The notes beneath the pieces were generated by a model. The model did no database searches, was not told the origin of the DNA, and saw only the letters and a list, made by a program, of their open reading frames with translations. This document shows positions 1-64,000 of a DNA stretch of 64,000 nucleotides, piece by piece. The stretch spans positions 34,403-98,402 of the forward strand of contig NZ_JWLC01000004.1 of assembly GCF_000813745.1 (NCBI RefSeq). Direction: 5' to 3'. This stretch comes from Leisingera sp. ANG-M1. GTDB lineage: Bacteria; Pseudomonadota; Alphaproteobacteria; Rhodobacterales; Rhodobacteraceae. Position 1 is the stretch's first letter. The number at the start of each line of letters is the position of its first letter. The translations under genes were made by a program, and so were the position numbers.

Positions 1-18
1 TGTTCTGCCGCCTTAGGC

Positions 19-354
19 CTAACGGGTGTCTGCCTCGCCGAGCTCCGTTTCCAGGAAGCGCTCGAAGGCATCCAGGTTCACCGGCTCGAACTGGCCAAAG
101 CCCTGCATCCAGACAGATGCTGCGCGCATTGCATCAGGCTGCAGCTTGCACCATTTCACCCGGCCGCGTTTTTCCTGGGCAATGAGGCCTGCGCGGGTCA
201 GGATCGCCAGATGTTTGGAAATCGCCGCCAGCGACATCTCAAACGGCTCCGCCACATCGGTTACCGCCATGTCATCTTCCAGAAGCATGGTCAGGATCGC
301 GCGGCGGGTCGGATCGGCCAGGGCGGCAAAGACGGTATCGAGTTCGCTGGACAT
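19..354 (-). CDS. ArsR-family winged-helix transcriptional regulator
   Basis: This 111-residue protein is almost entirely a winged helix-turn-helix domain (about residues 5-80). The opening resembles the ArsR/SmtB group (LADPTRRAIL near the start, then AISKHLAIL as the recognition helix). No CxC or other clear metal-binding pair is seen, so it probably belongs to the non-metal ArsR subgroup often paired with SRPBCC or other small enzymes. It starts with ATG at 352-354. The Nudix gene ends 11 bases upstream on the same strand, so the two may be co-transcribed. The regulated target is not visible and may lie left of the window. Confidence 0.85.
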   Translation of the reverse strand: MSSELDTVFAALADPTRRAILTMLLEDDMAVTDVAEPFEMSLAAISKHLAILTRAGLIAQEKRGRVKWCKLQPDAMRAASVWMQGFGQFEPVNLDAFERFLETELGEADTR

Positions 355-365
355 CGCCGCGCAGA

Positions 366-779
366 TTAGGCTCCCGCTCCGGTAAAGGAAAGCCGGGAGA
401 ACAGATCCGCATACTCCGGCAGTGCCAGATCAGGCAGCGCTGCGGCTTCGGCGAAGGGGAACCACTGCAGATCGCTGTGCTCGTGGTTGCAGATTGCTGG
501 CGTGCCCTGCCAGTCCTCAACCAGATAGTAGTGGTAAAGCGGCGGTGCGGCTGGATCGAGATGCCTGTCGGCTAGGGATTCAAAGAATTGCGGCCTAAGC
601 GGAGTGATGCCGATCTCCTCACCCAGCTCGCGGGTCAGCGCGGCCTCAAAGCTTTCGCCGGCCTCCACCTTGCCGCCGACCACATCCCATTTGCTCGGGT
701 AGGTCTTGCGGTAGGGCGCGCGGCGGCCCAGCAGCAGGCGGCCCTCTTTGAGTATCAAGGCGCAAGCGTAATCGGTCAT
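366..779 (-). CDS. Nudix hydrolase
   Basis: This 137-residue protein has a complete Nudix box at residues 36-58 (G, five residues, E, seven residues, REL-EE-G), which coordinates magnesium for hydrolysis of a nucleoside diphosphate linked to another group. The N-terminus (YACALILKEGRLLLGRRA) fits the MutT-like strand order. The substrate cannot be inferred. ATG at 777-779 is the only sensible start. The gene reads leftward into the ArsR gene and is divergent from the ATP synthase operon, sharing its upstream region. Confidence 0.85.
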   Translation of the reverse strand: MTDYACALILKEGRLLLGRRAPYRKTYPSKWDVVGGKVEAGESFEAALTRELGEEIGITPLRPQFFESLADRHLDPAAPPLYHYYLVEDWQGTPAICNHEHSDLQWFPFAEAAALPDLALPEYADLFSRLSFTGAGA

Positions 780-890
780 CCCAGTCTCCGGTTGGGCATC
801 TCCACCGGGCCATAAGCCCGCAGGACGGAAAGGGGCGCAAGCCGGGAAATCGTAAAATCAACCTTTCGGTTGAATATGGATTCCGCCGTG

Positions 891-904
891 CTTTGGCGCT
901 AACA
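891..904. promoter_or_regulatory. LacI-type palindromic operator candidate upstream of the atp operon
   Basis: CTTTGGCGCTAACA matches 11 of 14 positions of the symmetric sequence TGTTAGCGCTAACA, with a perfect right half. A palindrome with a central CG pair is typical of LacI/GalR-family operators. It lies 154 bases before the chosen atpI start and 112 before the Nudix start. Related sites occur before pckA and etfB in this window. Which protein binds is inference. Confidence 0.4.
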
Positions 905-939
905 GGTCCGCGGCAGATGGGCGCGCTGCCTCTGGCTTG

Positions 940-1057
940 TAAATTAAACGAGTTATTTCAATTGATTACATGGAATATGAATCTTCAATCCTTGTAATTG
1001 ACTCTAACGCCCCGGGGCCTTAGCAACCGCATAGAAATTCGCGTGAGGATGGCGCCC
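940..1057 (+). promoter_or_regulatory. AT-rich leader, probable atp operon promoter region
   Basis: The stretch from about 940 to 1005 is conspicuously AT-rich compared with its surroundings and precedes atpI. It most likely carries the operon promoter, but I could not choose a convincing -35/-10 pair. The 278-base intergenic region from 780 holds nothing else that I recognise apart from the palindrome at 891-904. Confidence 0.3.
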
Positions 1058-1393
1058 GTGACCGATGACGACCAAAAGCAGCGCATGGCGCAGCTGGAGG
1101 AGCGTCTGGCGGCGGCGCGTAAGGCCCAGGAGCCCAAGCCGCGCGCGGATGAGCACTATTCATTGGCCAACCAGGCCTGGCGGATGGTGATCGAATTGGT
1201 GGCCGGTCTCGGGATCGGCTTTGGCATCGGATACGGGCTGGACCATCTATTTGGAACCCTGCCCATCTTCATGGTGCTGTTTATTTTGCTGGGCCTGGCG
1301 GCAGGGGTGAAGACGATGCTTCGCACCGCGCAAGAGATCCAGGAACAGAAACTGGCCGATGAGGCCGACAAAAATGCGCAAGACCGGGACTGA
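1058..1393 (+). CDS. atpI: ATP synthase protein I
   Basis: This is a small membrane protein that helps assemble the c-ring of F0F1 ATP synthase. After a charged N-terminal coiled segment ([18 protein letters not shown]) there are two predicted membrane helices (about residues 40-85), separated by the [15 protein letters not shown] loop typical of AtpI. The GTG at 1058 is preferred because TGAGGA at 1044-1049 sits eight bases upstream. In-frame alternatives are ATG 1049 and the much longer start at 998. It is the first gene of the F0 operon, 40 bases before atpB. Confidence 0.85.
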
Positions 1394-1433
1394 TCCGACG
1401 GGATCGGGTACCGGCGACAGGAGAAGCGGACCG

Positions 1434-2234
1434 ATGGGCAAAATTTTCTTTTACGTAGCGCTGGCACTGGTGCTGGTATCCGGCCTGGTCTTTGCACCGG
1501 AGAAAGCCGAGCTGGCGATCCACCCGATGGACCAGTTCCGGGTGAGCGCGCTGTTTGGCGATAACATCTCCTGGTACACCCCGACCAATGTAACACTGTG
1601 GATGGCGCTGGCCGTTGCCGCCGTGTTCGCCCTGCTGGTCCTGGGCTCCTCGCGCCGCGCCATCGTGCCGGGCCGCGCCCAGTCGGTTGCGGAACTGGCC
1701 TATGGCTTCATCTACAAGATGGTTGAAGACGTGGCCGGCAAGGACGGCGTCAAGTTCTTCCCCTACATCATGACCCTGTTCATGTTCATCGTGATGGCCA
1801 ACTTCCTGGGCCTGATCCCGATGTCCTTCACCACCACTTCGCACATCGCCGTGACCGCGATCCTGGCGGCGCTGGTGTTCGTGACCGTGACCGTGGTTGG
1901 CTTCGTCAAGAACGGCGTTGGCTTCCTGGGCCTGTTCTGGGTGTCGAGCGCGCCGCTGCCGCTCCGCCCGATCCTGGCCATCATCGAACTGATTTCCTAC
2001 TTCGTGCGCCCTGTCAGCCACTCCATCCGTCTTGCCGGTAACGTGATGGCCGGCCACGCGGTTCTGAAAGTGTTCGCAGGCTTTGCAGGAGCCTTGGGCC
2101 TGTTCAGCTTCCTGCCGATCTTCGCGATCACCGCTGTCTACGCTCTCGAAGTCCTGGTGGCCTTCATTCAGGCCTACGTCTTCACCATCCTGACCTGCGT
2201 GTATCTTAAGGATGCGCTGCACCCGAGCCACTAA
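1434..2234 (+). CDS. atpB: ATP synthase F0 subunit a
   Basis: Subunit a forms the proton half-channels of F0 against the c-ring in the inner membrane. The 266-residue protein is strongly hydrophobic and carries the family hallmark [13 protein letters not shown] near residue 199, whose arginine is essential for proton transfer. The N-terminal HPMDQF segment is also characteristic. ATG 1434 was chosen because AGGAGAAG lies at 1419-1426. The in-frame upstream ATG at 1359 would fall inside atpI. It sits between atpI and atpE in the usual alphaproteobacterial order. The F1 genes are not in the window. Confidence 0.97.
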
Positions 2235-2255
2235 GGCCAGGATCTGAAAGTTACC

Positions 2256-2277
2256 GGGTGAGCCGTGCGGTTCACCC
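2256..2277 (+). promoter_or_regulatory. Stem-loop in the atpB-atpE spacer
   Basis: GGGTGAGCC (2256-2264) pairs with GGTTCACCC (2269-2277), giving nine pairs with one G-U and a four-base loop. It has no U-tract, so it is unlikely to be a terminator. It ends about 40 bases before the atpE start and may act in mRNA processing, stability or translation of the abundant c subunit. Confidence 0.55.
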
Positions 2278-2317
2278 AGACCCTAAATCACCACATTCCA
2301 TCGTAAGGAGAAAACAC

Positions 2318-2554
2318 ATGGAAGGCGATATCGCACAACTCGGTCAGTTCGTTGGCGCAGGCCTGGCAGCAATCGGTTCCGGCGCAGCCGCAATCGGTGT
2401 GGGCCACGTTGCCGGCAACTTCCTGGCAGGCGCTCTGCGCAACCCGTCGGCAGCTGCCGGCCAGACCGCTACCCTCTTCATCGGCATCGCCTTTGCAGAA
2501 GCCCTGGGCATCTTCTCGTTCCTGGTCGCTCTGCTGCTGATGTTTGCTGTCTAA
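2318..2554 (+). CDS. atpE: ATP synthase F0 subunit c
   Basis: This is the 78-residue proteolipid that forms the rotating c-ring. Two membrane helices flank the polar loop RNP (residues 41-43), and the proton-binding carboxylate is Glu61 in FAEALG. The first helix has the expected alanine/glycine packing pattern ([10 protein letters not shown]). ATG 2318 follows a very good ribosome site, TAAGGAG. An in-frame start at 2258 would add 20 unconserved residues and is rejected. The gene is bracketed by two stem-loops (2256-2277 and 2580-2608), which may raise the yield of this high-copy subunit relative to its neighbours. Confidence 0.97.
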
Positions 2555-2579
2555 GACCCAACGGAATTAATCCTTACGG

Positions 2580-2608
2580 CCGGGCGGCGCAGACCCTGTG
2601 CTGCCCGG
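2580..2608 (+). promoter_or_regulatory. Stem-loop in the atpE-atpX spacer
   Basis: The arm at 2580-2591 pairs over 12 positions with 2597-2608, including two G-U pairs, around the loop GACCC. It begins 26 bases after the atpE stop and lacks a following U-run. It is therefore more likely an RNA-stabilising or processing element that protects the atpE message than a full terminator. Confidence 0.55.
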
Positions 2609-2636
2609 TGTAACGGCAAGTTCCTGGGAGGACGAC

Positions 2637-3164
2637 ATGGCATCAAATACGCAAGAGGCAGCGCAAGGCGGCGGCTCCGCTATGCCGCAGCTGGACTTCT
2701 CGACCTTCGGGAACCAGATCTTCTGGCTCGTGGTCGCCCTGGTCGTGATCTACCTCATCCTGTCGCGTGTCGCGCTGCCCCGCATTGCTGCGGTGCTGGC
2801 CGAGCGCCAAGGGACCATCACCAACGACCTCGCCGCGGCTGAAGACCTGAAAGCCAAGGCTGTCGAGGCCGAAAACGCATATAACAAGGCTCTGGCGGAT
2901 GCCCGCGCCGAGGCTCAGCGCATCGCTGCTGAGACCCGCGCAGAAATCCAGGCCGGGCTGGACGAGGCGATTGCCAAGGCAGACGAACAGATTTCTGCCA
3001 AAGCGGCCGAGTCGGAAAAGGCTATCGCCGAAATCAAGGCTGGCGCGCTGGAAAGCGTAAAGGCTGTTGCCAACGACACCGCCGCGGAACTGGTGACCGC
3101 GCTGGGCGGTTCGGCCGACGCAGATGCGGTTGCCGCGGCAGTTGCAGACCAGACGAAAGGATAA
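2637..3164 (+). CDS. atpX: ATP synthase F0 subunit b'
   Basis: This is one of the two peripheral-stalk subunits found in photosynthetic bacteria and their relatives, paired with AtpF. The 175-residue protein has a single membrane helix (about residues 27-44) followed by a long alanine/glutamate-rich coiled coil that reaches toward F1. ATG 2637 has TGGGAGGA just upstream. The in-frame start at 2598 lacks such a site. It lies between atpE and atpF, four bases from the latter, so the two stalk genes are probably translated together. Confidence 0.92.
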
Positions 3165-3168
3165 GGAC

Positions 3169-3726
3169 ATGCGCAACGTACTGGCCCTTTCCCTGGCACT
3201 GGTTTCCGGCACCCCTGCCTTTGCAGCCGGTGGCGGTTTCTCGATGGCCAACACCGATTTCGTCGTCTGGCTCGCCTTCCTGCTGTTCATTGGCATCCTG
3301 CTGCTGGTCAAAGTGCCCAGCCTGCTGGGCGGCCAGCTGGACAACCGTGCCGAAGGCATCCAGAAGGAACTGGACGAAGCCCGCGCGCTGCGTGAAGAGG
3401 CCCAGACTGTTCTGGCGTCCTACGAGCGCAAGCAGCAGGAAGTTCAGGCCCAGGCCGATCAGATCGTGGCTGCTGCCCGTGACGAAGCTGCCCGTGCAGC
3501 CGAACAGGCAAAAGCGGATCTGGAAACCTCCATCGCCCGCCGTCTGGCGGCTGCCGAAGAGCAGATCGCCTCGGCGGAAGCTTCGGCTGTGAAGGAAGTG
3601 CGCGACCAGGCGATCACCATCGCTGTTGCCGCAGCGGACCAGGTGATCTCGAAGCAGATGACCGCGTCCGATGCCAACAAGCTGATCGACGCCGCCATCG
3701 CGGATGTGGACGCCAAGCTGCACTAA
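3169..3726 (+). CDS. atpF: ATP synthase F0 subunit b
   Basis: This is the second peripheral-stalk subunit, 185 residues. A signal-peptide-like stretch (residues 1-20, ending PAFAAG) precedes the membrane anchor at about 30-48. The remainder is a long coiled coil rich in Ala, Glu, Gln and Lys. Such a double hydrophobic N-terminus occurs in Rhodobacteraceae AtpF. ATG 3169 follows GGATAAGGAC. It is the last gene of the operon and is followed closely by an intrinsic terminator. Confidence 0.93.
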   Translation: MRNVLALSLALVSGTPAFAAGGGFSMANTDFVVWLAFLLFIGILLLVKVPSLLGGQLDNRAEGIQKELDEARALREEAQTVLASYERKQQEVQAQADQIVAAARDEAARAAEQAKADLETSIARRLAAAEEQIASAEASAVKEVRDQAITIAVAAADQVISKQMTASDANKLIDAAIADVDAKLH

Positions 3727-3754
3727 GCTTTAGCGGATACTGCTGAAATCAAAG

Positions 3755-3783
3755 AACCCGGCCCCAGCGGCCGGGTTTTTTTG
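3755..3783 (+). terminator. Rho-independent terminator of the atp operon
   Basis: AACCCGGCC (3755-3763) pairs perfectly with GGCCGGGTT (3769-3777) around a five-base loop, and a run of T follows (3776-3782). It lies 28 bases after the atpF stop. Confidence 0.9.
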
Positions 3784-3939
3784 TTTTGGGCCCGGGGTGC
3801 AGACCTGCCTGGCAGCGGTTTGAGATCTGGCCGCAGAGGTGGAGGTAGGGAATAACTGACTTTACTGCAAGTTGAGTTGCGGTCATCGGAGCGCAATGCT
3901 TTGCCATCTTTCAACTATCATTTTTCAAGCGAGGATTTA

Positions 3940-4983
3940 ATGGAGAAGTCTGCAACCGGTTTTGAATTCAGGGGCAATGCCAAGGAATGGTTCGGCATCT
4001 GGATCGTCAACCTGCTGCTCAGCATTCTGACCCTGGGCATTTATTCGGCCTGGGCCAAGGTGCGCAGGAATAAATACTTCTACAACAACACTTATATTGA
4101 AGGGCGCAATTTTGACTACCACGCCACCGGCGGCCAGATCCTGATTGGCCGGCTGATTGTCGTTGGCGCGTATATCGTCCTCAATGTCATCATCGGCCTG
4201 TTTCCAATGTCGGCCGTGGTTGTGCTGCCTTTGCTGATCGTAGCCATTCCCTGGCTGATTGTGCGCGCGATGATGTTCAATGCCAGAATGTCGAGCTTTT
4301 CGAACGTGCGGTTCAATTTCACCGGCGGTGCCGGCAGTGCCTTTGTGGTCTTCCTCATCTACCCCATTCTGACCGCACTGACGCTTTACACGACCTTCCC
4401 GATGCTGGAGCGCGCGATTAAGCGGTTTTCAATCAACAACCACAAACTGGGCACAGCCCCGTTTGTGCTGGATGCGCCGCTGAAGCCGTTTTACACGGCG
4501 CTGTTTGCAGCGCTTGCCTGGTTCCTTGCCGTGGGTGCGGTTCTGTTCGTGTTCGCGCAGGATTCGGTCTTCCAGGTGATGACGAACCAAAACCCCGATC
4601 CGGAAGAAGTGCTGATCTGGATTGCTGGGTTCTATGGCGTCTTCTTCATTGGCGTTCTGCCGGCTGCGGTGCTCTATCAGGCGCTGGTCCGCAATGCGGT
4701 CTACAACCATACGGTCCTGGCCGGCGGGCACCGGTTCCGTTCGAATGTCAGTGCCAGGGCGCTTCTGTGGATCGCAGTGACCAACTTGCTGGCGGTCGCG
4801 CTGACCTTGGGCCTGATGCTGCCCTGGGCGCAGGTGCGCCTGGCACGCTACCTGGCGGGGCACACAGGCGTGGCCCTGGGCGGCTCGCTGGATGAGTTTG
4901 TCGGAACCCAGCAAACCAAGACCTCCGCTTTGGGGGATGCCTATGCGGATATCGAAGGCATCGATGTCGGGCTGCCGGTCTAA
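3940..4983 (+). CDS. DUF898 (YjgN-type) multi-spanning membrane protein
   Basis: This 347-residue inner-membrane protein has six or more hydrophobic helices and conserved positively charged loops. The start, FEFRGNAKEWFGIWIVNLLLSILTLGIYSAWAKVRRNKYFYNNT, is characteristic of DUF898/YjgN, and related WAKVR-type segments recur at about residues 105 and 285, suggesting an internal duplication. Function is unknown. ATG 3940 follows GAGGA. The frame stays open upstream to 3877 without a better site. The M48 protease gene begins directly after its stop codon, and DUF898 and M48 genes are often neighbours, which suggests a joint envelope role. Confidence 0.8.
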   Translation: MEKSATGFEFRGNAKEWFGIWIVNLLLSILTLGIYSAWAKVRRNKYFYNNTYIEGRNFDYHATGGQILIGRLIVVGAYIVLNVIIGLFPMSAVVVLPLLIVAIPWLIVRAMMFNARMSSFSNVRFNFTGGAGSAFVVFLIYPILTALTLYTTFPMLERAIKRFSINNHKLGTAPFVLDAPLKPFYTALFAALAWFLAVGAVLFVFAQDSVFQVMTNQNPDPEEVLIWIAGFYGVFFIGVLPAAVLYQALVRNAVYNHTVLAGGHRFRSNVSARALLWIAVTNLLAVALTLGLMLPWAQVRLARYLAGHTGVALGGSLDEFVGTQQTKTSALGDAYADIEGIDVGLPV

Positions 4984-6066
4984 ATGGCAGCCGGCTGCAG
5001 ACTAAACACCGCAGTGGAGGGGCGTGCCTACGCGCCCCTCTCGTCACGGATTTATGCCGCCCGTCTGGCGTGCCGTTGCAGTGCCGCGCCGGAGGAGACC
5101 GGGCTGCTGGCAGGCTGCCAAGCAGAAGTTCTCGATTCCGAAGGCAGGGTCCTGGCTGCCGCAGCTTTGACCGAACTCCGCATTGATGCGCGGCTTGGAC
5201 GCCAGCCGCGGCGGCTGGAGTTTCCCGACGGCACTGTGTTTGAAACCGAAGACCACGCAGCCATCGAAGCTCTGACCGGACCTGTGCGCGGCTCCTGGCT
5301 GCATTCCATGGAGCAATTCCGACCGCGGCTGATCGCGGTAGCGGCGGCGGCTCTGGCAGGGATCTGGCTGGTCTGGCGCTATGGACTGGATATGCTGGTT
5401 GCAGCGGCGGTTATGATCACGCCCGCGGTGGCGGTGCAGCAAATTGACAGCGGCATGGTGCAGACCATCGACTATGCCTTGGCGGAGCCGACCGGGCTCA
5501 GCAAGCAGGAGCAGGCGCGTGTCACGGAAGTGTTCGAAACACTGCTGGCCCATGCAGGGGAGCCTCCCAAAGGCGCCGGTTTCCAGCTGCTGTTCCGGGA
5601 CATGCCTGGGATGGGCCCCAATGCCCTGGCGCTGCCAGGCGGCACGGTGGTGATGACGGATGCCTTTGTTGAGCAGTTCCCGGACGAGGACGTTCTGGCT
5701 GGCGTTCTGGGCCACGAGATCGGCCATGTAGCCGAGCAGCACGGGCTGAAACAGCTTTACCGCTCGATCGGGCTGTATGTGGTGGTGGCCTTTCTGGCAG
5801 GCGAGACCGGCCCGCTGATGGAAGACGTGCTGCTGGAGGGCAATGTTCTTTTGTCGCTGCGCTACGGCCGCGGGCACGAGGCCTCGGCGGATTCATATGG
5901 CGTCCGCCTGGCAGACCGGGCGGGTTATGACCCTGAGGGGCTGAAGAGGTTCTTCGCCGAGGTCCAGGGCCAAGCGGGCGAGCCGCCGGAGTGGCTGTCC
6001 TCGCACCCGAACCACGCAACGCGCCTGGAGGCGATTGACGGCCACATCCGGGCGCTGGGACGCTAA
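4984..6066 (+). CDS. M48-family zinc metalloprotease
   Basis: This 360-residue protein has the zinc-protease motif HEIGH at residues 244-248 and a downstream HEASAD segment supplying the third ligand (about Glu299). The second half matches M48/Ste24-type peptidases (GPNALALPGG, SSHPNHATRLEAI). A hydrophobic segment around residues 115-145 probably anchors it in the inner membrane with the catalytic domain outside. It starts with ATG immediately after the DUF898 stop with no separate strong ribosome site, so translational coupling is likely. It may process or degrade misfolded envelope proteins. The substrate is unknown. Confidence 0.85.
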   Translation: MAAGCRLNTAVEGRAYAPLSSRIYAARLACRCSAAPEETGLLAGCQAEVLDSEGRVLAAAALTELRIDARLGRQPRRLEFPDGTVFETEDHAAIEALTGPVRGSWLHSMEQFRPRLIAVAAAALAGIWLVWRYGLDMLVAAAVMITPAVAVQQIDSGMVQTIDYALAEPTGLSKQEQARVTEVFETLLAHAGEPPKGAGFQLLFRDMPGMGPNALALPGGTVVMTDAFVEQFPDEDVLAGVLGHEIGHVAEQHGLKQLYRSIGLYVVVAFLAGETGPLMEDVLLEGNVLLSLRYGRGHEASADSYGVRLADRAGYDPEGLKRFFAEVQGQAGEPPEWLSSHPNHATRLEAIDGHIRALGR

Positions 6067-6281
6067 AATATGGGCGGTGGCCGTACCGGGCGGTCAAGCA
6101 GTTCCGGCGGCCGCACCCGCCTTGCCGCAGCAGGATCAAGGCGAAGCTGAAAACCAAACCCGGCCTCACCGGCTGCCTCTCGTCTGTATGGCCGGGGCAG
6201 CGCCGGACTTGATCTTGTTTACCTTCGGATGTTCCTGTAATGTTCTTCCTTGATTAATGGCAAGCAAGGGGGATCAAGACG

Positions 6282-6680
6282 ATGATTAAAGGAAGCTGTT
6301 GCTGTGAAGCGGTGAAATTTGAACTGCTGTCAGTACCGTCAACGATGGGAACCTGCCATTGCTCCCGCTGCCGCAAAGCTGGGGCCAGTGCCATCGTCTT
6401 TGTCAAAAAGGGCGACTTAAAATGGGTGCAAGGGAAAGAACACGTTAAGCTGTACCAGCCTGAGGCCCCTTACAAATATGGCAGGTGCTTTTGCGCACTT
6501 TGCGGCACTTCTCTTGGCGAGATCCTCTCGGATGAGGACAGTTTTCCGGTATCCGCAAACGCATTGGATACCGATTGCGGCCTGAAAAACCAGTTCCATG
6601 AGTTCGTTTGCGAAATCCCGTCCTGGTATAAGATCTGCGATGATGCTCCTCAGTCTGACGGGCATCCCGAGCAGGTCTGA
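6282..6680 (+). CDS. GFA/CENP-V family zinc-binding protein
   Basis: This 132-residue protein has the cysteine pattern of the GFA fold: Cys6-8, Cys25/27/30 (CHCSRC) and Cys69/71/74 (CFCALC), which bind structural and catalytic zinc. The family includes proteins named glutathione-dependent formaldehyde-activating enzyme, but most members have no proven activity. The gene is visibly poorer in GC than its neighbours (about 43 percent in the first 60 bases) and uses many AAA, GTA and TTA-type codons, so it may have been acquired recently. The 215 bases before it (6067-6281) hold nothing that I recognise. Confidence 0.75.
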   Translation: MIKGSCCCEAVKFELLSVPSTMGTCHCSRCRKAGASAIVFVKKGDLKWVQGKEHVKLYQPEAPYKYGRCFCALCGTSLGEILSDEDSFPVSANALDTDCGLKNQFHEFVCEIPSWYKICDDAPQSDGHPEQV

Positions 6681-6773
6681 AAGCTTGCCCTGGCTTACAA
6701 GGGGCTCTCAATAAGGATGACAGGCGAAGACGCTCATCCTGCGCAGGGTGGGCACTTTGCCCGCCGTCTGCTG

Positions 6774-7544
6774 TCACCCCTTACCTGTCTCATGCTGCAG
6801 CCGCTGCCGAGCCACTTCAGCATTTCGCTCGGCGCGCTGGTGGTCGGTGAGGGCCTGCTTGACGTAGTCCAGATGGGTTTCCACCGCTGACCGGGCGGCT
6901 TTCGGGTCACGGGCCTGCAGGGCGGCGTTGATGGCGCGGTGCTGTTCCAGGATCGCCTCGTAGGATGTGTGCTGCTGGAACATGATCTTGCGGTTGTAGA
7001 AGACGCCCTCTCGCAGGAGATCGAACATCGAGCGCATCATATGCAGCATGATCACGTTGTGGCTGGCATCCATGATAGCAGAGTGGAACTGGGCATCGAG
7101 CTGAGCGGCTTCCTCGGATTCAGCCGGATTACCGGCCGCTTCCATCTTGTCAAAGATTGCCTGGATCACCTGCAGGTCATAGTCCGAGCCAAAGCGGGCA
7201 GCGCGTTCGGCGGCCAGCCCCTCCATGTCGCGGCGGAAGGAGAGATAGTCGAACACCGCCTCGTCATGAGTGGCAAAGAGCTGGATCAGCGACGGCGAAA
7301 AGGCGGACCCCAAGACATCCGCCACAAACACGCCGGAGCCCGCTTTGGAAGCCAAAAGACCGCGGTCCTGCAACTCGCCGATGGCCTCTCGCAGGGACGG
7401 GCGTGAAACGCCCAGGCGCTCCGCCAGTTCGCGCTCGGATGGCAGGCGTTCGCCCGGTGTCAGGATGCCGCGCAGGATCAGCTGCTCGATCTGTTTGATA
7501 ACGGAGGCAGAGAGTTTCTCGGGCTGGACTTTCTGGAACGGCAT
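6774..7544 (-). CDS. GntR-family regulator of the FadR/PdhR type
   Basis: This 256-residue regulator has an N-terminal winged helix (about residues 10-75, with PGERLPSERELAERLGVSRPSLREAIGEL) and an all-helical FCD effector domain containing the usual metal-binding histidines (for example DAQFHSAIM and the HRAINAALQARD region). FadR/PdhR-type members sense small carboxylates such as pyruvate, lactate or fatty acyl groups. It is divergent from a PLP aminotransferase gene, and an inverted repeat lies in the shared 155-base region, so it probably regulates that gene and itself. The effector is not evident. Confidence 0.85.
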   Translation of the reverse strand: MPFQKVQPEKLSASVIKQIEQLILRGILTPGERLPSERELAERLGVSRPSLREAIGELQDRGLLASKAGSGVFVADVLGSAFSPSLIQLFATHDEAVFDYLSFRRDMEGLAAERAARFGSDYDLQVIQAIFDKMEAAGNPAESEEAAQLDAQFHSAIMDASHNVIMLHMMRSMFDLLREGVFYNRKIMFQQHTSYEAILEQHRAINAALQARDPKAARSAVETHLDYVKQALTDHQRAERNAEVARQRLQHETGKG

Positions 7545-7562
7545 GCGCGGGCTCGTGGAAAT

Positions 7563-7581
7563 TGGTCAAATCATATGACCA
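7563..7581. promoter_or_regulatory. Inverted repeat, candidate GntR operator
   Basis: TGGTCA (7563-7568) and TGACCA (7576-7581) form a perfect inverted repeat with a seven-base spacer. It lies 18 bases upstream of the gntR start, in the region shared with the divergent aminotransferase. FadR-type regulators commonly bind short TGGT/ACCA palindromes. Confidence 0.5.
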
Positions 7582-7642
7582 CGCTTGAGCAGACGCCGCA
7601 AGGCGGGGTGTTCACGAAGGCTGTAACAATAGGTCAGTATTG

Positions 7643-7671
7643 TTGACATTAATTTGCGTGCCCGTACCGTG
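7643..7671 (+). promoter_or_regulatory. Possible promoter of the aminotransferase gene
   Basis: A perfect TTGACA at 7643-7648 lies 52 bases before the chosen start. The -10 hexamer at 17-base spacing (ACCGTG) is poor, so only the -35 element is convincing. Confidence 0.3.
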
Positions 7672-7699
7672 ACGCTAGATCATGAGCGGGGAGAGAGCC

Positions 7700-8908
7700 A
7701 TGCAGTTAGACCAGATTTTTGCCACCCGGAACGCGCGGATGAAGGCGTCGGAAATCCGCGAACTGCTGAAACTGCTCGACCAGCCTGACATCATCTCCTT
7801 TGCCGGCGGTATCCCGGACCCGGCGCTGTTCCCGGCGGATGATTTTGCCGAGGCGTTCAAGAATGCGTTGACCCCGGAACAGCAGGCGCTGGCGCTGCAG
7901 TATTCGATCAGCGAGGGCTACCTGCCGCTGCGTGAATGGATCGTGGGCGAGATGGCGAAAATCGGCATCGCTTGCGATGCGGACAACGTGCTGATCACTT
8001 CCGGCTCGCAGCAGGCGCTGGATTACCTGGGCAAGCTGTTCCTGACGCCCGGCGATACCGCACTGGTGGGCTGGCCGACCTATCTGGGCGCGCTGGCGGC
8101 GTTCAACGCCTATGAGCCGCGCTATGACCGGCTGGCCCTGAAGACCAACCGTCTGCCCGAAAGCTATGCCGAGGCTGCGGCGGAGGCGGGCAGCAGGGTG
8201 AAATTCGCCTATCTCTCGCCGGATTTCGCCAATCCGACCGGCGAAACCCTGGACCGGGCCGGGCGGTTGCGGCTGCTGGAGCTGGCAGAGACGCTGGATT
8301 GCGCTGTGATCGAAGACGCCGCCTATCAGTCGCTGCGTTACGATGGCGAGCCAGTGCCGCCGGTGCTGGCGCTGGAACTGCAGCAGAAAGGCTCGATCGA
8401 GGACTGCCGCACCATCTATTGCGGCTCGTTCAGCAAAACCTTGTCACCGGGGCTGCGGCTGGGTTGGGCGGTGGCGGCCAAGCCGGTGATCTCGCAGATG
8501 GTGCTGCTGAAGCAGGCGGCGGACCTGCATACGTCGACGATCAACCAGATGGCGGTGCATAGCGTGGCTGAGGCCTGTTTCGACGAGCATGTCGAACAGT
8601 TGCACGCGGTATACCAGCGCCGCCGCGATGTGATGCTGGCGGCCCTGGACGAGCACATGCCGGAGGGCGTGGAATGGACCCGGCCCGAGGGCGGTATGTT
8701 TGTCTGGATGACCTTGCCGGAGGGCGCGGACGGCGCCGCCTTGCTGGCCCGGTCTCTGGAGACGGAAAGGGTGGCCTTTGTCCCCGGGCAGGCGTTTTTT
8801 GCCGATGGCAGCGGCGCCAATACGATCCGGCTGAGCTTCTCCAATTCCAACCATGCGGCGATTGAGGAAGGCATTGCCCGGCTGGGACGGCTGTTGCGGT
8901 CCGTCTGA
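7700..8908 (+). CDS. PLP-dependent aminotransferase, class I/II (aminoadipate-aminotransferase-like)
   Basis: This 402-residue fold-type I aminotransferase has PLP bound to Lys246 in SFSKTLSPGLRLGW. The opening (SEIRELLKLLDQPDIISFAGGIPDPALFP) and GSQQALDYLGKLFLTPGD segment match the group that includes 2-aminoadipate transaminase and MocR-like C-terminal domains, but there is no DNA-binding domain. Substrate is uncertain. ATG 7700 has GGGGAGAGAG just upstream and is preferred over 7682. It is divergent from a FadR-type GntR regulator that probably controls it. Confidence 0.85.
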   Translation: MQLDQIFATRNARMKASEIRELLKLLDQPDIISFAGGIPDPALFPADDFAEAFKNALTPEQQALALQYSISEGYLPLREWIVGEMAKIGIACDADNVLITSGSQQALDYLGKLFLTPGDTALVGWPTYLGALAAFNAYEPRYDRLALKTNRLPESYAEAAAEAGSRVKFAYLSPDFANPTGETLDRAGRLRLLELAETLDCAVIEDAAYQSLRYDGEPVPPVLALELQQKGSIEDCRTIYCGSFSKTLSPGLRLGWAVAAKPVISQMVLLKQAADLHTSTINQMAVHSVAEACFDEHVEQLHAVYQRRRDVMLAALDEHMPEGVEWTRPEGGMFVWMTLPEGADGAALLARSLETERVAFVPGQAFFADGSGANTIRLSFSNSNHAAIEEGIARLGRLLRSV

Positions 8909-8953
8909 GGGCTGAAGCCTGCATCTGGGCAAAACACCGCCGGATCCTGCGGG

Positions 8954-8962
8954 TTATCCACA
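8954..8962 (+). promoter_or_regulatory. Consensus DnaA box upstream of smc
   Basis: TTATCCACA matches the bacterial DnaA-binding consensus exactly. It lies 111 bases before the smc start in the 164-base spacer. A single box may occur by chance, so functional use is inference. Confidence 0.35.
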
Positions 8963-9013
8963 AGATATGGTGGCGATTGAGGCGACTTCGCCCCGATTTG
9001 GGGGTGCGAAGCG

Positions 9014-9042
9014 TTGACACAACGGGTAGGAACCGCTGAACT
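9014..9042 (+). promoter_or_regulatory. Possible smc promoter
   Basis: TTGACA (9014-9019) is followed after 17 bases by TGAACT (9037-9042). The -35 is perfect and the -10 is weak, which is common in this group. The start codon lies about 30 bases further on. Confidence 0.35.
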
Positions 9043-9072
9043 TTCTCGATACGGAATCACGAAGGGGCAGCT

Positions 9073-12000
9073 TTGCGGTTTTCCAAGCTTAGGCTGAACG
9101 GCTTCAAAAGCTTTGTTGATCCCACCGAACTGGTCATTGCCGATGGGCTGACAGGGGTCGTGGGTCCAAACGGTTGCGGCAAATCCAATCTTCTCGAGGC
9201 CCTGCGCTGGGTGATGGGCGAGACCCGCGCCAAGGCGATGCGCGGCGGCGGCATGGAGGATGTGATCTTTGCGGGCACGTCTTCGCGGCCCGCGCGCAAT
9301 TTTGCCGAAGTCAGTCTCAACATCGACAACTCGGAACGGCTGGCACCCTCGGGCTTCAATGAGGCGGATGCGCTGGAGATCGTGCGCCGCATTACCCGCG
9401 ATGTGGGCAGCGCCTATAAGTCCAACGGCAAGGACGTGCGGGCGCGCGACGTGCAGATGCTGTTTGCCGATGCCTCCACCGGCGCGCATTCGCCTGCACT
9501 GGTGCGGCAGGGTCAGATTGCCGAGCTGATCAACGCCAAGCCCAAGGCGCGGCGGCGCATTCTGGAAGAGGCGGCGGGGATCTCCGGCCTCTATCAGCGG
9601 CGCCACGAAGCGGAGCTGAAGCTGAAGAACACCGAGGCCAACCTGCTACGCGTCGATGACGTGATCGAGCAGCTGGCGGCACAGCTGGCGCAGCTGGCCA
9701 AGCAGGCGCGGCAGGCGCAGCGCTACCGCGAGATCGGCGAGAAGCTGCGGCTGGCCGAAGGTATGCTGCTATATCGCCGCTGGCGTGAGGCGGATGAGGC
9801 GCGGCTGGCCTCCGAGGATGAGCTGCGGGTGCGGGTCGAGCAAGCCGCCAAGGCTGAGGCGCTGGTGCGTGCCGCAGCGGCGCAGCGCGGCACCTTTGAG
9901 GAAAAACTGCCGCCGCTGCGCGAGGAAGAGGCCATTGCCGCGGCCATTCTGCAGCGGCTGGTGGTGCAGCGGGATTCGCTGGGCGATCAGGAGGCGCAGG
10001 CGCGCCAGACCATTGAACGGCTCAGCAACCGGATTGTGCAGCTCGGCAACGACATCGAACGCGAGGCGGGCCTGAACAAGGACGCGGGCGAAACCATCGA
10101 ACGGCTGGAGTGGGAGCAGCGCGAGCTGTCCAAGGCCGGCGACGGCCACGACGGCAAGCTGGCCGAGGCTGCAGAATTGGCACGCGACGCGGGTTCGATC
10201 CTGCAGGCGCGCGAGGATCATCTGGCGCAGGTGACCGAGGATGTGGCACGTCTTGCCGCACGCCACCAGTCGGCCCGCCGTGCGGTTGAGGATTGCCAGC
10301 GCGCGCTTGGCCGCTCGGAAGGCGAGGCGGAAAAAGCCCGCGGTGCCCAGGCCGAAGCCCAGGAAGCGCTGGAACTGGCCGCCGGGAAATTCGAGACGGC
10401 GGTGACAGCTGAGGAAGAAGCCCGCGAGGCTTCTGAATTGGCCGAAGAGGCGCTGGCTGCCGCTGATGAGGCCCGCACAGAAACCCAGGCCCGCGAAGCG
10501 GAGGCGCGCTCGCAGCGCTCGGAAGCTGAGGGCGAGCTGGGCGCGTTGCGTGCCGAGGTGACCGCATTGGCCAAGCTGGTGGAGCGTGACACCGCTGAGG
10601 GCGGCCAGATCCTGGATGAGCTGAGCGTGGCGCCGGGCTATGAGAAGGCCTTGGGCGCAGCGCTGGCCGATGATCTGCGTGCACCTTTGGCGGAGAAAGA
10701 CGGGCCGACCGGCTGGGTGGCCCTGTCCGGCTATGACCGCGATGCGCCATTGCCGGACGGGGTGCAGCCACTGGCGCTGTTTGTCTCCGGCCCCGAAGCT
10801 CTGTCGCGCCGGGTGGCGCAGATCGGGCTAGTGGATGGCGACGCGGCAGCCGGCCTGCAGGCGCAGCTGCGCCCGGGCCAGCGGCTGGTAACGGTAGAGG
10901 GCGACCTGTGGCGCTGGGACGGCTACCGCGCCTGGGCCGAAGACGCGCCAAGCGCGGCAGCGCTGCGGCTGGAGCAGCTCAACAAGCTGGAAGCGCTGAA
11001 GCAGGAGATGGAGCGCGTCAGCGCCAAGGCCGACGGCGCCCGCGCCGCGCATGAGATGCTGCTGCGCAAGCTGGAAGAGGTTACGCTGGCCGACCAGAAC
11101 GCCCGCCAGGCGCGCCGGGTGGCGGATCAGCGCGTGGCGGACGCGGCCCGTGCTCTCAGCCGCGCGGAAGCCGACCGCAATCTGGCCGAGGCCAAGCTGG
11201 AAACCTTGGGCATTGCCGTCTCCCGCCATGCGGAAGACGCGCTGAACGCCAGCCTGCAGCTGAAAGAGGCCGAGAAGGCGCTGGGGGATCTGGGCGACCT
11301 GGATCAGGCGCGGACAGCGGTCGAGGACATCAAACAGGCGGTTGAGGCGGCGCGGATCACCATGCTGACGCACCGCTCCAGCCATGACGAGCTGCGCCGC
11401 GAGGGCGAGGCCCGCACCAAGCGCGCGCAGGAAGTGACCAAGGAGCTCTCGGGCTGGCGCCACCGTCTGGAAAGCGCCGAAGCACGGATCGAGGAACTGG
11501 CCGAACGCCGCGAGGCCTCGCAGGAGGAGCTGGAAGAGGCCAATGCAGTTCCGGCGGAGATTGCCGAAAAGCGGGAAGAACTGAACGAGGCGATCTCGGA
11601 AGCCGAAGCCCGCAAATCCGCCGCCACCGAGGCGCTGATCGCAGCGGAAGCTGAACTACGTGAGGCCGTCCACAAGGAGCGCGAATGCGAGCGGCTGGCC
11701 TCGGAAGCGCGCGAGGCGCGGGCCCGTTCCGAGGCGCGCAGCGATGCCGCCAAGGATGCGGTGGCGCAGGCTGCCGGGCGGATCATTGAGGCGCAGCAGA
11801 TCACGCCGCAGGCTTTGCTGGAAAAGCTCGGCGTGTCGCCGGACGAGATGCCGCCATCGGACGACCTGGAGCACGACGTGGACCGCTACAAGCGTCAGCG
11901 CGATGCCTTGGGCGCGGTCAACCTGCGGGCCGAAGAAGACGCCCGCGGGGTGCAGAATGAACACGACACGCTGGTTGCCGAGAAGCTGGATCTGGAAGGC

Positions 12001-12528
12001 GCTGTGAAAACTCTGCGCGATGGCATTGCCAGCCTCAACCGCGAGGGCCGTGAGCGGCTGCTGACCGCGTTTGAACAGGTGAACAACAGCTTTGCCATGC
12101 TGTTCACCCATCTGTTCGGCGGCGGCGAGGCCAATCTGGTGATGGTCGAAAGCGACGACCCGCTGGATGCGGGGCTTGAGATCATGTGCCAGCCGCCAGG
12201 CAAGAAACTGTCGACCCTTTCGCTGCTTTCGGGCGGTGAGCAGACGCTGACCGCGATGGCGCTGATCTTCGCGGTGTTCCTGTCGAACCCGGCGCCGATC
12301 TGTGTGCTGGACGAGGTCGACGCGCCGTTGGATGATGCCAATGTGACCCGCTTCTGCGACCTGCTGGACGAGATGTGCCGCCAGACCGACACCCGCTTCC
12401 TGATCATCACCCACCACGCGGTGACGATGGCGCGGATGGACCGGCTGTTCGGCGTCACCATGCAGGAAAAAGGTGTCAGCCAGCTGGTTTCGGTTGACCT
12501 GAAGAAGGCAGAGGCGATGGTAGCTTAA
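9073..12528 (+). CDS. smc: Chromosome segregation protein SMC
   Basis: This 1151-residue ATPase compacts and segregates the chromosome with ScpA/ScpB. The Walker A motif is at residues 31-39 (GPNGCGKSN). Two long coiled-coil arms, rich in Ala, Glu and Arg, flank the hinge (about residues 515-625). The ABC signature LSGGEQ (about 1052) is followed by Walker B (CVLDEVDAPLD). The start is TTG 9073, with GAAGGGG upstream and the family-typical sequence MRFSKLRLNGFKSF. It follows a DnaA box and a possible promoter and appears to be transcribed alone or with the small exported protein downstream. Confidence 0.97.
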   Translation: MRFSKLRLNGFKSFVDPTELVIADGLTGVVGPNGCGKSNLLEALRWVMGETRAKAMRGGGMEDVIFAGTSSRPARNFAEVSLNIDNSERLAPSGFNEADALEIVRRITRDVGSAYKSNGKDVRARDVQMLFADASTGAHSPALVRQGQIAELINAKPKARRRILEEAAGISGLYQRRHEAELKLKNTEANLLRVDDVIEQLAAQLAQLAKQARQAQRYREIGEKLRLAEGMLLYRRWREADEARLASEDELRVRVEQAAKAEALVRAAAAQRGTFEEKLPPLREEEAIAAAILQRLVVQRDSLGDQEAQARQTIERLSNRIVQLGNDIEREAGLNKDAGETIERLEWEQRELSKAGDGHDGKLAEAAELARDAGSILQAREDHLAQVTEDVARLAARHQSARRAVEDCQRALGRSEGEAEKARGAQAEAQEALELAAGKFETAVTAEEEAREASELAEEALAAADEARTETQAREAEARSQRSEAEGELGALRAEVTALAKLVERDTAEGGQILDELSVAPGYEKALGAALADDLRAPLAEKDGPTGWVALSGYDRDAPLPDGVQPLALFVSGPEALSRRVAQIGLVDGDAAAGLQAQLRPGQRLVTVEGDLWRWDGYRAWAEDAPSAAALRLEQLNKLEALKQEMERVSAKADGARAAHEMLLRKLEEVTLADQNARQARRVADQRVADAARALSRAEADRNLAEAKLETLGIAVSRHAEDALNASLQLKEAEKALGDLGDLDQARTAVEDIKQAVEAARITMLTHRSSHDELRREGEARTKRAQEVTKELSGWRHRLESAEARIEELAERREASQEELEEANAVPAEIAEKREELNEAISEAEARKSAATEALIAAEAELREAVHKERECERLASEAREARARSEARSDAAKDAVAQAAGRIIEAQQITPQALLEKLGVSPDEMPPSDDLEHDVDRYKRQRDALGAVNLRAEEDARGVQNEHDTLVAEKLDLEGAVKTLRDGIASLNREGRERLLTAFEQVNNSFAMLFTHLFGGGEANLVMVESDDPLDAGLEIMCQPPGKKLSTLSLLSGGEQTLTAMALIFAVFLSNPAPICVLDEVDAPLDDANVTRFCDLLDEMCRQTDTRFLIITHHAVTMARMDRLFGVTMQEKGVSQLVSVDLKKAEAMVA

Positions 12529-12594
12529 AGGCAGGCGGCGCCGGGGGGATCGGTGCCGGTGCCTGGCAAAGTGATAATTTTGGTGGAGTGACAA

Positions 12595-13062
12595 ATGAAT
12601 AAGCTGAAAGCAATTGCCGCCGCCGCGGCGCTGGTGATGCCGGTGGCCGCCGCGGCCCAGAATGTGGTTGCCAAGACTGGCGACAGCGTTGCCAATTTCT
12701 TCAAGGATGAAGGTGCCCAGGTTGAGGTGACCACCGACAGCGTCGGCGATCCGAACCTCAAGGTCGAATACTACGGCAACGATTTCTCGGTCTACTATTA
12801 CGGCTGCGACAACAACACCAACTGCGACGCAATTCAGTTCTTCTCGGGCTATCAGACCGATGGCGGCGTACGTATCTCCAAGATCAACGAGTGGAACCGT
12901 GAGAACCGCTTTGCCCGCGGCTATATCTCCGAAGAAGGCTCCGCCAGGATCGAGATGGACGTGTTCCTCGGCAAAGAGGGCATGAACCCGGATGATTTTG
13001 CTCAGGCCGTGGGTTTCTGGACTCGGCGGATGACCGAATTTGAAGAATTCATCGGCTGGTAA
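12595..13062 (+). CDS. Exported YbjN-domain protein
   Basis: This 155-residue protein has a clear Sec signal peptide (residues 1-21, ending AAAAQ). The mature part resembles the YbjN fold, which is shared with type III secretion chaperones (DPNLKVEYYGNDFSVYYYGC, then NEWNRENRFARGYI and the DDFAQAVGFWTRRMTEFEEFIG end). A pair of cysteines (YGCDNNTNCD) could form a disulfide in the periplasm. TGGAG precedes the ATG. The role is unknown. It follows smc by 66 bases. Confidence 0.65.
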   Translation: MNKLKAIAAAAALVMPVAAAAQNVVAKTGDSVANFFKDEGAQVEVTTDSVGDPNLKVEYYGNDFSVYYYGCDNNTNCDAIQFFSGYQTDGGVRISKINEWNRENRFARGYISEEGSARIEMDVFLGKEGMNPDDFAQAVGFWTRRMTEFEEFIGW

Positions 13063-13067
13063 ACCCC

Positions 13068-13106
13068 GCTGTCACCGGAACGTGACAGCAGGCTGAAAGA
13101 TCAGCC
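13068..13106. repeat. Two adjacent perfect hairpins
   Basis: GCTGTCAC (13068-13075) pairs with GTGACAGC (13082-13089), and GGCTGA (13091-13096) pairs with TCAGCC (13101-13106). They fill the 58-base gap between two exported-protein genes. There is no T-run, so they may serve as a weak terminator or RNA stabiliser. Confidence 0.5.
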
Positions 13107-13120
13107 GTTATGGTTGGGGC

Positions 13121-13477
13121 ATGAAACGGATCATGCCCCTTTTTCTTTGCCTGGCGGCCGGAGCCGCAGCAGCAGGCAGCTGGACGCTGCGCCCAGGCGA
13201 CACCCCCTTTGTACAGGCAGAACTGGAAGCGCTTCCGGGCCAATCCTTCCGCTTTTATGACGGCGGTGAGTCGCTCTACGGCCGGGATGGTGTCTATTCC
13301 TACACTTATTCGGCTGAGAACGGCGGCGGCACCGCCTGGGGCACCTACCGGATTGCAGGCGACGGCAGCATCTGCGTGGATTTTGCGAACGGGTTTGCCC
13401 GCTGCGACCTTTACGTCCGCAACGGCAGCCGGGTGATCCTGATTACCGAAAAGGGCGAGCGGTTCCCGGTGCGTTAA
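13121..13477 (+). CDS. Small exported hypothetical protein
   Basis: This 118-residue protein has a signal peptide (residues 1-18, MKRIMPLFLCLAAGAAAA). The mature part is probably beta-rich, with YTYSAENGGGTAWGTYRIAGDGSICVDFANGFARCDLYV containing two cysteines about 10 residues apart. I do not recognise a named family. The stop codon overlaps that of the convergent lytic transglycosylase gene within a shared TTAA, so the two genes have no terminator space between them. Confidence 0.65.
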   Translation: MKRIMPLFLCLAAGAAAAGSWTLRPGDTPFVQAELEALPGQSFRFYDGGESLYGRDGVYSYTYSAENGGGTAWGTYRIAGDGSICVDFANGFARCDLYVRNGSRVILITEKGERFPVR

Positions 13478-14643
13478 AGCCGCTGCAGCAGCGCAGGGGT
13501 CGGCCAGGCGTCGGCGGGCAGGCCGAGGCGGGCTTGCTCCTTTTGCACTGCGATCCTGGTGCGTGCGCCAAGGATGCCGTCGACCTTACCCACGTTGTGG
13601 CCCAGAGCCTGCAGTTTTTGCTGCAGCTGCTTCATTTGAGTGCTGGAGAGGCCGCTTTCGGGCTTGCCTGCGTCATATACTTCAGCACCTTGCAGGCGGT
13701 TGGCGAAATAGGCTGCCGTCAGCACATAGGTAAAGCTCTGGTTCCACTCAAAGTAGACGTCGAAATTCGGGTAGGCGAGGAAGGCCGGCCCCTTGTGCCC
13801 CTGCGGCAGCAGCAGCGAAGCGCGCATGGACTTGTCAGGCAGTCCGCCATCGCGGGCGGCAACACCCAGGTCTCGCCACTGCGCAACGGATTTCTTGCGG
13901 GCGGTGCCGGTCAGCGACAGATCCAGCCCCTCAGGGATGGTGACTTCCTGCAGCCAGGGCTGGCCAGGCTGCCAGCCCAGATGCGACAGCATCCGGGCGC
14001 CGGACATCAGCGCGTCGGGGGCTGAGGTTTTCAGGCTGACTTTGCCGTCGCCATCGGCATCGACGCCGTGTTCCAGAATGTCGCCGGGCAGCATCTGCAC
14101 CATGCCGATCTCGCCCGCCCAGGCGCCGGTGGTGCGCTTGGGGTCGAAGTTGCCCTGGCTGAACAGCTCCAGCGCCGAGAACACCTGCGGGCGGAACAGC
14201 TCGGGGCGGCGGCAGTCATGGGCCAGGGTGACCAGCGCGTCGCGGGTGTTGAAATCGCCCTGGTAGCCGCCGTAATCGGTCTCGAACGCCCAAAACGCCA
14301 GGAGCACTCCGCGGTCGATGCCATAGGTGCTTTCGATCCGTTTGAAGGTGGCGTCGTGTTTCTGCGCCATCTGGCGTCCGCGCTTCAGCCGGTTTTGCGA
14401 GATCAGCCGGCGGGAGAACTCGATGAAAGGCTTCTGGAACACACCCTGGCCGCGATCGGCCTTGAGCACGCTGTTGTCCTGGCGGGTGCCCGCAAAGAAC
14501 GCGTTGACCGTGGCAGTGTCGTAGCCGGCCTGAACCGCCTCATCTTTCATCAGCTTGACGAAATTCTGAAAACCGCCGCCGCATTGGGCTGCTGCCGCCG
14601 CAGGCAGCAATCCAGCTGCGAGGACGAAGGGCAATAGGCGCAT
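13474..14643 (-). CDS. Lytic murein transglycosylase, MltB type, with peptidoglycan-binding domain
   Basis: This 389-residue exported enzyme cleaves the MurNAc-GlcNAc bond of peptidoglycan to give anhydro-muropeptides. A signal peptide (residues 1-20) is followed by an MltB/SLT catalytic domain with the acid Glu121 in AFWAFETDYGG. The C-terminal 65 residues are a PG_binding_1 repeat (MKQLQQKLQALGHNVGKVDGILGARTR). No lipobox is present, so it is probably soluble in the periplasm. ATG 14641-14643 has AGGAG upstream and is preferred over the start 33 bases earlier. Confidence 0.9.
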   Translation of the reverse strand: MRLLPFVLAAGLLPAAAAAQCGGGFQNFVKLMKDEAVQAGYDTATVNAFFAGTRQDNSVLKADRGQGVFQKPFIEFSRRLISQNRLKRGRQMAQKHDATFKRIESTYGIDRGVLLAFWAFETDYGGYQGDFNTRDALVTLAHDCRRPELFRPQVFSALELFSQGNFDPKRTTGAWAGEIGMVQMLPGDILEHGVDADGDGKVSLKTSAPDALMSGARMLSHLGWQPGQPWLQEVTIPEGLDLSLTGTARKKSVAQWRDLGVAARDGGLPDKSMRASLLLPQGHKGPAFLAYPNFDVYFEWNQSFTYVLTAAYFANRLQGAEVYDAGKPESGLSSTQMKQLQQKLQALGHNVGKVDGILGARTRIAVQKEQARLGLPADAWPTPALLQRL

Positions 14644-14689
14644 GGTTCTGGCGCTCCTTGGTTTTACCGCTCCCACAGGATCTTATGTG

Positions 14690-15601
14690 CTAGAAAATCA
14701 CCGAAATGGCAACTGTCAGGGCAATCGCAAGCCCCCAGGCCTGCCACAGCAGGGTGACCGAACGGGTAATGGTTTCGGCGTTGGCGCTTTTGGTGCCGTT
14801 TGCGTTGACCCAAGCAAAGTCGCGCATCTGCCCGTCATAGGAGCGCGGGCCTGCCAAAGACGTGCCCAAGGCGCGGGCCATGGCAGCCTCGGGCCAGCCG
14901 GCATTGGGGGAGCGGTGCTGGCGGGCGTCCGCGGCAATTGCGCCCCAATGCTGCAGCTGGCCGCCGGCCAGGGCAATCAGCAGCCCGGTCAGACGGGCCG
15001 GGATCAGGTTCAGCAGGTCATCCAGCCGGGCAGAGGCCCAGCCGAAATCCTCATACCGGTCATTGCGGTAGCCGATCATGCTGTCGGCGGTGTTGACCAT
15101 CTTGTAGATGATCAGCCCTGGAAGGCCGGCAATCAGGAACCAAAAGGCCGGGGCGATGACGCCGTCCGACATGTTCTCGGCGCCGCTTTCGACGGCCGAG
15201 CGGGCGGCCTGCGGGGCGGTCATGCTGTCCGTGTCACGGCTGACGATCATCGCGACTGCTTTGCGGCCCTCAGCCAGGCTGCTCTGCAGCCCCTTGGCCA
15301 CCGCCGCCACATGCTCAGTCAGGGACCGCTGGGCGATCAGGACCGCCGCAACCAGGATTTCCACCAGGGCGCCGGGCAGCGACAGCAGCTTGCCTGCAGC
15401 GAAGCCGCACAGCACCAGGACCGCAGCGGCGGCCACGCCATTGGCACGGCGGCTGAGCCCCGTGTTGAGCTTGCGGTCAAGAAAGCCGACCAGCCTGCCC
15501 ATCAGCACTGCCGGGTGGGTGACGCGGGACCACAGCCACTTGGGCTCGCCAAAGACGGCATCCAGCAGCAGGGCGATCACCAGCATCGCGGCAGTGGTCA
15601 T
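14690..15601 (-). CDS. cbiB: Adenosylcobinamide-phosphate synthase
   Basis: This 303-residue inner-membrane protein joins the aminopropanol side chain to adenosylcobyric acid, a late step of vitamin B12 synthesis. It has several membrane helices and family motifs [19 protein letters not shown] near the N-terminus and [31 protein letters not shown] in the middle. Its start overlaps the stop of cobC in an ATGA arrangement, so the two are translationally coupled. The name cobD is also used for this gene in other organisms. Confidence 0.93.
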
Positions 15602-16560
15602 AATGCGGCCTCCAGGCGCTCCCAGCCGTCTGCAGGCGGCAGGCCGAGGCGCAGATAGGTTTTGGAATAGGGGAAGATGCGGCTCCAGATTTGATGCCGG
15701 GCCAGCTTGCGCTGCCAGGCGGCGGCATCATCCACATTGTATAGCCGGAACAGATCGGTACCGCCCGCCAGGCTGGCGCCTTTGGCAAGCACGATCTTGT
15801 CCAAGCGGGCGGCATCCTGTGCGAGCCTGGCGCGGGTGGTCTCGGCCCAGGCTTGATCCCGCAACGCCAGAACGCCAGTGCGCAGGGCGGGGCCGGAGAC
15901 TGCCCAGGGGCCCTGCCAGCTGGAGAGTTCGCTGATCAGCTTGGGGTCGCCGATGGCAAAACCCAGACGCATTCCCGCAAGCCCCCAGAACTTGCCAAAG
16001 CTCTTCAGTACAACAACGCCCGGGCGCGCGGCCATGCGGATCAGGCTCTCGCCTGGGCAGACGTCGCAGAAGCTCTCGTCGATAACGGTGAGCGGCGCGT
16101 TGAGCTGGTCTTCGCGCCACATACGGCCGTCGGGGTTGTTCGGGTGCACCGCCACGCGGGCCTCGGCGGGGCCGTCGACGCGGATAATCCAGCCGCGGGC
16201 CTCAAAGGCGGCGGCGTGTTCGTTGTAGGTCGGCTTGGTGATCTGCACCCAGCGCGGATCGGCCAGGGCCGGAATGGCTGCGATCAGAGCCGAGGCGCCG
16301 GGAGCAGCCAGCAGGGCTGCCTGGTCCGGGATGTTCCAGAACGCCCGTGCGGCCTGTTCCAGTTCCGCCAGTGCAGCCGCATCCGGCAGGGCGTTCCAAT
16401 CCGCGGCGGTGAACTCCGGCAGCGGATAGGGATGCGGGTTGATGCCCGTGGACAGGTCCATCCAACCGCTGCGGGCGCCGCCGAATTCAGCCATGGCGGC
16501 GCTCAGATTGCCGCCGTGATCCCGGGGCGGAGTTTCATTGTCGAGCAGGGGGTCAAGCAT
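15598..16560 (-). CDS. cobC: L-threonine-O-3-phosphate decarboxylase (cobalamin synthesis)
   Basis: This PLP enzyme of the histidinol-phosphate aminotransferase fold makes aminopropanol phosphate for the B12 side chain. In the 320-residue version the Schiff-base lysine is Lys190 ([18 protein letters not shown]). The opening RDHGGNL and [12 protein letters not shown] are typical of CobC. I chose ATG 16558-16560. An in-frame GTG at 16615-16617 would add 19 residues, and neither start has a strong ribosome site. It is coupled to cbiB downstream. I saw no cobalamin riboswitch in the short upstream gap. Confidence 0.88.
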
Positions 16561-16676
16561 CGCGGAAGCCACCGGTGAAACATTCTCTCCGAACAGGTCG
16601 GATGCCGTATGAGACACAGTGGTTAATAAAGCAACCTAGCCCGTGCGTGAACTCCCTATTTGACGCGGCATTTGCA

Positions 16677-16702
16677 AATCTGACGCCAATTGGCGTCAGA
16701 TT
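16677..16702. repeat. 26-bp perfect palindrome
   Basis: The half AATCTGACGCCAA (16677-16689) is followed directly by its exact reverse complement (16690-16702). It lies nine bases beyond the hydroquinone reductase stop and about 117 bases before cobC on the same strand. No T-run follows on either side, so an operator is at least as likely as a terminator stem. Confidence 0.6.
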
Positions 16703-16710
16703 GCTGCAGC

Positions 16711-17685
16711 TCATCCGCGACGGTGCGGCTCCATCCAGTTGATCTCCGGATTGATCGGAATGATCCGGTGCGGGTTGATGGTGTCATGGCTGTAGTAATA
16801 GTGGCGCACGATGTGCTGCATGCCGACTGTTTCCGCCACGCCAGGCCATTGATACAGCTCGCGGACGTAGGCCCAGAGGTTTGGATAATCCACCAGCCGC
16901 TTCCGGTTGCATTTGAAATGCACGTGATAGACTGGATCAAAGCGCAACAGGGTCGTCAACAGCCGCCAGTCAGCCTCGGTCACCCGGTCGCCCAGCAGAT
17001 AGCGGTGCTGCGACAGCAGGTCCTCCAGCCAGTCCAGGCTGTCGAAAAGCGGCCCGATGGCAGCGTCATAGGCCTCCTGGGTGGTAGCAAAGCCGCATTT
17101 GTAGACGCCATTGTTGACACTGTCGTAGATACGGGCGTTGACCGCCTCGATCGGCTCGCGCAGCTCCTCGGGCCAATAGTCATCATCGTTGCCGGTGATA
17201 TCGTTGAATGCCGCGTTGAACATCCGGATGATTTCGGAGCTTTCGTTGGAGACAATGGTGTTCTGCTGTTTGTCCCACAGCACAGGCACCGTCACACGGC
17301 CGGTATAGCCGGCATCGGCGCGGGTGTAGATCTGATGCATATGCGTGCTGCCAAACAGCGCATCGCCGGTGGCGCCGTTGTCATCCGTCTCGAAGGTCCA
17401 GCCCTCGCCCAGCATGTCGGGATGCACGGCGGAGACGGAAATATGCTCTTCCAGCCCCTTCAGTTTGCGGAAGATCAGGGTGCGGTGGGCCCAGGGGCAG
17501 GCCAGCGAAATATAGAGATGGTAACGCCCGCTTTCCGCCTTGAAGCCGCCTTCACCCGAAGGGCCTGCGCTGCCGTCAGCCGTAATCCAGTTGCGGAACT
17601 GCGATTCGCTGCGTTTGAAGGCGCCGCCGGTGGATTTGGTGTCATACCACTTGTCGTGCCACTTGCCGTCGATCAAAAGGCCCAT
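16711..17685 (-). CDS. Glutathionyl-hydroquinone reductase (YqjG/ECM4 type glutathione transferase)
   Basis: This 324-residue Xi-class glutathione transferase reduces glutathionyl-hydroquinones to hydroquinones. The catalytic cysteine is Cys63 in LACPWAHRT, and the C-terminal helical domain has the long NNGVYKCGFATTQEAYDAA and LRFDPVYHVHFKCN segments of the family. ATG 17683-17685 is chosen because GGGAG lies just upstream. The open frame extends to 17826, but those extra 47 residues are unlike the family. It is divergent from a conserved hypothetical gene. Confidence 0.92.
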   Translation of the reverse strand: MGLLIDGKWHDKWYDTKSTGGAFKRSESQFRNWITADGSAGPSGEGGFKAESGRYHLYISLACPWAHRTLIFRKLKGLEEHISVSAVHPDMLGEGWTFETDDNGATGDALFGSTHMHQIYTRADAGYTGRVTVPVLWDKQQNTIVSNESSEIIRMFNAAFNDITGNDDDYWPEELREPIEAVNARIYDSVNNGVYKCGFATTQEAYDAAIGPLFDSLDWLEDLLSQHRYLLGDRVTEADWRLLTTLLRFDPVYHVHFKCNRKRLVDYPNLWAYVRELYQWPGVAETVGMQHIVRHYYYSHDTINPHRIIPINPEINWMEPHRRG

Positions 17686-17900
17686 CGCTTGTGCTCCCGC
17701 TGCTGTGCTGAGGGGAACATATGCGGGGCAGGGCTTTGCGCCTATGCACCCGAGCGCGCAACGGCTCTGCGCCACTGCACAAGAGCAACAAAATTGCGCG
17801 ACCGTCAAATTTCCGAAAATGTTCACTTGATTTTATCTATTTGTGACGCACCGTTGAATAGAAGACGCAAGGAAACCCCAGCACTTGGAAGGCCGGAAAT

Positions 17901-18269
17901 ATGAACACCTATGTGCCCAAAGCTGTACAGGACGCGCTGGACACCGCCCGCCTTCAGGGGATGAAGAAGAAAAGCCGTCTGCGGGTGATGGCGGATGACC
18001 AGCTGATCCCGGTTCTGCGGATGTGGAAGGATGGCTTCTCGGTCGAGGCCAATGCCGCGCCGATGCTGCGCGGGCTGGTCGACATCTACGATGGCGCCCG
18101 CCATATGTCGCAATGCTTGATCGTCGCCAGCGAGGAAGAGGGCGGCGAGATGCGCTATGAGTTCAAACGCTCTACCCCGGCCGCGGATCAGGCGCCTGTT
18201 GATTTCTACAAATCGCCCGACGCGCCGGCGGGACTGATCCCTTTCGACCAGTCGCAAGGCAAGATCTGA
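17901..18269 (+). CDS. Conserved hypothetical protein
   Basis: This 122-residue soluble protein has no signal peptide or membrane helix. It is rich in charged residues (GMKKKSRLRVMADDQLIPVLRMWKDGF), with a likely alpha/beta fold. I do not recognise a named family, although it looks like the short proteins conserved in Rhodobacteraceae. ATG 17901 has GGAAGGCCGGA upstream. It is convergent with the L,D-transpeptidase gene seven bases away and is preceded by an AT-rich stretch that probably holds its promoter. Confidence 0.65.
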   Translation: MNTYVPKAVQDALDTARLQGMKKKSRLRVMADDQLIPVLRMWKDGFSVEANAAPMLRGLVDIYDGARHMSQCLIVASEEEGGEMRYEFKRSTPAADQAPVDFYKSPDAPAGLIPFDQSQGKI

Positions 18270-18276
18270 ACCCGCG

Positions 18277-18807
18277 TCAGGGGCGGATTTCCACCTCTGT
18301 TCCGATCTGGGTCAGGCGCCAGAGCGTCTCCATCTGCTCATTGCTGACGGCGATGCAGCCCGCGGTCCAATCGCCGGGCAGTGTGATCAGATTGCCGACT
18401 GAGTTCGGCTGCCCGTGAATGAAGATATCGCCGCCGGGGCTGACACCGGCCGCCTGCGCACGGGCGCGGTCTTCGGGCTGCGGATAATTGATCCCCAGCG
18501 ATAGGTGATAGGCGCTGTTTGGGTTGCGCCGGTCGATCAGAAAGACGCCCTCGGGCGTCTTGCCATCGCCTTCCTGCTTCTTATCGCCATCGGGGGTGAA
18601 ACCAAGTGCGATGGGGAACTCCAGCACTGTTTCGCCGCCGCGGCTGGCGGTCAGGCGGCGGGCGGATTTCTCGATCAGGATACGGTCGATCCGGTCTACC
18701 GCCGCGCCGAGCGGCGGCGGTGCCGGGCGCGGCGCAAAGGCCTGCCAGGCCATCCAGGCGGCGCCGGTCAGAAGAACCAGCGCCAAGAGGCGCAGCAGGC
18801 GCTTCAC
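18277..18807 (-). CDS. L,D-transpeptidase (YkuD domain)
   Basis: This 176-residue periplasmic protein is anchored by a hydrophobic N-terminus (residues 3-22). The YkuD catalytic core contains His131 (FIHGQPN) and Cys151 in GDWTAGCIAVSN, the nucleophile that forms 3-3 peptidoglycan crosslinks or attaches lipoproteins. The region GDGKTPEGVFLI is also characteristic. The start is GTG 18805-18807, one base after the PatB stop codon, so the two genes form an operon and are probably coupled. Confidence 0.88.
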   Translation of the reverse strand: MKRLLRLLALVLLTGAAWMAWQAFAPRPAPPPLGAAVDRIDRILIEKSARRLTASRGGETVLEFPIALGFTPDGDKKQEGDGKTPEGVFLIDRRNPNSAYHLSLGINYPQPEDRARAQAAGVSPGGDIFIHGQPNSVGNLITLPGDWTAGCIAVSNEQMETLWRLTQIGTEVEIRP

Positions 18808-18808
18808 G

Positions 18809-19981
18809 TTACTGCAGGTCCGAGAAGGCTTCGGCCAGGCGCTGGCAGGCTTCCTCGATCCGCGACCGCTGGGTGCCCAGGTTGAAACGCAGATAGTTCT
18901 CCCCGCCGGTGCCGAATGTAGTGCCGTGGTTGGCGGCGATCTTGGCGGTCTGTTCGACCCGTGCAGTGAACTCGCTGCGCTCCATGCCGGTGCCGGAAAA
19001 GTCGACCCAGGCCAGATAGGTGGCCTCCAGCGGCATCGACTTCAGGCCGGGGATGCCGGCGATGGCCGCATCAAATACCTTGCGGTTCTCATTGATATAG
19101 GCGACCTGGGCATCGGCCCATTCGGCCCCCTCCGGCGAGTAGGCCGCGGCGGTTGCCAGCTGCCCGACCGAGTTCGGCGCCAGCGACAGCGCCGTGATGC
19201 GCTGTTTGAACTTCGCGCGCAGGTCAGGGTCGGGGATGATCACCTGGCCGGTGTGGAGGCCGGCGATGTTGAAAGTCTTGGAGGGGGCCGTCAGCATCAA
19301 GAGCCGGTCCATGATCTCGGGTGCGGCCAGCGGCATCGGGATATGCTTAGCGCTGCCAAACACCAGGTCGTGGTGGATTTCATCCGAGATGATCAGCAGG
19401 TTGTGCCGCTTGGCAAAATCGGCCACGCCCTGTAGTTCTTCCTGCGTCCAGACCCGGCCGCCGGGGTTATGCGGCGAGCAGAGGATCAGCATCGTCTCCT
19501 TGCCGGTCATCTGCGCGTCATAAGCGGCAAAATCCATCTCGTAGCGGCCATCGTTGTTGACCAGCTCGCATTCCACCACCTCGCGGCCGGCAGCCCGGAT
19601 CACGCGGGCAAAAGCATGGTAGACTGGGGTGAACAGCACCACGCCGTCGCCTGCCTCGGTGAAGGTATCCAGACACAGGCCAACCCCGTTGCACAGGCCG
19701 GTGGCGGTGAAGATCGCGTCTGCCTCAACATCCCAGCCGTGGCGGGTGTTCATCCACCAGCGGATCGAGTCCTTATAGACGCCGTCGCAATCGGTGTAGC
19801 CGAACACGCCGTGGTCCGCCATTTCGCGGATCTTGCGCAGCACCGGTGCAGGCGCCTGGAAATCGGTGTCCGCCACCCACATCGGCAGCCCGGTATCCGA
19901 AGGCACGCCATAGATGCGCTCCATCGAGTCCCATTTGTTGCTGAGGGTGCCGCGGCGGTCGATGTTCTCGTCAAAATTCAT
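18809..19981 (-). CDS. MalY/PatB-family PLP aminotransferase (probable cystathionine beta-lyase)
   Basis: This 390-residue fold-type I enzyme carries PLP on Lys235 (TAPSKTFNIAGL). The start NFDENIDRRGTLSNKWD and the PMWVADTDFQAPAPV and CSPHNPGGRVW motifs are those of PatB/MalY C-S lyases, which split cystathionine or cysteine conjugates. ATG 19979-19981 has GGGAG upstream. A much longer open frame to 20938 runs antisense to the two deformylase genes and is not coding. It forms an operon with the L,D-transpeptidase gene. Confidence 0.9.
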   Translation of the reverse strand: MNFDENIDRRGTLSNKWDSMERIYGVPSDTGLPMWVADTDFQAPAPVLRKIREMADHGVFGYTDCDGVYKDSIRWWMNTRHGWDVEADAIFTATGLCNGVGLCLDTFTEAGDGVVLFTPVYHAFARVIRAAGREVVECELVNNDGRYEMDFAAYDAQMTGKETMLILCSPHNPGGRVWTQEELQGVADFAKRHNLLIISDEIHHDLVFGSAKHIPMPLAAPEIMDRLLMLTAPSKTFNIAGLHTGQVIIPDPDLRAKFKQRITALSLAPNSVGQLATAAAYSPEGAEWADAQVAYINENRKVFDAAIAGIPGLKSMPLEATYLAWVDFSGTGMERSEFTARVEQTAKIAANHGTTFGTGGENYLRFNLGTQRSRIEEACQRLAEAFSDLQ

Positions 19982-20071
19982 GTGGTGAACTCCCGTATGG
20001 TTGCTTGCGAAGCTAGCGGCTGCGGCTGCACGTGCAAGGGGGGCGTTGCGGTAAACCGGCTGATCGCATAA

Positions 20072-20599
20072 ATGAACCTCATGAAACGACCGATCCTGAT
20101 CCATCCCGATCCCCGCCTGAAGAAGGTCTGCGCACCTGTGGCCGACCTCAGCGATGACTTGCGCGTGCTGGCGGATGACATGCTGGAAACCATGTATGCC
20201 GCGCCCGGTGTTGGCCTGGCGGCGCCGCAGATCGGCATCCTGCAGCGGCTGATTGTGCTGGATTGCGTCAAGGAAGAGGACGGCGAACCGCGCCCCTTGG
20301 TCATGTTCAACCCGCAGATCATCTCCGCTTCGGACGAAACCAACGTCTATGAGGAAGGCTGCCTGTCGATCCCGGATCAATATGCCGAGGTGACCCGCCC
20401 CAAGGTGGTCGAGGTCGAATGGATGGACCGCGACGGCAATGCGCAGCGGGAGGCGTTTGACGGCCTCTGGGCGACCTGCGTGCAGCATGAGATCGACCAT
20501 TTGGACGGCAAGCTGTTCATTGATTACCTGAAGCCGCTGAAGCGCCAGATGATCACCCGCAAGATGCAGAAGCTGAAGCGCGAACGCGCCCGCGCCTGA
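20072..20599 (+). CDS. def: Peptide deformylase
   Basis: This metalloenzyme removes the formyl group from nascent proteins. The 175-residue protein has all three motifs intact: GVGLAAPQIG (Gln53), EGCLSIP (metal ligand Cys97) and HEIDHL (ligands His139 and His143, catalytic Glu140). It is followed 13 bases later by a second, degenerate deformylase gene and then by fmt, so formylation and deformylation genes sit together. The start MNLMKRP could begin at either methionine. Confidence 0.97.
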   Translation: MNLMKRPILIHPDPRLKKVCAPVADLSDDLRVLADDMLETMYAAPGVGLAAPQIGILQRLIVLDCVKEEDGEPRPLVMFNPQIISASDETNVYEEGCLSIPDQYAEVTRPKVVEVEWMDRDGNAQREAFDGLWATCVQHEIDHLDGKLFIDYLKPLKRQMITRKMQKLKRERARA

Positions 20600-20612
20600 G
20601 GGAACCACAGCC

Positions 20613-21110
20613 ATGACTGTCCGCACCTGCCTGCCCTGGCCTGACAAGCGCCTGCGCTCCAAGGCCGAAGACGTGACTGAGATCACCGACGAGATCCGCC
20701 AGATCTGGAACGACATGGTCGACACCATGGACGCCATGCCGGGGGTTGGCCTGGCGGGCAACCAGATTGGAGTAATGCTGCGGCTGGCAGTGGTGGATGG
20801 CTCTACCGAGCGCGGCAAGGCGGTGAAACTGGCCAACCCCGAGATCCTGCACTCCTCAATCGAGCTGCGCGAGCATGACGAGGCCAGCCCCAACCTGCCG
20901 GGAGTCTCGGCCAAGATCAAACGCCCGCGGGCGGTCACCGTCCGCTACATGAACGAGCAGGGCATGATCGACCGCCGCGACTTCGTCGGCATCGAGGCGA
21001 CTTCGGTGCAGCACCAGATCGACCATCTGAACGGCAAGATGTATTTCGACCGCCTCAGCAAGGTGAAGCGCGACATGCTGATCCGCAAGGCGAAGAAGTT
21101 GAACGGCTAA
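20613..21110 (+). CDS. Peptide deformylase-like protein lacking catalytic residues
   Basis: This 165-residue protein is clearly homologous to deformylase along its length, but motif 2 reads EASPNLP instead of EGCLSIP, so the metal-ligand cysteine is Ser92. Motif 3 reads HQIDHL, so the catalytic glutamate is Gln135. The first motif [10 protein letters not shown] keeps the glutamine (Gln51), and both histidines remain (134, 138). It is probably inactive as a classical deformylase and may have a binding, regulatory or different hydrolytic role. It sits between an intact def and fmt with normal GC and codon use, which argues against decay. Confidence 0.85.
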
Positions 21111-21146
21111 AGGCCGGATTTCCATTCCCCGGGCTGTCTGCGGCCC

Positions 21147-21211
21147 GGTTCGCGCCCGGCCCCTCCCCCAGGGCAGGTGCGAAACGCCCACCCCGGGACC
21201 GGGCGCGAACC
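21147..21211. repeat. 13-bp perfect inverted repeat in the def-like/fmt gap
   Basis: GGTTCGCGCCCGG (21147-21159) is repeated in reverse complement at 21199-21211, 39 bases apart. A smaller alternative pair, CCGGGC (21129-21134) and GCCCGG (21143-21148), overlaps the left arm. Two mutually exclusive hairpins suggest an attenuator-like leader, but no U-run is visible. Confidence 0.45.
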
Positions 21212-21276
21212 TCTTGTTGCGCTGGAAGGCCCCGCCGGATGTGCGGCAAGGCAGCGGGGCAGGGACGGGAACGCCG

Positions 21277-22182
21277 ATGCGCATCATCTTTATGGGAACC
21301 CCCGACTTCTCGGTGCCGGTGCTGGACGCACTGGTGGAAGCCGGGCACGAAATTGCCGCCGTTTACTGCCAGCCGCCCCGGCCTGCAGGCCGCGGCAAGA
21401 AAGACCGGCCCCCCCCCGTCCACGCCCGCGCCGCGGCCTTGGGGCTGGAGGTGCGCCATCCGGTATCGCTGAGAGGGGCGGAAGAGCAGGAAGCTTTTGC
21501 TGCGTTGAATGCGGATGTTGCTGTAGTGGTGGCTTACGGGCTGATCCTGCCGCAGCCGGTGCTGGATGCACCCGAGCACGGCTGTCTGAATATTCACGCC
21601 AGCCTCTTGCCGCGCTGGCGCGGCGCCGCGCCGATTCACCGGGCGATCATGGCAGGCGATGCGGAAACCGGCATCTGCATCATGCAAATGGAGGCCGGGC
21701 TGGATACCGGTCCGGTGCTCCTGCGCGAGGCCACACCCATTGGGCCCGTGGAAACCACAGCCCAGCTGCATGACCGGTTGTCGGAGATGGGTGCGGGCCT
21801 GATTGTCGAGGCTCTGACCCGACTGCCAGAACTGGAGCCGGAGGTGCAGCCTGAGGAAGGCGTTATCTACGCCGAAAAGATCGATAAGGCCGAAGCGCAG
21901 ATCGACTGGACTCGGCCGGCAGCAGAAGTCGACCGCAAGATCCGCGGCCTGTCGCCCTTCCCCGGCGCCTGGTGCGAGACCGAAGGCCAGCGGGTTAAGC
22001 TGCTGGCCTCTAGGCTGGCAGAAGGGCAGGGACAGCCCGGGGAAGTGCTGGATGATGCGTTGACAATTGCTTGCGGTGAAGGGGCCGTGCAGCTGCTGCG
22101 CTTGCAACGGGCAGGTAAAAGCGCGCAGGATCCGGATGTATTCCTGCGCGGCTTCCCGCTTCCCAAGGGCAGCCGCCTGTAA
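21277..22182 (+). CDS. fmt: Methionyl-tRNA formyltransferase
   Basis: This enzyme adds a formyl group from 10-formyl-tetrahydrofolate to initiator Met-tRNA. The 301-residue protein carries catalytic Asn105, His107 and Asp144 in [22 protein letters not shown] and GLDTGP, the SLLPRWRG motif for folate binding, and a C-terminal OB-like tRNA-binding domain. ATG 21277 has AGGGACGGGAA upstream. The open frame to 21214 is not supported. It follows the two deformylase genes after a 166-base gap containing a long inverted repeat. Confidence 0.96.
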
Positions 22183-22206
22183 CCGGACTGCAGCGGGAGG
22201 CGCGTG

Positions 22207-22443
22207 ATGATCCTGACCCTGATGGGCACCGTGGTGATTGCCGGCATTGTCGGCTACGCGGCCGAGCGCAGCGGTTTCACCAGCAACGGCTACGTGCAGT
22301 CGATCATAATCTGCACCGGAGGCGCCTTCTTGTTCTACTTTGTGCGGCTGATGTTCGGCATCGGTTTCAGCGCGCCGGGCTGGAACGCCATCGCTTCCTC
22401 AATCGGGGCGCTGGTGATCGTGCCCACCCATTGGCGCAAGTAG
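22207..22443 (+). CDS. Small membrane protein (two to three helices)
   Basis: This 78-residue protein is made largely of hydrophobic segments (about residues 3-20, 32-50 and 57-72). I do not recognise the family. The start may be ATG 22207 or GTG 22204, behind GCGGGAGG. It is followed nine bases later by another small membrane protein of similar size, so the pair probably forms an operon downstream of fmt. There is no catalytic motif. Confidence 0.6.
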   Translation: MILTLMGTVVIAGIVGYAAERSGFTSNGYVQSIIICTGGAFLFYFVRLMFGIGFSAPGWNAIASSIGALVIVPTHWRK

Positions 22444-22452
22444 GAGGCTGAC

Positions 22453-22689
22453 ATGCCCATCATCGCCCTGATCATCATTGGCGCCGCCGCAGGGTTTCTC
22501 GCGACCCGGCTGATGCGGCTGGAAACCGGTATCATCCCCACAGTTTGCATCGGCATGGCGGGTGCGCTGATCGGCGGCCTGGTGCTGCGGTTCCTGATGA
22601 CCGTCATGGGGTTCATGGCGGGTTTCGTGGGCGCGGTGCTGGGGGCGCTTTTGCTGATCTGGCTCTGGCAGCGCTACGCGGGCAGATAA
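22453..22689 (+). CDS. Small glycine-rich membrane protein (GlsB/YeaQ/YmgE-like)
   Basis: This 78-residue, three-helix protein has glycine-rich helices (IIGAAAGFLATRLM, GMAGALIGGLVLRFL, GFVGAVLGALLLIWLWQR). The pattern resembles the small transglycosylase-associated GlsB/YeaQ/YmgE proteins induced by stress in many bacteria, but similarity by eye is modest and no activity is established. Spacing suggests co-transcription with the preceding small membrane gene. Confidence 0.6.
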   Translation: MPIIALIIIGAAAGFLATRLMRLETGIIPTVCIGMAGALIGGLVLRFLMTVMGFMAGFVGAVLGALLLIWLWQRYAGR

Positions 22690-22761
22690 CCCTGCCTGCG
22701 GCGCGCAGGCCACAGATTGCAAAGGCAGGTGTAATTTCTGCTGCGCTGCACGGCTGAATGG

Positions 22762-22777
22762 TTAATGTATCATTAAC
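22762..22777 (+). promoter_or_regulatory. CtrA-type site (TTAA-N7-TTAAC) before the glycosyltransferase gene
   Basis: TTAA (22762-22765) and TTAAC (22773-22777) are separated by exactly seven bases, the full CtrA-box arrangement. The sequence is also a near-perfect palindrome (GTTAATG-TAT-CATTAAC, 22761-22777). It lies 43 bases upstream of the gene start. CtrA is the alphaproteobacterial cell-cycle and motility regulator. Confidence 0.5.
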
Positions 22778-22819
22778 GGCCGCAAAAAGCGGCGGACCCG
22801 AGGCAGAGAGCATTTGCAG

Positions 22820-23812
22820 ATGAACCAGGAAAGCGGCCAGCCCGGCGCGCCCAAAGTGGTGGTTGTGACCACCATGAAGGATGAAGGCGCCTATATCCTC
22901 GATTGGATCAGCCATTACAAATCCATCGGCGTCACCGATTTTGTCATTTTCACCAATGACTGCTCGGATCCGACCGACCATATCCTGCGCTGCCTGAACC
23001 GGATGGGGGTGGTGCAGCACCGCTTCAACCGGGTGATGCGGCGGGGGCCGCACAAAAGCGCGCTGATGTGGGCGGAATACGAGCCGGCAGTGGCTGCGGC
23101 CGATTGGGTGCTGGTTGTTGATGTCGATGAATACCTGCAGATCAATTCAGGCGATGGCACGCTGCCGGGGCTGCTGGCAGAACGGGCGGACGCGGACGCG
23201 GTGTCTTTCGTGTGGCGTATATTCGGCAATGCGGGTGTCTCGCAGGTGGATCATCCGCCGGTGCCGCAGGCCTTTACCCGTGCCGAGCCGGAAGCAGGTG
23301 CCCCGGGCGAGCACCGCTTTTTCAAGACCGTTCACCGCAACAATGGCAAGTTTCACCGGATGGGGGTTCACCGCCCGTTCCTGGCGGTGCCGCCGCAGGA
23401 GGTGAACTGGCAGCTGGCCGATGGCACCCGGATGCCGGAAGAGGAGCTTGAAGGGGCGCTGCACGTGCGCGGCGGCTACGGCTATGAAGGCGCGCAGCTT
23501 AACCATTATGCGCTGCGGTCTCGCGACGGTTTCCTGAACAAAAAGGCCCGGGGACGGGCAAACCATTTCACGTCTTCGATCGAGCCTGGCTATTGGCACC
23601 GGTTTGACCGGAACGAAGAAGAAGACCGGCGCCTGGCGGATCGTTTCGAAGCAGCGCTGGCGGTCAAAGAAAAGCTGCTGCGCGATGCAGCCCTGCGCGA
23701 GCAGCATGAGGCAGCGCTGACCTGGCACCGCCGCAAAGGGCGCAAGGCACGGATCAGTCAGGAGGGGCAGGAATTCCTCGAATTGCTGAAGGTCAGCGAG
23801 GATGCCGCCTGA
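22820..23812 (+). CDS. Glycosyltransferase family 2-like protein
   Basis: This 330-residue protein begins with a glycosyltransferase fold (VVVTTMKDEGAYILDWISHYKSIGVTDFVIFTND) and has the metal/nucleotide motif DVDEY at residues 101-105. The pattern fits the Glyco_tranf_2_4 group found in many Rhodobacteraceae. The C-terminal 70 residues are charged and probably helical. ATG 22820 is preferred over TTG 22814 because GAGAG lies nine bases upstream. It stands alone behind a CtrA-type box, so expression in a cell-cycle or motility programme is plausible. The acceptor is unknown. Confidence 0.8.
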   Translation: MNQESGQPGAPKVVVVTTMKDEGAYILDWISHYKSIGVTDFVIFTNDCSDPTDHILRCLNRMGVVQHRFNRVMRRGPHKSALMWAEYEPAVAAADWVLVVDVDEYLQINSGDGTLPGLLAERADADAVSFVWRIFGNAGVSQVDHPPVPQAFTRAEPEAGAPGEHRFFKTVHRNNGKFHRMGVHRPFLAVPPQEVNWQLADGTRMPEEELEGALHVRGGYGYEGAQLNHYALRSRDGFLNKKARGRANHFTSSIEPGYWHRFDRNEEEDRRLADRFEAALAVKEKLLRDAALREQHEAALTWHRRKGRKARISQEGQEFLELLKVSEDAA

Positions 23813-23827
23813 ACCAGGCTTGGCTGC

Positions 23828-24451
23828 TCAGCTGCGCGGGGGGCGGCTTTTATAAACCGGCAAGTGCCAGCCGAACAGAATGGAGCCTGCGCGCAGGCTC
23901 CAGCACACCGCGGCGCAGCTCAGCAGCGCCAGCCCCAGTTCCAGCCCCAGCCAGATCGCCAGGACCGCGCTGATGGCGCCGGCCATGGCGCAGGAGATAT
24001 ATAGCTCTCCTTGTTTCAGCACCAAGGGCACCTCGTTGCAGACCACGTCCCGCATCAAACCGCCCAGGGTACCGGTGGCCATACCCATCAGCACGGTGAT
24101 CACGGGCGGGCTGTCCAGCGCAATTGCAGCGCCTGTCCCCGCGGGGACAGCCACCGATAATGCAAAACTGTCGAGCCAGACCACCCAGCGCAACCGGCTT
24201 TCCAGGAGGTGCGCGGTAAAGAACACCGCCACCGCCGCGCTGGCGGCCAGCAGGATGTAGTTCGGGTTGCTGATCCAGAAAACCGGGTTACGGTCCAGCA
24301 GCAGGTCCCGCACAGTGCCGCCGCCAAGCGCAGTAAGGCAGGCGACAAAGGCGAAGCCGACAATGTCCAGCTGCGCCCGGCTGGCCACCAATGCGCCGGT
24401 CAGGGCAAAGATCAGCACAGAGGCGTAGTCCAGCAGCGCCAGGAATGTCAT
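23828..24451 (-). CDS. TRIC-family channel (UPF0126 / YadS-like)
   Basis: This 207-residue membrane protein has about seven helices in two homologous halves, each with the glycine-rich motif seen in trimeric intracellular cation channels (ALGGGTVRDLLL near residue 45 and TLGGLMRDVVCNEVPLVL near residue 130). Bacterial relatives conduct cations, and some have been linked to glycine uptake. It lies 16 bases downstream of rnhA on the same strand and is probably co-transcribed with it. Confidence 0.87.
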   Translation of the reverse strand: MTFLALLDYASVLIFALTGALVASRAQLDIVGFAFVACLTALGGGTVRDLLLDRNPVFWISNPNYILLAASAAVAVFFTAHLLESRLRWVVWLDSFALSVAVPAGTGAAIALDSPPVITVLMGMATGTLGGLMRDVVCNEVPLVLKQGELYISCAMAGAISAVLAIWLGLELGLALLSCAAVCWSLRAGSILFGWHLPVYKSRPPRS

Positions 24452-24467
24452 CCGCGCGCCCTGCGCA

Positions 24468-24932
24468 TCAGGCGCTTTTCTTCTTTTTGAACGGCGCCAT
24501 GCCGACGCGGGCCAGCTCGTCGGCGCGCTCGTTTTCCGGGTGGCCTGCGTGGCCTTTGACCCATTCCCAAGTCACTTTGTGGCGGGCCTGCGCCTCGTCC
24601 AGCCGCTGCCACAGCTCGACGTTCTTGACCGGCTTCTTGTTCGAGGTTTTCCAGCCGTTTTTCTTCCAGCCGAAGATCCAGCCGGTGACGCCGTTCTTCA
24701 CATAGGCCGAGTCGGTGACCACGGTGATCACTGACGGGCGGGCCAGGCTTTCCAGCGCATTGATCGCGGCCAGAAGCTCCATCCGGTTATTGGTGGTCTC
24801 CGCCTCGCCGCCCTGCAGTTCTTTTTCTTTTACGATGGTTTCACCATCCATGGCGCGCAAGAGCACACCCCAGCCGCCGGGGCCGGGATTGCCGGAGCAA
24901 GCGCCGTCGGTATAAGCAAATAAATCAGGCAT
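24468..24932 (-). CDS. rnhA: Ribonuclease HI
   Basis: This enzyme degrades the RNA strand of RNA-DNA hybrids, including R-loops and primers. The 154-residue protein has all four catalytic acidic residues: Asp9 ([16 protein letters not shown]), Glu52 (RMELLAAI), Asp74 (VVTDSAYV) and Asp138 (NERADELAR). Its start overlaps the end of the methyltransferase gene by eight bases, so the minus-strand group methyltransferase-rnhA-TRIC is probably one transcript. Confidence 0.96.
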
Positions 24933-25524
24933 GCGCCGTCAGTACTACGAACTCCTGGTCGGTGCCAGCCAGTCCTTTGCCTTTTCCACGGCGGCTGCCG
25001 AGGACCGTGAAACCGGCGGTTTGAAGGTGCCCGCGCAGCTCCTCTTCGCTGTGGTAGGCATAGAACCGGCCCAGCTCGTCCCGGCCTTCGCTTTCGCCCA
25101 GTTTCATCGACAGGCATAGGGTGCCGCCGGCGGTCAGCGCCTTGTGGACGGCGGCCAGATGGACGGGCAGCTCGGCCCGGGGCACATGCAGCAGGCTGAA
25201 ATAGGCCCAGATGCCGTCAAAGACGCCTTCGGCATCCAAGGCGTCAAACCCCGCGGTGATGACCTCGATCCCATAGGCGGTGCGGGCGGCCTCGGCCATT
25301 TCCGGCGAGGCGTCAAGGGCGGCCACCCGGTAGCCCGCATCGCGGAAGCGGGCGGCCCATTGTCCGGGGCCGCAGCCGAGATCCAGCACCGTGCCCTGGG
25401 CGGGCAACCGGGCGGTGAAGGTTTGGAAATCCGCAGCTTCACCGTCGTCCATGCTGCCAGCAAAGCGCTCGGCATATTCGGCGGCGTTGTCGTCATAGAC
25501 GTCAATGGTTCTGTCGTCGCTCAT
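24925..25524 (-). CDS. Class I SAM-dependent methyltransferase
   Basis: This 199-residue protein has the SAM-binding motif [15 protein letters not shown] at about residue 46 and an acidic second strand ([10 protein letters not shown]). The closing strand pair fits a Rossmann-fold methyltransferase of the Methyltransf_11/25 type. ATG 25522-25524 has an excellent GGAGG site. The open frame extends to 25617, but that part is unrelated. Substrate is unknown. The gene overlaps rnhA by eight bases. Confidence 0.83.
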
Positions 25525-25547
25525 CGGATTTCCTCCAGGCCGGTTGT

Positions 25548-26162
25548 TCAGGCGCGTTCCAGTGCGAGACGGGCGGCAAGACCTGCAAACACGCCGGCAA
25601 AGCCGCGATTCAGCCACTTCAGCACCCGCTCACTGGTCAGAAGGTAGCTGCGGGCCTGGGCGGCGAACAGCCCGTAAAGCACAAAGATGGCAAAGGTCAT
25701 GGCCATGAACACCAGGCCGAGCATCGACATCTCCAGCGTGGCGCTGGCGGGGTCGCCGCTGAGGAAGGGTGGCAGCAGCGCCAGGAAGAACACCGACAGC
25801 TTGGGGTTCAGAATGTTGATAAGCGCCCCGCGCCAGGAGATTTTCCAGCCGGGCTGGCTGGTGCGCTTGGAGGTCACGGCGAGGGCGCCACCGCTACGCA
25901 GGGCCTGCCAGGCGAGATACAGCAGATAGGCGACGCCTGCGGCTTTGACGATCTGGAACAGGAGAGCCGAGCTGTGCAGCACGGCGGCCAGCCCCAGGGT
26001 GGCGGCGGCAAGGTGCGGGATAATCCCGATGGTGCAGCCAAGCGCGGCCCAGACGGCGGCGCGGCGGCCTTGGCCCAGCCCCAGGGCCAGCGTGTAGATG
26101 ACGCCGGTGCCGGGGGCGAGGACAACGACAAAGGCAGTAATCAGAAAATGCAGGGTAATCAT
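25548..26162 (-). CDS. LysE/RhtB-family amino-acid exporter
   Basis: This 204-residue inner-membrane protein has six predicted helices. The start MITLHFLITAFVVVLAPGTGVIYTLALGLGQGRRAAVWAALGCTIGIIPH carries the family's conserved PGP/PGTG motif and G-rich first loop. Members export lysine, threonine, homoserine lactone or related compounds. The actual cargo cannot be told. It starts 24 bases upstream of the methyltransferase gene on the same strand, so it may head that transcript. Confidence 0.85.
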   Translation of the reverse strand: MITLHFLITAFVVVLAPGTGVIYTLALGLGQGRRAAVWAALGCTIGIIPHLAAATLGLAAVLHSSALLFQIVKAAGVAYLLYLAWQALRSGGALAVTSKRTSQPGWKISWRGALINILNPKLSVFFLALLPPFLSGDPASATLEMSMLGLVFMAMTFAIFVLYGLFAAQARSYLLTSERVLKWLNRGFAGVFAGLAARLALERA

Positions 26163-26264
26163 GAATGCGGCTCCAGAAAGTAAGTCCGAATGCTACGGCA
26201 TAACATGGCTAGCCTGCGGCGGGCGGCTTTTCTGTGACCTTGTTCGCACTAAGGGCGAGTTATG

Positions 26265-27215
26265 TCACGCAGTTTCACGCAAAACGCGGGGCACTTTGAA
26301 CTCCACGGTTTCGACGGCGGTTTCCACGACTTCGACGGTGACGTCATACCGTTCGCGGAAAGCGTCGATCACCTCGTTGACCAGCAGTTCCGGGGCCGAG
26401 GCGCCGGCGGTGATCGCCACCGAGCGGATTCCCTCCAGCGCCCGCCAGTCGATATTTTCAGCGCGCTGCACCAGCTGGGCATAATCGCAGCCGTTCTTGG
26501 CGCCGACCTCAACCAGGCGGCGGGAATTGGAGGAATTGGGCGCGCCGACCACTAGCAAGGCGTCCGCCTTGGGGGCCACCGACTTCACCGCTTCCTGGCG
26601 GTTGGTGGTGGCGTAGCAGATGTCTTCCTTGTGCGGGCCAACGATCTGAGGGAAGCGCTCTTCCAGCGCCGCGACGATGCCTTTGGTGTCATCCACCGAC
26701 AGGGTGGTCTGGGTGACATAGGCGAGGCTGTCGGGGTTGCGCACCTCGACTGTGGACACGTCCTCGACGGTTTCCACCAGCAGCACCTCGCCCTCAGGCA
26801 GCTGGCCCATGGTGCCGATTGTTTCGGGGTGGCCCTTGTGGCCGATCATGATCATCTGCAGCCCGGCTTCGGCGTGGCGCTGGGCCTCGATATGCACCTT
26901 GGAGACCAGCGGGCAGGTGGCATCCACATAGACCATTTCCCGCGCCTCGGCGGCGGCGGGGACCGATTTCGGCACACCGTGGGCGGAGAAGATCACCGGG
27001 CGGTCGTCGGGGCATTCGTCCAGCTCCTCGACGAAGACCGCACCCTTGTCGCGCAAGGAGTCGACCACGTATTTGTTGTGCACAATCTCATGGCGCACAT
27101 AGACCGGCGCGCCCCATTTCCCGATCGCCATTTCGACAATCTTGATGGCGCGGTCGACACCGGCGCAAAAGCCGCGCGGGGCGGCGAGGTAAAGGGTCAG
27201 GGCTGGCTTGGTCAT
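26265..27215 (-). CDS. ispH: 4-hydroxy-3-methylbut-2-enyl diphosphate reductase
   Basis: This is the last enzyme of the MEP isoprenoid pathway, making IPP and DMAPP. The 316-residue iron-sulfur protein has the three cluster cysteines at Cys17 ([12 protein letters not shown]), Cys101 (VDATCPLV) and Cys200 ([11 protein letters not shown]), plus the substrate-binding SNSRRLVE segment. AAGGAG lies before the ATG. It is divergent from the cytochrome c gene. Confidence 0.96.
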
Positions 27216-27355
27216 TGGCGTCTCCTTGCGCAGCAGAGGTAAGCGGTCCAGGCGCCAAGGTCTAGGGCCAGTTGGGCCTCACGGGTTTGTGATTGGAGCT
27301 TCCTGCGGAGGAAGGCGGCAGAGAGCTGCGGGTCGGAACGGCAAGAGAGGCAGGT

Positions 27356-27820
27356 ATGAAATGGATATTCGGCGGCGCTGCCGTTGCAGTGCTGGCAGGC
27401 GGCGGGTTTTACTGGCTGGCAGGGGCGGACGCGCGCGCGGCCGGAATTCTGCCTTATGAAGATCCTGAGGCTGTAAAGGCCGGTGCAGTGATCTATCAGG
27501 ACTATTGCGCCAGCTGCCATGGCGCGGATCTGCAAGGCGAGGCCAATTGGCAGGAGCGGGATGCCGAGGGCTATCTGCCCGCGCCGCCGCATGATGCAAC
27601 TGGCCATACCTGGCATCATCCGGATGCGCAGCTGCTGGCGATCACCAGGTTCGGCGTGGCGCCGCTGGCCGGCAACGGCTACCGCAGCCGCATGGGTGGT
27701 TACGAGGGCGTGCTGAGCGAACAGGAGATGCTGGCGGTGCTGGCCTATATCAAGAGCAGCTGGCCACCAGAGGTCATTGCCCGCCACAACCAGATCAACT
27801 CCCAGGCCGGAGACGGGTAA
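27356..27820 (+). CDS. Class I cytochrome c
   Basis: This 154-residue protein has an uncleaved anchor or signal peptide (residues 1-29) and one heme c site, CASCH at residues 51-55. The distal methionine is probably Met113 (SRMGGYEG), and the C-terminal helix reads EQEMLAVLAYIKSSWP, as in small periplasmic electron-transfer cytochromes. ATG 27356 has AGAGGCAGG upstream. The frame is open to 27293 but lacks a ribosome site there. No oxidase or dehydrogenase partner is adjacent. Confidence 0.85.
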   Translation: MKWIFGGAAVAVLAGGGFYWLAGADARAAGILPYEDPEAVKAGAVIYQDYCASCHGADLQGEANWQERDAEGYLPAPPHDATGHTWHHPDAQLLAITRFGVAPLAGNGYRSRMGGYEGVLSEQEMLAVLAYIKSSWPPEVIARHNQINSQAGDG

Positions 27821-27882
27821 TTTGCGGGCAGGCGCCGCCCCATCCCGGCGCCTGGTCCAATGTCATAAAGCGCGTGCGGCGG

Positions 27883-28452
27883 TCAGCCGTGCGCAACCGT
27901 TGCCGAGCGCGGGTCGTTCTGCTCGCGCGGCGGGCGGCCGATCACATCGCGCAGCTCTTCCAGCTCGATGAAATTGTCGGCCTGGCGGCGCAGGTCGTCC
28001 GAGATCATCGGCGGCTGGCTGCGGATGGTCGAAACCACCGAAACCCGCACACCCTGGCGCTGCAGGCTGGCAATCAGCGGGCGGAAATCCCCATCGCCTG
28101 AGAACAGCACGATATGGTCGACCCGCGGTGCCAGCTCCATGGCATCGACAGTAAGCTCGATGTCCATATTGCCCTTCACTTTGCGGCGGCCCATGCTGTC
28201 TGTGTATTCCTTGGCCGGTTTGGTGACCATGGTGAAGCCGTTGTAATGCAGCCAGTCCACCAGCGGCCGGATCGGCGAATACTCGTCGTTCTCCAGCAGG
28301 GCGGTGTAATAAAAGGCCCGCAACAGCTTGCCGCGGCGCATGAATTCTTGCCGCAACAGCTTGTAGTCGATGTCGAACCCAAGCGCCTTGGCCGCGGCGT
28401 ACAGGTTCGACCCGTCTATGAACAGCGCAAGCCGTTCGTCTTTGTAAAACAT
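27883..28452 (-). CDS. NYN-domain (LabA/DUF88-like) ribonuclease-type protein
   Basis: This 189-residue PIN-like protein has the acidic residues of the NYN fold: Asp13 in LALFIDGSNLYAAAK, and FSGDGDFRPLIASLQRQGVRVSVVS toward the C-terminus. Such proteins are putative RNases. ATG 28450-28452 with AAGGAA upstream is preferred to the TTG three bases earlier. It is divergent from folK across a 137-base AT-rich gap in which I see no clear promoter. Confidence 0.85.
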   Translation of the reverse strand: MFYKDERLALFIDGSNLYAAAKALGFDIDYKLLRQEFMRRGKLLRAFYYTALLENDEYSPIRPLVDWLHYNGFTMVTKPAKEYTDSMGRRKVKGNMDIELTVDAMELAPRVDHIVLFSGDGDFRPLIASLQRQGVRVSVVSTIRSQPPMISDDLRRQADNFIELEELRDVIGRPPREQNDPRSATVAHG

Positions 28453-28589
28453 CAAATGTTCCTTCCGGTATATCCGCCTCGGCCAGGTGTTCCGTGAGTG
28501 AATGCTTGAAATCGGCGAAACGGGTGGACTTAATGTAAGTTATTTGTCATCTGCCGCAAGTATACTGCCATTCTGAAATAGGGTCAAAA

Positions 28590-29159
28590 ATGGCCGCAAA
28601 CCGGAAAATGTCGCTAATCGCACTGGGCGGCAACCTGCCAGTTGACGCTAATGCGCCTCAAGTCACCTTGTCAAAGGCTATTTCTGCGCTTCAATCGGCG
28701 GAAGTTGTCCTGCGGAGCGTGTCGCGTTTCTTCCAGACGCCCTGCTTTCCGGCGGGTGCCGGACCGGACTATGTGAACGCGGCAGTGGCGGTGGAAACCT
28801 CGCTGTCGGCAGGCGCTTTGCTGGCCCGGCTGCATGAGATCGAAGCGGAGTTTTCCCGGGTGCGCGACCAGCGCTGGGCAGGGCGCACACTGGATCTGGA
28901 CCTGCTGGATTGCGGCGGTGCCGTGCTGCCTGATGCCGAGGGCTTCTCCCGCTGGCAAAAGCTGCCGCTGGAAGACCAGATGAAAGAGGCGCCGGGACAG
29001 CTGATCCTGCCGCATCCGCGCATCCAGGACCGCGCCTTTGTGCTGGTGCCGCTGTGCGATATCGCGTCCCGCTGGCACCATCCGGTGCTGCGGAAAACCG
29101 CAGCTGAGATGCTGGCGGATTTGCCGCCGGAAGAGATGGCGGAAGTAAAGCCGCTGTAA
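28590..29159 (+). CDS. folK: 6-hydroxymethyl-7,8-dihydropterin pyrophosphokinase
   Basis: This folate-pathway enzyme transfers pyrophosphate from ATP to hydroxymethyl-dihydropterin. The 189-residue protein shows the family motifs ALGGNLP at the start, the SRFFQTPCFP segment, and DQRWAGRTLDLDLLDCGG followed by LPHPRIQDRAFVLVPL, which bind ATP, magnesium and pterin. No dihydropteroate synthase gene is adjacent, so folK is detached from the rest of the folate genes here. It is 93 bases before rpoZ. Confidence 0.93.
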   Translation: MAANRKMSLIALGGNLPVDANAPQVTLSKAISALQSAEVVLRSVSRFFQTPCFPAGAGPDYVNAAVAVETSLSAGALLARLHEIEAEFSRVRDQRWAGRTLDLDLLDCGGAVLPDAEGFSRWQKLPLEDQMKEAPGQLILPHPRIQDRAFVLVPLCDIASRWHHPVLRKTAAEMLADLPPEEMAEVKPL

Positions 29160-29185
29160 CCCGTCCAATGCGGCGCTTTCCGCCC

Positions 29186-29214
29186 TTGTCAAGAGAAAGA
29201 TTTGGGCGTAAATG
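29186..29214 (+). promoter_or_regulatory. Probable rpoZ promoter
   Basis: TTGTCA (29186-29191) and TAAATG (29209-29214) are separated by 17 bases in the short gap before rpoZ. The -35 matches five of six consensus positions; the -10 is imperfect. Confidence 0.4.
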
Positions 29215-29252
29215 TCTGCCTTCTGGACCCGGAATGAATTGGAGAGTCGCTC

Positions 29253-29606
29253 ATGGCCCGCGTGACGGTTGAAGATTGCGTAGATAAGGTGCCCAACCGC
29301 TTTGAGCTGGTGATGCTGGCAGCGCACCGCGCCCGCGAAATTTCGGCAGGTGCCCCGATCACCGTTGAGCGTGACAACGACAAGAACCCGGTCGTGTCCC
29401 TGCGTGAGATTGCCGATGAGACCCAAAGCGCCGATGATCTGCGCGAGCGTCTGATCGAGAGCAACCAGACCCAGATCGAAGTCGACGAGCCGGAAGAAGA
29501 TTCCATGGCTCTGCTGATGGGTGCGGACGGCGACAAACCCGCTGAAGACGATATGTCGGAAGAGAAACTGCTGCGCGCACTGATGGAGGCCCAGGGCCAG
29601 GGCTGA
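29253..29606 (+). CDS. rpoZ: RNA polymerase omega subunit
   Basis: Omega helps assemble RNA polymerase by clamping the beta' subunit and contributes to ppGpp binding. The 117-residue protein has the conserved [30 protein letters not shown] start and the [12 protein letters not shown] segment, followed by an acidic tail usual in alphaproteobacteria. It is immediately upstream of the ppGpp synthetase gene (38 bases), an order conserved in bacteria from Escherichia to Rhodobacter, which links polymerase and stringent-response genes. Confidence 0.97.
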
Positions 29607-29644
29607 GGCGCGCGCCTATAGAATTTTGAGGCTGCGGACCGGAC

Positions 29645-31777
29645 ATGATTTCCCCTGACGACCTGATTGCTCTGGTCCGCAACTACAATCCCAAGACCAA
29701 TGCGGACAGGATCGCCGAAGCCTATGACTTTGGCGAGCAGATGCATGACGGGCAATTCCGCCACTCGGGCGAGCCCTATTTCACGCATCCGGTGGCAGTT
29801 GCCGCGATCCTGACCGAACAGCGCCTGGATGATGCAACCATCATTACTGCGCTGCTGCATGACACAATCGAAGATACCAAGGCTTCCTATGAGGAGGTTG
29901 AGCGCCGCTTTGGCGGCGAGGTGGCGATGCTGGTCGATGGCGTCACCAAGCTGACCAATCTGCAGCTGTCCAGCCGCGAGACCAAGCAGGCCGAAAACTT
30001 CCGCAAGCTGTTCATGGCGATGTCCAAGGACCTGCGGGTGATCCTGGTCAAGCTTGCCGACCGTCTGCACAACATGCGCACGATCAAGGCGATGCGCCCG
30101 GAAAAGCAGGCGCAGAAGGCGCGCGAGACCATGGATATCTATGCGCCGCTGGCAGGCCGCATGGGGATGCAGTGGATGCGCGAGGAGCTGGAGGATCTGG
30201 CCTTCCGTGTGCTGAACGCCGAGGGGCGTCAGTCGATCATCCGCCGCTTTGTCACCCTGCAGCGCGAGACCGGCGACGTGATCCATCGCATCACCGGCGA
30301 TATGCGCGGTGAGCTGGAAAAGGCGGGGATCGAAGCCGAGGTATTCGGCCGCGCCAAGAAACCCTATTCGATCTGGCGCAAGATGCAGGCCAAGGATCAG
30401 GGCTTTTCGCGGCTGTCCGATATCTACGGATTCCGGGTGATCACCCTCTCTGAGGAAGACGCCTACCGGGCGCTGGGCGCAATTCACCAGCGTTGGCGGG
30501 CGGTGCCTGGGCGGTTCAAAGACTACATCAGCCAGCCGAAATCGAACGGCTACCGCTCGATCCACACCACGGTGTCGGGCCGCGACGGCAAGCGGGTGGA
30601 GGTGCAGATCCGCACCCGCCAAATGCATGATGTGGCGGAAACCGGGGTGGCAGCGCATTGGTCCTACCGGGACGGTGTGCGTTCGGAAAACCCCTTTGCG
30701 GTTGATCCGGCCAAGTGGATCGCCTCGCTGACCGAACAGTTCGACGCCGAGGACGACCACGACGAATTCCTCGAGGCTGTGAAGCTCGAAATGTATTCGG
30801 ACCAGGTGTTCTGCTTCACGCCGAAGGGCGATGTGATCAAGCTGCCCAAGGGCGCGACGCCGATCGACTTTGCCTATGCCATCCACACCCGCATCGGCAG
30901 CTCCTGCGTCGGCGCCAAGGTGGACGGCATCCGGGTGCCGCTGTGGACCCGGCTGAGGAACGGCCAGTCGGTAGATGTGATTACGGCCGAGGGCCAGACC
31001 CCGCAGGTGAGCTGGCTGGAGATTGCCACCACCGGCAAGGCCCGCACCGCGATCCGCCGGTCCCTGCGCGAGGCAGACCGGGCGCGGTTTGTGAAGCTGG
31101 GGCATGAGCTGGCCCGTTCGGCCTTCGAACATGTGGGCAAGAAAGCCACCGACAAGGCGCTGGAAACGGCTGCCCGCGCCCTGCGGGCCAGCGATGTTGC
31201 TGAACTTTTGGCGCGTCTCGGCGCCGCCGAAATCACCGCGCATGACGTGGTGCAGTCGGTCTACCCGGAACTGACCACTGGCGATGGCGATGAAATCTCG
31301 CCGCGCCGGGCGGTGATCGGCCTGCAGCCGGGCCAGAGCTTTGAGCGCGCGCCCTGCTGCCAGCCGCTGCCGGGCGAGCGCATCATCGGCATTACCTACC
31401 GCGGCCGCGGTGTGGTGGTGCATGCCGCCGATTGCGACCGCTTGGGCGAATTTGAGGATCAGGTGGAGCGCTGGGTCGACGTGCAGTGGCACAGCGGCAC
31501 CCACCCGGCAGTCTATGGCACCACGCTGGAGCTGACAATCGGCAATGACGCCGGCGTGCTGGGTCGCATTTGCACATTGATCGGCGAGAAAAAGGCCAAT
31601 ATTTCAGATCTGGAATTTGTTGACAGGAAACCAGACTTTTACCGGCTTATGATCAATGTGGAGTTGCGGGATGTGGAGCAGCTGCACTCGCTGATGCTGA
31701 CGCTCGAAGCGGAAAGCGACGTTGCCGCGGTAGCGCGGTTCCGGGAACGGCCGGAAGAGCGTCATTTTCCGGGGTAA
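29645..31777 (+). CDS. rsh: Bifunctional (p)ppGpp synthetase/hydrolase
   Basis: This is the 710-residue stringent-response enzyme (RelA/SpoT homologue, usually the only long one in alphaproteobacteria). The hydrolase HD domain is intact (His72-Asp73 in ALLHDTIEDT). The synthetase domain carries YGFRVIT and PGRFKDYISQPKSNGYRSIHTTV (about 260-310). A TGS domain follows (FTPKGDVIKLPKGATPIDFAYAIHT, about 390-450), and an ACT domain closes the protein. Both activities are therefore expected. It follows rpoZ and precedes a DUF2062 gene in the same direction. Confidence 0.95.
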   Translation: MISPDDLIALVRNYNPKTNADRIAEAYDFGEQMHDGQFRHSGEPYFTHPVAVAAILTEQRLDDATIITALLHDTIEDTKASYEEVERRFGGEVAMLVDGVTKLTNLQLSSRETKQAENFRKLFMAMSKDLRVILVKLADRLHNMRTIKAMRPEKQAQKARETMDIYAPLAGRMGMQWMREELEDLAFRVLNAEGRQSIIRRFVTLQRETGDVIHRITGDMRGELEKAGIEAEVFGRAKKPYSIWRKMQAKDQGFSRLSDIYGFRVITLSEEDAYRALGAIHQRWRAVPGRFKDYISQPKSNGYRSIHTTVSGRDGKRVEVQIRTRQMHDVAETGVAAHWSYRDGVRSENPFAVDPAKWIASLTEQFDAEDDHDEFLEAVKLEMYSDQVFCFTPKGDVIKLPKGATPIDFAYAIHTRIGSSCVGAKVDGIRVPLWTRLRNGQSVDVITAEGQTPQVSWLEIATTGKARTAIRRSLREADRARFVKLGHELARSAFEHVGKKATDKALETAARALRASDVAELLARLGAAEITAHDVVQSVYPELTTGDGDEISPRRAVIGLQPGQSFERAPCCQPLPGERIIGITYRGRGVVVHAADCDRLGEFEDQVERWVDVQWHSGTHPAVYGTTLELTIGNDAGVLGRICTLIGEKKANISDLEFVDRKPDFYRLMINVELRDVEQLHSLMLTLEAESDVAAVARFRERPEERHFPG

Positions 31778-31832
31778 GCCGCTGAAATTTTGAGCCGCTC
31801 ACTCGGCCGGGAACTGGGAAGGACGCACAGCT

Positions 31833-32474
31833 TTGGTATTCAGGCGCCGGGACAGACGTCCGCCCCTCCGGGCGCTGGCAGACTTCCTCTGGCCGCGCGG
31901 CGGCTGGGGCAGGGCGTTCTTGTACGTGAAACACCGGGTGCGCCGCCTTCCCGATTCGCCTGAGCGCATCGCCCGCGGCATCTGGGCCGGCGTCTTTACC
32001 ACTTTCACCCCGTTCTACGGGCTGCATTTCATTGTCGCGGCACTGATTGCGCGGGTGATGAACGGCAATATCCTCGCCTCGCTGAGCGCCACCTTTTTCG
32101 GCAACCCGCTGACCTATGTGCCGATTGGCGTGGCGTCCTTGCAAACCGGTCATTGGCTGCTGGGGACCGAGTTCGACGAGAAAGTCGACAAATCCCTGGT
32201 TGGCAAGTTCATGGATGCGGGCAAGGACCTGAAGGACAATCTGTTTGCCCTGTTCATGGACCAGCCCGCCGACTGGCAGGGGCTTCACCTGTTCTACAAC
32301 GAAGTGTTCTATCCCTACATGATCGGCGGCATTATCCCGGGGATCATTTCGGCCACCGTGTGTTATGTGCTGAGCCTGCCGGCGATCCGGTTTTACCAGC
32401 AGCGCCGCCGGGCCAAGATCAAGGCCAAATTCGAGGCGATCAAGCAGCGTGCGGACATTGGCTCCGGCTCCTGA
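31833..32474 (+). CDS. DUF2062 membrane protein
   Basis: This 213-residue protein has a basic N-terminus, an early amphipathic region (SPERIARGIWAGVFTTFTPFYGLHF) and two or three membrane helices. The pattern matches DUF2062, common in Rhodobacteraceae next to rsh and pdxJ. Function is unknown. The TTG at 31833 is the only start consistent with the full conserved N-terminus, with GGGAAGGA about nine bases upstream. It lies between rsh and pdxJ and probably belongs to that operon. Confidence 0.8.
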   Translation: MVFRRRDRRPPLRALADFLWPRGGWGRAFLYVKHRVRRLPDSPERIARGIWAGVFTTFTPFYGLHFIVAALIARVMNGNILASLSATFFGNPLTYVPIGVASLQTGHWLLGTEFDEKVDKSLVGKFMDAGKDLKDNLFALFMDQPADWQGLHLFYNEVFYPYMIGGIIPGIISATVCYVLSLPAIRFYQQRRRAKIKAKFEAIKQRADIGSGS

Positions 32475-32575
32475 TCCTGCTGGATTGTACCATTATTGCC
32501 TGCAAGCTTGCTCTTGTGCGCTGTCTGTCTAGTCTTGGGCTAAGGCTTTGACTTCAGAGGGATGAGACAGCTCTC

Positions 32576-33322
32576 ATGACACAGAACCACTTGCGGCTGG
32601 GTGTGAACATCGACCATGTTGCCACCGTGCGCAACGCCCGCGGCGGCGCCTATCCCGACCCGATCCGGGCGGCAAAGCTGGCCGAGGAAGCCGGCGCCGA
32701 CGGCATCACTGCCCACCTGCGCGAAGACCGCCGCCATATCACCGATGCCGACATCGACGGGCTTATGGAGGCGCTGACGGTGCCGCTGAATTTCGAGATG
32801 GCGGCGACCGAGGAAATGCAGAAGATCGCTCTGCGCCACAAGCCGCACGCAGTGTGCATCGTGCCGGAGAAGCGCGAGGAGCGCACCACCGAGGGCGGGC
32901 TGGAAGTGGCCCGCGAAGAAAACCGCCTCGCGCACTACATTGCGCCGCTGCGGGATGCGGGCTGCCGGGTGTCGATCTTCATCGCGGCCGACCAGAAGCA
33001 GATCGAAGCCGCGCACCGGATCGGTGCCGAGGTGATCGAGCTGCACACCGGCGCCTATTGCGATTTCCATGCCGAGGGCAAGTTTGCCGAGCGCGACCGC
33101 GAACTGAAAGCGCTGCGCGAGATGTCCGCATTTGCCCATTCGCTGGGGCTTGAGGTTCACGCAGGCCATGGCCTGACCTACGATACAGTGCAGCCGGTTG
33201 CTGCCTTTCCGGAGGTGCGCGAGCTGAACATTGGCCATTTCCTGATTGGTGAGGCTATATTCCGCGGACTGGTGCCGGCTGTGCAGGAAATGCGCCGGCT
33301 GATGGATGAAGCGCGGGGGTGA
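32576..33322 (+). CDS. pdxJ: Pyridoxine 5'-phosphate synthase
   Basis: This enzyme condenses 1-deoxyxylulose 5-phosphate with aminoacetone phosphate in the de novo vitamin B6 pathway. The 248-residue TIM barrel starts LRLGVNIDHVATVRNARGGAYPDP, with conserved HLREDRRHITD, NFEMAATEEM and HAGHGLTYDTVQP segments that bind substrate. The order rsh-DUF2062-pdxJ-acpS-lepB-rnc is typical of alphaproteobacteria. The next gene begins eight bases later. Confidence 0.97.
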   Translation: MTQNHLRLGVNIDHVATVRNARGGAYPDPIRAAKLAEEAGADGITAHLREDRRHITDADIDGLMEALTVPLNFEMAATEEMQKIALRHKPHAVCIVPEKREERTTEGGLEVAREENRLAHYIAPLRDAGCRVSIFIAADQKQIEAAHRIGAEVIELHTGAYCDFHAEGKFAERDRELKALREMSAFAHSLGLEVHAGHGLTYDTVQPVAAFPEVRELNIGHFLIGEAIFRGLVPAVQEMRRLMDEARG

Positions 33323-33329
33323 GTCTGCA

Positions 33330-33749
33330 ATGCAAGTCAATTTGATCCGCTACGGGCTGATCTGGATGGCGGCCTCGGTCGGGATGATGCTGCTCGGCCT
33401 GCTGCTGGCGCAGTTCGGAGTCGGCATGCCGGCCGGGCTGGCCACCGTGCTGCCGCCGATGGTGGCGGCGGTCATGGAAGGCATGCGCATCGCCCAGGCG
33501 ACCCGTGAACCCCTGGCGGGCAAGGCTGCCTGGAGAAACGCGGCAGCGATGACCGGGGTTGTGGCGGTGCTGACCATCGTCCAACTGCCGCTCTACTGGA
33601 ACAACCCGGTGATTGTGGAAGCGCGCCAGACCATTCCGCTGGTGTTCCTCGCGGGCATCTTTGTCCTGCTGCTGGCCGTCATCCTGATGGTCAACCGTCT
33701 GTTCCTGGGCCACGGCATCAAACTGGGGCTGAAGCGGCTGGAAGAATGA
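33330..33749 (+). CDS. Small four-helix membrane protein (ABZJ_00895-like)
   Basis: This 139-residue protein is largely hydrophobic, with four predicted membrane helices. The layout ([24 protein letters not shown], then [40 protein letters not shown]) resembles the ABZJ_00895 family of unknown function. ATG 33330 is preferred over 33306, which overlaps pdxJ. Its stop overlaps the acpS start in an ATGA, indicating coupling with acpS. Confidence 0.65.
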
Positions 33750-34177
33750 TCCTTGGGGTTGGAACCGATCTTGCCAGTATTGAGCGTATCCAGCGCACGC
33801 TGGACCGCTTTGGCGACCGCTTCCGCAACCGGGTTTTCACCGAAACCGAACAGCGCAAAGCGGAACGCCGCCGCGACGTGGCCGGCACCTATGCCAAACG
33901 CTGGGCCGCCAAGGAGGCCTGCTCCAAGGCGCTGGGCACTGGCTTGCGCATGGGGATCGCCTGGAAGGATATGGCGGTCAGCAACCTGCGCAGCGGCCAG
34001 CCGGTGATGCATGTGACCGGCTGGGCCGCCGAGCGGCTGCGCGAGATGACACCGCCCGGCCATGAGGCGGTGATCCACGTGACTTTGACCGATGACCACC
34101 CTTGGGCGCAGGCCTTTGTGGTGATCGAGGCGCTCCCCAAGGCTCAAGACCCTGCGGAAAAGCCCGCAGGAACTTGA
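33746..34177 (+). CDS. acpS: Holo-[acyl-carrier-protein] synthase
   Basis: This enzyme transfers the phosphopantetheine arm from CoA to acyl carrier protein. The 143-residue protein has [14 protein letters not shown] at the start (the aspartate binds magnesium) and [22 protein letters not shown] in the middle, the two AcpS signatures. The ATG overlaps the preceding stop codon. It is a little longer than many homologues because of a C-terminal proline/alanine tail. Confidence 0.95.
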
Positions 34178-34202
34178 CTTGCCCCCGTCTGGCCCGCATG
34201 TA
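34174..34202 (+). promoter_or_regulatory. Possible promoter before lepB
   Basis: TTGACT (34174-34179) overlaps the acpS stop and is followed after 17 bases by CATGTA (34197-34202), 31 bases before the lepB ATG. The -10 is weak. It could add a second promoter inside the operon. Confidence 0.35.
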
Positions 34203-34233
34203 GCCCCGGACCCTTTTCAATCCGGAGAGCCTG

Positions 34234-35070
34234 ATGACGGCCAAAGCAAAGACCAGCAGCTCGATTGTCGAGACCATCAAGACCATCGTTTATGCGCTGC
34301 TGATCGCCGGTATCTTCCGCACCCTGTTCTTCCAGCCGTTCTGGATCCCCTCGGGCTCGATGAAAGAGACCCTGCTGATCGGGGATTTCCTGTTCGTGAA
34401 CAAGATGGCCTATGGCTATTCCTACGCCTCCTGCCCCAGCGTGCGCATCCCTGCTGTGGGGCTGAACATCGACGCAAAGGACATCTGCGGCTTCTTGGAC
34501 GGCGACAACTCCCGCCTCTTGGGCAGCGAGCCTGAGCGCGGCGATGTGGTGGTGTTCCGTCATCCGGTCAACGGCAATGATTTCATCAAGCGGCTGGTCG
34601 GCCTGCCGGGCGACAAGATCCAGATGAAGAACGGCGTGCTGTTCATCAACGGCGAAGCGGTCAAGCGCGAAGACGCAGGCCAGTTCGAGGAAGTGATGGA
34701 ACGCCAGGGGCCGCAGGGCTCCTTCCCGCGCTGTGAAAATGCGCCGGTGGGCCAGGGCGCGGTCTGTAAAAAGTCGCGCGTCAAGGAAACCCTGCCGGGC
34801 GGCAACGAGCACATCGTGCTGAACATCACCAACCAGGGCATGGACCACACCGGTGTCTACCAGGTGCCGGACGGGCATTTCTTCTTCATGGGCGACAACC
34901 GCGACAACTCCTCGGACAGCCGCCTGCCGCAGTCCGCGGGCGGGGTTGGCTTTGTGCCGTTTGAAAACCTCATTGGCCGCGCTGACCGGATCATGTTCTC
35001 TTCTGCCGGGCGCTCGATGCTCTATTTCTGGACCTGGCGCGGCGACCGTTTCTTCAAGGGGATCCAGTGA
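34234..35070 (+). CDS. lepB: Signal peptidase I
   Basis: This membrane-bound serine protease removes Sec signal peptides. One N-terminal helix (residues 13-33) anchors the 278-residue protein. The catalytic Ser42 lies in [14 protein letters not shown] and the lysine general base is Lys119 ([13 protein letters not shown]). The [11 protein letters not shown] box is near the C-terminus. CCGGAGAG precedes the ATG. Its end overlaps the rnc start by four bases. Confidence 0.97.
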
Positions 35071-35744
35071 AACTGTCCAAGGAACTGCGCGCGCTTGAAG
35101 AGCGGATCGGGTACCGGTTCAACCGCCCCGACTTGCTGCAGCGCGCCGTGACCCATGCGTCGGTGTCCTCGCCCAACCGCAAGGACAACCAGCGGCTGGA
35201 GTTCCTGGGCGACCGGGTGCTGGGGCTGGTGATGGCAACGGCGCTTCTTGAGCATGACAAAACCGCGACCGAAGGCCAGCTGGCGCCGCGCTTCAACGCG
35301 CTGGTGCGCAAGGAAGCCTGCGCAGATGTTGCCAAGGAGATCGACCTGGGCGCGGTGCTGAAACTGGGCCGCTCCGAGATGATGTCTGGCGGGCGGCGCA
35401 AGCAGGCGCTCTTGGGCGATGCGATGGAGGCGGTGATCGCCGCGGTTTACAAGGACGCGGGCTTTGAGGCCGCGGCCGAGATGATCCTGCGCCTCTGGGG
35501 CAGCCGTATCCATCAGGTGGAAACCGACGCGCGCGATGCCAAGACCTCGCTGCAGGAATGGGCGCAGGCGCGCGGGCAGAAAGTGCCGGTCTATGCCGAG
35601 GTCTCCCGCAGTGGCCCGGACCACGCGCCGGTCTTCACCATCGCCGTGCGTTTGCAGGATGGCACCGAGGCACAGGCCACCGCAGGTTCCAAGCGGCAGG
35701 CTGAACAGGCCGCAGCCAAGACGCTGCTGGCGCAGCTGGGCTAA
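35067..35744 (+). CDS. rnc: Ribonuclease III
   Basis: RNase III cuts double-stranded RNA in rRNA and mRNA processing. The 225-residue protein has the nuclease signature [17 protein letters not shown] (catalytic Glu45 and Asp49) and a C-terminal double-stranded RNA-binding domain ending [20 protein letters not shown] 35067 overlaps the lepB stop, so translation is coupled. The usual downstream neighbour era is displaced by the multicopper oxidase gene on the other strand. Confidence 0.96.
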
Positions 35745-35826
35745 AGCATTCAGCAAGACCGAAACGCCTGGCGGCACGCCGGGCAGCGCCTGACCTCAGT
35801 ATTCCGTCTCATGAGCTGACTTTAGT

Positions 35827-37209
35827 TCAAGCCACCCGGATATAGCCCGCGAGCCCGGTCTTCTGGTGCTCAATCACATGGCAGTGGAAGGCCCAGTCGC
35901 CCGGGTTATCGGCTACCAGTGCGATCTCGGCCACCTCGTCTTTCAGCAGCAGCATGGTGTCCGTGACCAAAGGCGGCAGATTGCGCAGATTCGAGCGGAT
36001 TGGGACGAAAGCCAGCCCGTGCAGGTGGATTGGATGCAGGTTCGGCGATTCGTTCCTCAGCCGCAGCACATAGCTCTTGCCGCGTTCCAGCGTGGCCAGC
36101 GGCCCGGTGCCTTTGGCGGCATCACCAGCCCATGGCGTGCGGTTGATCGACCAGAAACTGTAGCCCATCGAGCCGCAGTAGCCGTCGTTGGGCGCATCGC
36201 CCTCGGGCGTCCAGCCGAACACGAAATCGTGCACTTCGGCAGTGGAGAGGTCCGGTCGGGAAAACGGGTTGGCAGGCAGCGGCTTCAGCTCTCTCAGGTC
36301 CCTTGCCAGGTCCGCACCAATTGCCCGCAGCTGCGCCATGGTGCGGGTGGGCTGGCCTGGAAGCTCGGCCAGCAGGTTTGCGGTCTGGCCCTCTCCGCCG
36401 GGCATCTGCACCGCAAAATCCACCCGCTGGCCGGGGCCGACTAGCAGCGGCTCGCCGGCAGAGGGCAGGGGCACGTTGATCTCCACAGGATGCCCGTCCC
36501 AGGCAATGATGCGGGCCTGTTCCGTGCTGAGATGCAGCTTGTAGATCCGCGTGGTGTCGGTGTTGACCACGCGCAGCCGCACCAGCCCGCCAGCCGGATG
36601 GTCATAAACCGGCGCCTGCAACCAGTTGGCGGTCAGCACATTGCCATGGGTGCCGCCCCGCGCGGCCCCGCGCGCGGTGTAATAGGGCAGGAAGGCGCCG
36701 TCGCCGTCCAGCCGGAAATCGCGCAGGTTGACCACCTGATCGCCGTCACAGCCGGGGTCTTCGGCTTCCTTGATCACCATTACCCCGGTCAGCCCATGCG
36801 CCATCTGCGCCATGGTCATGCAATGCGGGTGATACCAGTAGGTGCCGGCATCGGGCGGCGTGAAAGTGTAGTCAAAACTTTCGCCACCCGCGATCGGCAT
36901 CTGGGTCAGATAGGGAACTCCATCCATCCCATTTGCAATCCGCAGCCCGTGCCAGTGCATCGCGGTATAATCCGGCGTCCCATTGGTTACCCGCAAATGC
37001 ATGGGCTTGCCCTGCTCGCCGAACAGAACCGGCGGCGGTGCGTCAGGCGACAGACTCACCATCCCTTCGGTAGGTTTGTTGCGGAAAGTGAAGCTGGCGG
37101 GCTGAAGTGTCAGATCCTGCGCATTCCCTGCGCTGGCCAGGCCCCAGCCTGCAGCCCCCAAGGCACCTCCGGCAGCAGCAGTTCCCAGCAGAAAGTCACG
37201 GCGGTTCAT
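35827..37209 (-). CDS. Multicopper oxidase with a Tat signal
   Basis: This 460-residue periplasmic oxidase has a twin-arginine signal (MNRRDFLLGTAAAGGALGAA). All copper motifs are present: HWHG and HPH in the first domain, and HPIHLHG and HCHVIEH in the last, giving one type 1 and the trinuclear type 2/3 centres. It may oxidise copper(I), phenols or other substrates. A methionine-rich segment like that of CueO is not obvious. ATG 37207-37209 has CCGGAGG upstream. It sits between rnc and era on the opposite strand, interrupting their usual operon. Confidence 0.9.
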   Translation of the reverse strand: MNRRDFLLGTAAAGGALGAAGWGLASAGNAQDLTLQPASFTFRNKPTEGMVSLSPDAPPPVLFGEQGKPMHLRVTNGTPDYTAMHWHGLRIANGMDGVPYLTQMPIAGGESFDYTFTPPDAGTYWYHPHCMTMAQMAHGLTGVMVIKEAEDPGCDGDQVVNLRDFRLDGDGAFLPYYTARGAARGGTHGNVLTANWLQAPVYDHPAGGLVRLRVVNTDTTRIYKLHLSTEQARIIAWDGHPVEINVPLPSAGEPLLVGPGQRVDFAVQMPGGEGQTANLLAELPGQPTRTMAQLRAIGADLARDLRELKPLPANPFSRPDLSTAEVHDFVFGWTPEGDAPNDGYCGSMGYSFWSINRTPWAGDAAKGTGPLATLERGKSYVLRLRNESPNLHPIHLHGLAFVPIRSNLRNLPPLVTDTMLLLKDEVAEIALVADNPGDWAFHCHVIEHQKTGLAGYIRVA

Positions 37210-37412
37210 CACAGGCCTCCGGTAAGAGTGACGGTTTGGAAGGCCTGGCTTGCGGACTGGCTGGGCGCTGCAGTTGTTGCATGCGGTCTGCCACAGGTCT
37301 TTGACATAGGGCAAGCCTGTGGGATGGTGCCGGGACGCGCTCTAGAAAACAGCACTGGCCCCTGTGGGTAAAATCCTGTAGGGGGTCTGCTCTGCAAACA
37401 GGACCAGTACCC

Positions 37413-38318
37413 ATGACCACACGCGCCGGATTCATTGCCCTGATCGGAGAGCCCAACGCGGGCAAATCGACCCTTCTGAACCGCATGGTCGGGGCCAAGG
37501 TCTCGATTGTGACCCACAAGGTGCAGACCACCCGCGCCCGCATCCGCGGCGTGGCGATGGAAGGCGACGCGCAGCTGGTGTTCGTGGACACGCCGGGCCT
37601 GTTCAAACCCCGCCGCCGTTTGGACCGCGCCATGGTTGCGGCTGCCTGGGGCGGTGCTGCGGATGCCGATGTTGTGGTGCTGATGGTCGAGGCGCACCGG
37701 GGCATCACCGAAGGCGTTGAAAAGATCCTGGAAGGGCTGGAAGAAATCGGCAAGGGCCGCACCGTGGCGCTGGCGATCAACAAGATCGACAAGGTGCCCG
37801 CTGAAAAGCTGCTGAGCCTCGCCCAGGACCTGAACAGCCGGTATAGCTTCTCCGAAACCTTCATGATCTCGGCCGAGCGCGGCCACGGTGTAGATGACCT
37901 GCGCCAGTGGCTGGCAGGCAAACTGCCGGAGAGCCCCTGGCTTTACCCTGAAGACCAGATCGCCGATCTGCCGATGCGGATGATCGCAGCTGAAATGACC
38001 CGCGAAAAGCTGACCCTGCGCCTGCATCAGGAACTGCCCTACCAACTGACCGTCGAAACCGAGAAATGGGAAGAGCGCAAGGACGGCTCTGCCCGTGTGG
38101 ATCAGCTGATCTATGTGATGCGCGACGGCCACAAGGGCATTGTTCTGGGCAAACGCGGCGAGACCATCAAGGCGGTCAGCCAGGCCGCCCGCGCCGAACT
38201 GGAAGAATTCCTTGGCCGCAAAGTGCACCTGTTCCTGCAAGTGAAGGTGCGCCCAAACTGGCTGGAAGAGGCCGAGCGCTACTCTGAAATGGGCCTCGAC
38301 TTCAAAGACGGCAATTGA
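37413..38318 (+). CDS. era: GTPase Era
   Basis: Era binds 16S rRNA and assists 30S assembly. The 301-residue protein has G1 GEPNAGKST (residues 9-17), G3 DTPG and G4 NKID, plus a C-terminal KH domain (VRGKRGE-like sequence VLGKRGETIKAVSQAARAELEEFLGRKVHLFLQVKV). It is normally in the rnc-era-recO series. Here a multicopper oxidase gene lies between rnc and era. An intergenic sequence of a type repeated at 54216 follows it. Confidence 0.97.
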   Translation: MTTRAGFIALIGEPNAGKSTLLNRMVGAKVSIVTHKVQTTRARIRGVAMEGDAQLVFVDTPGLFKPRRRLDRAMVAAAWGGAADADVVVLMVEAHRGITEGVEKILEGLEEIGKGRTVALAINKIDKVPAEKLLSLAQDLNSRYSFSETFMISAERGHGVDDLRQWLAGKLPESPWLYPEDQIADLPMRMIAAEMTREKLTLRLHQELPYQLTVETEKWEERKDGSARVDQLIYVMRDGHKGIVLGKRGETIKAVSQAARAELEEFLGRKVHLFLQVKVRPNWLEEAERYSEMGLDFKDGN

Positions 38319-38409
38319 AGCGCAGCCCTTTGCCCTTCTTCTGGCCCAAAATATCCCCGCCGGAGGCTCCTGTGCTCGCAACCGTTACTAAAGCCGGAGA
38401 TAGCGCGCA

Positions 38410-38739
38410 ATGACCCGCTTCACCGCGGAATTCTGGGTGCAAGCCTATCTCGCCCGGCTGCGGCTGATGGACATACCCGCCTTTGTTACCTCTCATGGCG
38501 ACGACACGGCTGGTGCCGTGCTGGTCAAACTCAACACGCTGGATGGCCAGGCCTGCGCCTTTCACCGCACCTATGACCTGATGAGCGGCACGCGCAAATG
38601 GGATGAACTAGCGGCAGGTGCCGAAGCGGATGTGGACGCTTCGATCCGCCGCCAGCAGGAGTTTGACCCGGATCTCTGGGTGGTAGAGGTCGAGGACCGG
38701 CAGGGCCGCCACTTGCTGGACGAACCTGGGCTGGAGTAG
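38410..38739 (+). CDS. DUF1491 family protein
   Basis: This 109-residue soluble protein begins MTRFTAEFWVQAYLARLRLMDIPAFVTSHGDDTAGAVLVKLNTLDG, the pattern of DUF1491, which is found between era and recO in many alphaproteobacteria. No function is known. It has no signal peptide. Its conserved place suggests a role connected to RNA or DNA metabolism, but that is inference. Confidence 0.82.
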   Translation: MTRFTAEFWVQAYLARLRLMDIPAFVTSHGDDTAGAVLVKLNTLDGQACAFHRTYDLMSGTRKWDELAAGAEADVDASIRRQQEFDPDLWVVEVEDRQGRHLLDEPGLE

Positions 38740-38809
38740 GCCCCGCCACTTGCAGGCGCCGCTGCAATCGGCTCTGCTGGCACTGTCCGGATGACTGGGA
38801 GGCCCGCCT

Positions 38810-39535
38810 TTGGAGTGGCGTGATCACGGCATATTGCTTTCGACGCGCCGCCATGGCGAGAATTCGGCGATCATCGATGTGTTCACCGAAACGCATGGCC
38901 GTCACGCGGGCGTGGTGCGCGGCGGAGCCGGCCGCAGGATGGCGCCGGTGCTGCAGCCGGGGGCACAGCTGGATCTCACCTGGCGGGCCCGCCTCGAAGA
39001 GCATCTGGGCAGTTATGAGGCCGAACTGCTGCGCAGCAGGGCAGCGGCGGCCTTGTCCGGCCGGCTGGCGCTGGCGGGGCTCAACGCGGTGACGGCGCTG
39101 CTGGGTTTCTGCCTGCCGGAACGCGAACCGCACCCCGCGCTTTACCGCCGCAGCGAAAACCTGCTGGATCTCCTGGAGAACGCGGAGCTTTGGCCGCTTG
39201 CTTATCTGCGCTGGGAACTGGCGCTGCTGGAGGAATTGGGGTTCGGACTGGACTTCACGGCCTGCGCGGTGACTGGCCGCACCAGGGGCCTGGAGTTTGT
39301 GTCCCCCAAGTCGGGCCGGGCTGTTTCACGTGAAGGCGCAGGAGACTGGGCCGACCGGCTGCTTCCGCTGCCGCCGGTCATGCTGGGAGAAGGTGCTGCG
39401 GAAGACGCCGAGATTGCGCAGGCGCTGCGCACAACCGGCTATTTCCTGGAAACGCATCTGGCACCATCGCTGGGCAGCCGGCCGCTGCCGGAGGCGCGGG
39501 GGCGGTTTGCGGACCTGCTCAGCCGCCGCTCGTGA
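38810..39535 (+). CDS. recO: DNA repair protein RecO
   Basis: RecO works with RecF and RecR to load RecA on single-stranded gaps. The 241-residue protein has an N-terminal OB fold ([38 protein letters not shown]) and a helical C-terminal part. The zinc-binding cysteines of some RecO proteins are only partly present (one cysteine in [10 protein letters not shown]). The start is TTG 38810, with TGGGAGG upstream. Its 3' end overlaps the convergent lipoprotein gene by 17 bases. Confidence 0.9.
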
Positions 39536-39911
39536 ACAGCATTTCGCGTCCCTGGACATTGCTGAGGATCAAAACATTTCCGGAGACCTCGGCCAATGTC
39601 ATCTCTTGCAGTGCATGCAGGAAGGCCTGTTCGGCCTCCGGCTGCGGACAGCTGTCCTGAGCCGCCGCTATCGCACTGGCTTCAAACCAGGGGTAAGGCG
39701 CAGTTTGCTTGCCTTGAAACCGGCCGCAGGGCGCCTGGCCGGCAATGAGGCCTGGTGCGGGAAAGCGCAGGCTGGCGGCGGCAGGAAAGACTTTGCCGTC
39801 AATGCTGGAGAGGCGCCACAGTTTACCGGCTGCGCCATAGGCGGAGAGGGTTTCGTCACTGGTGCACGCACCGGTGAGCAGAAATGCGAGGATCCAGGCA
39901 GTGCGCGGCAT
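39519..39911 (-). CDS. META-domain lipoprotein
   Basis: This 130-residue protein starts with a lipoprotein signal ([16 protein letters not shown], lipidation at Cys16). The mature part matches the META/HslJ fold ([46 protein letters not shown] and [16 protein letters not shown]). Its function is unknown; relatives include HslJ. The ATG at 39909-39911 is chosen for the lipobox. Upstream is a weak AGGG. Between it and the SGNH lipoprotein gene lies a large folded element (39992-40177). Confidence 0.75.
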
Positions 39912-39991
39912 CGGCGGCCCTAGTTGCTGTAACACACGGCACTGTGGAAAGGGGCTGTGCCAATTGCAAGGCTGTGCCCGGAAAACGCCCT

Positions 39992-40177
39992 GGAAGCGCT
40001 CCCGCCCGTCGCAGCGGCATTGCAAATGCCGTGCTCCCGTTGGGCCGGGCGCCGCGCGATGCGCGGCGCGGGTGTTCCCGTTTCAAAGATCCGCTGCCGC
40101 GCCGTGCGCAGCACGGCGCCACGCCCAACGCTGGAGGCGCATTCCGTGAATGCGCCGGAGGGGGCGGGAGGGCTTCC
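39992..40177 (-). repeat. Multi-hairpin structured element
   Basis: Nested inverted repeats fill this interval. The outer arms 39992-40007 and 40162-40177 pair in 15 of 16 positions. A middle 8-bp pair, CGTTGGGC (40038-40045) and GCCCAACG (40123-40130), encloses two of four perfect hairpins with three-base loops: 40015-40031 (7 bp), 40049-40069 (9 bp), 40099-40119 (9 bp) and 40136-40156 (9 bp). It starts three bases after the stop of the SGNH gene, so it would be transcribed in that gene's 3' region and before the META lipoprotein gene. Confidence 0.75.
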
Positions 40178-40179
40178 CT

Positions 40180-40863
40180 TCAGTTGGTCTGGATGATCCC
40201 GGCCACCTTGCGGCCGATTTCGCTGCTGGCCTTGACTGAAGGGTGGATCATGTCGAGCGCGTGGTAGGAGCGGTCGCCGAACGGCACCATGTCCTTGAGC
40301 GACAGGAAGTAAATGCCTTCGTCCAGCGCCGCCAGCCGTTCGATGCGGGTCTCCAATTCGTTGCCTTCGTCGCGGCAATGCTCGATCAGTGAGCCCACGC
40401 CGGGGCTGCGCAGGTAACCGACATAGATCACCTTGGCACCGGTAGCGCGCAGATCCGACAGCATGCCCGGAATGGCGCCCTTGCGGCCGTCGCTGGAAAT
40501 CAGCTTGTCCATCTTGCGGTTGCAGGCAAAGCAGCCGCAGCCGAGCCAAAGGTCGTTGCCGCCGCCGTTCACGATGACCCAGTCCCATTTGCCAGGCCGG
40601 TACTGGTTGCGGATCTGCATTCCGGCCGCGGCAGAAACCGGCAGCTTGTAGATGACCCGTGCCGCTGAGACCGACCGGTCCACCACCGGCTCCTGCAGTT
40701 CCCGGGCCACGGTGTCCGCAATCGACTTGCCTGCCAGGCTATGCCAGGCCATCAGGGAATCCCCCATCGCCAGAATACGGGAAGGCTGCTCTGTCGGCAC
40801 AGCATCGCCGCAGGCCGAAAGCAGCATCAGAAACGGAAGCAGGAAGCAGCGCAGAATGGTCAT
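40180..40863 (-). CDS. SGNH/GDSL-type lipoprotein hydrolase
   Basis: This 227-residue protein has a lipobox (LLSAC, Cys18). The SGNH catalytic residues are Ser36 in AMGDSL, the GGGND block near residue 102, and an Asp-His pair in LDMIHPS. It may be an esterase or polysaccharide deacetylase. An unusual cysteine cluster at residues 109, 111 and 114 (GCGCFAC) follows the GGGND block and could bind a metal or form disulfides. It is followed by the multi-hairpin element and ATG 40861-40863 is the start. Confidence 0.82.
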   Translation of the reverse strand: MTILRCFLLPFLMLLSACGDAVPTEQPSRILAMGDSLMAWHSLAGKSIADTVARELQEPVVDRSVSAARVIYKLPVSAAAGMQIRNQYRPGKWDWVIVNGGGNDLWLGCGCFACNRKMDKLISSDGRKGAIPGMLSDLRATGAKVIYVGYLRSPGVGSLIEHCRDEGNELETRIERLAALDEGIYFLSLKDMVPFGDRSYHALDMIHPSVKASSEIGRKVAGIIQTN

Positions 40864-40970
40864 GGTTACTTGTTAACCACGAATCGTTGCGGACCGAACA
40901 GCCAGGATTGGAAACAGTCTTATTCCTGGCAGGCATTGCAAGGAGGCCGCATCATCCGGGGGTGCCGCGG

Positions 40971-41002
40971 CAAAGAAAAGGCCCGGCGCGCAGGCCGGGC
41001 CT
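40971..41002 (-). terminator. Rho-independent terminator after mcd
   Basis: The stem AGGCCCGGC (40979-40987) and GCCGGGCCT (40994-41002) with a six-base loop is followed on the minus strand by TTTTCTTTG. It lies 38 bases past the mcd stop. Confidence 0.85.
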
Positions 41003-41039
41003 AAGCGGGAGTGCTCCCGGTCTCTGATGGCTGCGGCCG

Positions 41040-42725
41040 TCAGCCCAGCAGGCGGCGGGCGATGACCTGTGCCTGGATCTCAGCAGCGCCTTCAAAGATG
41101 TTCAGGATCCGGGCGTCGCACAGCACGCGCGAGATCTTGTACTCCATCGCAAAGCCGTTGCCGCCATGGATCTGCAAGCCGTTGTCTGCCGCCGCCCAGG
41201 CAACACGGGCGCCCAGCAGCTTGGCCATGCCGGCTTCCAGGTCGCAGCGGTGGCCGTGGTCTTTTTCCCAGGCGGAGAAATAGGTGAGCTGACGGGCGAT
41301 CATGATTTCCACCGCCATCATCGCCAGCTTGCCGGAGACGCGCGGGAAGTTGATCAGCGATTTGCCGAACTGCTTGCGCTCCTGCGCGTACTGCATGGCG
41401 ATGTCCAGCGCCGACTGCGCCACGCCGATGGCGCGGGCTGCGGTCTGGATGCGGGCCGATTCAAAGGTCTCCATCAGCTGTTTGAAACCTTTGTTCTCCT
41501 CGCCGCCCAAGAGGTTTTCGCCCTTCACATGGAAGTTGTCGAAACCCAGCTCGTATTCCTTCATGCCGCGGTAGCCGAGCACTTCGATCTCGCCGCCGGT
41601 CATGCCTTCGGTGGGGAAGGGATGCTCGTCGGTGCCCGGGGTCTTTTCGGCCAGGAACATCGACAGCCCGCGGTGATCGGTGGTGTTGGGATCGGTGCGC
41701 GCCAGCAGGGTCATCACATGGGTGCGCGCAGCATGGGTGATCCAGGTCTTGTTGCCGGTGATCTTGTAGTTGCCGTTCTCGTCCTTCACCGCGCGGGTGC
41801 GCAGGGAGCCGAGATCGGAGCCGGTGTTCGGCTCGGTGAAGACCGCGGTCGGCAGGATCTCGGCGCTGGCCAGTTTCGGCAGCCAGTTGGCTTTCTGCTC
41901 CTCGGTGCCGCCGCAGAGGATCAGCTCTGCTGCAATCTCCGAGCGGGTGCCCAGCGAGCCGACGCCGATATAGCCGCGCGAGAGCTCCTCGGAGACCACC
42001 ACCATCGAGGCTTTGGACAGGCCGAACCCGCCGTATTCCTCGGGAATGGTGAGGCCGAAGACACCCATCTCCGCCAGCTCTTCGATCACGCTCAGCGGGA
42101 TCAATTCGTCCTTCAGGTGCCACTCATGGGCATTCGGCTCGACCTTCTCGACCGAATAGCGGCGGAACTGGTCGCGGATCATTTCCAGCTCTTCCTCAAG
42201 GCCGGAGGTGCCGAACATGGTGGAGCCTGCCTGCTCTTCCATCAGCTCCACCAGACGGGAGCGGGCGGCCTGGCTGTTGCCCTGCTCGCAAAGGGCCATG
42301 ACCGCGGGCACCATCAGCGCACGCTGGGCATCCTGGCTCAGGCCCAGATCCTGCAGGCGGATGATCTCGCCCTGGTTCATCTGAATGCCGCCGTAAACCT
42401 GCCACAGGTACTCGCCAAAGCCGATCTGATGGATCAGCTGCTCCATTTCGCCGAACTTGCCTTCGCCCTGCAGCTTCTCGGCCCATTTCTGCATCTGGCG
42501 CAGCGAGTAGACGTAAGTAGCCAGCCAGGACAGCCCGTGCGCGGCCACCTGGTTTTCCTCGATCAGCTTGCCGGAAACGCGGCCCTCGCTGCTGACCATT
42601 TCCTTCACGGAAGCACGGGCAGCGTCAAGCAGCTGGTCCAGCGGTTCCAGGGCGGCGCCGGTCAGTGCCAGCAGGTCGGGAATGAGTGTCGGTTTCATCT
42701 GCAAGTCCTGTCCGTCATGAGCCAT
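41040..42725 (-). CDS. mcd: Methylsuccinyl-CoA dehydrogenase (ethylmalonyl-CoA pathway)
   Basis: This FAD enzyme oxidises (2S)-methylsuccinyl-CoA to mesaconyl-CoA in acetate assimilation. The 561-residue protein has an N-terminal extension of about 170 residues (TGAALEPLDQLLDAARASVKEMVSSEGRVSGKLIEENQ) before an acyl-CoA dehydrogenase core (LTIPEEYGGFGLSKASMVVVSEEL, TEPNTGSDLGSLRTRA, NIFEGAAEIQAQVIARRLLG). That long extension separates Mcd from ordinary acyl-CoA dehydrogenases of about 380 residues. AAGGA precedes the ATG. A clear terminator follows. No other pathway gene is adjacent, so the name rests on architecture. Confidence 0.78.
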   Translation of the reverse strand: MAHDGQDLQMKPTLIPDLLALTGAALEPLDQLLDAARASVKEMVSSEGRVSGKLIEENQVAAHGLSWLATYVYSLRQMQKWAEKLQGEGKFGEMEQLIHQIGFGEYLWQVYGGIQMNQGEIIRLQDLGLSQDAQRALMVPAVMALCEQGNSQAARSRLVELMEEQAGSTMFGTSGLEEELEMIRDQFRRYSVEKVEPNAHEWHLKDELIPLSVIEELAEMGVFGLTIPEEYGGFGLSKASMVVVSEELSRGYIGVGSLGTRSEIAAELILCGGTEEQKANWLPKLASAEILPTAVFTEPNTGSDLGSLRTRAVKDENGNYKITGNKTWITHAARTHVMTLLARTDPNTTDHRGLSMFLAEKTPGTDEHPFPTEGMTGGEIEVLGYRGMKEYELGFDNFHVKGENLLGGEENKGFKQLMETFESARIQTAARAIGVAQSALDIAMQYAQERKQFGKSLINFPRVSGKLAMMAVEIMIARQLTYFSAWEKDHGHRCDLEAGMAKLLGARVAWAAADNGLQIHGGNGFAMEYKISRVLCDARILNIFEGAAEIQAQVIARRLLG

Positions 42726-42870
42726 GAATCAGATCCTTCTTCGGTCGCCCGGTGGTAAATCATTTTGCAGGTGCAGCGCAACAAAAATACTCACAGGTGC
42801 GGCGTTTGGATCAAATATTGCGTGTTGATTTTGCCGGTGCAGCGCGGCGCGGATGTGGTAGAGCAGGGCT

Positions 42871-43638
42871 ATGAGCGCATTGTTTTCCCTGATTTCCCCG
42901 GCTGAGCTGGCAGCCGCTTTTAGCATCGCATTGCTGGCGGGCACCGTCAAAGGCCTGGTCGGATTTGCCATGCCGATGATCTTCATTTCCGGCCTCAGCA
43001 TGTTCCTGGCCCCAGATCTGGCGCTGGCGGGGCTGATTCTGCCGACGCTTGTGACCAACGGGATGCAGGCGCTGCGGCAGGGGCCGCAGGCGGCGCTGGC
43101 CTCGATCGGCAAGTTCCGGGTGTTTCTGCTGATAGGCCTGATGTGCCTGCTGCTCAGCGCCCAGTCGGTGCGGGTGCTGCCGCAGCAGGCGCTGTTGCTG
43201 GCGATTGGGGTTCCGGTGACGGTCTTCGCCTTCATCCAGCTGATGGGAAAAACCTTCTCGATCACCAATCCGACCCGCCGCAGCGAGGCCATGGTGGGCG
43301 GCATTGCCGGGCTGATTGGCGGGGTGTCGGGTGTCTGGGGGCCGCCGACGGTGGCCTATCTGACTGCTCTGGGTACCGAGAAGACCGAGCAGATCCGGGT
43401 GCAGGGGGTGATCTACGGCCTGGGCGCCGTGGCGCTGTTGCTGGCGCATGTCGGCTCCGGGGTGATGCGGGCGGAAACGGCACCTTTCTCCTTGGCTCTG
43501 ATCGTGCCCGCAGTGGCGGGCATGTGGATCGGCGGCAAGCTGCATGACCGGATCGACCAGGTGCTGTTCCGCCGGGCCACGCTGGTGGTGCTGCTGATCG
43601 CCGGCTTGAACCTCTTGCGCCGCGGGCTGCTGATGTAA
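42871..43638 (+). CDS. TauE/SafE-family sulfite or sulfonate exporter-like protein
   Basis: This 255-residue membrane protein has about eight helices in the TauE/SafE pattern, with paired motifs GLVGFAMPMIF in the first half and GLIGGVSGVWGPPTVAYL in the second. Family members move sulfite, organosulfonates or other organic anions across the inner membrane. No sulfur gene is adjacent. The next CDF transporter gene begins 25 bases later, so the two may be co-expressed. Confidence 0.82.
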   Translation: MSALFSLISPAELAAAFSIALLAGTVKGLVGFAMPMIFISGLSMFLAPDLALAGLILPTLVTNGMQALRQGPQAALASIGKFRVFLLIGLMCLLLSAQSVRVLPQQALLLAIGVPVTVFAFIQLMGKTFSITNPTRRSEAMVGGIAGLIGGVSGVWGPPTVAYLTALGTEKTEQIRVQGVIYGLGAVALLLAHVGSGVMRAETAPFSLALIVPAVAGMWIGGKLHDRIDQVLFRRATLVVLLIAGLNLLRRGLLM

Positions 43639-43662
43639 ACAGTGCACAAGCGGGGAGAGGGC

Positions 43663-44559
43663 ATGTTTCAACGCTTCAGTGCAACACAACTGGCGACAGG
43701 GTCGATCCTGATCGCGCTGGCGGTGACCGGGCTGAAAGTTGCGGCCTGGATGCTGACCGGCTCCGTTGCGCTGCTGTCGGATGCGCTTGAGTCCTTCGTG
43801 AACATCGGCGGCGCTGTGATTGCTTGGTTTGCCGTGCGTTATGCCCAGCGGCCGGCCGATGACGGCCACCCTTACGGCCACCACAAGGCGGAGTATTTCT
43901 CGGCCGTGGCCGAAGGCATCATGATCGTGATCGCCGCAGTGGTGATCCTGCATGAGGCTGTGAATGCGCTTGGCCGCCCCGCCGCAGCGGATTGGGGCAC
44001 GGCTGGCCTGCTGGTCAACGCCCTGGCGATGGTGTTGAACCTTGCCTGGGCGCGGGTGCTGCTGACGGCGGGCGGACGGCTTAAGTCGCCGGCCTTGTCG
44101 GCAGGCGGGCGGCATCTGATGAGCGATGTCTGGACCTCGGCCGGGGTGCTGGCAGGTCTGGTGCTGGCACTGGCCAGCGGCTGGACTGTGCTTGACCCGC
44201 TGCTGGCGCTCTTGGTGGCGGTCAATATCCTGCGCGAGGGCTGGCTGGTGATTGCCTCCTCGGTGAACGGGCTGATGGACACCGCAGCGCCGGAAGCGGA
44301 ACGCAGAAAGATCGAGGAGATCATTCATCGCATGGGCTCAGGCGCGCTGCAGGTGCATGATCTGAAGACGCGCCGGGCGGGGCAGGCGCTGTTCATCGAG
44401 TTTCACATGGTGGTGGACGGCGCCATGACGGTGCGGGCGTCGCATGGCATTTGCGACCTGATCGAGATTGCCCTTCGGGATGCCTTGCCCGAAGCGCAGG
44501 TGGTGATTCACGTGGAGCCGGAGCACAAGCTGGAGCCTGCCGGGATCAAGCCGCGCTGA
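43663..44559 (+). CDS. Cation diffusion facilitator (metal efflux)
   Basis: This 298-residue CDF transporter exports divalent metals such as zinc, cobalt or iron by proton exchange. The first helix and metal-site region read LTGSVALLSDALESFVNIGGAVIAWFAV, and the intermembrane motif HPYGHHKAEYFSAVAEG is intact, as is a second HLMSDVWTSAG site. A cytoplasmic ferredoxin-like C-terminal domain (about 210-295) contains HMVVDG. ATG 43663 has GGGGAGAGG upstream and is preferred to GTG 43642. Confidence 0.88.
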   Translation: MFQRFSATQLATGSILIALAVTGLKVAAWMLTGSVALLSDALESFVNIGGAVIAWFAVRYAQRPADDGHPYGHHKAEYFSAVAEGIMIVIAAVVILHEAVNALGRPAAADWGTAGLLVNALAMVLNLAWARVLLTAGGRLKSPALSAGGRHLMSDVWTSAGVLAGLVLALASGWTVLDPLLALLVAVNILREGWLVIASSVNGLMDTAAPEAERRKIEEIIHRMGSGALQVHDLKTRRAGQALFIEFHMVVDGAMTVRASHGICDLIEIALRDALPEAQVVIHVEPEHKLEPAGIKPR

Positions 44560-44623
44560 AGCGTTTGCATTTCCGGCGCGCCTCCCGTTTAAGCGCTGTC
44601 AAACAGGCATAAGGAGCGGGCAT

Positions 44624-45979
44624 ATGGCGATGGATTGGAACAAGCTGCTGAATGCAGGAAGACTGTGCCGTCCGGAGTATTCCGAGCACCCGGGCCGCCC
44701 CGCCTATCTGCAGGATTACGACCGGATCCTGTTCTCGGAGCCGTTCCGCCGCCTGGCGCAGAAGACTCAGGTGCATCCGCTGCATGACCATGACCACGTG
44801 CATCACAGAATGATCCACAGCATGGAAACCGCCAGCGTCGGCCGCTCTCTGGGGGCGGGCGTGGGCGCAGTGCTGATGGCGCGGGGCAGCCTGGAGCCTG
44901 AACAGATCTCGCGCCTGGCCGGGCACACTGAGGCTGCCTGCCTGGTGCATGACATCGGCAACCCGCCCTTTGGCCATTCCGGCGAGGACAGCATCGGCGA
45001 CTGGTTTGCGGCGCAGTTCCGCGCAGGCAATGGCGTTGCGGCGGAGGTGCCGCAGCATCTGCGGGCCGAGTTCGAGCATTTCGAAGGCAACGCACAGGGC
45101 TTCCGCATTGTCGGACGGCTTGAGTTTGCTCAGCGGGAGGGCGGGCTGCGGCTCAGCTATGCAACGCTGGGGGCCTTCATGAAGTACCCCTGCACCCGCC
45201 TGGTGCGGGACGAGGCTGTGGGGGCAGGCAATGCGCCCTACGTCGGCCTCAAGAAATTCGGCGTGTTCCAGTCGGATGCGAAACTCTTTGAGGAAACCGC
45301 AGAAGCACTGGGCCTGGTGGCTGAGCCTGGCGGCTGGTTCCGGCGCCATCCGCTGGCCTTCCTGGTCGAGGCCGCCGATGACATCTGCTACCGCATTCTG
45401 GATATCGAGGACGCAGCCAGCATGGGCGATCTCGACCGCGCCGAGGTCGCCGAGGCGCTGGAAGCCATCATCGGCAAACCTAATGAGGACCGCGGCCTGC
45501 CGATGCGCGACCGCATCGGCCTGCTGCGCGCCTTTGCCATCGGCCAGTCGATTGAGGCTGCCGTCACTGCCTTTATGGAGAACTATGACGCCATCATGAT
45601 GGGCGAATTCAACGATGGGCTGATGGAGGTCTCCTCCAAGGCGCAGGCTTTTGCCCGGCTGAAGGAGCTGTCAGAGCAGCGAATCTTTGTGGCCAGCCGC
45701 AAGACCGAGCTGGAGATCACCGGCCGCCAGGTGCTGCATTCGGTGCTGGATCACTTTCATGGGCTCTATTCGGACCTGCGCGAGTGCAGCTGGGATGTTG
45801 AAGAGCTGCAAGCCCGGCACATCTACTGGGCCAAGCTGATCCGGGCTGTCGATCTGGACCTGCGCGGAGTTCGGGACGAATACACTGCGATGCATTCTCT
45901 CGCAGACTTCGTCTCCGGCATGACCGACCGTTATGCGCTCAAAGTGCGGGACATGGTGTCGGGGACGGTACTGCGCTAA
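44624..45979 (+). CDS. dgt: Deoxyguanosinetriphosphate triphosphohydrolase-like protein
   Basis: This 451-residue HD-domain hydrolase splits dGTP or other dNTPs into a nucleoside and triphosphate. It has FSEPFRRLAQKTQVHPLHDHDHVHHRMIHSMETASVGRSLG (metal histidine His65) and the HD pair His109-Asp110 in LVHDIGNPPFGHSGED. AAGGAG precedes the ATG. Substrate preference is not visible. Its stop overlaps by four bases with the convergent PAS gene, so no terminator separates them. Confidence 0.88.
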   Translation: MAMDWNKLLNAGRLCRPEYSEHPGRPAYLQDYDRILFSEPFRRLAQKTQVHPLHDHDHVHHRMIHSMETASVGRSLGAGVGAVLMARGSLEPEQISRLAGHTEAACLVHDIGNPPFGHSGEDSIGDWFAAQFRAGNGVAAEVPQHLRAEFEHFEGNAQGFRIVGRLEFAQREGGLRLSYATLGAFMKYPCTRLVRDEAVGAGNAPYVGLKKFGVFQSDAKLFEETAEALGLVAEPGGWFRRHPLAFLVEAADDICYRILDIEDAASMGDLDRAEVAEALEAIIGKPNEDRGLPMRDRIGLLRAFAIGQSIEAAVTAFMENYDAIMMGEFNDGLMEVSSKAQAFARLKELSEQRIFVASRKTELEITGRQVLHSVLDHFHGLYSDLRECSWDVEELQARHIYWAKLIRAVDLDLRGVRDEYTAMHSLADFVSGMTDRYALKVRDMVSGTVLR

Positions 45980-46653
45980 CCGGCGCGCCGGCTTTCGGCC
46001 GCCTCCCGCGCCTCGTCGCGCTTGCGCTCGGCCATGGTGTCGGTGATGCGGCTGGCCCATTGGTTGTTCTCATCCGCCAGCGCCTTGATCTCGCGGGCGA
46101 GGTAGGCAAAGCCAAGGCCCGCCTTGCCTGCGCGCGCCGCCTCGATGCCTGCATTGATCGCCAGGATCGACAGCTTTTGAACCGACCGCAGGATGTTTTC
46201 TGCAAGGTCGATGATTTCGGCATTGGCCTCTTCGGTTCGGTTCAGAGTTGTCTGCAGTTCCTTGCGCAGGGTCACCTCCGCCGAGGCATCCACTACCAGC
46301 CCTTCGAGATAAACCATCTCGCCGCTGTCGTCATAAACCGCATTGCCCCGCTCGCGCACCCAGGCCTCGGTGCCGTCCGGGCGGCTCAGCCGGTAGGCGA
46401 CGTCCCAGTTCTCCTTGGCTTCGATGGCAGCATCCACATCGGCAAACACCCGGTCGATGTCATCTTTATGGGTCAGTCCGACATAGGACACTTTGGCATT
46501 GCCGAGGATATCGGATTTCGCGCAGCCGCAGAGTTTCTCAACCTGGCCGGCCATGAATTCCATGGTGAAATTCTCGTCATTGGCGCAGCGGTACACGAAG
46601 GCGCTGCCAGAGCTGAAAATGCTGTTGAATACCGTCAAAGCTTGGGTGTCCAT
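45976..46653 (-). CDS. PAS-domain protein with a short chemoreceptor-like tail
   Basis: This 225-residue soluble protein has one PAS domain (about residues 10-130, with WVRERGNAVYDDSGEMVYLEGLVVDASAEVTLR). The remaining about 90 residues resemble only a piece of the methyl-accepting signalling domain (VQKLSILAINAGIEAARAGKAGLGFAYLAREIKALADEN) and end soon after. It cannot form a full receptor hairpin, so it may pair with another receptor or act on its own. ATG 46651-46653 has GGGAGAGGA upstream. A CtrA-like palindrome lies about 80 bases before it. Confidence 0.75.
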   Translation of the reverse strand: MDTQALTVFNSIFSSGSAFVYRCANDENFTMEFMAGQVEKLCGCAKSDILGNAKVSYVGLTHKDDIDRVFADVDAAIEAKENWDVAYRLSRPDGTEAWVRERGNAVYDDSGEMVYLEGLVVDASAEVTLRKELQTTLNRTEEANAEIIDLAENILRSVQKLSILAINAGIEAARAGKAGLGFAYLAREIKALADENNQWASRITDTMAERKRDEAREAAESRRAG

Positions 46654-46795
46654 ATGTCCTCTCCCAGCGTGGCTGCTGCGCAATACGAATGTTCTCGGAA
46701 TTAGTGATTCCTGAATATGTTGGGGTTCTGCCGTTAAATTAACGTATATTGGTCATTTGCGGCATCGAGTGCCCGCACATGCGGCATGCAAAAGA

Positions 46796-46821
46796 AAAAC
46801 CCCGGCCGGAGCCGGGGTTTT
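46796..46821 (-). terminator. Rho-independent terminator after pckA
   Basis: The stem AACCCCGGC (46798-46806) and GCCGGGGTT (46811-46819) has a four-base loop and flanking A/T pairs. On the minus strand it is followed by TTTTTCTTT. It lies 26 bases after the pckA stop. Confidence 0.85.
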
Positions 46822-46846
46822 CTTAACGCTTCGCTAAGGAAGGGAA

Positions 46847-48445
46847 TCAGCCGATAGCGGCGGCTTTCACGTCCTCGTCGATGAACGGCAGGTACTGTTC
46901 GAAGTTGTCCGAGAACATCTGCACCAGCTTGGCCGCCTGACGGTCATAGGCCTCCTGATCGTCCCAGGTGCGGCGCGGATCCAGCAGCACTTCCGGCACG
47001 CCCGGCATGGTGACCGGCACATCAAAGCCGAAGTTGCTGTCCTTGCGGAACTCGGCTTCGGCCAGCGAGCCGTCCAGCGCCGCGGTCAGCAGCGCACGGG
47101 TTGCCTTGATCGGCATCCGGCTGCCAACGCCATAGGCGCCGCCGGTCCAGCCGGTGTTCACCAGCCAGCACGTTGCGCCGTGCTGGGCGATCTTCTCGCG
47201 CAGCAGGTTGCCGTAGACTTCCGGGCGGCGCGGCATGAAGGGGGCGCCAAAGCAGGTGGAGAAGGTCGGCTCCGGCTCGGTCACGCCGCGCTCGGTGCCG
47301 GCCACCTTGGAGGTGAAGCCGGAGAGGAAGTGGTACATCGCCTGCGCAGGCGTCAGCCGCGCGATCGGAGGCAGCACGCCGAAAGCATCGCAGGTCAGCA
47401 TGATGATGTTTTTCGGATGGCCGCCGCGGGCGCTTTCCGATGCATTCGAGATGTAATGCAGCGGGTAGGCGCAGCGCATGTTGGCGGTCAGGCTGTCGTC
47501 GTTGAAATCCAGCTCTTTGGTGTCCTCGTCGAACACCATGTTTTCGATCACGGTGCCGAACTTCGAGGTGGTGGCGTAGATTTCCGGCTCTGCCTCGGGG
47601 TTCAGGTTGATGGTCTTGGCATAGCAGCCGCCTTCGAAGTTGAAGGTGCCGTTGTCGGCCCAGCCATGCTCGTCATCGCCGATCAGCACCCGGTCCGGAT
47701 CGGCCGACAGGGTGGTCTTGCCGGTGCCCGACAGGCCGAAGAATACGGCGGTGTCGACCGGGTTGCCCTTGGCGTGGTTGGCGGAGCAGTGCATCGGCAT
47801 GATGCCCTTTTCCGGCAGCAGGTAGTTCAGCAGGGTGAACACGGATTTCTTGTTCTCGCCTGCGTATTCTGTGCCGCCGATCAGGATCATCTTGCGGTCG
47901 AAGTTCATCGCGATGATGGTTTCGGACCGGCAGTTGTGCTTCTGCGGGTCAGCCTGGAAGCTGGGGCAGTTGATCACGGTGAAATCAGCGGTGAAATCGT
48001 CCAGGTCTTCGCGGTCGGGACGGCGCAGCATGGTGCGGATGAACAGGTTGTGCCAGGCCAGCTCGGTCACCATGCGGACGTTGATCGCATGTGCCGGGTC
48101 CGCACCGCCCACCAGATCCTGGACGAAGTAGTCCTTGCCCTTCATGTGCTCCAGCATGTCCTGGTAGAGCGCGTCAAAGCCTTCCGGGCTCATCGCCGCG
48201 TTGTTGTCCCACCAGATGGTGTCGCGGACGCTGTCGGATTTCACGACATGTTTATCCTTGGGCGAGCGGCCGGTGAATTTGCCTGTGGTCACAAGGAAAG
48301 CGCCGCCATTGCCCAGCGTACCCTCGCCGCGCTTCAGCGCGGCTTCGATCAGCGCCGGCTCCATGAAGTTGTAGTAGACATTGCCCAGACCCTCGATGCC
48401 CTGATCTTCGAGGCGGAATTGCGGGTTAACCCGTCCAGATGTCAT
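46847..48445 (-). CDS. pckA: Phosphoenolpyruvate carboxykinase (ATP)
   Basis: This gluconeogenic enzyme turns oxaloacetate and ATP into PEP. The 532-residue protein has the P-loop GLSGTGKT (residues 237-244), the metal/substrate segment [17 protein letters not shown] and DDEHGW (258-262). It opens with [29 protein letters not shown] 48443-48445 has CAGGAG upstream. It is divergent from chvI, as in rhizobia, where chvI-chvG and pckA are neighbours. A pair of LacI-type palindromes lies 136-170 bases upstream. Confidence 0.96.
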
Positions 48446-48580
48446 GCGTTTTTTCTCCTGTGGCGGCGCGGCGGCACGCAGGCTGCGCGGCTGCGCCAAT
48501 GGGGCAATAGAAACCGGCATCGCTGCCGGTGGCGGGGTCTTAACATGGGCCTTCGGGCGGTGAACAGGCCGGCTGCCCCT

Positions 48581-48615
48581 AGTTAGCGCCACCAAGGCGA
48601 TGTTTAGCGCAACCA
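48581..48615. promoter_or_regulatory. Paired LacI-type operator candidates before pckA
   Basis: AGTTAGCGCCACCA (48581-48594) matches 11 of 14 and GTTTAGCGCAACCA (48602-48615) matches 10 of 14 positions of TGTTAGCGCTAACA. Their 21-base spacing equals two DNA turns, which would put two repressor or activator dimers on one face. Confidence 0.5.
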
Positions 48616-48616
48616 T

Positions 48617-48638
48617 TGATTTAACAGCTGATTTAACA
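48617..48638. repeat. Direct repeat TGATTTAACA, period 12
   Basis: The ten-base sequence TGATTTAACA occurs exactly twice (48617-48626, 48629-48638), two bases apart. OmpR-type regulators such as ChvI bind tandem direct repeats of about this period. A CtrA pair would need seven bases between TTAA halves, and here there are eight. Confidence 0.45.
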
Positions 48639-48797
48639 CCCGCACCTGCCTGCCTGTTCAGCAGACGCTAAGGTATTTTTGCCCCAATTGGGCCTAAAGA
48701 TGGCCGCGATTCTTCAAATGGGATTGATTCGGCGCATCATAAGAGCGATGAAAGTAGAAAAAACAAAACAGAACAGAGCAGATTAGGGCCAATTCCG

Positions 48798-49502
48798 ATG
48801 TCAAAGATTGCTTTGGTGGACGATGACAGGAACATCCTGACATCCGTTTCCATGACGCTTGAGGCCGAGGGCTTTGAGGTCGAGACCTATAATGACGGCC
48901 AGGCGGCACTGGACGCGTTCAACAAGAAACTGCCGGACATGGCGGTGCTGGATATCAAGATGCCGCGGATGGACGGCATGGATCTGTTGCAGCGGCTGCG
49001 CCAGAAAACCCAGATGCCGGTGATCTTCCTCACCTCCAAGGATGATGAGATCGACGAGGTTCTGGGCCTGCGCATGGGCGCCGACGACTATGTGAAAAAG
49101 CCGTTCTCGCAGCGCCTTCTGGTTGAACGCATCCGGGCGCTGCTACGCCGGCAGGAAGCGATCAGCAGCGATGCGTCCGGCGGCAGCAGCCCCGAGACCA
49201 AGGTGATGGAGCGCGGCAACCTGCGGATGGACCCGCTGCGCCACGCGGTCAGCTGGAAGGGCAAGGACGTGTCGCTGACGGTGACCGAATTCCTGCTGCT
49301 GCAGGCGCTGGCGCAGCGTCCCGGCTTTGTCAAAAGCCGCGACCAGCTGATGGACGTGGCCTATGATGATCAGGTCTATGTCGACGACCGCACCATCGAC
49401 AGCCATATCAAGCGCCTGCGCAAGAAAATGCGCAGCGCGGATTCGGATTTTGCGGCAATCGAAACTCTTTATGGAATCGGTTACCGTTATAATGAAGAAT
49501 AA
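48798..49502 (+). CDS. chvI: Response regulator ChvI (OmpR type)
   Basis: This 234-residue regulator has a receiver domain with phospho-acceptor Asp52 ([11 protein letters not shown]) and a C-terminal winged helix (about 140-232). It partners the ChvG kinase, which in alphaproteobacteria senses acid or envelope stress through ExoR-type control and regulates host-associated and central metabolism genes. The order chvI-chvG-hprK-rapZ-EIIA-HPr and the divergent pckA repeat the arrangement seen in rhizobia. The ATG lacks a strong ribosome site and follows an A-rich leader. Confidence 0.93.
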
Positions 49503-49553
49503 GCGGCACGTTTGAGCGGGGCGGTTTGCCCCCGGCCGAAGGAGAAGGCGCGC

Positions 49554-51269
49554 ATGCGCGATACCAGCATTACGCAACGCCAGCAGGACGGCGATGTTGT
49601 TCTGGGGGAGGACTGGGTCACCCCCGAGCAATCCGTCACGCGGGAAATGCAGGTCAAGCGGGCGCGCCGGGGTCTTCTGTCGCTCAAAGGCTCGCCGCTG
49701 ACCCGCAAGATCATCACTTTCAACCTGATTGCGCTGATCATTCTGGTCGCTGGCATTCTGTATCTGAACTCCTCGCGCCAAAGCCTGGTGCAGCAGCGGG
49801 CCGGCACCCTGGTGTCCGAAGCGATGCTGGCGGCCAATGTCTTCGAAGCGGAGATGCCGGCCGCGGGCGCCGTCAGTTTTGCGGCAGGCGATGGCATCCA
49901 GGCCGATGTCACCCTGTCCAGGCTCAGCTTGCGCAGCGGCGTCGAAGCTTTTGTGTTTGATACCACCGGCAACCTGATTTCCAGCGTCAAAGGCGCCGAC
50001 CGCAGCGATGCTTTGAATGTCCTGAACGACAGCGGCCGCAGCCCGACCCTTATCAGCGATGCGCTGTCTGCCCTGTGGGGCATTGCCGATGGCGGCGGCT
50101 CGGCTGCCGCCGGGCCCGACGCCTCGGCCCCGGCTCTGGAAGAGCGCCTGGCAGGTCTTGTCGACCGGGCGATGAATGGCGGCACCGGGGTGGAAACCGT
50201 GGTGGATACCAGCGGCAGCCGGGTGATCTCGGCGGCAACCCCGATCATGCACAACGGCAAAGCGGTTGGCGTTATTGCTCTGACCTCGCCCACCGGCGAA
50301 GTGGACGCGCTGGTGCGCGGCGAGCAGGAGCGGGTGCTGCAAATGTTCATCGTGGCCTTGCTGGTGTCGGTTGGTTTGAGCCTGGTGCTGGCGTCAACCA
50401 TTGCCAACCCGCTGGCCGATCTGGCGGAGGCGGCAGAGCTTGGCCGGGAGCGCGGCAGCCGCAAATCCAATCCCGGCCGGATCCGTATCCCCGACCTCTC
50501 CGCCCGCCCTGATGAGATTGGTCGCCTGAGCCGGGCTTTGCGCGGCATGGTCAAGGCGCTGTACACCCGCATCGACAGCAACGAGCAGTTCGCAGCCGAC
50601 GTGGCGCATGAGATCAAAAACCCGCTGGCCAGCCTGCAATCCGCGGTCGGCACCCTGCGTATGGTCAAGCGCGACGATCAGCGCGAGAAGCTGATGGATG
50701 TGATCGAGCATGACGTCCGCCGCCTCGACCGTCTGGTGAGCGATATCTCCAATGCCTCCCGGCTTGATGCCGAGCTGGTCAAGGAGGAGGAAGAAGAGTT
50801 CGACCTGCTGACCATGCTGGGCAATCTGAACCAGTATCTGGGCGAAGATGCCCGCGCCAAGGGGGTCGACTACATCACCGACCTGCCTGCGCAGCCGATC
50901 CCGTTGCAGGGGCTGGAGGCCCGCTTGGCTCAGGTCTTTGTCAACCTGATCACCAATGCGATCTCCTTTTGCGAGGAAGGCGATGCCATCCGCGTCTGGG
51001 CGCGGCGCCGTGCCAACCGGGTGCTGGTGGTGGTCGAGGATACCGGCCCCGGCATCCCGGATCAGGCGCTGTCGAAGATCTTCAAGCGATTCTATTCCCA
51101 GCGCCCGGTGGAGCATTTCGGCAATAACTCCGGTCTCGGCCTGGCGATCTCGAAACAGATCGTCGAGGCGCATGGCGGTGTAATCTGGGCCGAAAACATC
51201 CGCCCGACCGAGGCTGATGTAACTTCCGAGCCGCTTGGCGCACGATTTGTGGTAGGCTTGCCCGTCTGA
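49554..51269 (+). CDS. chvG: Sensor histidine kinase ChvG
   Basis: This 571-residue kinase has two membrane helices (about 52-75 and 260-285) around a periplasmic sensor domain, a HAMP-like linker (TIANPLADLAEAAELGRERG), the phospho-acceptor His352 (FAADVAHEIKNPLASLQSAV) and an ATPase domain with N, G1 and G2 boxes (NLITNAISFC, VEDTGPGIP, GLGLAISKQ). ATG 49554 has AAGGAGAAGG upstream. The open frame to 49512 lacks such a site. It is followed 16 bases later by hprK. Confidence 0.93.
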   Translation: MRDTSITQRQQDGDVVLGEDWVTPEQSVTREMQVKRARRGLLSLKGSPLTRKIITFNLIALIILVAGILYLNSSRQSLVQQRAGTLVSEAMLAANVFEAEMPAAGAVSFAAGDGIQADVTLSRLSLRSGVEAFVFDTTGNLISSVKGADRSDALNVLNDSGRSPTLISDALSALWGIADGGGSAAAGPDASAPALEERLAGLVDRAMNGGTGVETVVDTSGSRVISAATPIMHNGKAVGVIALTSPTGEVDALVRGEQERVLQMFIVALLVSVGLSLVLASTIANPLADLAEAAELGRERGSRKSNPGRIRIPDLSARPDEIGRLSRALRGMVKALYTRIDSNEQFAADVAHEIKNPLASLQSAVGTLRMVKRDDQREKLMDVIEHDVRRLDRLVSDISNASRLDAELVKEEEEEFDLLTMLGNLNQYLGEDARAKGVDYITDLPAQPIPLQGLEARLAQVFVNLITNAISFCEEGDAIRVWARRRANRVLVVVEDTGPGIPDQALSKIFKRFYSQRPVEHFGNNSGLGLAISKQIVEAHGGVIWAENIRPTEADVTSEPLGARFVVGLPV

Positions 51270-51285
51270 ACCCGGTGTACCACCC

Positions 51286-51723
51286 ATGCCTGAGCCCCAA
51301 AGCCTCATCCTGCATGCCTCCTGCGTCGCGCTGGAGGGGCAGGGGCTTTTGATCACCGGCACCTCTGGCCAGGGCAAATCGGCGCTGGCGCTGCAGCTGA
51401 TGGCCTATGGTGCCCAGCTGGTGGCCGACGACCGGGTGCTGTTGCAGCTTTTGGACGGTGAGGCCGTAGCCAGCGCGCCAGAGCCGATCCGGGGGCTGGT
51501 TGAGGCGCGGTACATGGGGTTGCTGCACGCGCAGATCCGCAGTCCGGTGCCGGTGGCGGCGCTGGTCGATCTGGATGAAGCTGAGACTGAACGCCTGCCG
51601 GAACGGCAGACCGTCCGGCTGCTGGGGCTGGACGTGCCGCGGCTGAAACGCGTGGACGGTGCTCATTTCGCCCCGGCCCTGATGCAATACCTCAGATGCG
51701 GAGCCTTGGATCCTGATGCCTGA
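51286..51723 (+). CDS. hprK: HPr kinase/phosphorylase, short alphaproteobacterial form
   Basis: This 145-residue protein corresponds to only the catalytic C-terminal domain of the roughly 310-residue Gram-positive enzyme. The Walker A motif is GTSGQGKS at residues 25-32, and [16 protein letters not shown] replaces the family signature. It phosphorylates HPr on Ser46 in response to metabolites. Its stop overlaps the rapZ start by eight bases. The HPr encoded downstream retains Ser46, so the pair is intact. Confidence 0.9.
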
Positions 51724-52594
51724 TGCGGAACAGAAGGCGGTTCCGGCCGTGCTGGTCACCGGCCCGTCCGGAGCGGGGCGGACCACCGCGATCAACGTGC
51801 TAGAGGATCTCGGGTTTGAGGCCATCGACAACCTGCCGCTGCGGCTGCTGCCTGGTCTGATCGACGCGGCCGCAGCGCCGCGGCCGATGGCTTTGGGTCT
51901 GGACAGCCGCAACCGTGATTTCTCGCCTCGGGCACTGCTGGATGTGATCGACATGCTGTCGGGCCGCCGCGAAGTGAAGCTCACGGTGCTGTATCTTGAT
52001 TCCCAGCCGGATGTGCTGCTGCGGCGTTATTCGGAAACCCGCCGCCGCCACCCGCTGGCCCCGGCAGAATCACCGGGCGAAGGCGTGCGCCGGGAATTGG
52101 ACCTGATGGCGCCAATCCGCGACCGTGCGGATATCCTGCTCGATACGTCGGCAATGAATGTTCACCAGCTGAAGGCAGAGATCGAGCGCTGGTTTGCGCC
52201 TGAGGGGCGGACGCTGGCGCTGTCGGTGCAAAGCTTTTCCTACAAGCGGGGCATGCCGCATGGCATCGATATGGTGTTCGACTGCCGGTTTCTGGCCAAC
52301 CCCTACTGGCAGCCGGAGCTGCGCCAGCTGAATGGCCAGGACGCTGCGGTGCAGGACTATGTACGGGCGGATGCCCGCTTTGAACCTTTCTTCTCCCGGA
52401 TCCTGGATCTGACCCGGCTGCTGCTGCCAGCCTACCGGGAAGAGGGCAAATCGCATTTTTCTATCGCTTTCGGCTGCACCGGCGGCCAGCATAGATCGGT
52501 GACAATGGCGGAAACCCTGGCCAAGGCCCTTGCAGAAAGCGGCCAGCAAGTGTCAATTAGACATCGCGAGCTGCAAGGCCAGCAGAAGAATTGA
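51716..52594 (+). CDS. rapZ: RNase adapter protein RapZ
   Basis: This 292-residue nucleotide-binding protein (YvcJ/YhbJ family) guides RNase E to small RNAs in enterobacteria. The P-loop reads GPSGAGRT at residues 16-23 with arginine at the usual lysine place. The C-terminal domain with [25 protein letters not shown] and the [14 protein letters not shown] signature is complete. It overlaps hprK and precedes the EIIA gene by nine bases, matching the conserved PTS cluster. Confidence 0.93.
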
Positions 52595-52603
52595 GAGGCC
52601 GGG

Positions 52604-53011
52604 TTGATCGGGATTGTGATCGTAGCGCATGGCGGGCTGGCAAGAGAGTATCTTGCCGCTGTGGAACACGTTGTGGGTCCGCAGCCCAATCTCATGGCCA
52701 TTGCCATCGGCCCCGAGGATGACCGGAACGGCAAACAGGATGAAATCTGCTCTGCCGCCAATACGGTCGACAGCGGTGGCGGGGTGGTGGTGGTGACCGA
52801 CCTGTTCGGCGGCTCTCCGTCCAATCTCAGTCTCAAGGCCTGTGCTCCGGCGGACCGTCGCATCCTTTACGGGGCCAATCTGCCAATGCTGATCAAACTG
52901 GCGAAATCCCGCCACTTGCCAGTGGCCGATGCGGTGCGGCAGGCGATGGAAGCCGGGCGTAAGTACATCAACGCGCAAAACGTAAACCCTGACGGGGAGC
53001 AGGCATACTAA
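52604..53011 (+). CDS. PTS EIIA component, mannose type
   Basis: This 135-residue protein has the phospho-acceptor His9 in VIVAHGGLA and the GGVVVVTDLFGGSPSNLSL loop of the EIIA-Man family. No EIIB or EIIC permease is nearby, so it most likely acts in regulation, as in other alphaproteobacteria, rather than sugar uptake. The start is TTG 52604 with GAGAGG upstream. It abuts the ptsH gene without a gap. Confidence 0.9.
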   Translation: MIGIVIVAHGGLAREYLAAVEHVVGPQPNLMAIAIGPEDDRNGKQDEICSAANTVDSGGGVVVVTDLFGGSPSNLSLKACAPADRRILYGANLPMLIKLAKSRHLPVADAVRQAMEAGRKYINAQNVNPDGEQAY

Positions 53012-53281
53012 ATGGCTCTGAAGACGCTGAAAATCATCAATGAAAAGGGGCTGCATGCCCGCGCTTCGGCCAAGCTGGTCGAGGTGGTCGAAGGGTTTGA
53101 CGCCACGGCAGAGGTCCTGAAGGACGGTTTGTCCGCCTCTGGCGACAGCATAATGGGCCTTTTGATGTTGGCAGCCTCGAAAGGAACGACTATTGACGTC
53201 GAAACTTCGGGGCCCGATGCAGATGCGCTGGCGCATGCGCTTGAGGCCCTGGTGGCCGACAAGTTCGGCGAGGGTTACTAG
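53012..53281 (+). CDS. ptsH: Phosphocarrier protein HPr
   Basis: This 89-residue carrier has both regulatory residues: His15 (KGLHARAS) accepts phosphate from PEP through EI, and Ser46 (GDSIMGLLML) is the target of HprK. With the EIIA protein it forms a PEP-driven signalling relay. The ptsP (EI-Ntr) gene that would feed it is not in the window. It begins one base after the EIIA stop codon. Confidence 0.95.
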   Translation: MALKTLKIINEKGLHARASAKLVEVVEGFDATAEVLKDGLSASGDSIMGLLMLAASKGTTIDVETSGPDADALAHALEALVADKFGEGY

Positions 53282-53314
53282 CTCCTTGCCGGCAGCGGAA
53301 CGGGAAAAGGCACA

Positions 53315-54208
53315 TTGGCGGATACCGCACACGACAGGAACACCGGCACCGCGCCGGAGGCCGCTGACCAGACAGGCGAGGTCTATGACCGCCGCACGCT
53401 GACCTATGCCAATTCCTTTGATGACCGCTGGACCTCGCTGGCGATCAAGACCATCGAATGGTTCACCGGCAAACTGACCATCCTGCGCATGGTCAGCCGG
53501 TTCGAAAGGCGCAATGCCGAGTACCGCGGCCAGAAATTCTGGCGCGGTGCCCTCAACGTTATGGGCATTGAACTGCAGACGCCGGAAGAGCAGATCAACA
53601 ATATTCCCGAAGACGGCCCCGTTGTGATTGTTGCCAACCACCCGCATGGGATGGTCGACGGGATGATCTTTGCCGACCTGATCGGCCGCCGCCGCCTCGA
53701 CTACCGCATTCTGACCCGCTCAGTGCTGACCGGCCTGGACGAAGCGGCCACGTCTTTCATGATCCCGGTGCCCTTCCCGCATGACCCTGAAGCACAGCGC
53801 AAGATGGTCGATATGCGGGCCAAGACCATGGCTTTCCTCAAGGAAGGCGGCGCCGTGGCGCTGTTCCCCTCGGGCGTGGTGATGTCGTCAGACAGCTGGT
53901 TCGGCCCCGCGGTCGAGCGCGAATGGAACGTCTTCACCGCTCAGCTGATCCGCCGCTCCGGCGCCCGCGTGGTGCCGATTTACTTCCCGGGCCATAACTC
54001 CCGCTGGTACCAGATCGCCTGCCAGATCTCGCCGATCCTGCGCCAGGGCCTCTTGCTGCACGAGATTGTCCGCTCCTGCAACAAACCGCAGGCGCCGGTG
54101 GTCGGCAAGCCGCTGACCGATGCGCAGATGGAGCAGCTGCAAAGCGACCCGCGCGGCTTCATGGCCTGGCTGCGCGACCACACGCTCAGCCTCGGCAAAA
54201 AAGACTGA
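53315..54208 (+). CDS. Lysophospholipid acyltransferase-like protein
   Basis: This 297-residue protein has an acyltransferase-type core: NHPHGMVDG at residues 108-116, similar to the NHPxGxxDG variant seen in OlsA-like and hemolysin-type acyltransferases rather than the classical NHxxxxD, and LFPSGVVM further on. It probably acylates a lysolipid at the inner membrane. The start is TTG 53315, 34 bases after ptsH. Its relation to the PTS cluster is probably only positional. Confidence 0.78.
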   Translation: MADTAHDRNTGTAPEAADQTGEVYDRRTLTYANSFDDRWTSLAIKTIEWFTGKLTILRMVSRFERRNAEYRGQKFWRGALNVMGIELQTPEEQINNIPEDGPVVIVANHPHGMVDGMIFADLIGRRRLDYRILTRSVLTGLDEAATSFMIPVPFPHDPEAQRKMVDMRAKTMAFLKEGGAVALFPSGVVMSSDSWFGPAVEREWNVFTAQLIRRSGARVVPIYFPGHNSRWYQIACQISPILRQGLLLHEIVRSCNKPQAPVVGKPLTDAQMEQLQSDPRGFMAWLRDHTLSLGKKD

Positions 54209-54215
54209 CCCCGCC

Positions 54216-54281
54216 CTTCCTCTTGCTGGAAATATCCCGGGGGTGAATTGGCCGCAGGCCAAGAGGGGGCTGGCCCCCTCT
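54216..54281. repeat. Roseobacter-type intergenic repeat with two hairpins
   Basis: After a CTTCCTCTTGCTGG...AATATCCC segment come TTGGCC-GCA-GGCCAA (54248-54262) and the 8-bp stem 54262-54269/54274-54281 with loop CTGG. A related AATATCCCC segment with the same CTTCTTCTGG lead occurs at 38332-38370 after era. It lies between convergent genes and may act as a bidirectional terminator. Confidence 0.5.
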
Positions 54282-54294
54282 CCGTTATGCCTGG

Positions 54295-55170
54295 TTACCG
54301 TGTCGGCACCGGGGCTTCGCCGCGGTAGTCATAGAACCCGCGCTGGGTCTTGCGGCCCAGCCAGCCGGCCTCGACGTATTTGGTCAGCAGCGGGCAGGGG
54401 CGGTACTTGGTGTCCGCCAGCCCGTCATGCAGCACGTTCATGATCGCCAGGCAGGTGTCCAGGCCGATGAAATCCGCCAGTTCCAGCGGTCCCATCGGGT
54501 GATTGGCGCCCAGCTTCATCGACTCGTCGATCGATTTCACCGACCCCACGCCCTCATACAGCGTATAGACCGCTTCGTTGATCATCGGCATCAGGATCCG
54601 GTTGACGATAAAGGCCGGGAAATCCTCGGCGCTCGCCGAGGTCTTGCCGAGCCGAGCCACAACCTCCTGGCAGGCAGTAAAGGTCGGCTCGTCGGTGGCA
54701 ATGCCGCGGATCAGTTCGACCAGCTGCATCACCGGTACGGGGTTCATGAAATGGAACCCCATGAAACGCTCCGGCCGGTCGGTGCGGCTGGCCAGCCGGG
54801 TGATCGAGATCGACGAGGTGTTGGAGGTCAGAATCGTATGCGGCTGCAGATGCGGCTGCAGGTCCTCAAAGATCGCCTGCTTCACAGTTTCCCGTTCGGT
54901 TGCCGCTTCGATCACCAGATCGGTTGCGCCCACATCCGCCAGCTTCAGCGAGGGCACGATCCGCGCCAGCGCAGCCGTCATGTCCTCTTCGGCGACCTTG
55001 CCCTTGCTTACCTGGCGGGCCATGTTCTTGTGAATGACGCTCAGCGCGCCGTCGAGCGCCTGCTGGCTGACGTCATTCAGCACAACCTCATACCCGGCCA
55101 GTGCCAGCACATGGGCAATGCCGTTACCCATCTGCCCGGCGCCGATCACTCCAACCTTCTGAATTTCCAT
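54295..55170 (-). CDS. hbd: 3-hydroxybutyryl-CoA dehydrogenase
   Basis: This NAD-linked enzyme interconverts 3-hydroxybutyryl-CoA and acetoacetyl-CoA. The 291-residue protein has GAGQMGNGIAHV at residues 10-21 for dinucleotide binding, the catalytic pair region FMGFHFMNPVPVMQLVELIRG, and a C-terminal helical dimerisation domain (PMGPLELADFIGLDTCLAIMNVL). Related gene orders place it beside etfBA. Here a DUF6473 gene on the other strand lies in between. Confidence 0.93.
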   Translation of the reverse strand: MEIQKVGVIGAGQMGNGIAHVLALAGYEVVLNDVSQQALDGALSVIHKNMARQVSKGKVAEEDMTAALARIVPSLKLADVGATDLVIEAATERETVKQAIFEDLQPHLQPHTILTSNTSSISITRLASRTDRPERFMGFHFMNPVPVMQLVELIRGIATDEPTFTACQEVVARLGKTSASAEDFPAFIVNRILMPMINEAVYTLYEGVGSVKSIDESMKLGANHPMGPLELADFIGLDTCLAIMNVLHDGLADTKYRPCPLLTKYVEAGWLGRKTQRGFYDYRGEAPVPTR

Positions 55171-55323
55171 GCCTCAGGCTCCTGAAATATCTGCGGCAAC
55201 CTTACTGGCCGCGGAAGGGAGGGCACAAGGGCGGGCGGCGGGGATTTGAGGCAAATTGTCACTTTAGGGAAATTGCAATGGTTCCCCGTCAGAGTGAGTC
55301 TCGGGTGAAAAATTGGTGGTGAA

Positions 55324-56145
55324 ATGAGCTATGAACTCAAAAGCGCGGGGGCGCTTTCGGGGGAACCATGCAGATATGGCGAATCCAGGCTGCTGGTGCG
55401 GGGTCCGGAACGGATCTTGGACGGGCCCTATGTTGCCTTTCTCGGTGGAACCGAAGTCTACGGGCGATTCGTTGAATTTCCCTTTGTCGACTCCCTGCAA
55501 ACCCAGCTGGGCATGGACTGCGTCAATCTGGGCAGCGTCAATGCCGGGCTGGACAGCTTTGTGCAGGACGAGACCCTGATCGGAATCGCCCGCGAGGCGG
55601 AAGTCTCGGTGCTGCAGATGCTGGGGGCGCAGAATATCTCAAACCCCTATTACCGGGTGCATCCGCGCCGCAATGACCGGTTCCTGCAGGCGCATCCGGC
55701 GCTGAAAACGCTTTACCCCGAAGTCGACTTCACCGAATTCCATTTCAACAAGCATTTGCTGTGCACCCTGCGCGACATTTCCGGCCAGCGGTTCGAACAA
55801 GTGCGCGAGCAATTGCAGCGCAGCTGGGTCGAGCGGATGAGCCTGCTGATTGAGCATCTCGACGGCCGGGTGCTGCTGCTGTGGCTGCGTTATGAGCTGG
55901 ACGCGGGTGCCGGCTTTACCGAAGAGCCGGTTCTGATCGACCGGGCGATGGCGGATGCCCTGCGGCCCAAGGTTCAGGGCATTCTGGAACTCCGCACCGA
56001 ATCGGCGGCCGCCGCGCGGGATATTGCAGGCATGATCTTCGGCCAGATGGAGCTGCCCGCCGCCCGCCACATGATCGGCCCCAAGGAACACCTGAAGATC
56101 GCCGAAGCGCTGGCAGGCCGGCTGGCTCCGCTGATCCGGGAATAG
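55324..56145 (+). CDS. DUF6473 family protein
   Basis: This 273-residue soluble protein begins MSYELKSAGALSGEPCRYGESRLLVRGPERILDGPYVAFLGGTEVYGRFVEFPFVDSLQ, the pattern of DUF6473, seen mainly in Rhodobacteraceae. The GGTEVYGRF and NLGSVNAGLDSFVQDETLIGIAREA pieces look like an SGNH- or sulfotransferase-like alpha/beta fold, but I cannot assign an activity. It is inserted between hbd and etfA on the opposite strand. Confidence 0.7.
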   Translation: MSYELKSAGALSGEPCRYGESRLLVRGPERILDGPYVAFLGGTEVYGRFVEFPFVDSLQTQLGMDCVNLGSVNAGLDSFVQDETLIGIAREAEVSVLQMLGAQNISNPYYRVHPRRNDRFLQAHPALKTLYPEVDFTEFHFNKHLLCTLRDISGQRFEQVREQLQRSWVERMSLLIEHLDGRVLLLWLRYELDAGAGFTEEPVLIDRAMADALRPKVQGILELRTESAAAARDIAGMIFGQMELPAARHMIGPKEHLKIAEALAGRLAPLIRE

Positions 56146-56169
56146 AACCCCGGCACGCTGGAACAGAAA

Positions 56170-56193
56170 AAGGCCCGCCATACGGCGGGCCTT
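56170..56193. terminator. Bidirectional terminator between DUF6473 and etfA
   Basis: AAGGCCCGCC (56170-56179) pairs perfectly with GGCGGGCCTT (56184-56193) around ATAC. The plus strand continues CTCTTT and the minus strand TTTTCTG, so it can serve both converging genes. Confidence 0.85.
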
Positions 56194-56218
56194 CTCTTTG
56201 GTCAGCTGGAAGAGGGGC

Positions 56219-57148
56219 TTAGCCCACTTTGCCGGTCAGTTCCGGAACAGCTTCGAACAGGTCGGCAACCAGGCCGAAGTCTGCAACCTGGAAGATCGGT
56301 GCTTCTTCGTCTTTGTTGATTGCCACGATGACCTTGGAGTCCTTCATGCCCGCCAGGTGCTGGATCGCGCCCGAGATGCCGATGGCAACATACAGGTCCG
56401 GTGCAACAACTTTGCCGGTCTGGCCAACCTGCCAGTCGTTCGGGGCGTAGCCCGAGTCGACGGCCGCGCGGGATGCGCCAACAGCGGCACCCAGCTTGTC
56501 TGCCAGAGTCTCGATCAGTTTGAAGTCTTCCTCGGAGCCAACGCCGCGGCCGCCGGACACAACGATGCCGGCCGAGGTCAGCTCGGGGCGGTCGGAGGCG
56601 GCAACCTTGTCTTCAACCCACTCGGACAGGCCCGGGTTGTCAGCGGCAGAGATGGTTTCCACGGATGCGGAACCGCCTTCGCCGGCTGCGTCGAAGGACG
56701 CGGTGCGGATCGAGACGACTTTCTTGGCGTCGTTCGACTTCACGGTCTGGATCGCGTTGCCGGCATAGATCGGGCGCTCGAAGGTCGAGCCGTCGACAAC
56801 GCCGGAAACGTCCGAGATCACCATCACGTCCAGCAGCGCAGCAACGCGCGGCAGAACGTTTTTGGCGTCGGTGGTGGCCGGAGCAACGATGTGCTCGTAG
56901 TCGGAAGCCAGGCCAGCGATCAGCGCTGCGGTCGGCTCCGCCAGGCGGTGGCCCAGGGATGCGTCCTCGGCAACCAGAACCTTGGCAACGCCTGCGATTT
57001 TCGCGGCTTCGGCACCGGCGTCAGCAGCAGAGGCGCCAGCGGCCAGAACGGTCACGTCGCCCAGCTTGGAGGCTGCGGCCACGGCTTTTGCGGTTGCGTC
57101 CAGCGCCAGCGCGCCGTCGGTCACTTCAGCAAGGAGAAGAACAGCCAT
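56219..57148 (-). CDS. etfA: Electron transfer flavoprotein subunit alpha
   Basis: ETF accepts electrons from acyl-CoA dehydrogenases and passes them to ETF-ubiquinone oxidoreductase. The 309-residue alpha subunit has an N-terminal domain and a C-terminal FAD domain containing the signature [46 protein letters not shown]. It overlaps the etfB stop by one base (TAATG), so the two are coupled. It is likely to serve Mcd encoded elsewhere in the window. Confidence 0.97.
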
Positions 57149-57906
57149 TACACAGCCCCCGCTTCTTTGAGTTTCTCGACCAGTTCGTCAACCGAGCCAA
57201 CCACGATGCCTGCGGCGCGTGCCGGCGGCTCTTCGGTCTTGACGATTTCCAGGCGCGGCGTGACGTCGACGCCGTAGTCGGCGGCGGTTTTCTCGTCCAG
57301 CGGCTTTTTCTTCGCCTTCATGATGTTCGGCAGCGACGCATAGCGCGGCTCGTTCAGGCGCAGGTCCACGGTGATGATGGCGGGCATCTTCACGGAGATG
57401 GTCTGCAGGCCGCCGTCAACCTCACGGGTGACTTTCGCGGTTTCGCCTTCGATGTCCAGCTCGGAGGCAAAGGTGCCCTGGGACCAGCCCAGCAGCGCCG
57501 ACAGCATTTGGCCGGTGGCGTTCATGTCGTTGTCGATCGCCTGCTTGCCGCAGAGCACGACGCCGGGCTGCTCTTCCTCGACCACTTTGGCCAGGATCTT
57601 GGCAACCGCCAGCGGCTCGATGTCGGTGTGCACGTCGTCGGCAGCAACCACCAGGATCGCGCGGTCCGCGCCCATCGCCAGGGCGGTGCGCAGAGTTTCC
57701 TGGGCCTGCTTCACGCCGATCGAAACCGCAACCACCTCGTCAGCCTTGCCGGCTTCTTTCAGGCGGATGGCTTCTTCGACAGCGATTTCGTCGAAGGGGT
57801 TCATCGACATTTTCACGTTGGCGAGATCGACACCGCTGCCGTCCGCTTTGACGCGGACCTTCACGTTGTAGTCAATCACGCGCTTGACAGGCACAAGTAC
57901 CTTCAT
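57148..57906 (-). CDS. etfB: Electron transfer flavoprotein subunit beta
   Basis: The 252-residue beta subunit binds AMP and docks dehydrogenases. It begins [27 protein letters not shown], with the family signature [21 protein letters not shown] and the later [34 protein letters not shown] 57904-57906 has AAGGAG upstream and is preferred over the 12-residue longer frame. The 293 bases before it contain a LacI-type half-palindrome (58015-58028) and nothing else that I recognise. Confidence 0.97.
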
Positions 57907-58014
57907 TTTGCGTTCTCTCCTTAACAAACGGCAAGCCGCCACCGGCGACTCCCCTCCATGCTCTCGCGCCGTTGATACCGGCTGGTGCGGGGCTGCAACA
58001 GGGCAAAATCGTCA

Positions 58015-58028
58015 CGTTAGCGCACGCC
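58015..58028. promoter_or_regulatory. LacI-type operator candidate before etfB
   Basis: CGTTAGCGCACGCC matches nine of 14 positions of TGTTAGCGCTAACA, with a perfect left half (GTTAGCGC). It lies 109 bases upstream of the etfB start. It is weaker than the pckA and atp sites. Confidence 0.3.
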
Positions 58029-58199
58029 GACGTCGCGTTTGCGCATTTGAGGCATCAATTTTGCAAGAATGTTTCCTGATGGAAAAATGTTCCGGGGAAT
58101 GCCGCAAACCCCGGCGGCATAGGCGCACCGGGGCAGGCGTTTTCAGGGGATTTCAGGGCTGGCTGGGCGAATCAGGCGCCTGGCAAAGCGGCTTAGGTG

Positions 58200-58772
58200 T
58201 CAGCGGTTGGCGCCGGGCACCCAAAGCACGTCATCCTTGCCGCCGTTGTTGGCCACGCGGGCGGCAACAAAGAACCAATCCGACAGGCGGTTCAGGTATT
58301 TCACCGCAGCCTGGTTCACGTCCTCAGCAGTGCTGAGCTCGGTCGCCATCCGTTCCGCACGCCGCGCAACGGTGCGGCAGACGTGCAGATGCGCGGCCAG
58401 TTTCGAGCCGCCCGGCAGGATAAAGCTGCGCAGCGCCTCCAGATCCTTGTTCATCACGTCGATCTCGGCTTCCAGGCGTTCAACCTGCGCCACCGCGATG
58501 CGCAGCGGCGGGTACTCGGCCTCTGCGTCCTTTTCCATCTCAGGGCGGCACAGATCCGCGCCCAGATCGAACAGGTCATTCTGGATACGGCTGAGGGCCG
58601 CGTCCATCTCGCCTTCTGCCTCCAGCCGGGCGACGCCGACAAAGGAATTCAGCTCATCCGAGGTGCCATAGGTGTTCACCCGGGCAGAATGCTTGGCCAC
58701 GCGGTCGCCATTGCCCAAGGCGGTCTCGCCCTTGTCGCCGGTGCGCGTGTAAATCTTGTTCAGAACGACCAT
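58200..58772 (-). CDS. Cob(I)alamin adenosyltransferase, PduO type
   Basis: This enzyme forms adenosylcobalamin from cob(I)alamin and ATP, using a trimer with active sites between subunits. The 190-residue protein shows the PduO ATP-binding N-terminus (IYTRTGDKGETALGNGDRVAKHSARVNTYGTSDELNSFVG) and the DLGADLCRP and NRLSDWFFVAARVAN motifs. It starts six bases after the upstream small membrane gene ends. It supplies the cofactor for mutases of the ethylmalonyl-CoA pathway. Confidence 0.93.
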   Translation of the reverse strand: MVVLNKIYTRTGDKGETALGNGDRVAKHSARVNTYGTSDELNSFVGVARLEAEGEMDAALSRIQNDLFDLGADLCRPEMEKDAEAEYPPLRIAVAQVERLEAEIDVMNKDLEALRSFILPGGSKLAAHLHVCRTVARRAERMATELSTAEDVNQAAVKYLNRLSDWFFVAARVANNGGKDDVLWVPGANR

Positions 58773-58778
58773 CGCCGA

Positions 58779-58982
58779 TTACCCTCCCTGGCTTTGGAAG
58801 TAGATGTAGGCCAGCAGCAGAACCACCGCAATGAATTGAAACAGGATGCGCAGGCGCATCATCTTGTTGGCATTTTTGCGATTGAATTCGCCGCCCTTGC
58901 CAAAGCCGCCGATGCCGACGACCAGCGCAACAACCACGGCGGCCATGGCGGCCAAGCCCAGATAATACAGCGGATCGCTCAT
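58779..58982 (-). CDS. Twin transmembrane helix small protein (HIG1-like)
   Basis: This 67-residue protein has two membrane helices (about residues 4-24 and 44-62) joined by a polar loop (FGKGGEFNRKNANKMMRLRI) with the arginine/asparagine pattern of HIG1-type proteins, which assist cytochrome oxidase in mitochondria and some alphaproteobacteria. ATG 58980-58982 has GAGGGACGGG upstream and is preferred over the frame's earlier methionine. It is in an operon with the adenosyltransferase gene. Confidence 0.72.
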   Translation of the reverse strand: MSDPLYYLGLAAMAAVVVALVVGIGGFGKGGEFNRKNANKMMRLRILFQFIAVVLLLAYIYFQSQGG

Positions 58983-59055
58983 CCCGTCCCTCACGCGCGT
59001 CTGTTGTGTTGCTTCCCTCTACCCTGCGCCGGGGCGGTTGGCGACCGGGAATCGG

Positions 59056-59886
59056 CTAGCCGAGCTTCACCAGGATGCGGTCTATTGCCCTAGTGCTGAG
59101 GATCCGGCGCAGAAAGCCCGCGATATGGGTCGGCGTGGTGACGTAATAACGCGGACGCGGGCGGCGCGATTCGCAGGCGTGCGCCAGTTTGGCCGTGACA
59201 GCCGAAGCAGGCAGTTCGAACGTGTCCGGGCCGCTGCTTTCGTAAAGCCGCTTCAGCAGGCGCTTTTCGTAGAGATCGCGCAGGGGCGAGGCTTTCCAGT
59301 CGATGAAGCGCTCGAAATGCGGAATCGATTTCTCGCGGATTTTCGAGGTTACCGGCCCGGGCTCGATCAGCACCATGTGGATGCCGGTGCCCTGCAGCTC
59401 GACCCGCAGCGTGTCGGTGAGGCCTTCCAGCGCGTATTTCGTCGCCACATAGGCGCCGCGCCAGGGGAAGGAGACAAACCCCAGGATCGAGGAGTTCTGC
59501 ACGATCCGCCCGTGCCCCTGCTTGCGCATCACCGGAATCACCTGCCGGGTCAGCTCGTGCCAGCCAAAGAAATTGGCTTCGAAAATCGTGCGCAGAGCCT
59601 CGGTCGGCAGGTCCTCCACCGCGCCGGGCAGTCCGTGGGCGCCGTTGTTGAACAGCGCATCCAGGGTGCCGCCGGTGGCCTCAAGCACTTCGGCAAGGCC
59701 CGCACTGATGCTGGCCGGGTCGGTGTAGTCGATCCTTGGGCTCTCGAAGCCTTCGGCACGCATCCGGTCGCAATCGCGTTGTTGCCGGCAGGAGGCAAAC
59801 ACCCGCCAGCCGCGTTCCCGCATGCCGCGCGCTGCATCCAGGCCGATCCCGGAGGAGCAGCCTGTAATCAGGATAGTCTTTTTCAC
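59056..59886 (-). CDS. Short-chain dehydrogenase/reductase
   Basis: This 276-residue SDR has the cofactor motif TGCSSGIG (residues 8-15), FNNGAHG in place of NNAG, and a catalytic Ser131/132-Tyr145-Lys149 set (NSSILGF, AYVATK). The C-terminal tail is longer than in minimal SDRs and has a likely amphipathic end. The substrate cannot be told; the family includes retinol- and lipid-modifying enzymes. The start is GTG 59884-59886. Confidence 0.83.
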   Translation of the reverse strand: MKKTILITGCSSGIGLDAARGMRERGWRVFASCRQQRDCDRMRAEGFESPRIDYTDPASISAGLAEVLEATGGTLDALFNNGAHGLPGAVEDLPTEALRTIFEANFFGWHELTRQVIPVMRKQGHGRIVQNSSILGFVSFPWRGAYVATKYALEGLTDTLRVELQGTGIHMVLIEPGPVTSKIREKSIPHFERFIDWKASPLRDLYEKRLLKRLYESSGPDTFELPASAVTAKLAHACESRRPRPRYYVTTPTHIAGFLRRILSTRAIDRILVKLG

Positions 59887-59921
59887 GTGATCGCCCTTTT
59901 GGCCGGAAACTTCCGGTGCAG

Positions 59922-60539
59922 TTATGGGCGTTTCTTGCTCACCAGGGAAGCGGCAATCCAGCCAACCTGCCCCTTGTCCGGCGCCCGCAGATGCAGCCAG
60001 CCGGTGCCGCTGTCCTCAAGCACGATGACCTCATCGCCGCCCAGAAGCCGGGTGATCACCGGGTAATTGGTGCCCGGCCCCTGCCGCATGTTCACCCGCG
60101 ATGCGCGGATGCTGCGAAGGTCCAGAAAAGGCTCCGGCTCTGGCTGCGCTGCCAGCGGCTGGGCCGCAGGGGCCGCGGTTATTGCTGCCAGCCCGCCATC
60201 CAGCGAAGCCAGTTGCAGCCCGCCCGGCGCGGGCGCATGGGAGAAGGCTGTCTGGGATGAAGCCAGAACGCCCGCAGCGCTGGCCAATTGTTCGGCTGCC
60301 ACCCGCTGGCGCAGAGCAGGGTCGGCTGCCGGGCGGGAAGACGCCTGAACTTGCGACCGGCGGGTCAGCACCGGCTGCGCCGTCAGCGAGGCCGCAGTGA
60401 TTCTCGCAGGCTGAGGTGCTGCGGTTTCCGCCGCCGCCACCGGCTCGGGTCGCTTGGGCGGTTCAAAATCCGCCCCGCCGCTCAGCTCGTAAAACCCCCA
60501 CCCGAGAAAAGCGAAAGACACCAAAACAAAACGCGACAT
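59922..60539 (-). CDS. SH3-domain-containing exported protein
   Basis: This 205-residue protein has a signal-anchor (residues 1-18), a proline/alanine-rich low-complexity middle, and a C-terminal bacterial SH3 domain (about 140-200, SRVNMRQGPGTNYPVITRLLGGDEVIVLEDSGTGWLHLRAPDKGQVGWIAASLV). Such domains bind peptidoglycan peptides or other envelope partners. It is divergent from parC across a 230-base gap that shows no clear feature apart from a short GACCGG/CCGGTC repeat at 60607-60627. Confidence 0.8.
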   Translation of the reverse strand: MSRFVLVSFAFLGWGFYELSGGADFEPPKRPEPVAAAETAAPQPARITAASLTAQPVLTRRSQVQASSRPAADPALRQRVAAEQLASAAGVLASSQTAFSHAPAPGGLQLASLDGGLAAITAAPAAQPLAAQPEPEPFLDLRSIRASRVNMRQGPGTNYPVITRLLGGDEVIVLEDSGTGWLHLRAPDKGQVGWIAASLVSKKRP

Positions 60540-60769
60540 AACAGGTCCCCCCAGACCAAGAACAAAAGGCAGCAGTACGCAAATACATAGATCTCAAATG
60601 CAATATGACCGGCGCAGCTGCCCGGTCCCTGTATATCTAGCGCGGGTTAACGGCCAGGAAACAGGGGAGAGTCCGACGCCTTCTCCCCCTAGGTGCGGAG
60701 CCGGCGGAGACGTGCGAATTTCGCGCAGCCCCGCTTTACCAATTCCGGCGGCGGCAGTATCACCGATGC

Positions 60770-63118
60770 ATGACCGACCTGGTAGAAGACCCCGACATGC
60801 CGTCCGCCCCTGAAGGTGGCGAAATCCGCGAACCGCTGCGCCGCGCCATTGGCGAGCGCTATCTGACCTATGCGCTCAGCACCATCATGCACCGGGCGCT
60901 GCCCGACGCGCGTGACGGGCTCAAGCCGGTGCACCGGCGCATCCTCTATGCGATGAACCGGCTGCGGCTCAGCTCTTCGGGCGGCTTCCTGAAGTCGGCC
61001 AAAATCTCCGGCGACACCATGGGCGACTTCCACCCCCACGGCGACGCGGCGATTTATGACGCGATGGCGCGTCTCGCGCAGGATTTCAACGTCCGCTACC
61101 CGCTGGTCGACGGCCAGGGTAACTTCGGCAACATCGACGGCGACAACCCGGCGGCCTCGCGATACACCGAAGCACGGATGACCTTCATCGCCGAGGCGAT
61201 GCTGGAAGGGCTGAACGAGGACGCGGTCGATTTCCGCGACAACTACGACGGCCGCCTGCAGGAACCCTCGGTTCTGCCCGCGACCTTCCCGAATATCCTG
61301 GCAAACGGCGCGGCCGGCATTGCGGTGGGCATGGCCACCAACATCCCGCCCCACAACATTGCCGAGCTGATCGACGCTTGTATCCATCTGATCCGCACGC
61401 CCGATGCCCGCGACGACACGCTGCTGAACTACGTGCCGGGCCCCGATTTCCCCACCGGCGGCATCATCGTCGAACCCAAGGAAAACATCGCCAAGGCCTA
61501 CAGCACCGGCCGCGGCTCCTTCCGCCTGCGCTGCACCCATGAGGTCGAGGACCTCGGCCGCGGCCAATGGCAGATCGTCGTCACCGAGATCCCCTATCAG
61601 GTTCAGAAGTCCAAGCTGATCGAAAAGATCGCCGAGCTGATCCAGACCAAGAAGGTGCCGATCCTCGCCGATGTGCGCGACGAATCGGCCGACGACATCC
61701 GTATCATCCTGGAACCCAAGTCCAAGAACGTGGACCCCGAGGTTCTGATGAACATGATGTTCCGCAACTCGGACCTGGAAATCCGATTCAGCCTCAACAT
61801 GAACGTGCTGATCGACGGTGTGACGCCCAAGGTCTGCTCGATGAAAGAGGTTCTGCGCGCCTTCCTCGACCACCGCCGCGACGTGCTGCAGCGCCGCTCG
61901 CGCCACCGGATGGAAAAGATCGACCACCGTCTGGAAGTGCTCGAAGGCTTTATCATCGCCTTCCTGAACCTCGACCGGGTGATTGACATCATCCGCTATG
62001 ACGAGGACCCCAAGGCCGCGCTGATCCGCGAGGACTGGAGCAAGGACCACCCGCGCGCCTTCACCGAGGCCGAGTATATCACCCCAGCCCAAGGCGTCGG
62101 CGAGCTGACAGAAGTTCAGGCCGAAGCCATCCTCAACATGCGTCTGCGCAGCTTGCGCAAGCTCGAGGAAATCGAGCTGACCCGCGAGCGCGACGCCCTG
62201 CGCGAGGAACGCGCCGGCTTGGTCGAGCTGCTGGGTTCGGAAGAGCTGCAGTGGAACCGCATCACCGAGCAGCTGAAAGAGACCAAGAAGCAGTTTGGCA
62301 AAACCTACGAAGGCGGCGCCCGCCGCACCCGCTTTGCCGAGGCCGGGGAAGTGGAAGAGGTGCCGCTTGAAGCGATGATCGACAAGGAGCCGATCACGGT
62401 TGTCTGTTCGCAGATGGGCTGGATCCGCGCCATGACCGGCCATATCGATCTGAACCGTGAACTGAAGTTCAAGGACGGCGACGGCCCGCGTTTCATCTTC
62501 CATGCCGAAACCACAGACCGGCTGCTGGTGTTTGGCTCCAACGGCCGCTTTTACACGCTGTCGGCGGCGAATCTCCCCGGCGGCCGCGGCATGGGGGAAC
62601 CCGTCCGCCTGATGGTCGACCTCCCCAACGAGGCGGAGATCATTGATCTGATCATCCACAACCCCGAAGGCAAGCTGCTTGTGGCATCCGACGCAGGCAA
62701 CGGCTTCATCTGCGCCGAGAAGGAAATTGTCGCCCAGACCCGCTCCGGCAAGCAGGTCTTGAACGTCAAGGACGAAGACCGCGCCAAGATCTGTATTCCG
62801 GTAGAAGGCGACCACGTGGCCATTGTGTCGGAAAACGGCAAGTTCCTGGTCTTCTCGGTCGAAGAGATGCCCGAGCTCACCCGCGGCAAGGGCGTGCGGC
62901 TGCAGAAATACAACATGGCCCGCGGCAAGCAGGGCTCGCTGGAACTGGACGGCGGCCTCAGCGACATCACCACCTTCAACTGGGATGATGGCCTGAAATG
63001 GGAGATGGGCGGCGGCAAGACGCGGCATGAGTCTGACCTCACCCAATGGCTCGGCAAGCGTGCCGGGGTTGGCAAACGCCCGCCGCACGGCTTCCCGCGC
63101 AACTATAAATTCAAGTAG
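60770..63118 (+). CDS. parC: DNA topoisomerase IV subunit A
   Basis: This subunit cuts and rejoins DNA to unlink daughter chromosomes, working with ParE. The 782-residue protein has the catalytic Tyr132 (AASRYTEARM) and the breakage-reunion domain start GERYLTYALSTIMHRALPDARDGLKPVHRRIL. The C-terminal beta-propeller is shorter than that of GyrA, whose length is near 900 in this group, which favours ParC. It ends before a hairpin at 63148-63170. Confidence 0.93.
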   Translation: MTDLVEDPDMPSAPEGGEIREPLRRAIGERYLTYALSTIMHRALPDARDGLKPVHRRILYAMNRLRLSSSGGFLKSAKISGDTMGDFHPHGDAAIYDAMARLAQDFNVRYPLVDGQGNFGNIDGDNPAASRYTEARMTFIAEAMLEGLNEDAVDFRDNYDGRLQEPSVLPATFPNILANGAAGIAVGMATNIPPHNIAELIDACIHLIRTPDARDDTLLNYVPGPDFPTGGIIVEPKENIAKAYSTGRGSFRLRCTHEVEDLGRGQWQIVVTEIPYQVQKSKLIEKIAELIQTKKVPILADVRDESADDIRIILEPKSKNVDPEVLMNMMFRNSDLEIRFSLNMNVLIDGVTPKVCSMKEVLRAFLDHRRDVLQRRSRHRMEKIDHRLEVLEGFIIAFLNLDRVIDIIRYDEDPKAALIREDWSKDHPRAFTEAEYITPAQGVGELTEVQAEAILNMRLRSLRKLEEIELTRERDALREERAGLVELLGSEELQWNRITEQLKETKKQFGKTYEGGARRTRFAEAGEVEEVPLEAMIDKEPITVVCSQMGWIRAMTGHIDLNRELKFKDGDGPRFIFHAETTDRLLVFGSNGRFYTLSAANLPGGRGMGEPVRLMVDLPNEAEIIDLIIHNPEGKLLVASDAGNGFICAEKEIVAQTRSGKQVLNVKDEDRAKICIPVEGDHVAIVSENGKFLVFSVEEMPELTRGKGVRLQKYNMARGKQGSLELDGGLSDITTFNWDDGLKWEMGGGKTRHESDLTQWLGKRAGVGKRPPHGFPRNYKFK

Positions 63119-63147
63119 GGCGGCAGGTTTCTGCTGCCTTCCTGTGC

Positions 63148-63170
63148 CCCCCGCGCCACCTGCGCGGGGG
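63148..63170 (+). terminator. Hairpin after parC, probable terminator
   Basis: CCCCCGCGC (63148-63156) pairs with GCGCGGGGG (63162-63170) around a five-base loop, followed by TTGCTGTTTG. The T-run is interrupted, so strength is uncertain. Confidence 0.55.
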
Positions 63171-63247
63171 TTGCTGTTTGCGGGCCTTTACCGGCTGCAC
63201 CTTGCCCGGCTATCTGAGCGGGTCTGAATTTCCGCGAGGGACCGTTG

Positions 63248-63835
63248 ATGATCCGTATTCTTTCTCTGCTGTCCGGGCTGGCCATGCTCGCCGCCTGCGG
63301 CGAAACCAGCCTGAACGAGGCCCCGGAGGATCTGGGCGCTTTCCAGGTGCGGGTCACCCATGTTTACACGGAAAAGGCGCTGCAATGGCCGCTGTCGCGT
63401 GAGGCGGATCACAGCGAGTGGACGGCACCGATCCAGAATGCAGTCGACACCCGCCTGCGCCGCTATCAGGGCGCGCAGGAATATGACGTGGCGGTAACGC
63501 TCGAAGGATTCATGCTGGCCCCGCCCGGCGTGCCGGTGCTGTTTTCTCCGAAGAGCGCGGTCGTGGTGAACGTCTTTGTCTACGACGTTGCGGAAGAGCA
63601 ATTCCTCGCCAAGAAGCACCAGATGGAGATCTTCGAAAGCACAACCGGCGAAAGCGCTTTGCTGGGATCCGGCCACGCCCGCACCAAGGAAGAGCAGATT
63701 CAGGGGCTGGCCATCAACATTGCCGATAAGGTCGAAGAATGGATGGCAGCCCAGCACAAGGCGGAAGGCTGGTTTGCACCGCGGCCGGCCGGGGATGCTG
63801 CAGGCAGCGCGGCGCAGGATGCCGCTGAAGGCTGA
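63248..63835 (+). CDS. Hypothetical lipoprotein
   Basis: This 195-residue protein has a lipobox (LAMLAAC, Cys17). The mature domain (VTHVYTEKALQWPLSREADHSEWTAPIQNAVDTRLRRYQGAQEYDVAVTLEGFMLAPPGVPVLFSPKSAVVVNVFVYD) is alpha/beta. I do not recognise a named family. The ATG at 63248 is preferred over TTG 63245. It is the last complete gene and precedes tuf. Confidence 0.68.
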   Translation: MIRILSLLSGLAMLAACGETSLNEAPEDLGAFQVRVTHVYTEKALQWPLSREADHSEWTAPIQNAVDTRLRRYQGAQEYDVAVTLEGFMLAPPGVPVLFSPKSAVVVNVFVYDVAEEQFLAKKHQMEIFESTTGESALLGSGHARTKEEQIQGLAINIADKVEEWMAAQHKAEGWFAPRPAGDAAGSAAQDAAEG

Positions 63836-63958
63836 CGCGGCGATTTCCGCCCCTGTCAAGCAGGAACGGGTTGATTTTTCCGCCCAAACCAAATAATCCG
63901 CCCGCGCAGAGGAAACCGGGTCAAAGCTGACCCCTCATTTCAAAAGGGCGCCTAAGGA

Positions 63959-64000
63959 ATGGCAAAGGAAAAGTTTGAGCGTAATAAACCGCACGTCAAC
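63959..64000 (+). CDS. tuf: Elongation factor Tu, N-terminal fragment cut by the window edge
   Basis: Only 14 codons are present. The peptide MAKEKFERNKPHVN is the near-universal start of bacterial EF-Tu. AAGGA precedes the ATG at unusually short distance. The 123 bases before it show no tRNA and no clear promoter. Confidence 0.85.
   Translation, partial: MAKEKFERNKPHVN

Follow-up and report, generated by a model that had tools for sequence, protein, structure and literature searches.

A REP/BIME-like gene-end repeat of the Rhodobacteraceae with fixed boxes and nearly free hairpins

High-copy intergenic palindromes that stand in inverted groups at gene ends are known from Escherichia coli as REP/BIME sequences, according to the portions of PMC2817692 drawn on here, and the roles suggested for them in that paper and in PMC6379681, again as far as the excerpts go, include chromosome organisation, transcription termination and gyrase cleavage in BIME-2. 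In E. coli, BIME-2 elements contain more gyrase cleavage sites than expected (PMC6379681, excerpt). The closest described family to the repeat reported here is that of the CGTC-tagged REPs, found mostly in Alphaproteobacteria, which in the cited sections of Di Nocera et al. 2013 (PMC3733652) are 20 to 40 bp long with a stem of 8 to 9 bp and a CGTC tag, apparently have no dedicated transposase, often form inverted dimers and lie near gene 3′ ends, mainly in convergent and co-directional gaps. The main text of that paper names none of Rhodobacter, Ruegeria, Silicibacter and Paracoccus, the main text of the RepRanger paper (PMC12306157) names none of Rhodobacter, Leisingera and Phaeobacter, and a search of open-licence papers for Leisingera or Roseobacter REPs and for both fixed strings of the repeat returned, as judged by titles, no description of the family.

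The window analysed here is a stretch of 64,000 nucleotides from Leisingera sp. ANG-M1, whose genome comprises 5.37 Mb in 91 contigs. Positions 39992 to 40177 of the window form a 186-nt element, which a first-pass annotation had described as a single body of four hairpins inside two nested pairings. The pairing scheme proved exact when every pair was checked and lay beyond chance in shuffles: the outer arms (39992–40007 with 40162–40177) pair at 15 of 16 positions, the middle helix (40038–40045 with 40123–40130) has 8 bp, and all four hairpins are present. The single body did not stand, since profile and pattern matches resolved the element into two facing, inverted copies of one unit of about 75 nt with two hairpins each, in the order CTCCCGCC, hairpin 1, GTTGGGC, two variable bases (NN), hairpin 2. 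The parts of the element and its two neighbours are the following.

39999–40069, plus strand: left unit (box, hairpin 1, box, hairpin 2); pattern match 39999–40045 (G000:C34:74401-74447), profile match 39998–40069
39999–40006, plus strand: first box of the left unit, CTCCCGCC; from sequence and pattern
40016–40030, plus strand: hairpin 1 of the left unit, 6 bp, loop GCA, perfect; pairs checked
40039–40045, plus strand: second box of the left unit, GTTGGGC; from sequence and pattern
40049–40069, plus strand: hairpin 2 of the left unit, 9 bp, loop GAT, perfect; pairs checked
40070–40098, no strand: spacer between the units; from sequence
40099–40170, minus strand: right unit, inverted, with the same four parts; pattern match 40123–40170 (G000:C34:74525-74572), profile match 40170–40099
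40099–40119, minus strand: hairpin 2 of the right unit, 9 bp, plus-strand loop GCA, perfect; pairs checked
40123–40129, minus strand: second box of the right unit, GTTGGGC; from sequence and pattern
40136–40156, minus strand: hairpin 1 of the right unit, 9 bp, plus-strand loop CGT, perfect; pairs checked
40163–40170, minus strand: first box of the right unit, CTCCCGCC, 9 nt behind the SGNH stop codon; from sequence, reading frame and pattern
40180–40863, minus strand: SGNH-type lipoprotein gene with the element at its 3′ end, a neighbour outside the repeat; reading frame and 22 relatives
39911 to 39519, minus strand: small lipoprotein-like reading frame, the next gene; start chosen within the frame 39519–40025

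We take the names SGNH-type lipoprotein and small lipoprotein-like from the first-pass annotation and from motifs presumed to be typical; the closest named relatives of the SGNH-type protein are from Leisingera species. The folding energy of the minus strand was −123.6 kcal/mol against a mean of −91.63 (sd 4.21) for shuffled sequences, and that of the plus strand −127.5 against −97.26, with 0 of 200 shuffles as low in either case. At minimum energy the two central hairpins pair together as one long arm, and this fold competes with the arrangement in four hairpins. Pairing of the outer arms and of the middle helix follows from the boxes CTCCCGCC and GTTGGGC belonging to inverted copies, and since these parts hardly vary among relatives they supply almost no covariation evidence.

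We aligned the window locus in nine rows, with synteny established by the SGNH match for four of them (L060, L064, L068 and L069) and orthology of the four whole-genome rows taken from the sequence of both units plus flank. Pairing was retained in 91.1% of 494 cells, and the covariation score was reached by 0 of 500 shuffles and fell when the register was slid; the number of pairs with double changes, eight, was unremarkable, as 135 of 500 shuffles reached it. At several positions of the outermost 6-bp extension, pairing was found in a minority of rows. Among 11 named relatives from the Leisingera group, the two-unit form is present in L060, L064 (with one central hairpin cut), L068 and L069, partial forms occur in L059, L066 and L067, and the element is missing or reduced to a box-like trace in L061, L062, L063 and L065. 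Being reduced or missing in 7 of the 11, it is not essential at this locus.

Many further copies, which the first-pass annotation had proposed to look for, were found in the ANG-M1 genome and in related ones. We searched with a box pattern (CTCCCGYC, 28 to 50 free bases, GTTGGGC), using the reversed pattern as a control, and obtained 125 matches in the ANG-M1 genome against 4 for the control. All 21 genomes of the genus Leisingera contained 40 to 125 matches (controls 0 to 5). A nucleotide search with the whole element gave at least 50 matches among those listed for the ANG-M1 genome (40 of 148 candidates scored); it also hit all 21 Leisingera genomes and none of 20 others, four of which belong to the same family. 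The box pattern matched at least once in 87 of 248 Rhodobacteraceae genomes (the 248 include two Leisingera), in many of them at control level. Among the 246 from other genera, 17 had more than 10 matches, up to 147, and at least 159 had few or none, which makes the distribution patchy. The 285 genomes from other families in a class sample of 289 Alphaproteobacteria had only 0 to 3 matches each. Within the genomes sampled, the repeat family is thus abundant only in the Rhodobacteraceae, where its distribution is uneven. Twenty stretches of two other genera, chosen for their matches, contained 25 units, of which 21 had hairpin 1 and 20 had hairpin 2; with a gene finder trained on the ANG-M1 genome, a stop codon faced the first box in 18 of the 23 units with an upstream gene call, in 8 cases within 50 nt.

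The anatomy of the unit was determined on 123 units of the ANG-M1 genome, most of them from stretches chosen for matches; the sameness of the boxes in this set is imposed by the pattern, and it is the excess over the control that constitutes the finding. The insert between the boxes has a median length of 33 nt (quartiles 32 and 34), and all 123 insert sequences are distinct, with a median identity of 38% over 1454 pairs of the same length. GTTGGGC is followed by two variable bases, then by GGC in 110 of 123 units and then by hairpin 2. Both hairpins are present in 112 of the 125 matches of this genome. RNAalifold applied to 45 units recovered hairpin 2 and a box pairing and missed hairpin 1, because stems do not align by sequence. 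A candidate inverted partner was found within the next 230 nt for 61 of 123 units, compared to 7 and 4 in two control stretches.

Three kinds of unusual copy were seen. At G246:C3:300259-300305 and G278:C2:403622-403667 the boxes flank a perfect terminator-like hairpin with an A run and a T run and no base to spare, as if the box frame could take a terminator instead of hairpin 1; each of these genomes has only one or two matches, and chance is possible. In L190, the orthologue of the unit at G000:C10:138870-138916 has lost hairpin 1, reads CTCCCGCC-CGCG-GTTGGGC and keeps hairpin 2. Near G000:C13 192425 and G000:C18 194932, runs of N start inside hairpin 2, in 2 of 123 units, as though the assembly had been broken there by strong hairpins.

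Placement relative to genes was scored with a purpose-made, codon-based gene finder, which at the window locus overlooked the small lipoprotein gene and scored the gap as convergent, both neighbours actually being on the minus strand. By its calls, 69 of 112 elements lie in convergent gaps, 36 in co-directional gaps, 5 in divergent gaps, 2 at edges and none inside a called gene, while the gaps of at least 100 nt available numbered 98 convergent, 208 co-directional and 119 divergent. Seventy-two units lack a close inverted partner, two of them at edges; in 59 of the remaining 70 the stop codon of the upstream gene faces the first box, compared to a background of 456 of 950 gene ends (P = 1.5×10−9). 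Of these 59, 48 lie within 50 nt of the stop codon (median of the 59, 20 nt), and the 11 single units that face a gene start are all at least 58 nt away from it. For paired units a stop codon faces the first box in 41 of 51 cases, 27 of them within 50 nt.

With many intergenic copies, a palindromic structure, inverted pairs, a position behind genes and avoidance of divergent gaps, the unit resembles REP/BIME sequences in the broad sense, and its classification as a lineage-specific, REP/BIME-like gene-end repeat is well supported. It departs from the narrower definition, a short unit of about 14 to 40 nt with one common stem, in being about 75 nt long with two hairpins and inserts of 38% median identity. 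Neither a common stem sequence, nor a link to a RAYT, nor a GTAG-type tag of the kind described in the cited passages on E. coli REP/BIME was found; GTAG or CTAC occurs anywhere in only 2 of 123 whole units. As in BOX and Correia-type elements, which are composite, high-copy intergenic palindromes of other sequence and other hosts, the unit is composite, intergenic, palindromic and abundant, going by that general description. Integron attC sites have a GTTRRRY core with an RYYYAAC partner and keep their structure while their sequence varies; GTTGGGC fits GTTRRRY, and the unit likewise keeps structure over sequence. We rejected an attC identity, as RYYYAAC precedes GTTGGGC in 0 of 123 units and the boxes of inverted pairs face the other way. 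CGTC REPs, going by the sections of PMC3733652 cited above, share with the unit the palindromic form, inverted pairing, apparent absence of a dedicated transposase, location at gene 3′ ends and types of gap, but the unit differs from them in its length of about 75 nt, its two hairpins, its two fixed boxes and its almost freely variable stems. The insert starts with CGTC, TGTC or CCTC in 35 of 123 units of the ANG-M1 genome and in 27 of 123 from nine other genera, CGTC being the commonest start. As a CGTC-type tag occurs in only 35 of 123 units, we do not claim membership of that family; kinship with it, the closest described, is possible.

The first-pass annotation had called for a check of covariation at each stem, and comparison of orthologous sites supplied it. 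When both flanks of an ANG-M1 unit were found in a second species (G015), the unit was still there in 53 of 56 cases, a figure obtained with G015 stretches chosen for units and with 67 of 123 units lacking a two-flank match. In ANG-M1 stretches not chosen for units, 11 of 13 sites were common to both species, with 66 of 79 G015 units lacking a two-flank match there; at one of the two sites scored as absent the unit is present with a changed second box. These shared sites support the fixed boxes independently of the pattern search. We then considered 54 orthologous unit pairs (G000 vs G015) matched by their 5′ flanks at 72–91% identity. Of 35 double changes in hairpin 1, 27 left a standard pair (24 Watson-Crick, 3 G-U), 19 of which are Watson-Crick in both species, and double changes in hairpin 2 kept pairing in 18 of 21. 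Controls with the partner slid by one or two bases, pooled, gave 34 of 69 for hairpin 1 and 13 of 29 for hairpin 2 (P = 0.007 and 0.004), and the definition of the stems from one of the two genomes somewhat favours the true register. Unpaired insert positions differed between orthologues at 171 of 681.

REPINs and RAYT-mobilised REPs also form inverted pairs of a palindromic unit, as the consulted part of PMC2817692 describes them, but the present repeat differs in its mostly shared sites between species and in the want of a Y1 link. The ANG-M1 genome gave no match to the Y1 (RAYT) transposase; 6 of 21 Leisingera genomes did, as did three each of 15 unit-rich and 15 unit-free genomes, the unit-rich set being 15 of the 17 genomes with more than 10 matches and Y1 the one family tested. 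The linked RAYT-type transposase that had been suggested is thus absent from the ANG-M1 genome and shows no association with the repeat across 30 genomes, and a RAYT-mobilised repeat was rejected. The earlier idea of a mobile palindromic element, REP- or MITE-like, holds as regards repetition, palindromic form and REP-like character, but finds no support as regards present mobility in the genus, where 11 of 13 sites are shared with a second species. Copy number and near-identical copies in G109 indicate that past spread is likely. In that genome, identical inserts lie far apart (G109:C1:577492 and G109:C1:829934) along with several close variants, which suggests that one subfamily has spread recently there, in contrast to Leisingera. 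The Y1 genes of G003, G004, G006, G009, G010 and G016 are not linked to the repeat; several are in 152-aa frames, presumably as in IS200-like elements. A phage origin was also rejected, both hairpins being present, by a weak criterion, in 3 of 79 matches examined (80 listed loci of at least 120 stretches) vs 112 of 125 in the ANG-M1 genome.

If the stems were selected as RNA, G-U should be favoured over A-C among their mismatches on the sense strand. Terminator-like hairpins of the same genome behave as RNA should (26 G-U and 8 A-C in 93 hairpins), and the other hairpins of the same 3′ regions without a T tail, units included, have 108 G-U and 67 A-C (475 hairpins). By contrast, the sense strand carries 7 G-U and 63 A-C in hairpin 1 (202 units), 14 and 19 in hairpin 2 (200 units), 7 and 30 in nine other genera (100 of 123 inserts), and 11 and 19 among one-sided changes between orthologues (P = 0.002). 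The register test counted only Watson-Crick pairs as matches and treated G-U and A-C alike. The mismatch positions of hairpin 1 are rich in C and poor in G, a composition that by itself accounts for most of the A-C excess, so only the weaker conclusion is drawn that there is no sign of selection on a sense RNA fold, and the excess is set aside as a signal from the complementary strand in the main reading. The absence of a G-U excess speaks, indirectly, against selection on an mRNA fold. Nor is the unit an intrinsic terminator: the T fraction behind hairpin 2 is 0.21 in 69 single and 0.05 in 52 paired units against a background of 0.18, and intrinsic-like terminators follow 23 of 63 units and 55 of 185 convergent 3′ ends, about equal frequencies that make units and terminators not mutually exclusive. 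No Rfam family reached its gathering score in the window; the seven sub-threshold matches around the element, the best of which scores 26.8 bits where the gathering score is 150, are read as chance.

We tentatively favour, as the foremost of several candidates, a REP/BIME-like DNA boundary element at gene ends that probably recruits a host DNA-binding protein such as gyrase. The hairpin fold would be used as DNA rather than mRNA, and a host protein would read the fixed boxes, gyrase being the first candidate by analogy with BIME-2 only. The effect would be to keep neighbouring, often convergent, transcription units apart, and the enzyme that once spread the copies would since have disappeared or have escaped recognition. 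The orientation toward the upstream gene is equally predicted by an RNA or transcription-linked role. The most serious competitor, though a doubtful one, is an element of the 3′ untranslated region, in which hairpins 1 and 2 of the sense transcript, behind the stop codon, would confer stability, processing or protein binding. It would explain why 59 of 70 single units are sense-oriented behind stop codons and why double changes keep pairing, and the units may well be transcribed, since terminators are about as frequent behind them as elsewhere; it is opposed by the missing G-U excess in both hairpins, in orthologue changes and in nine genera, unlike in terminator-like hairpins, and by the lack of an Rfam family at the gathering score. 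The structured RNA once proposed for the SGNH 3′ region keeps its place, the element adjoining that 3′ end, but its role as RNA is disfavoured. A little less probable again is a decayed REPIN- or MITE-like mobile element that spread in the past and now drifts and is lost without function. High copy number, inverted pairs, patchy distribution, the near-identical copies in G109 and the losses at the window locus in several relatives all accord with decay; double changes that keep the stems, boxes kept at 53 of 56 and 11 of 13 sites though unpaired inserts differ at 171 of 681 positions, and the absence of a Y1 transposase link do not.

Two further explanations were considered. In the first, which we regard as improbable, the fold would form on the strand complementary to the gene and block backward entry of transcription or of another single-strand process. 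On that strand hairpin 1 has 63 G-U and 7 A-C mismatches, the nine other genera have 30 and 7, and positions near the loop have 9 and 2, and adjacency to stop codons, the preference for convergent gaps and the inverted pairs would fit one guard per gene. But the skew is mostly what the C-rich, G-poor mismatch positions predict, and hairpin 2 has little asymmetry (19 G-U and 14 A-C on that strand). If true, such a guard would represent a new class, with selection acting on fixed hinge boxes and on a constant geometry and leaving the sequence of the hairpins free. It would account for the orientation, the convergent preference, the inverted pairs and the sense-strand lack of G-U. The other explanation, which we consider very improbable, is that template switching that corrects imperfect palindromes, and not selection, produced the double changes. 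Near-perfect Watson-Crick stems with few G-U intermediates would be expected from it, but the double changes in hairpin 1 do not occur in runs (1 adjacent, 1.4 expected), those in hairpin 2 do so weakly (3 adjacent; expected 1.3 within hairpins, P = 0.11, and 0.5 across hairpins, P = 0.013), and fixed boxes, insert length and placement are left unexplained.

The family turns a familiar arrangement around: what usually identifies REP-like repeats is a stem sequence that they have in common, and here it is the boxes that are fixed and the hairpins that are nearly free. Searches by sequence similarity miss such a family for this reason: the nucleotide search hit none of 20 genomes from outside the genus, only four of them from the same family, compared to 17 of 246 genomes of other genera in the family with more than 10 matches by the box pattern. 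With many natural double changes, mostly kept sites and no recognised mobilising enzyme, the repeat makes an old question, whether palindromes at gene ends act as DNA, as RNA or as neither, directly testable.
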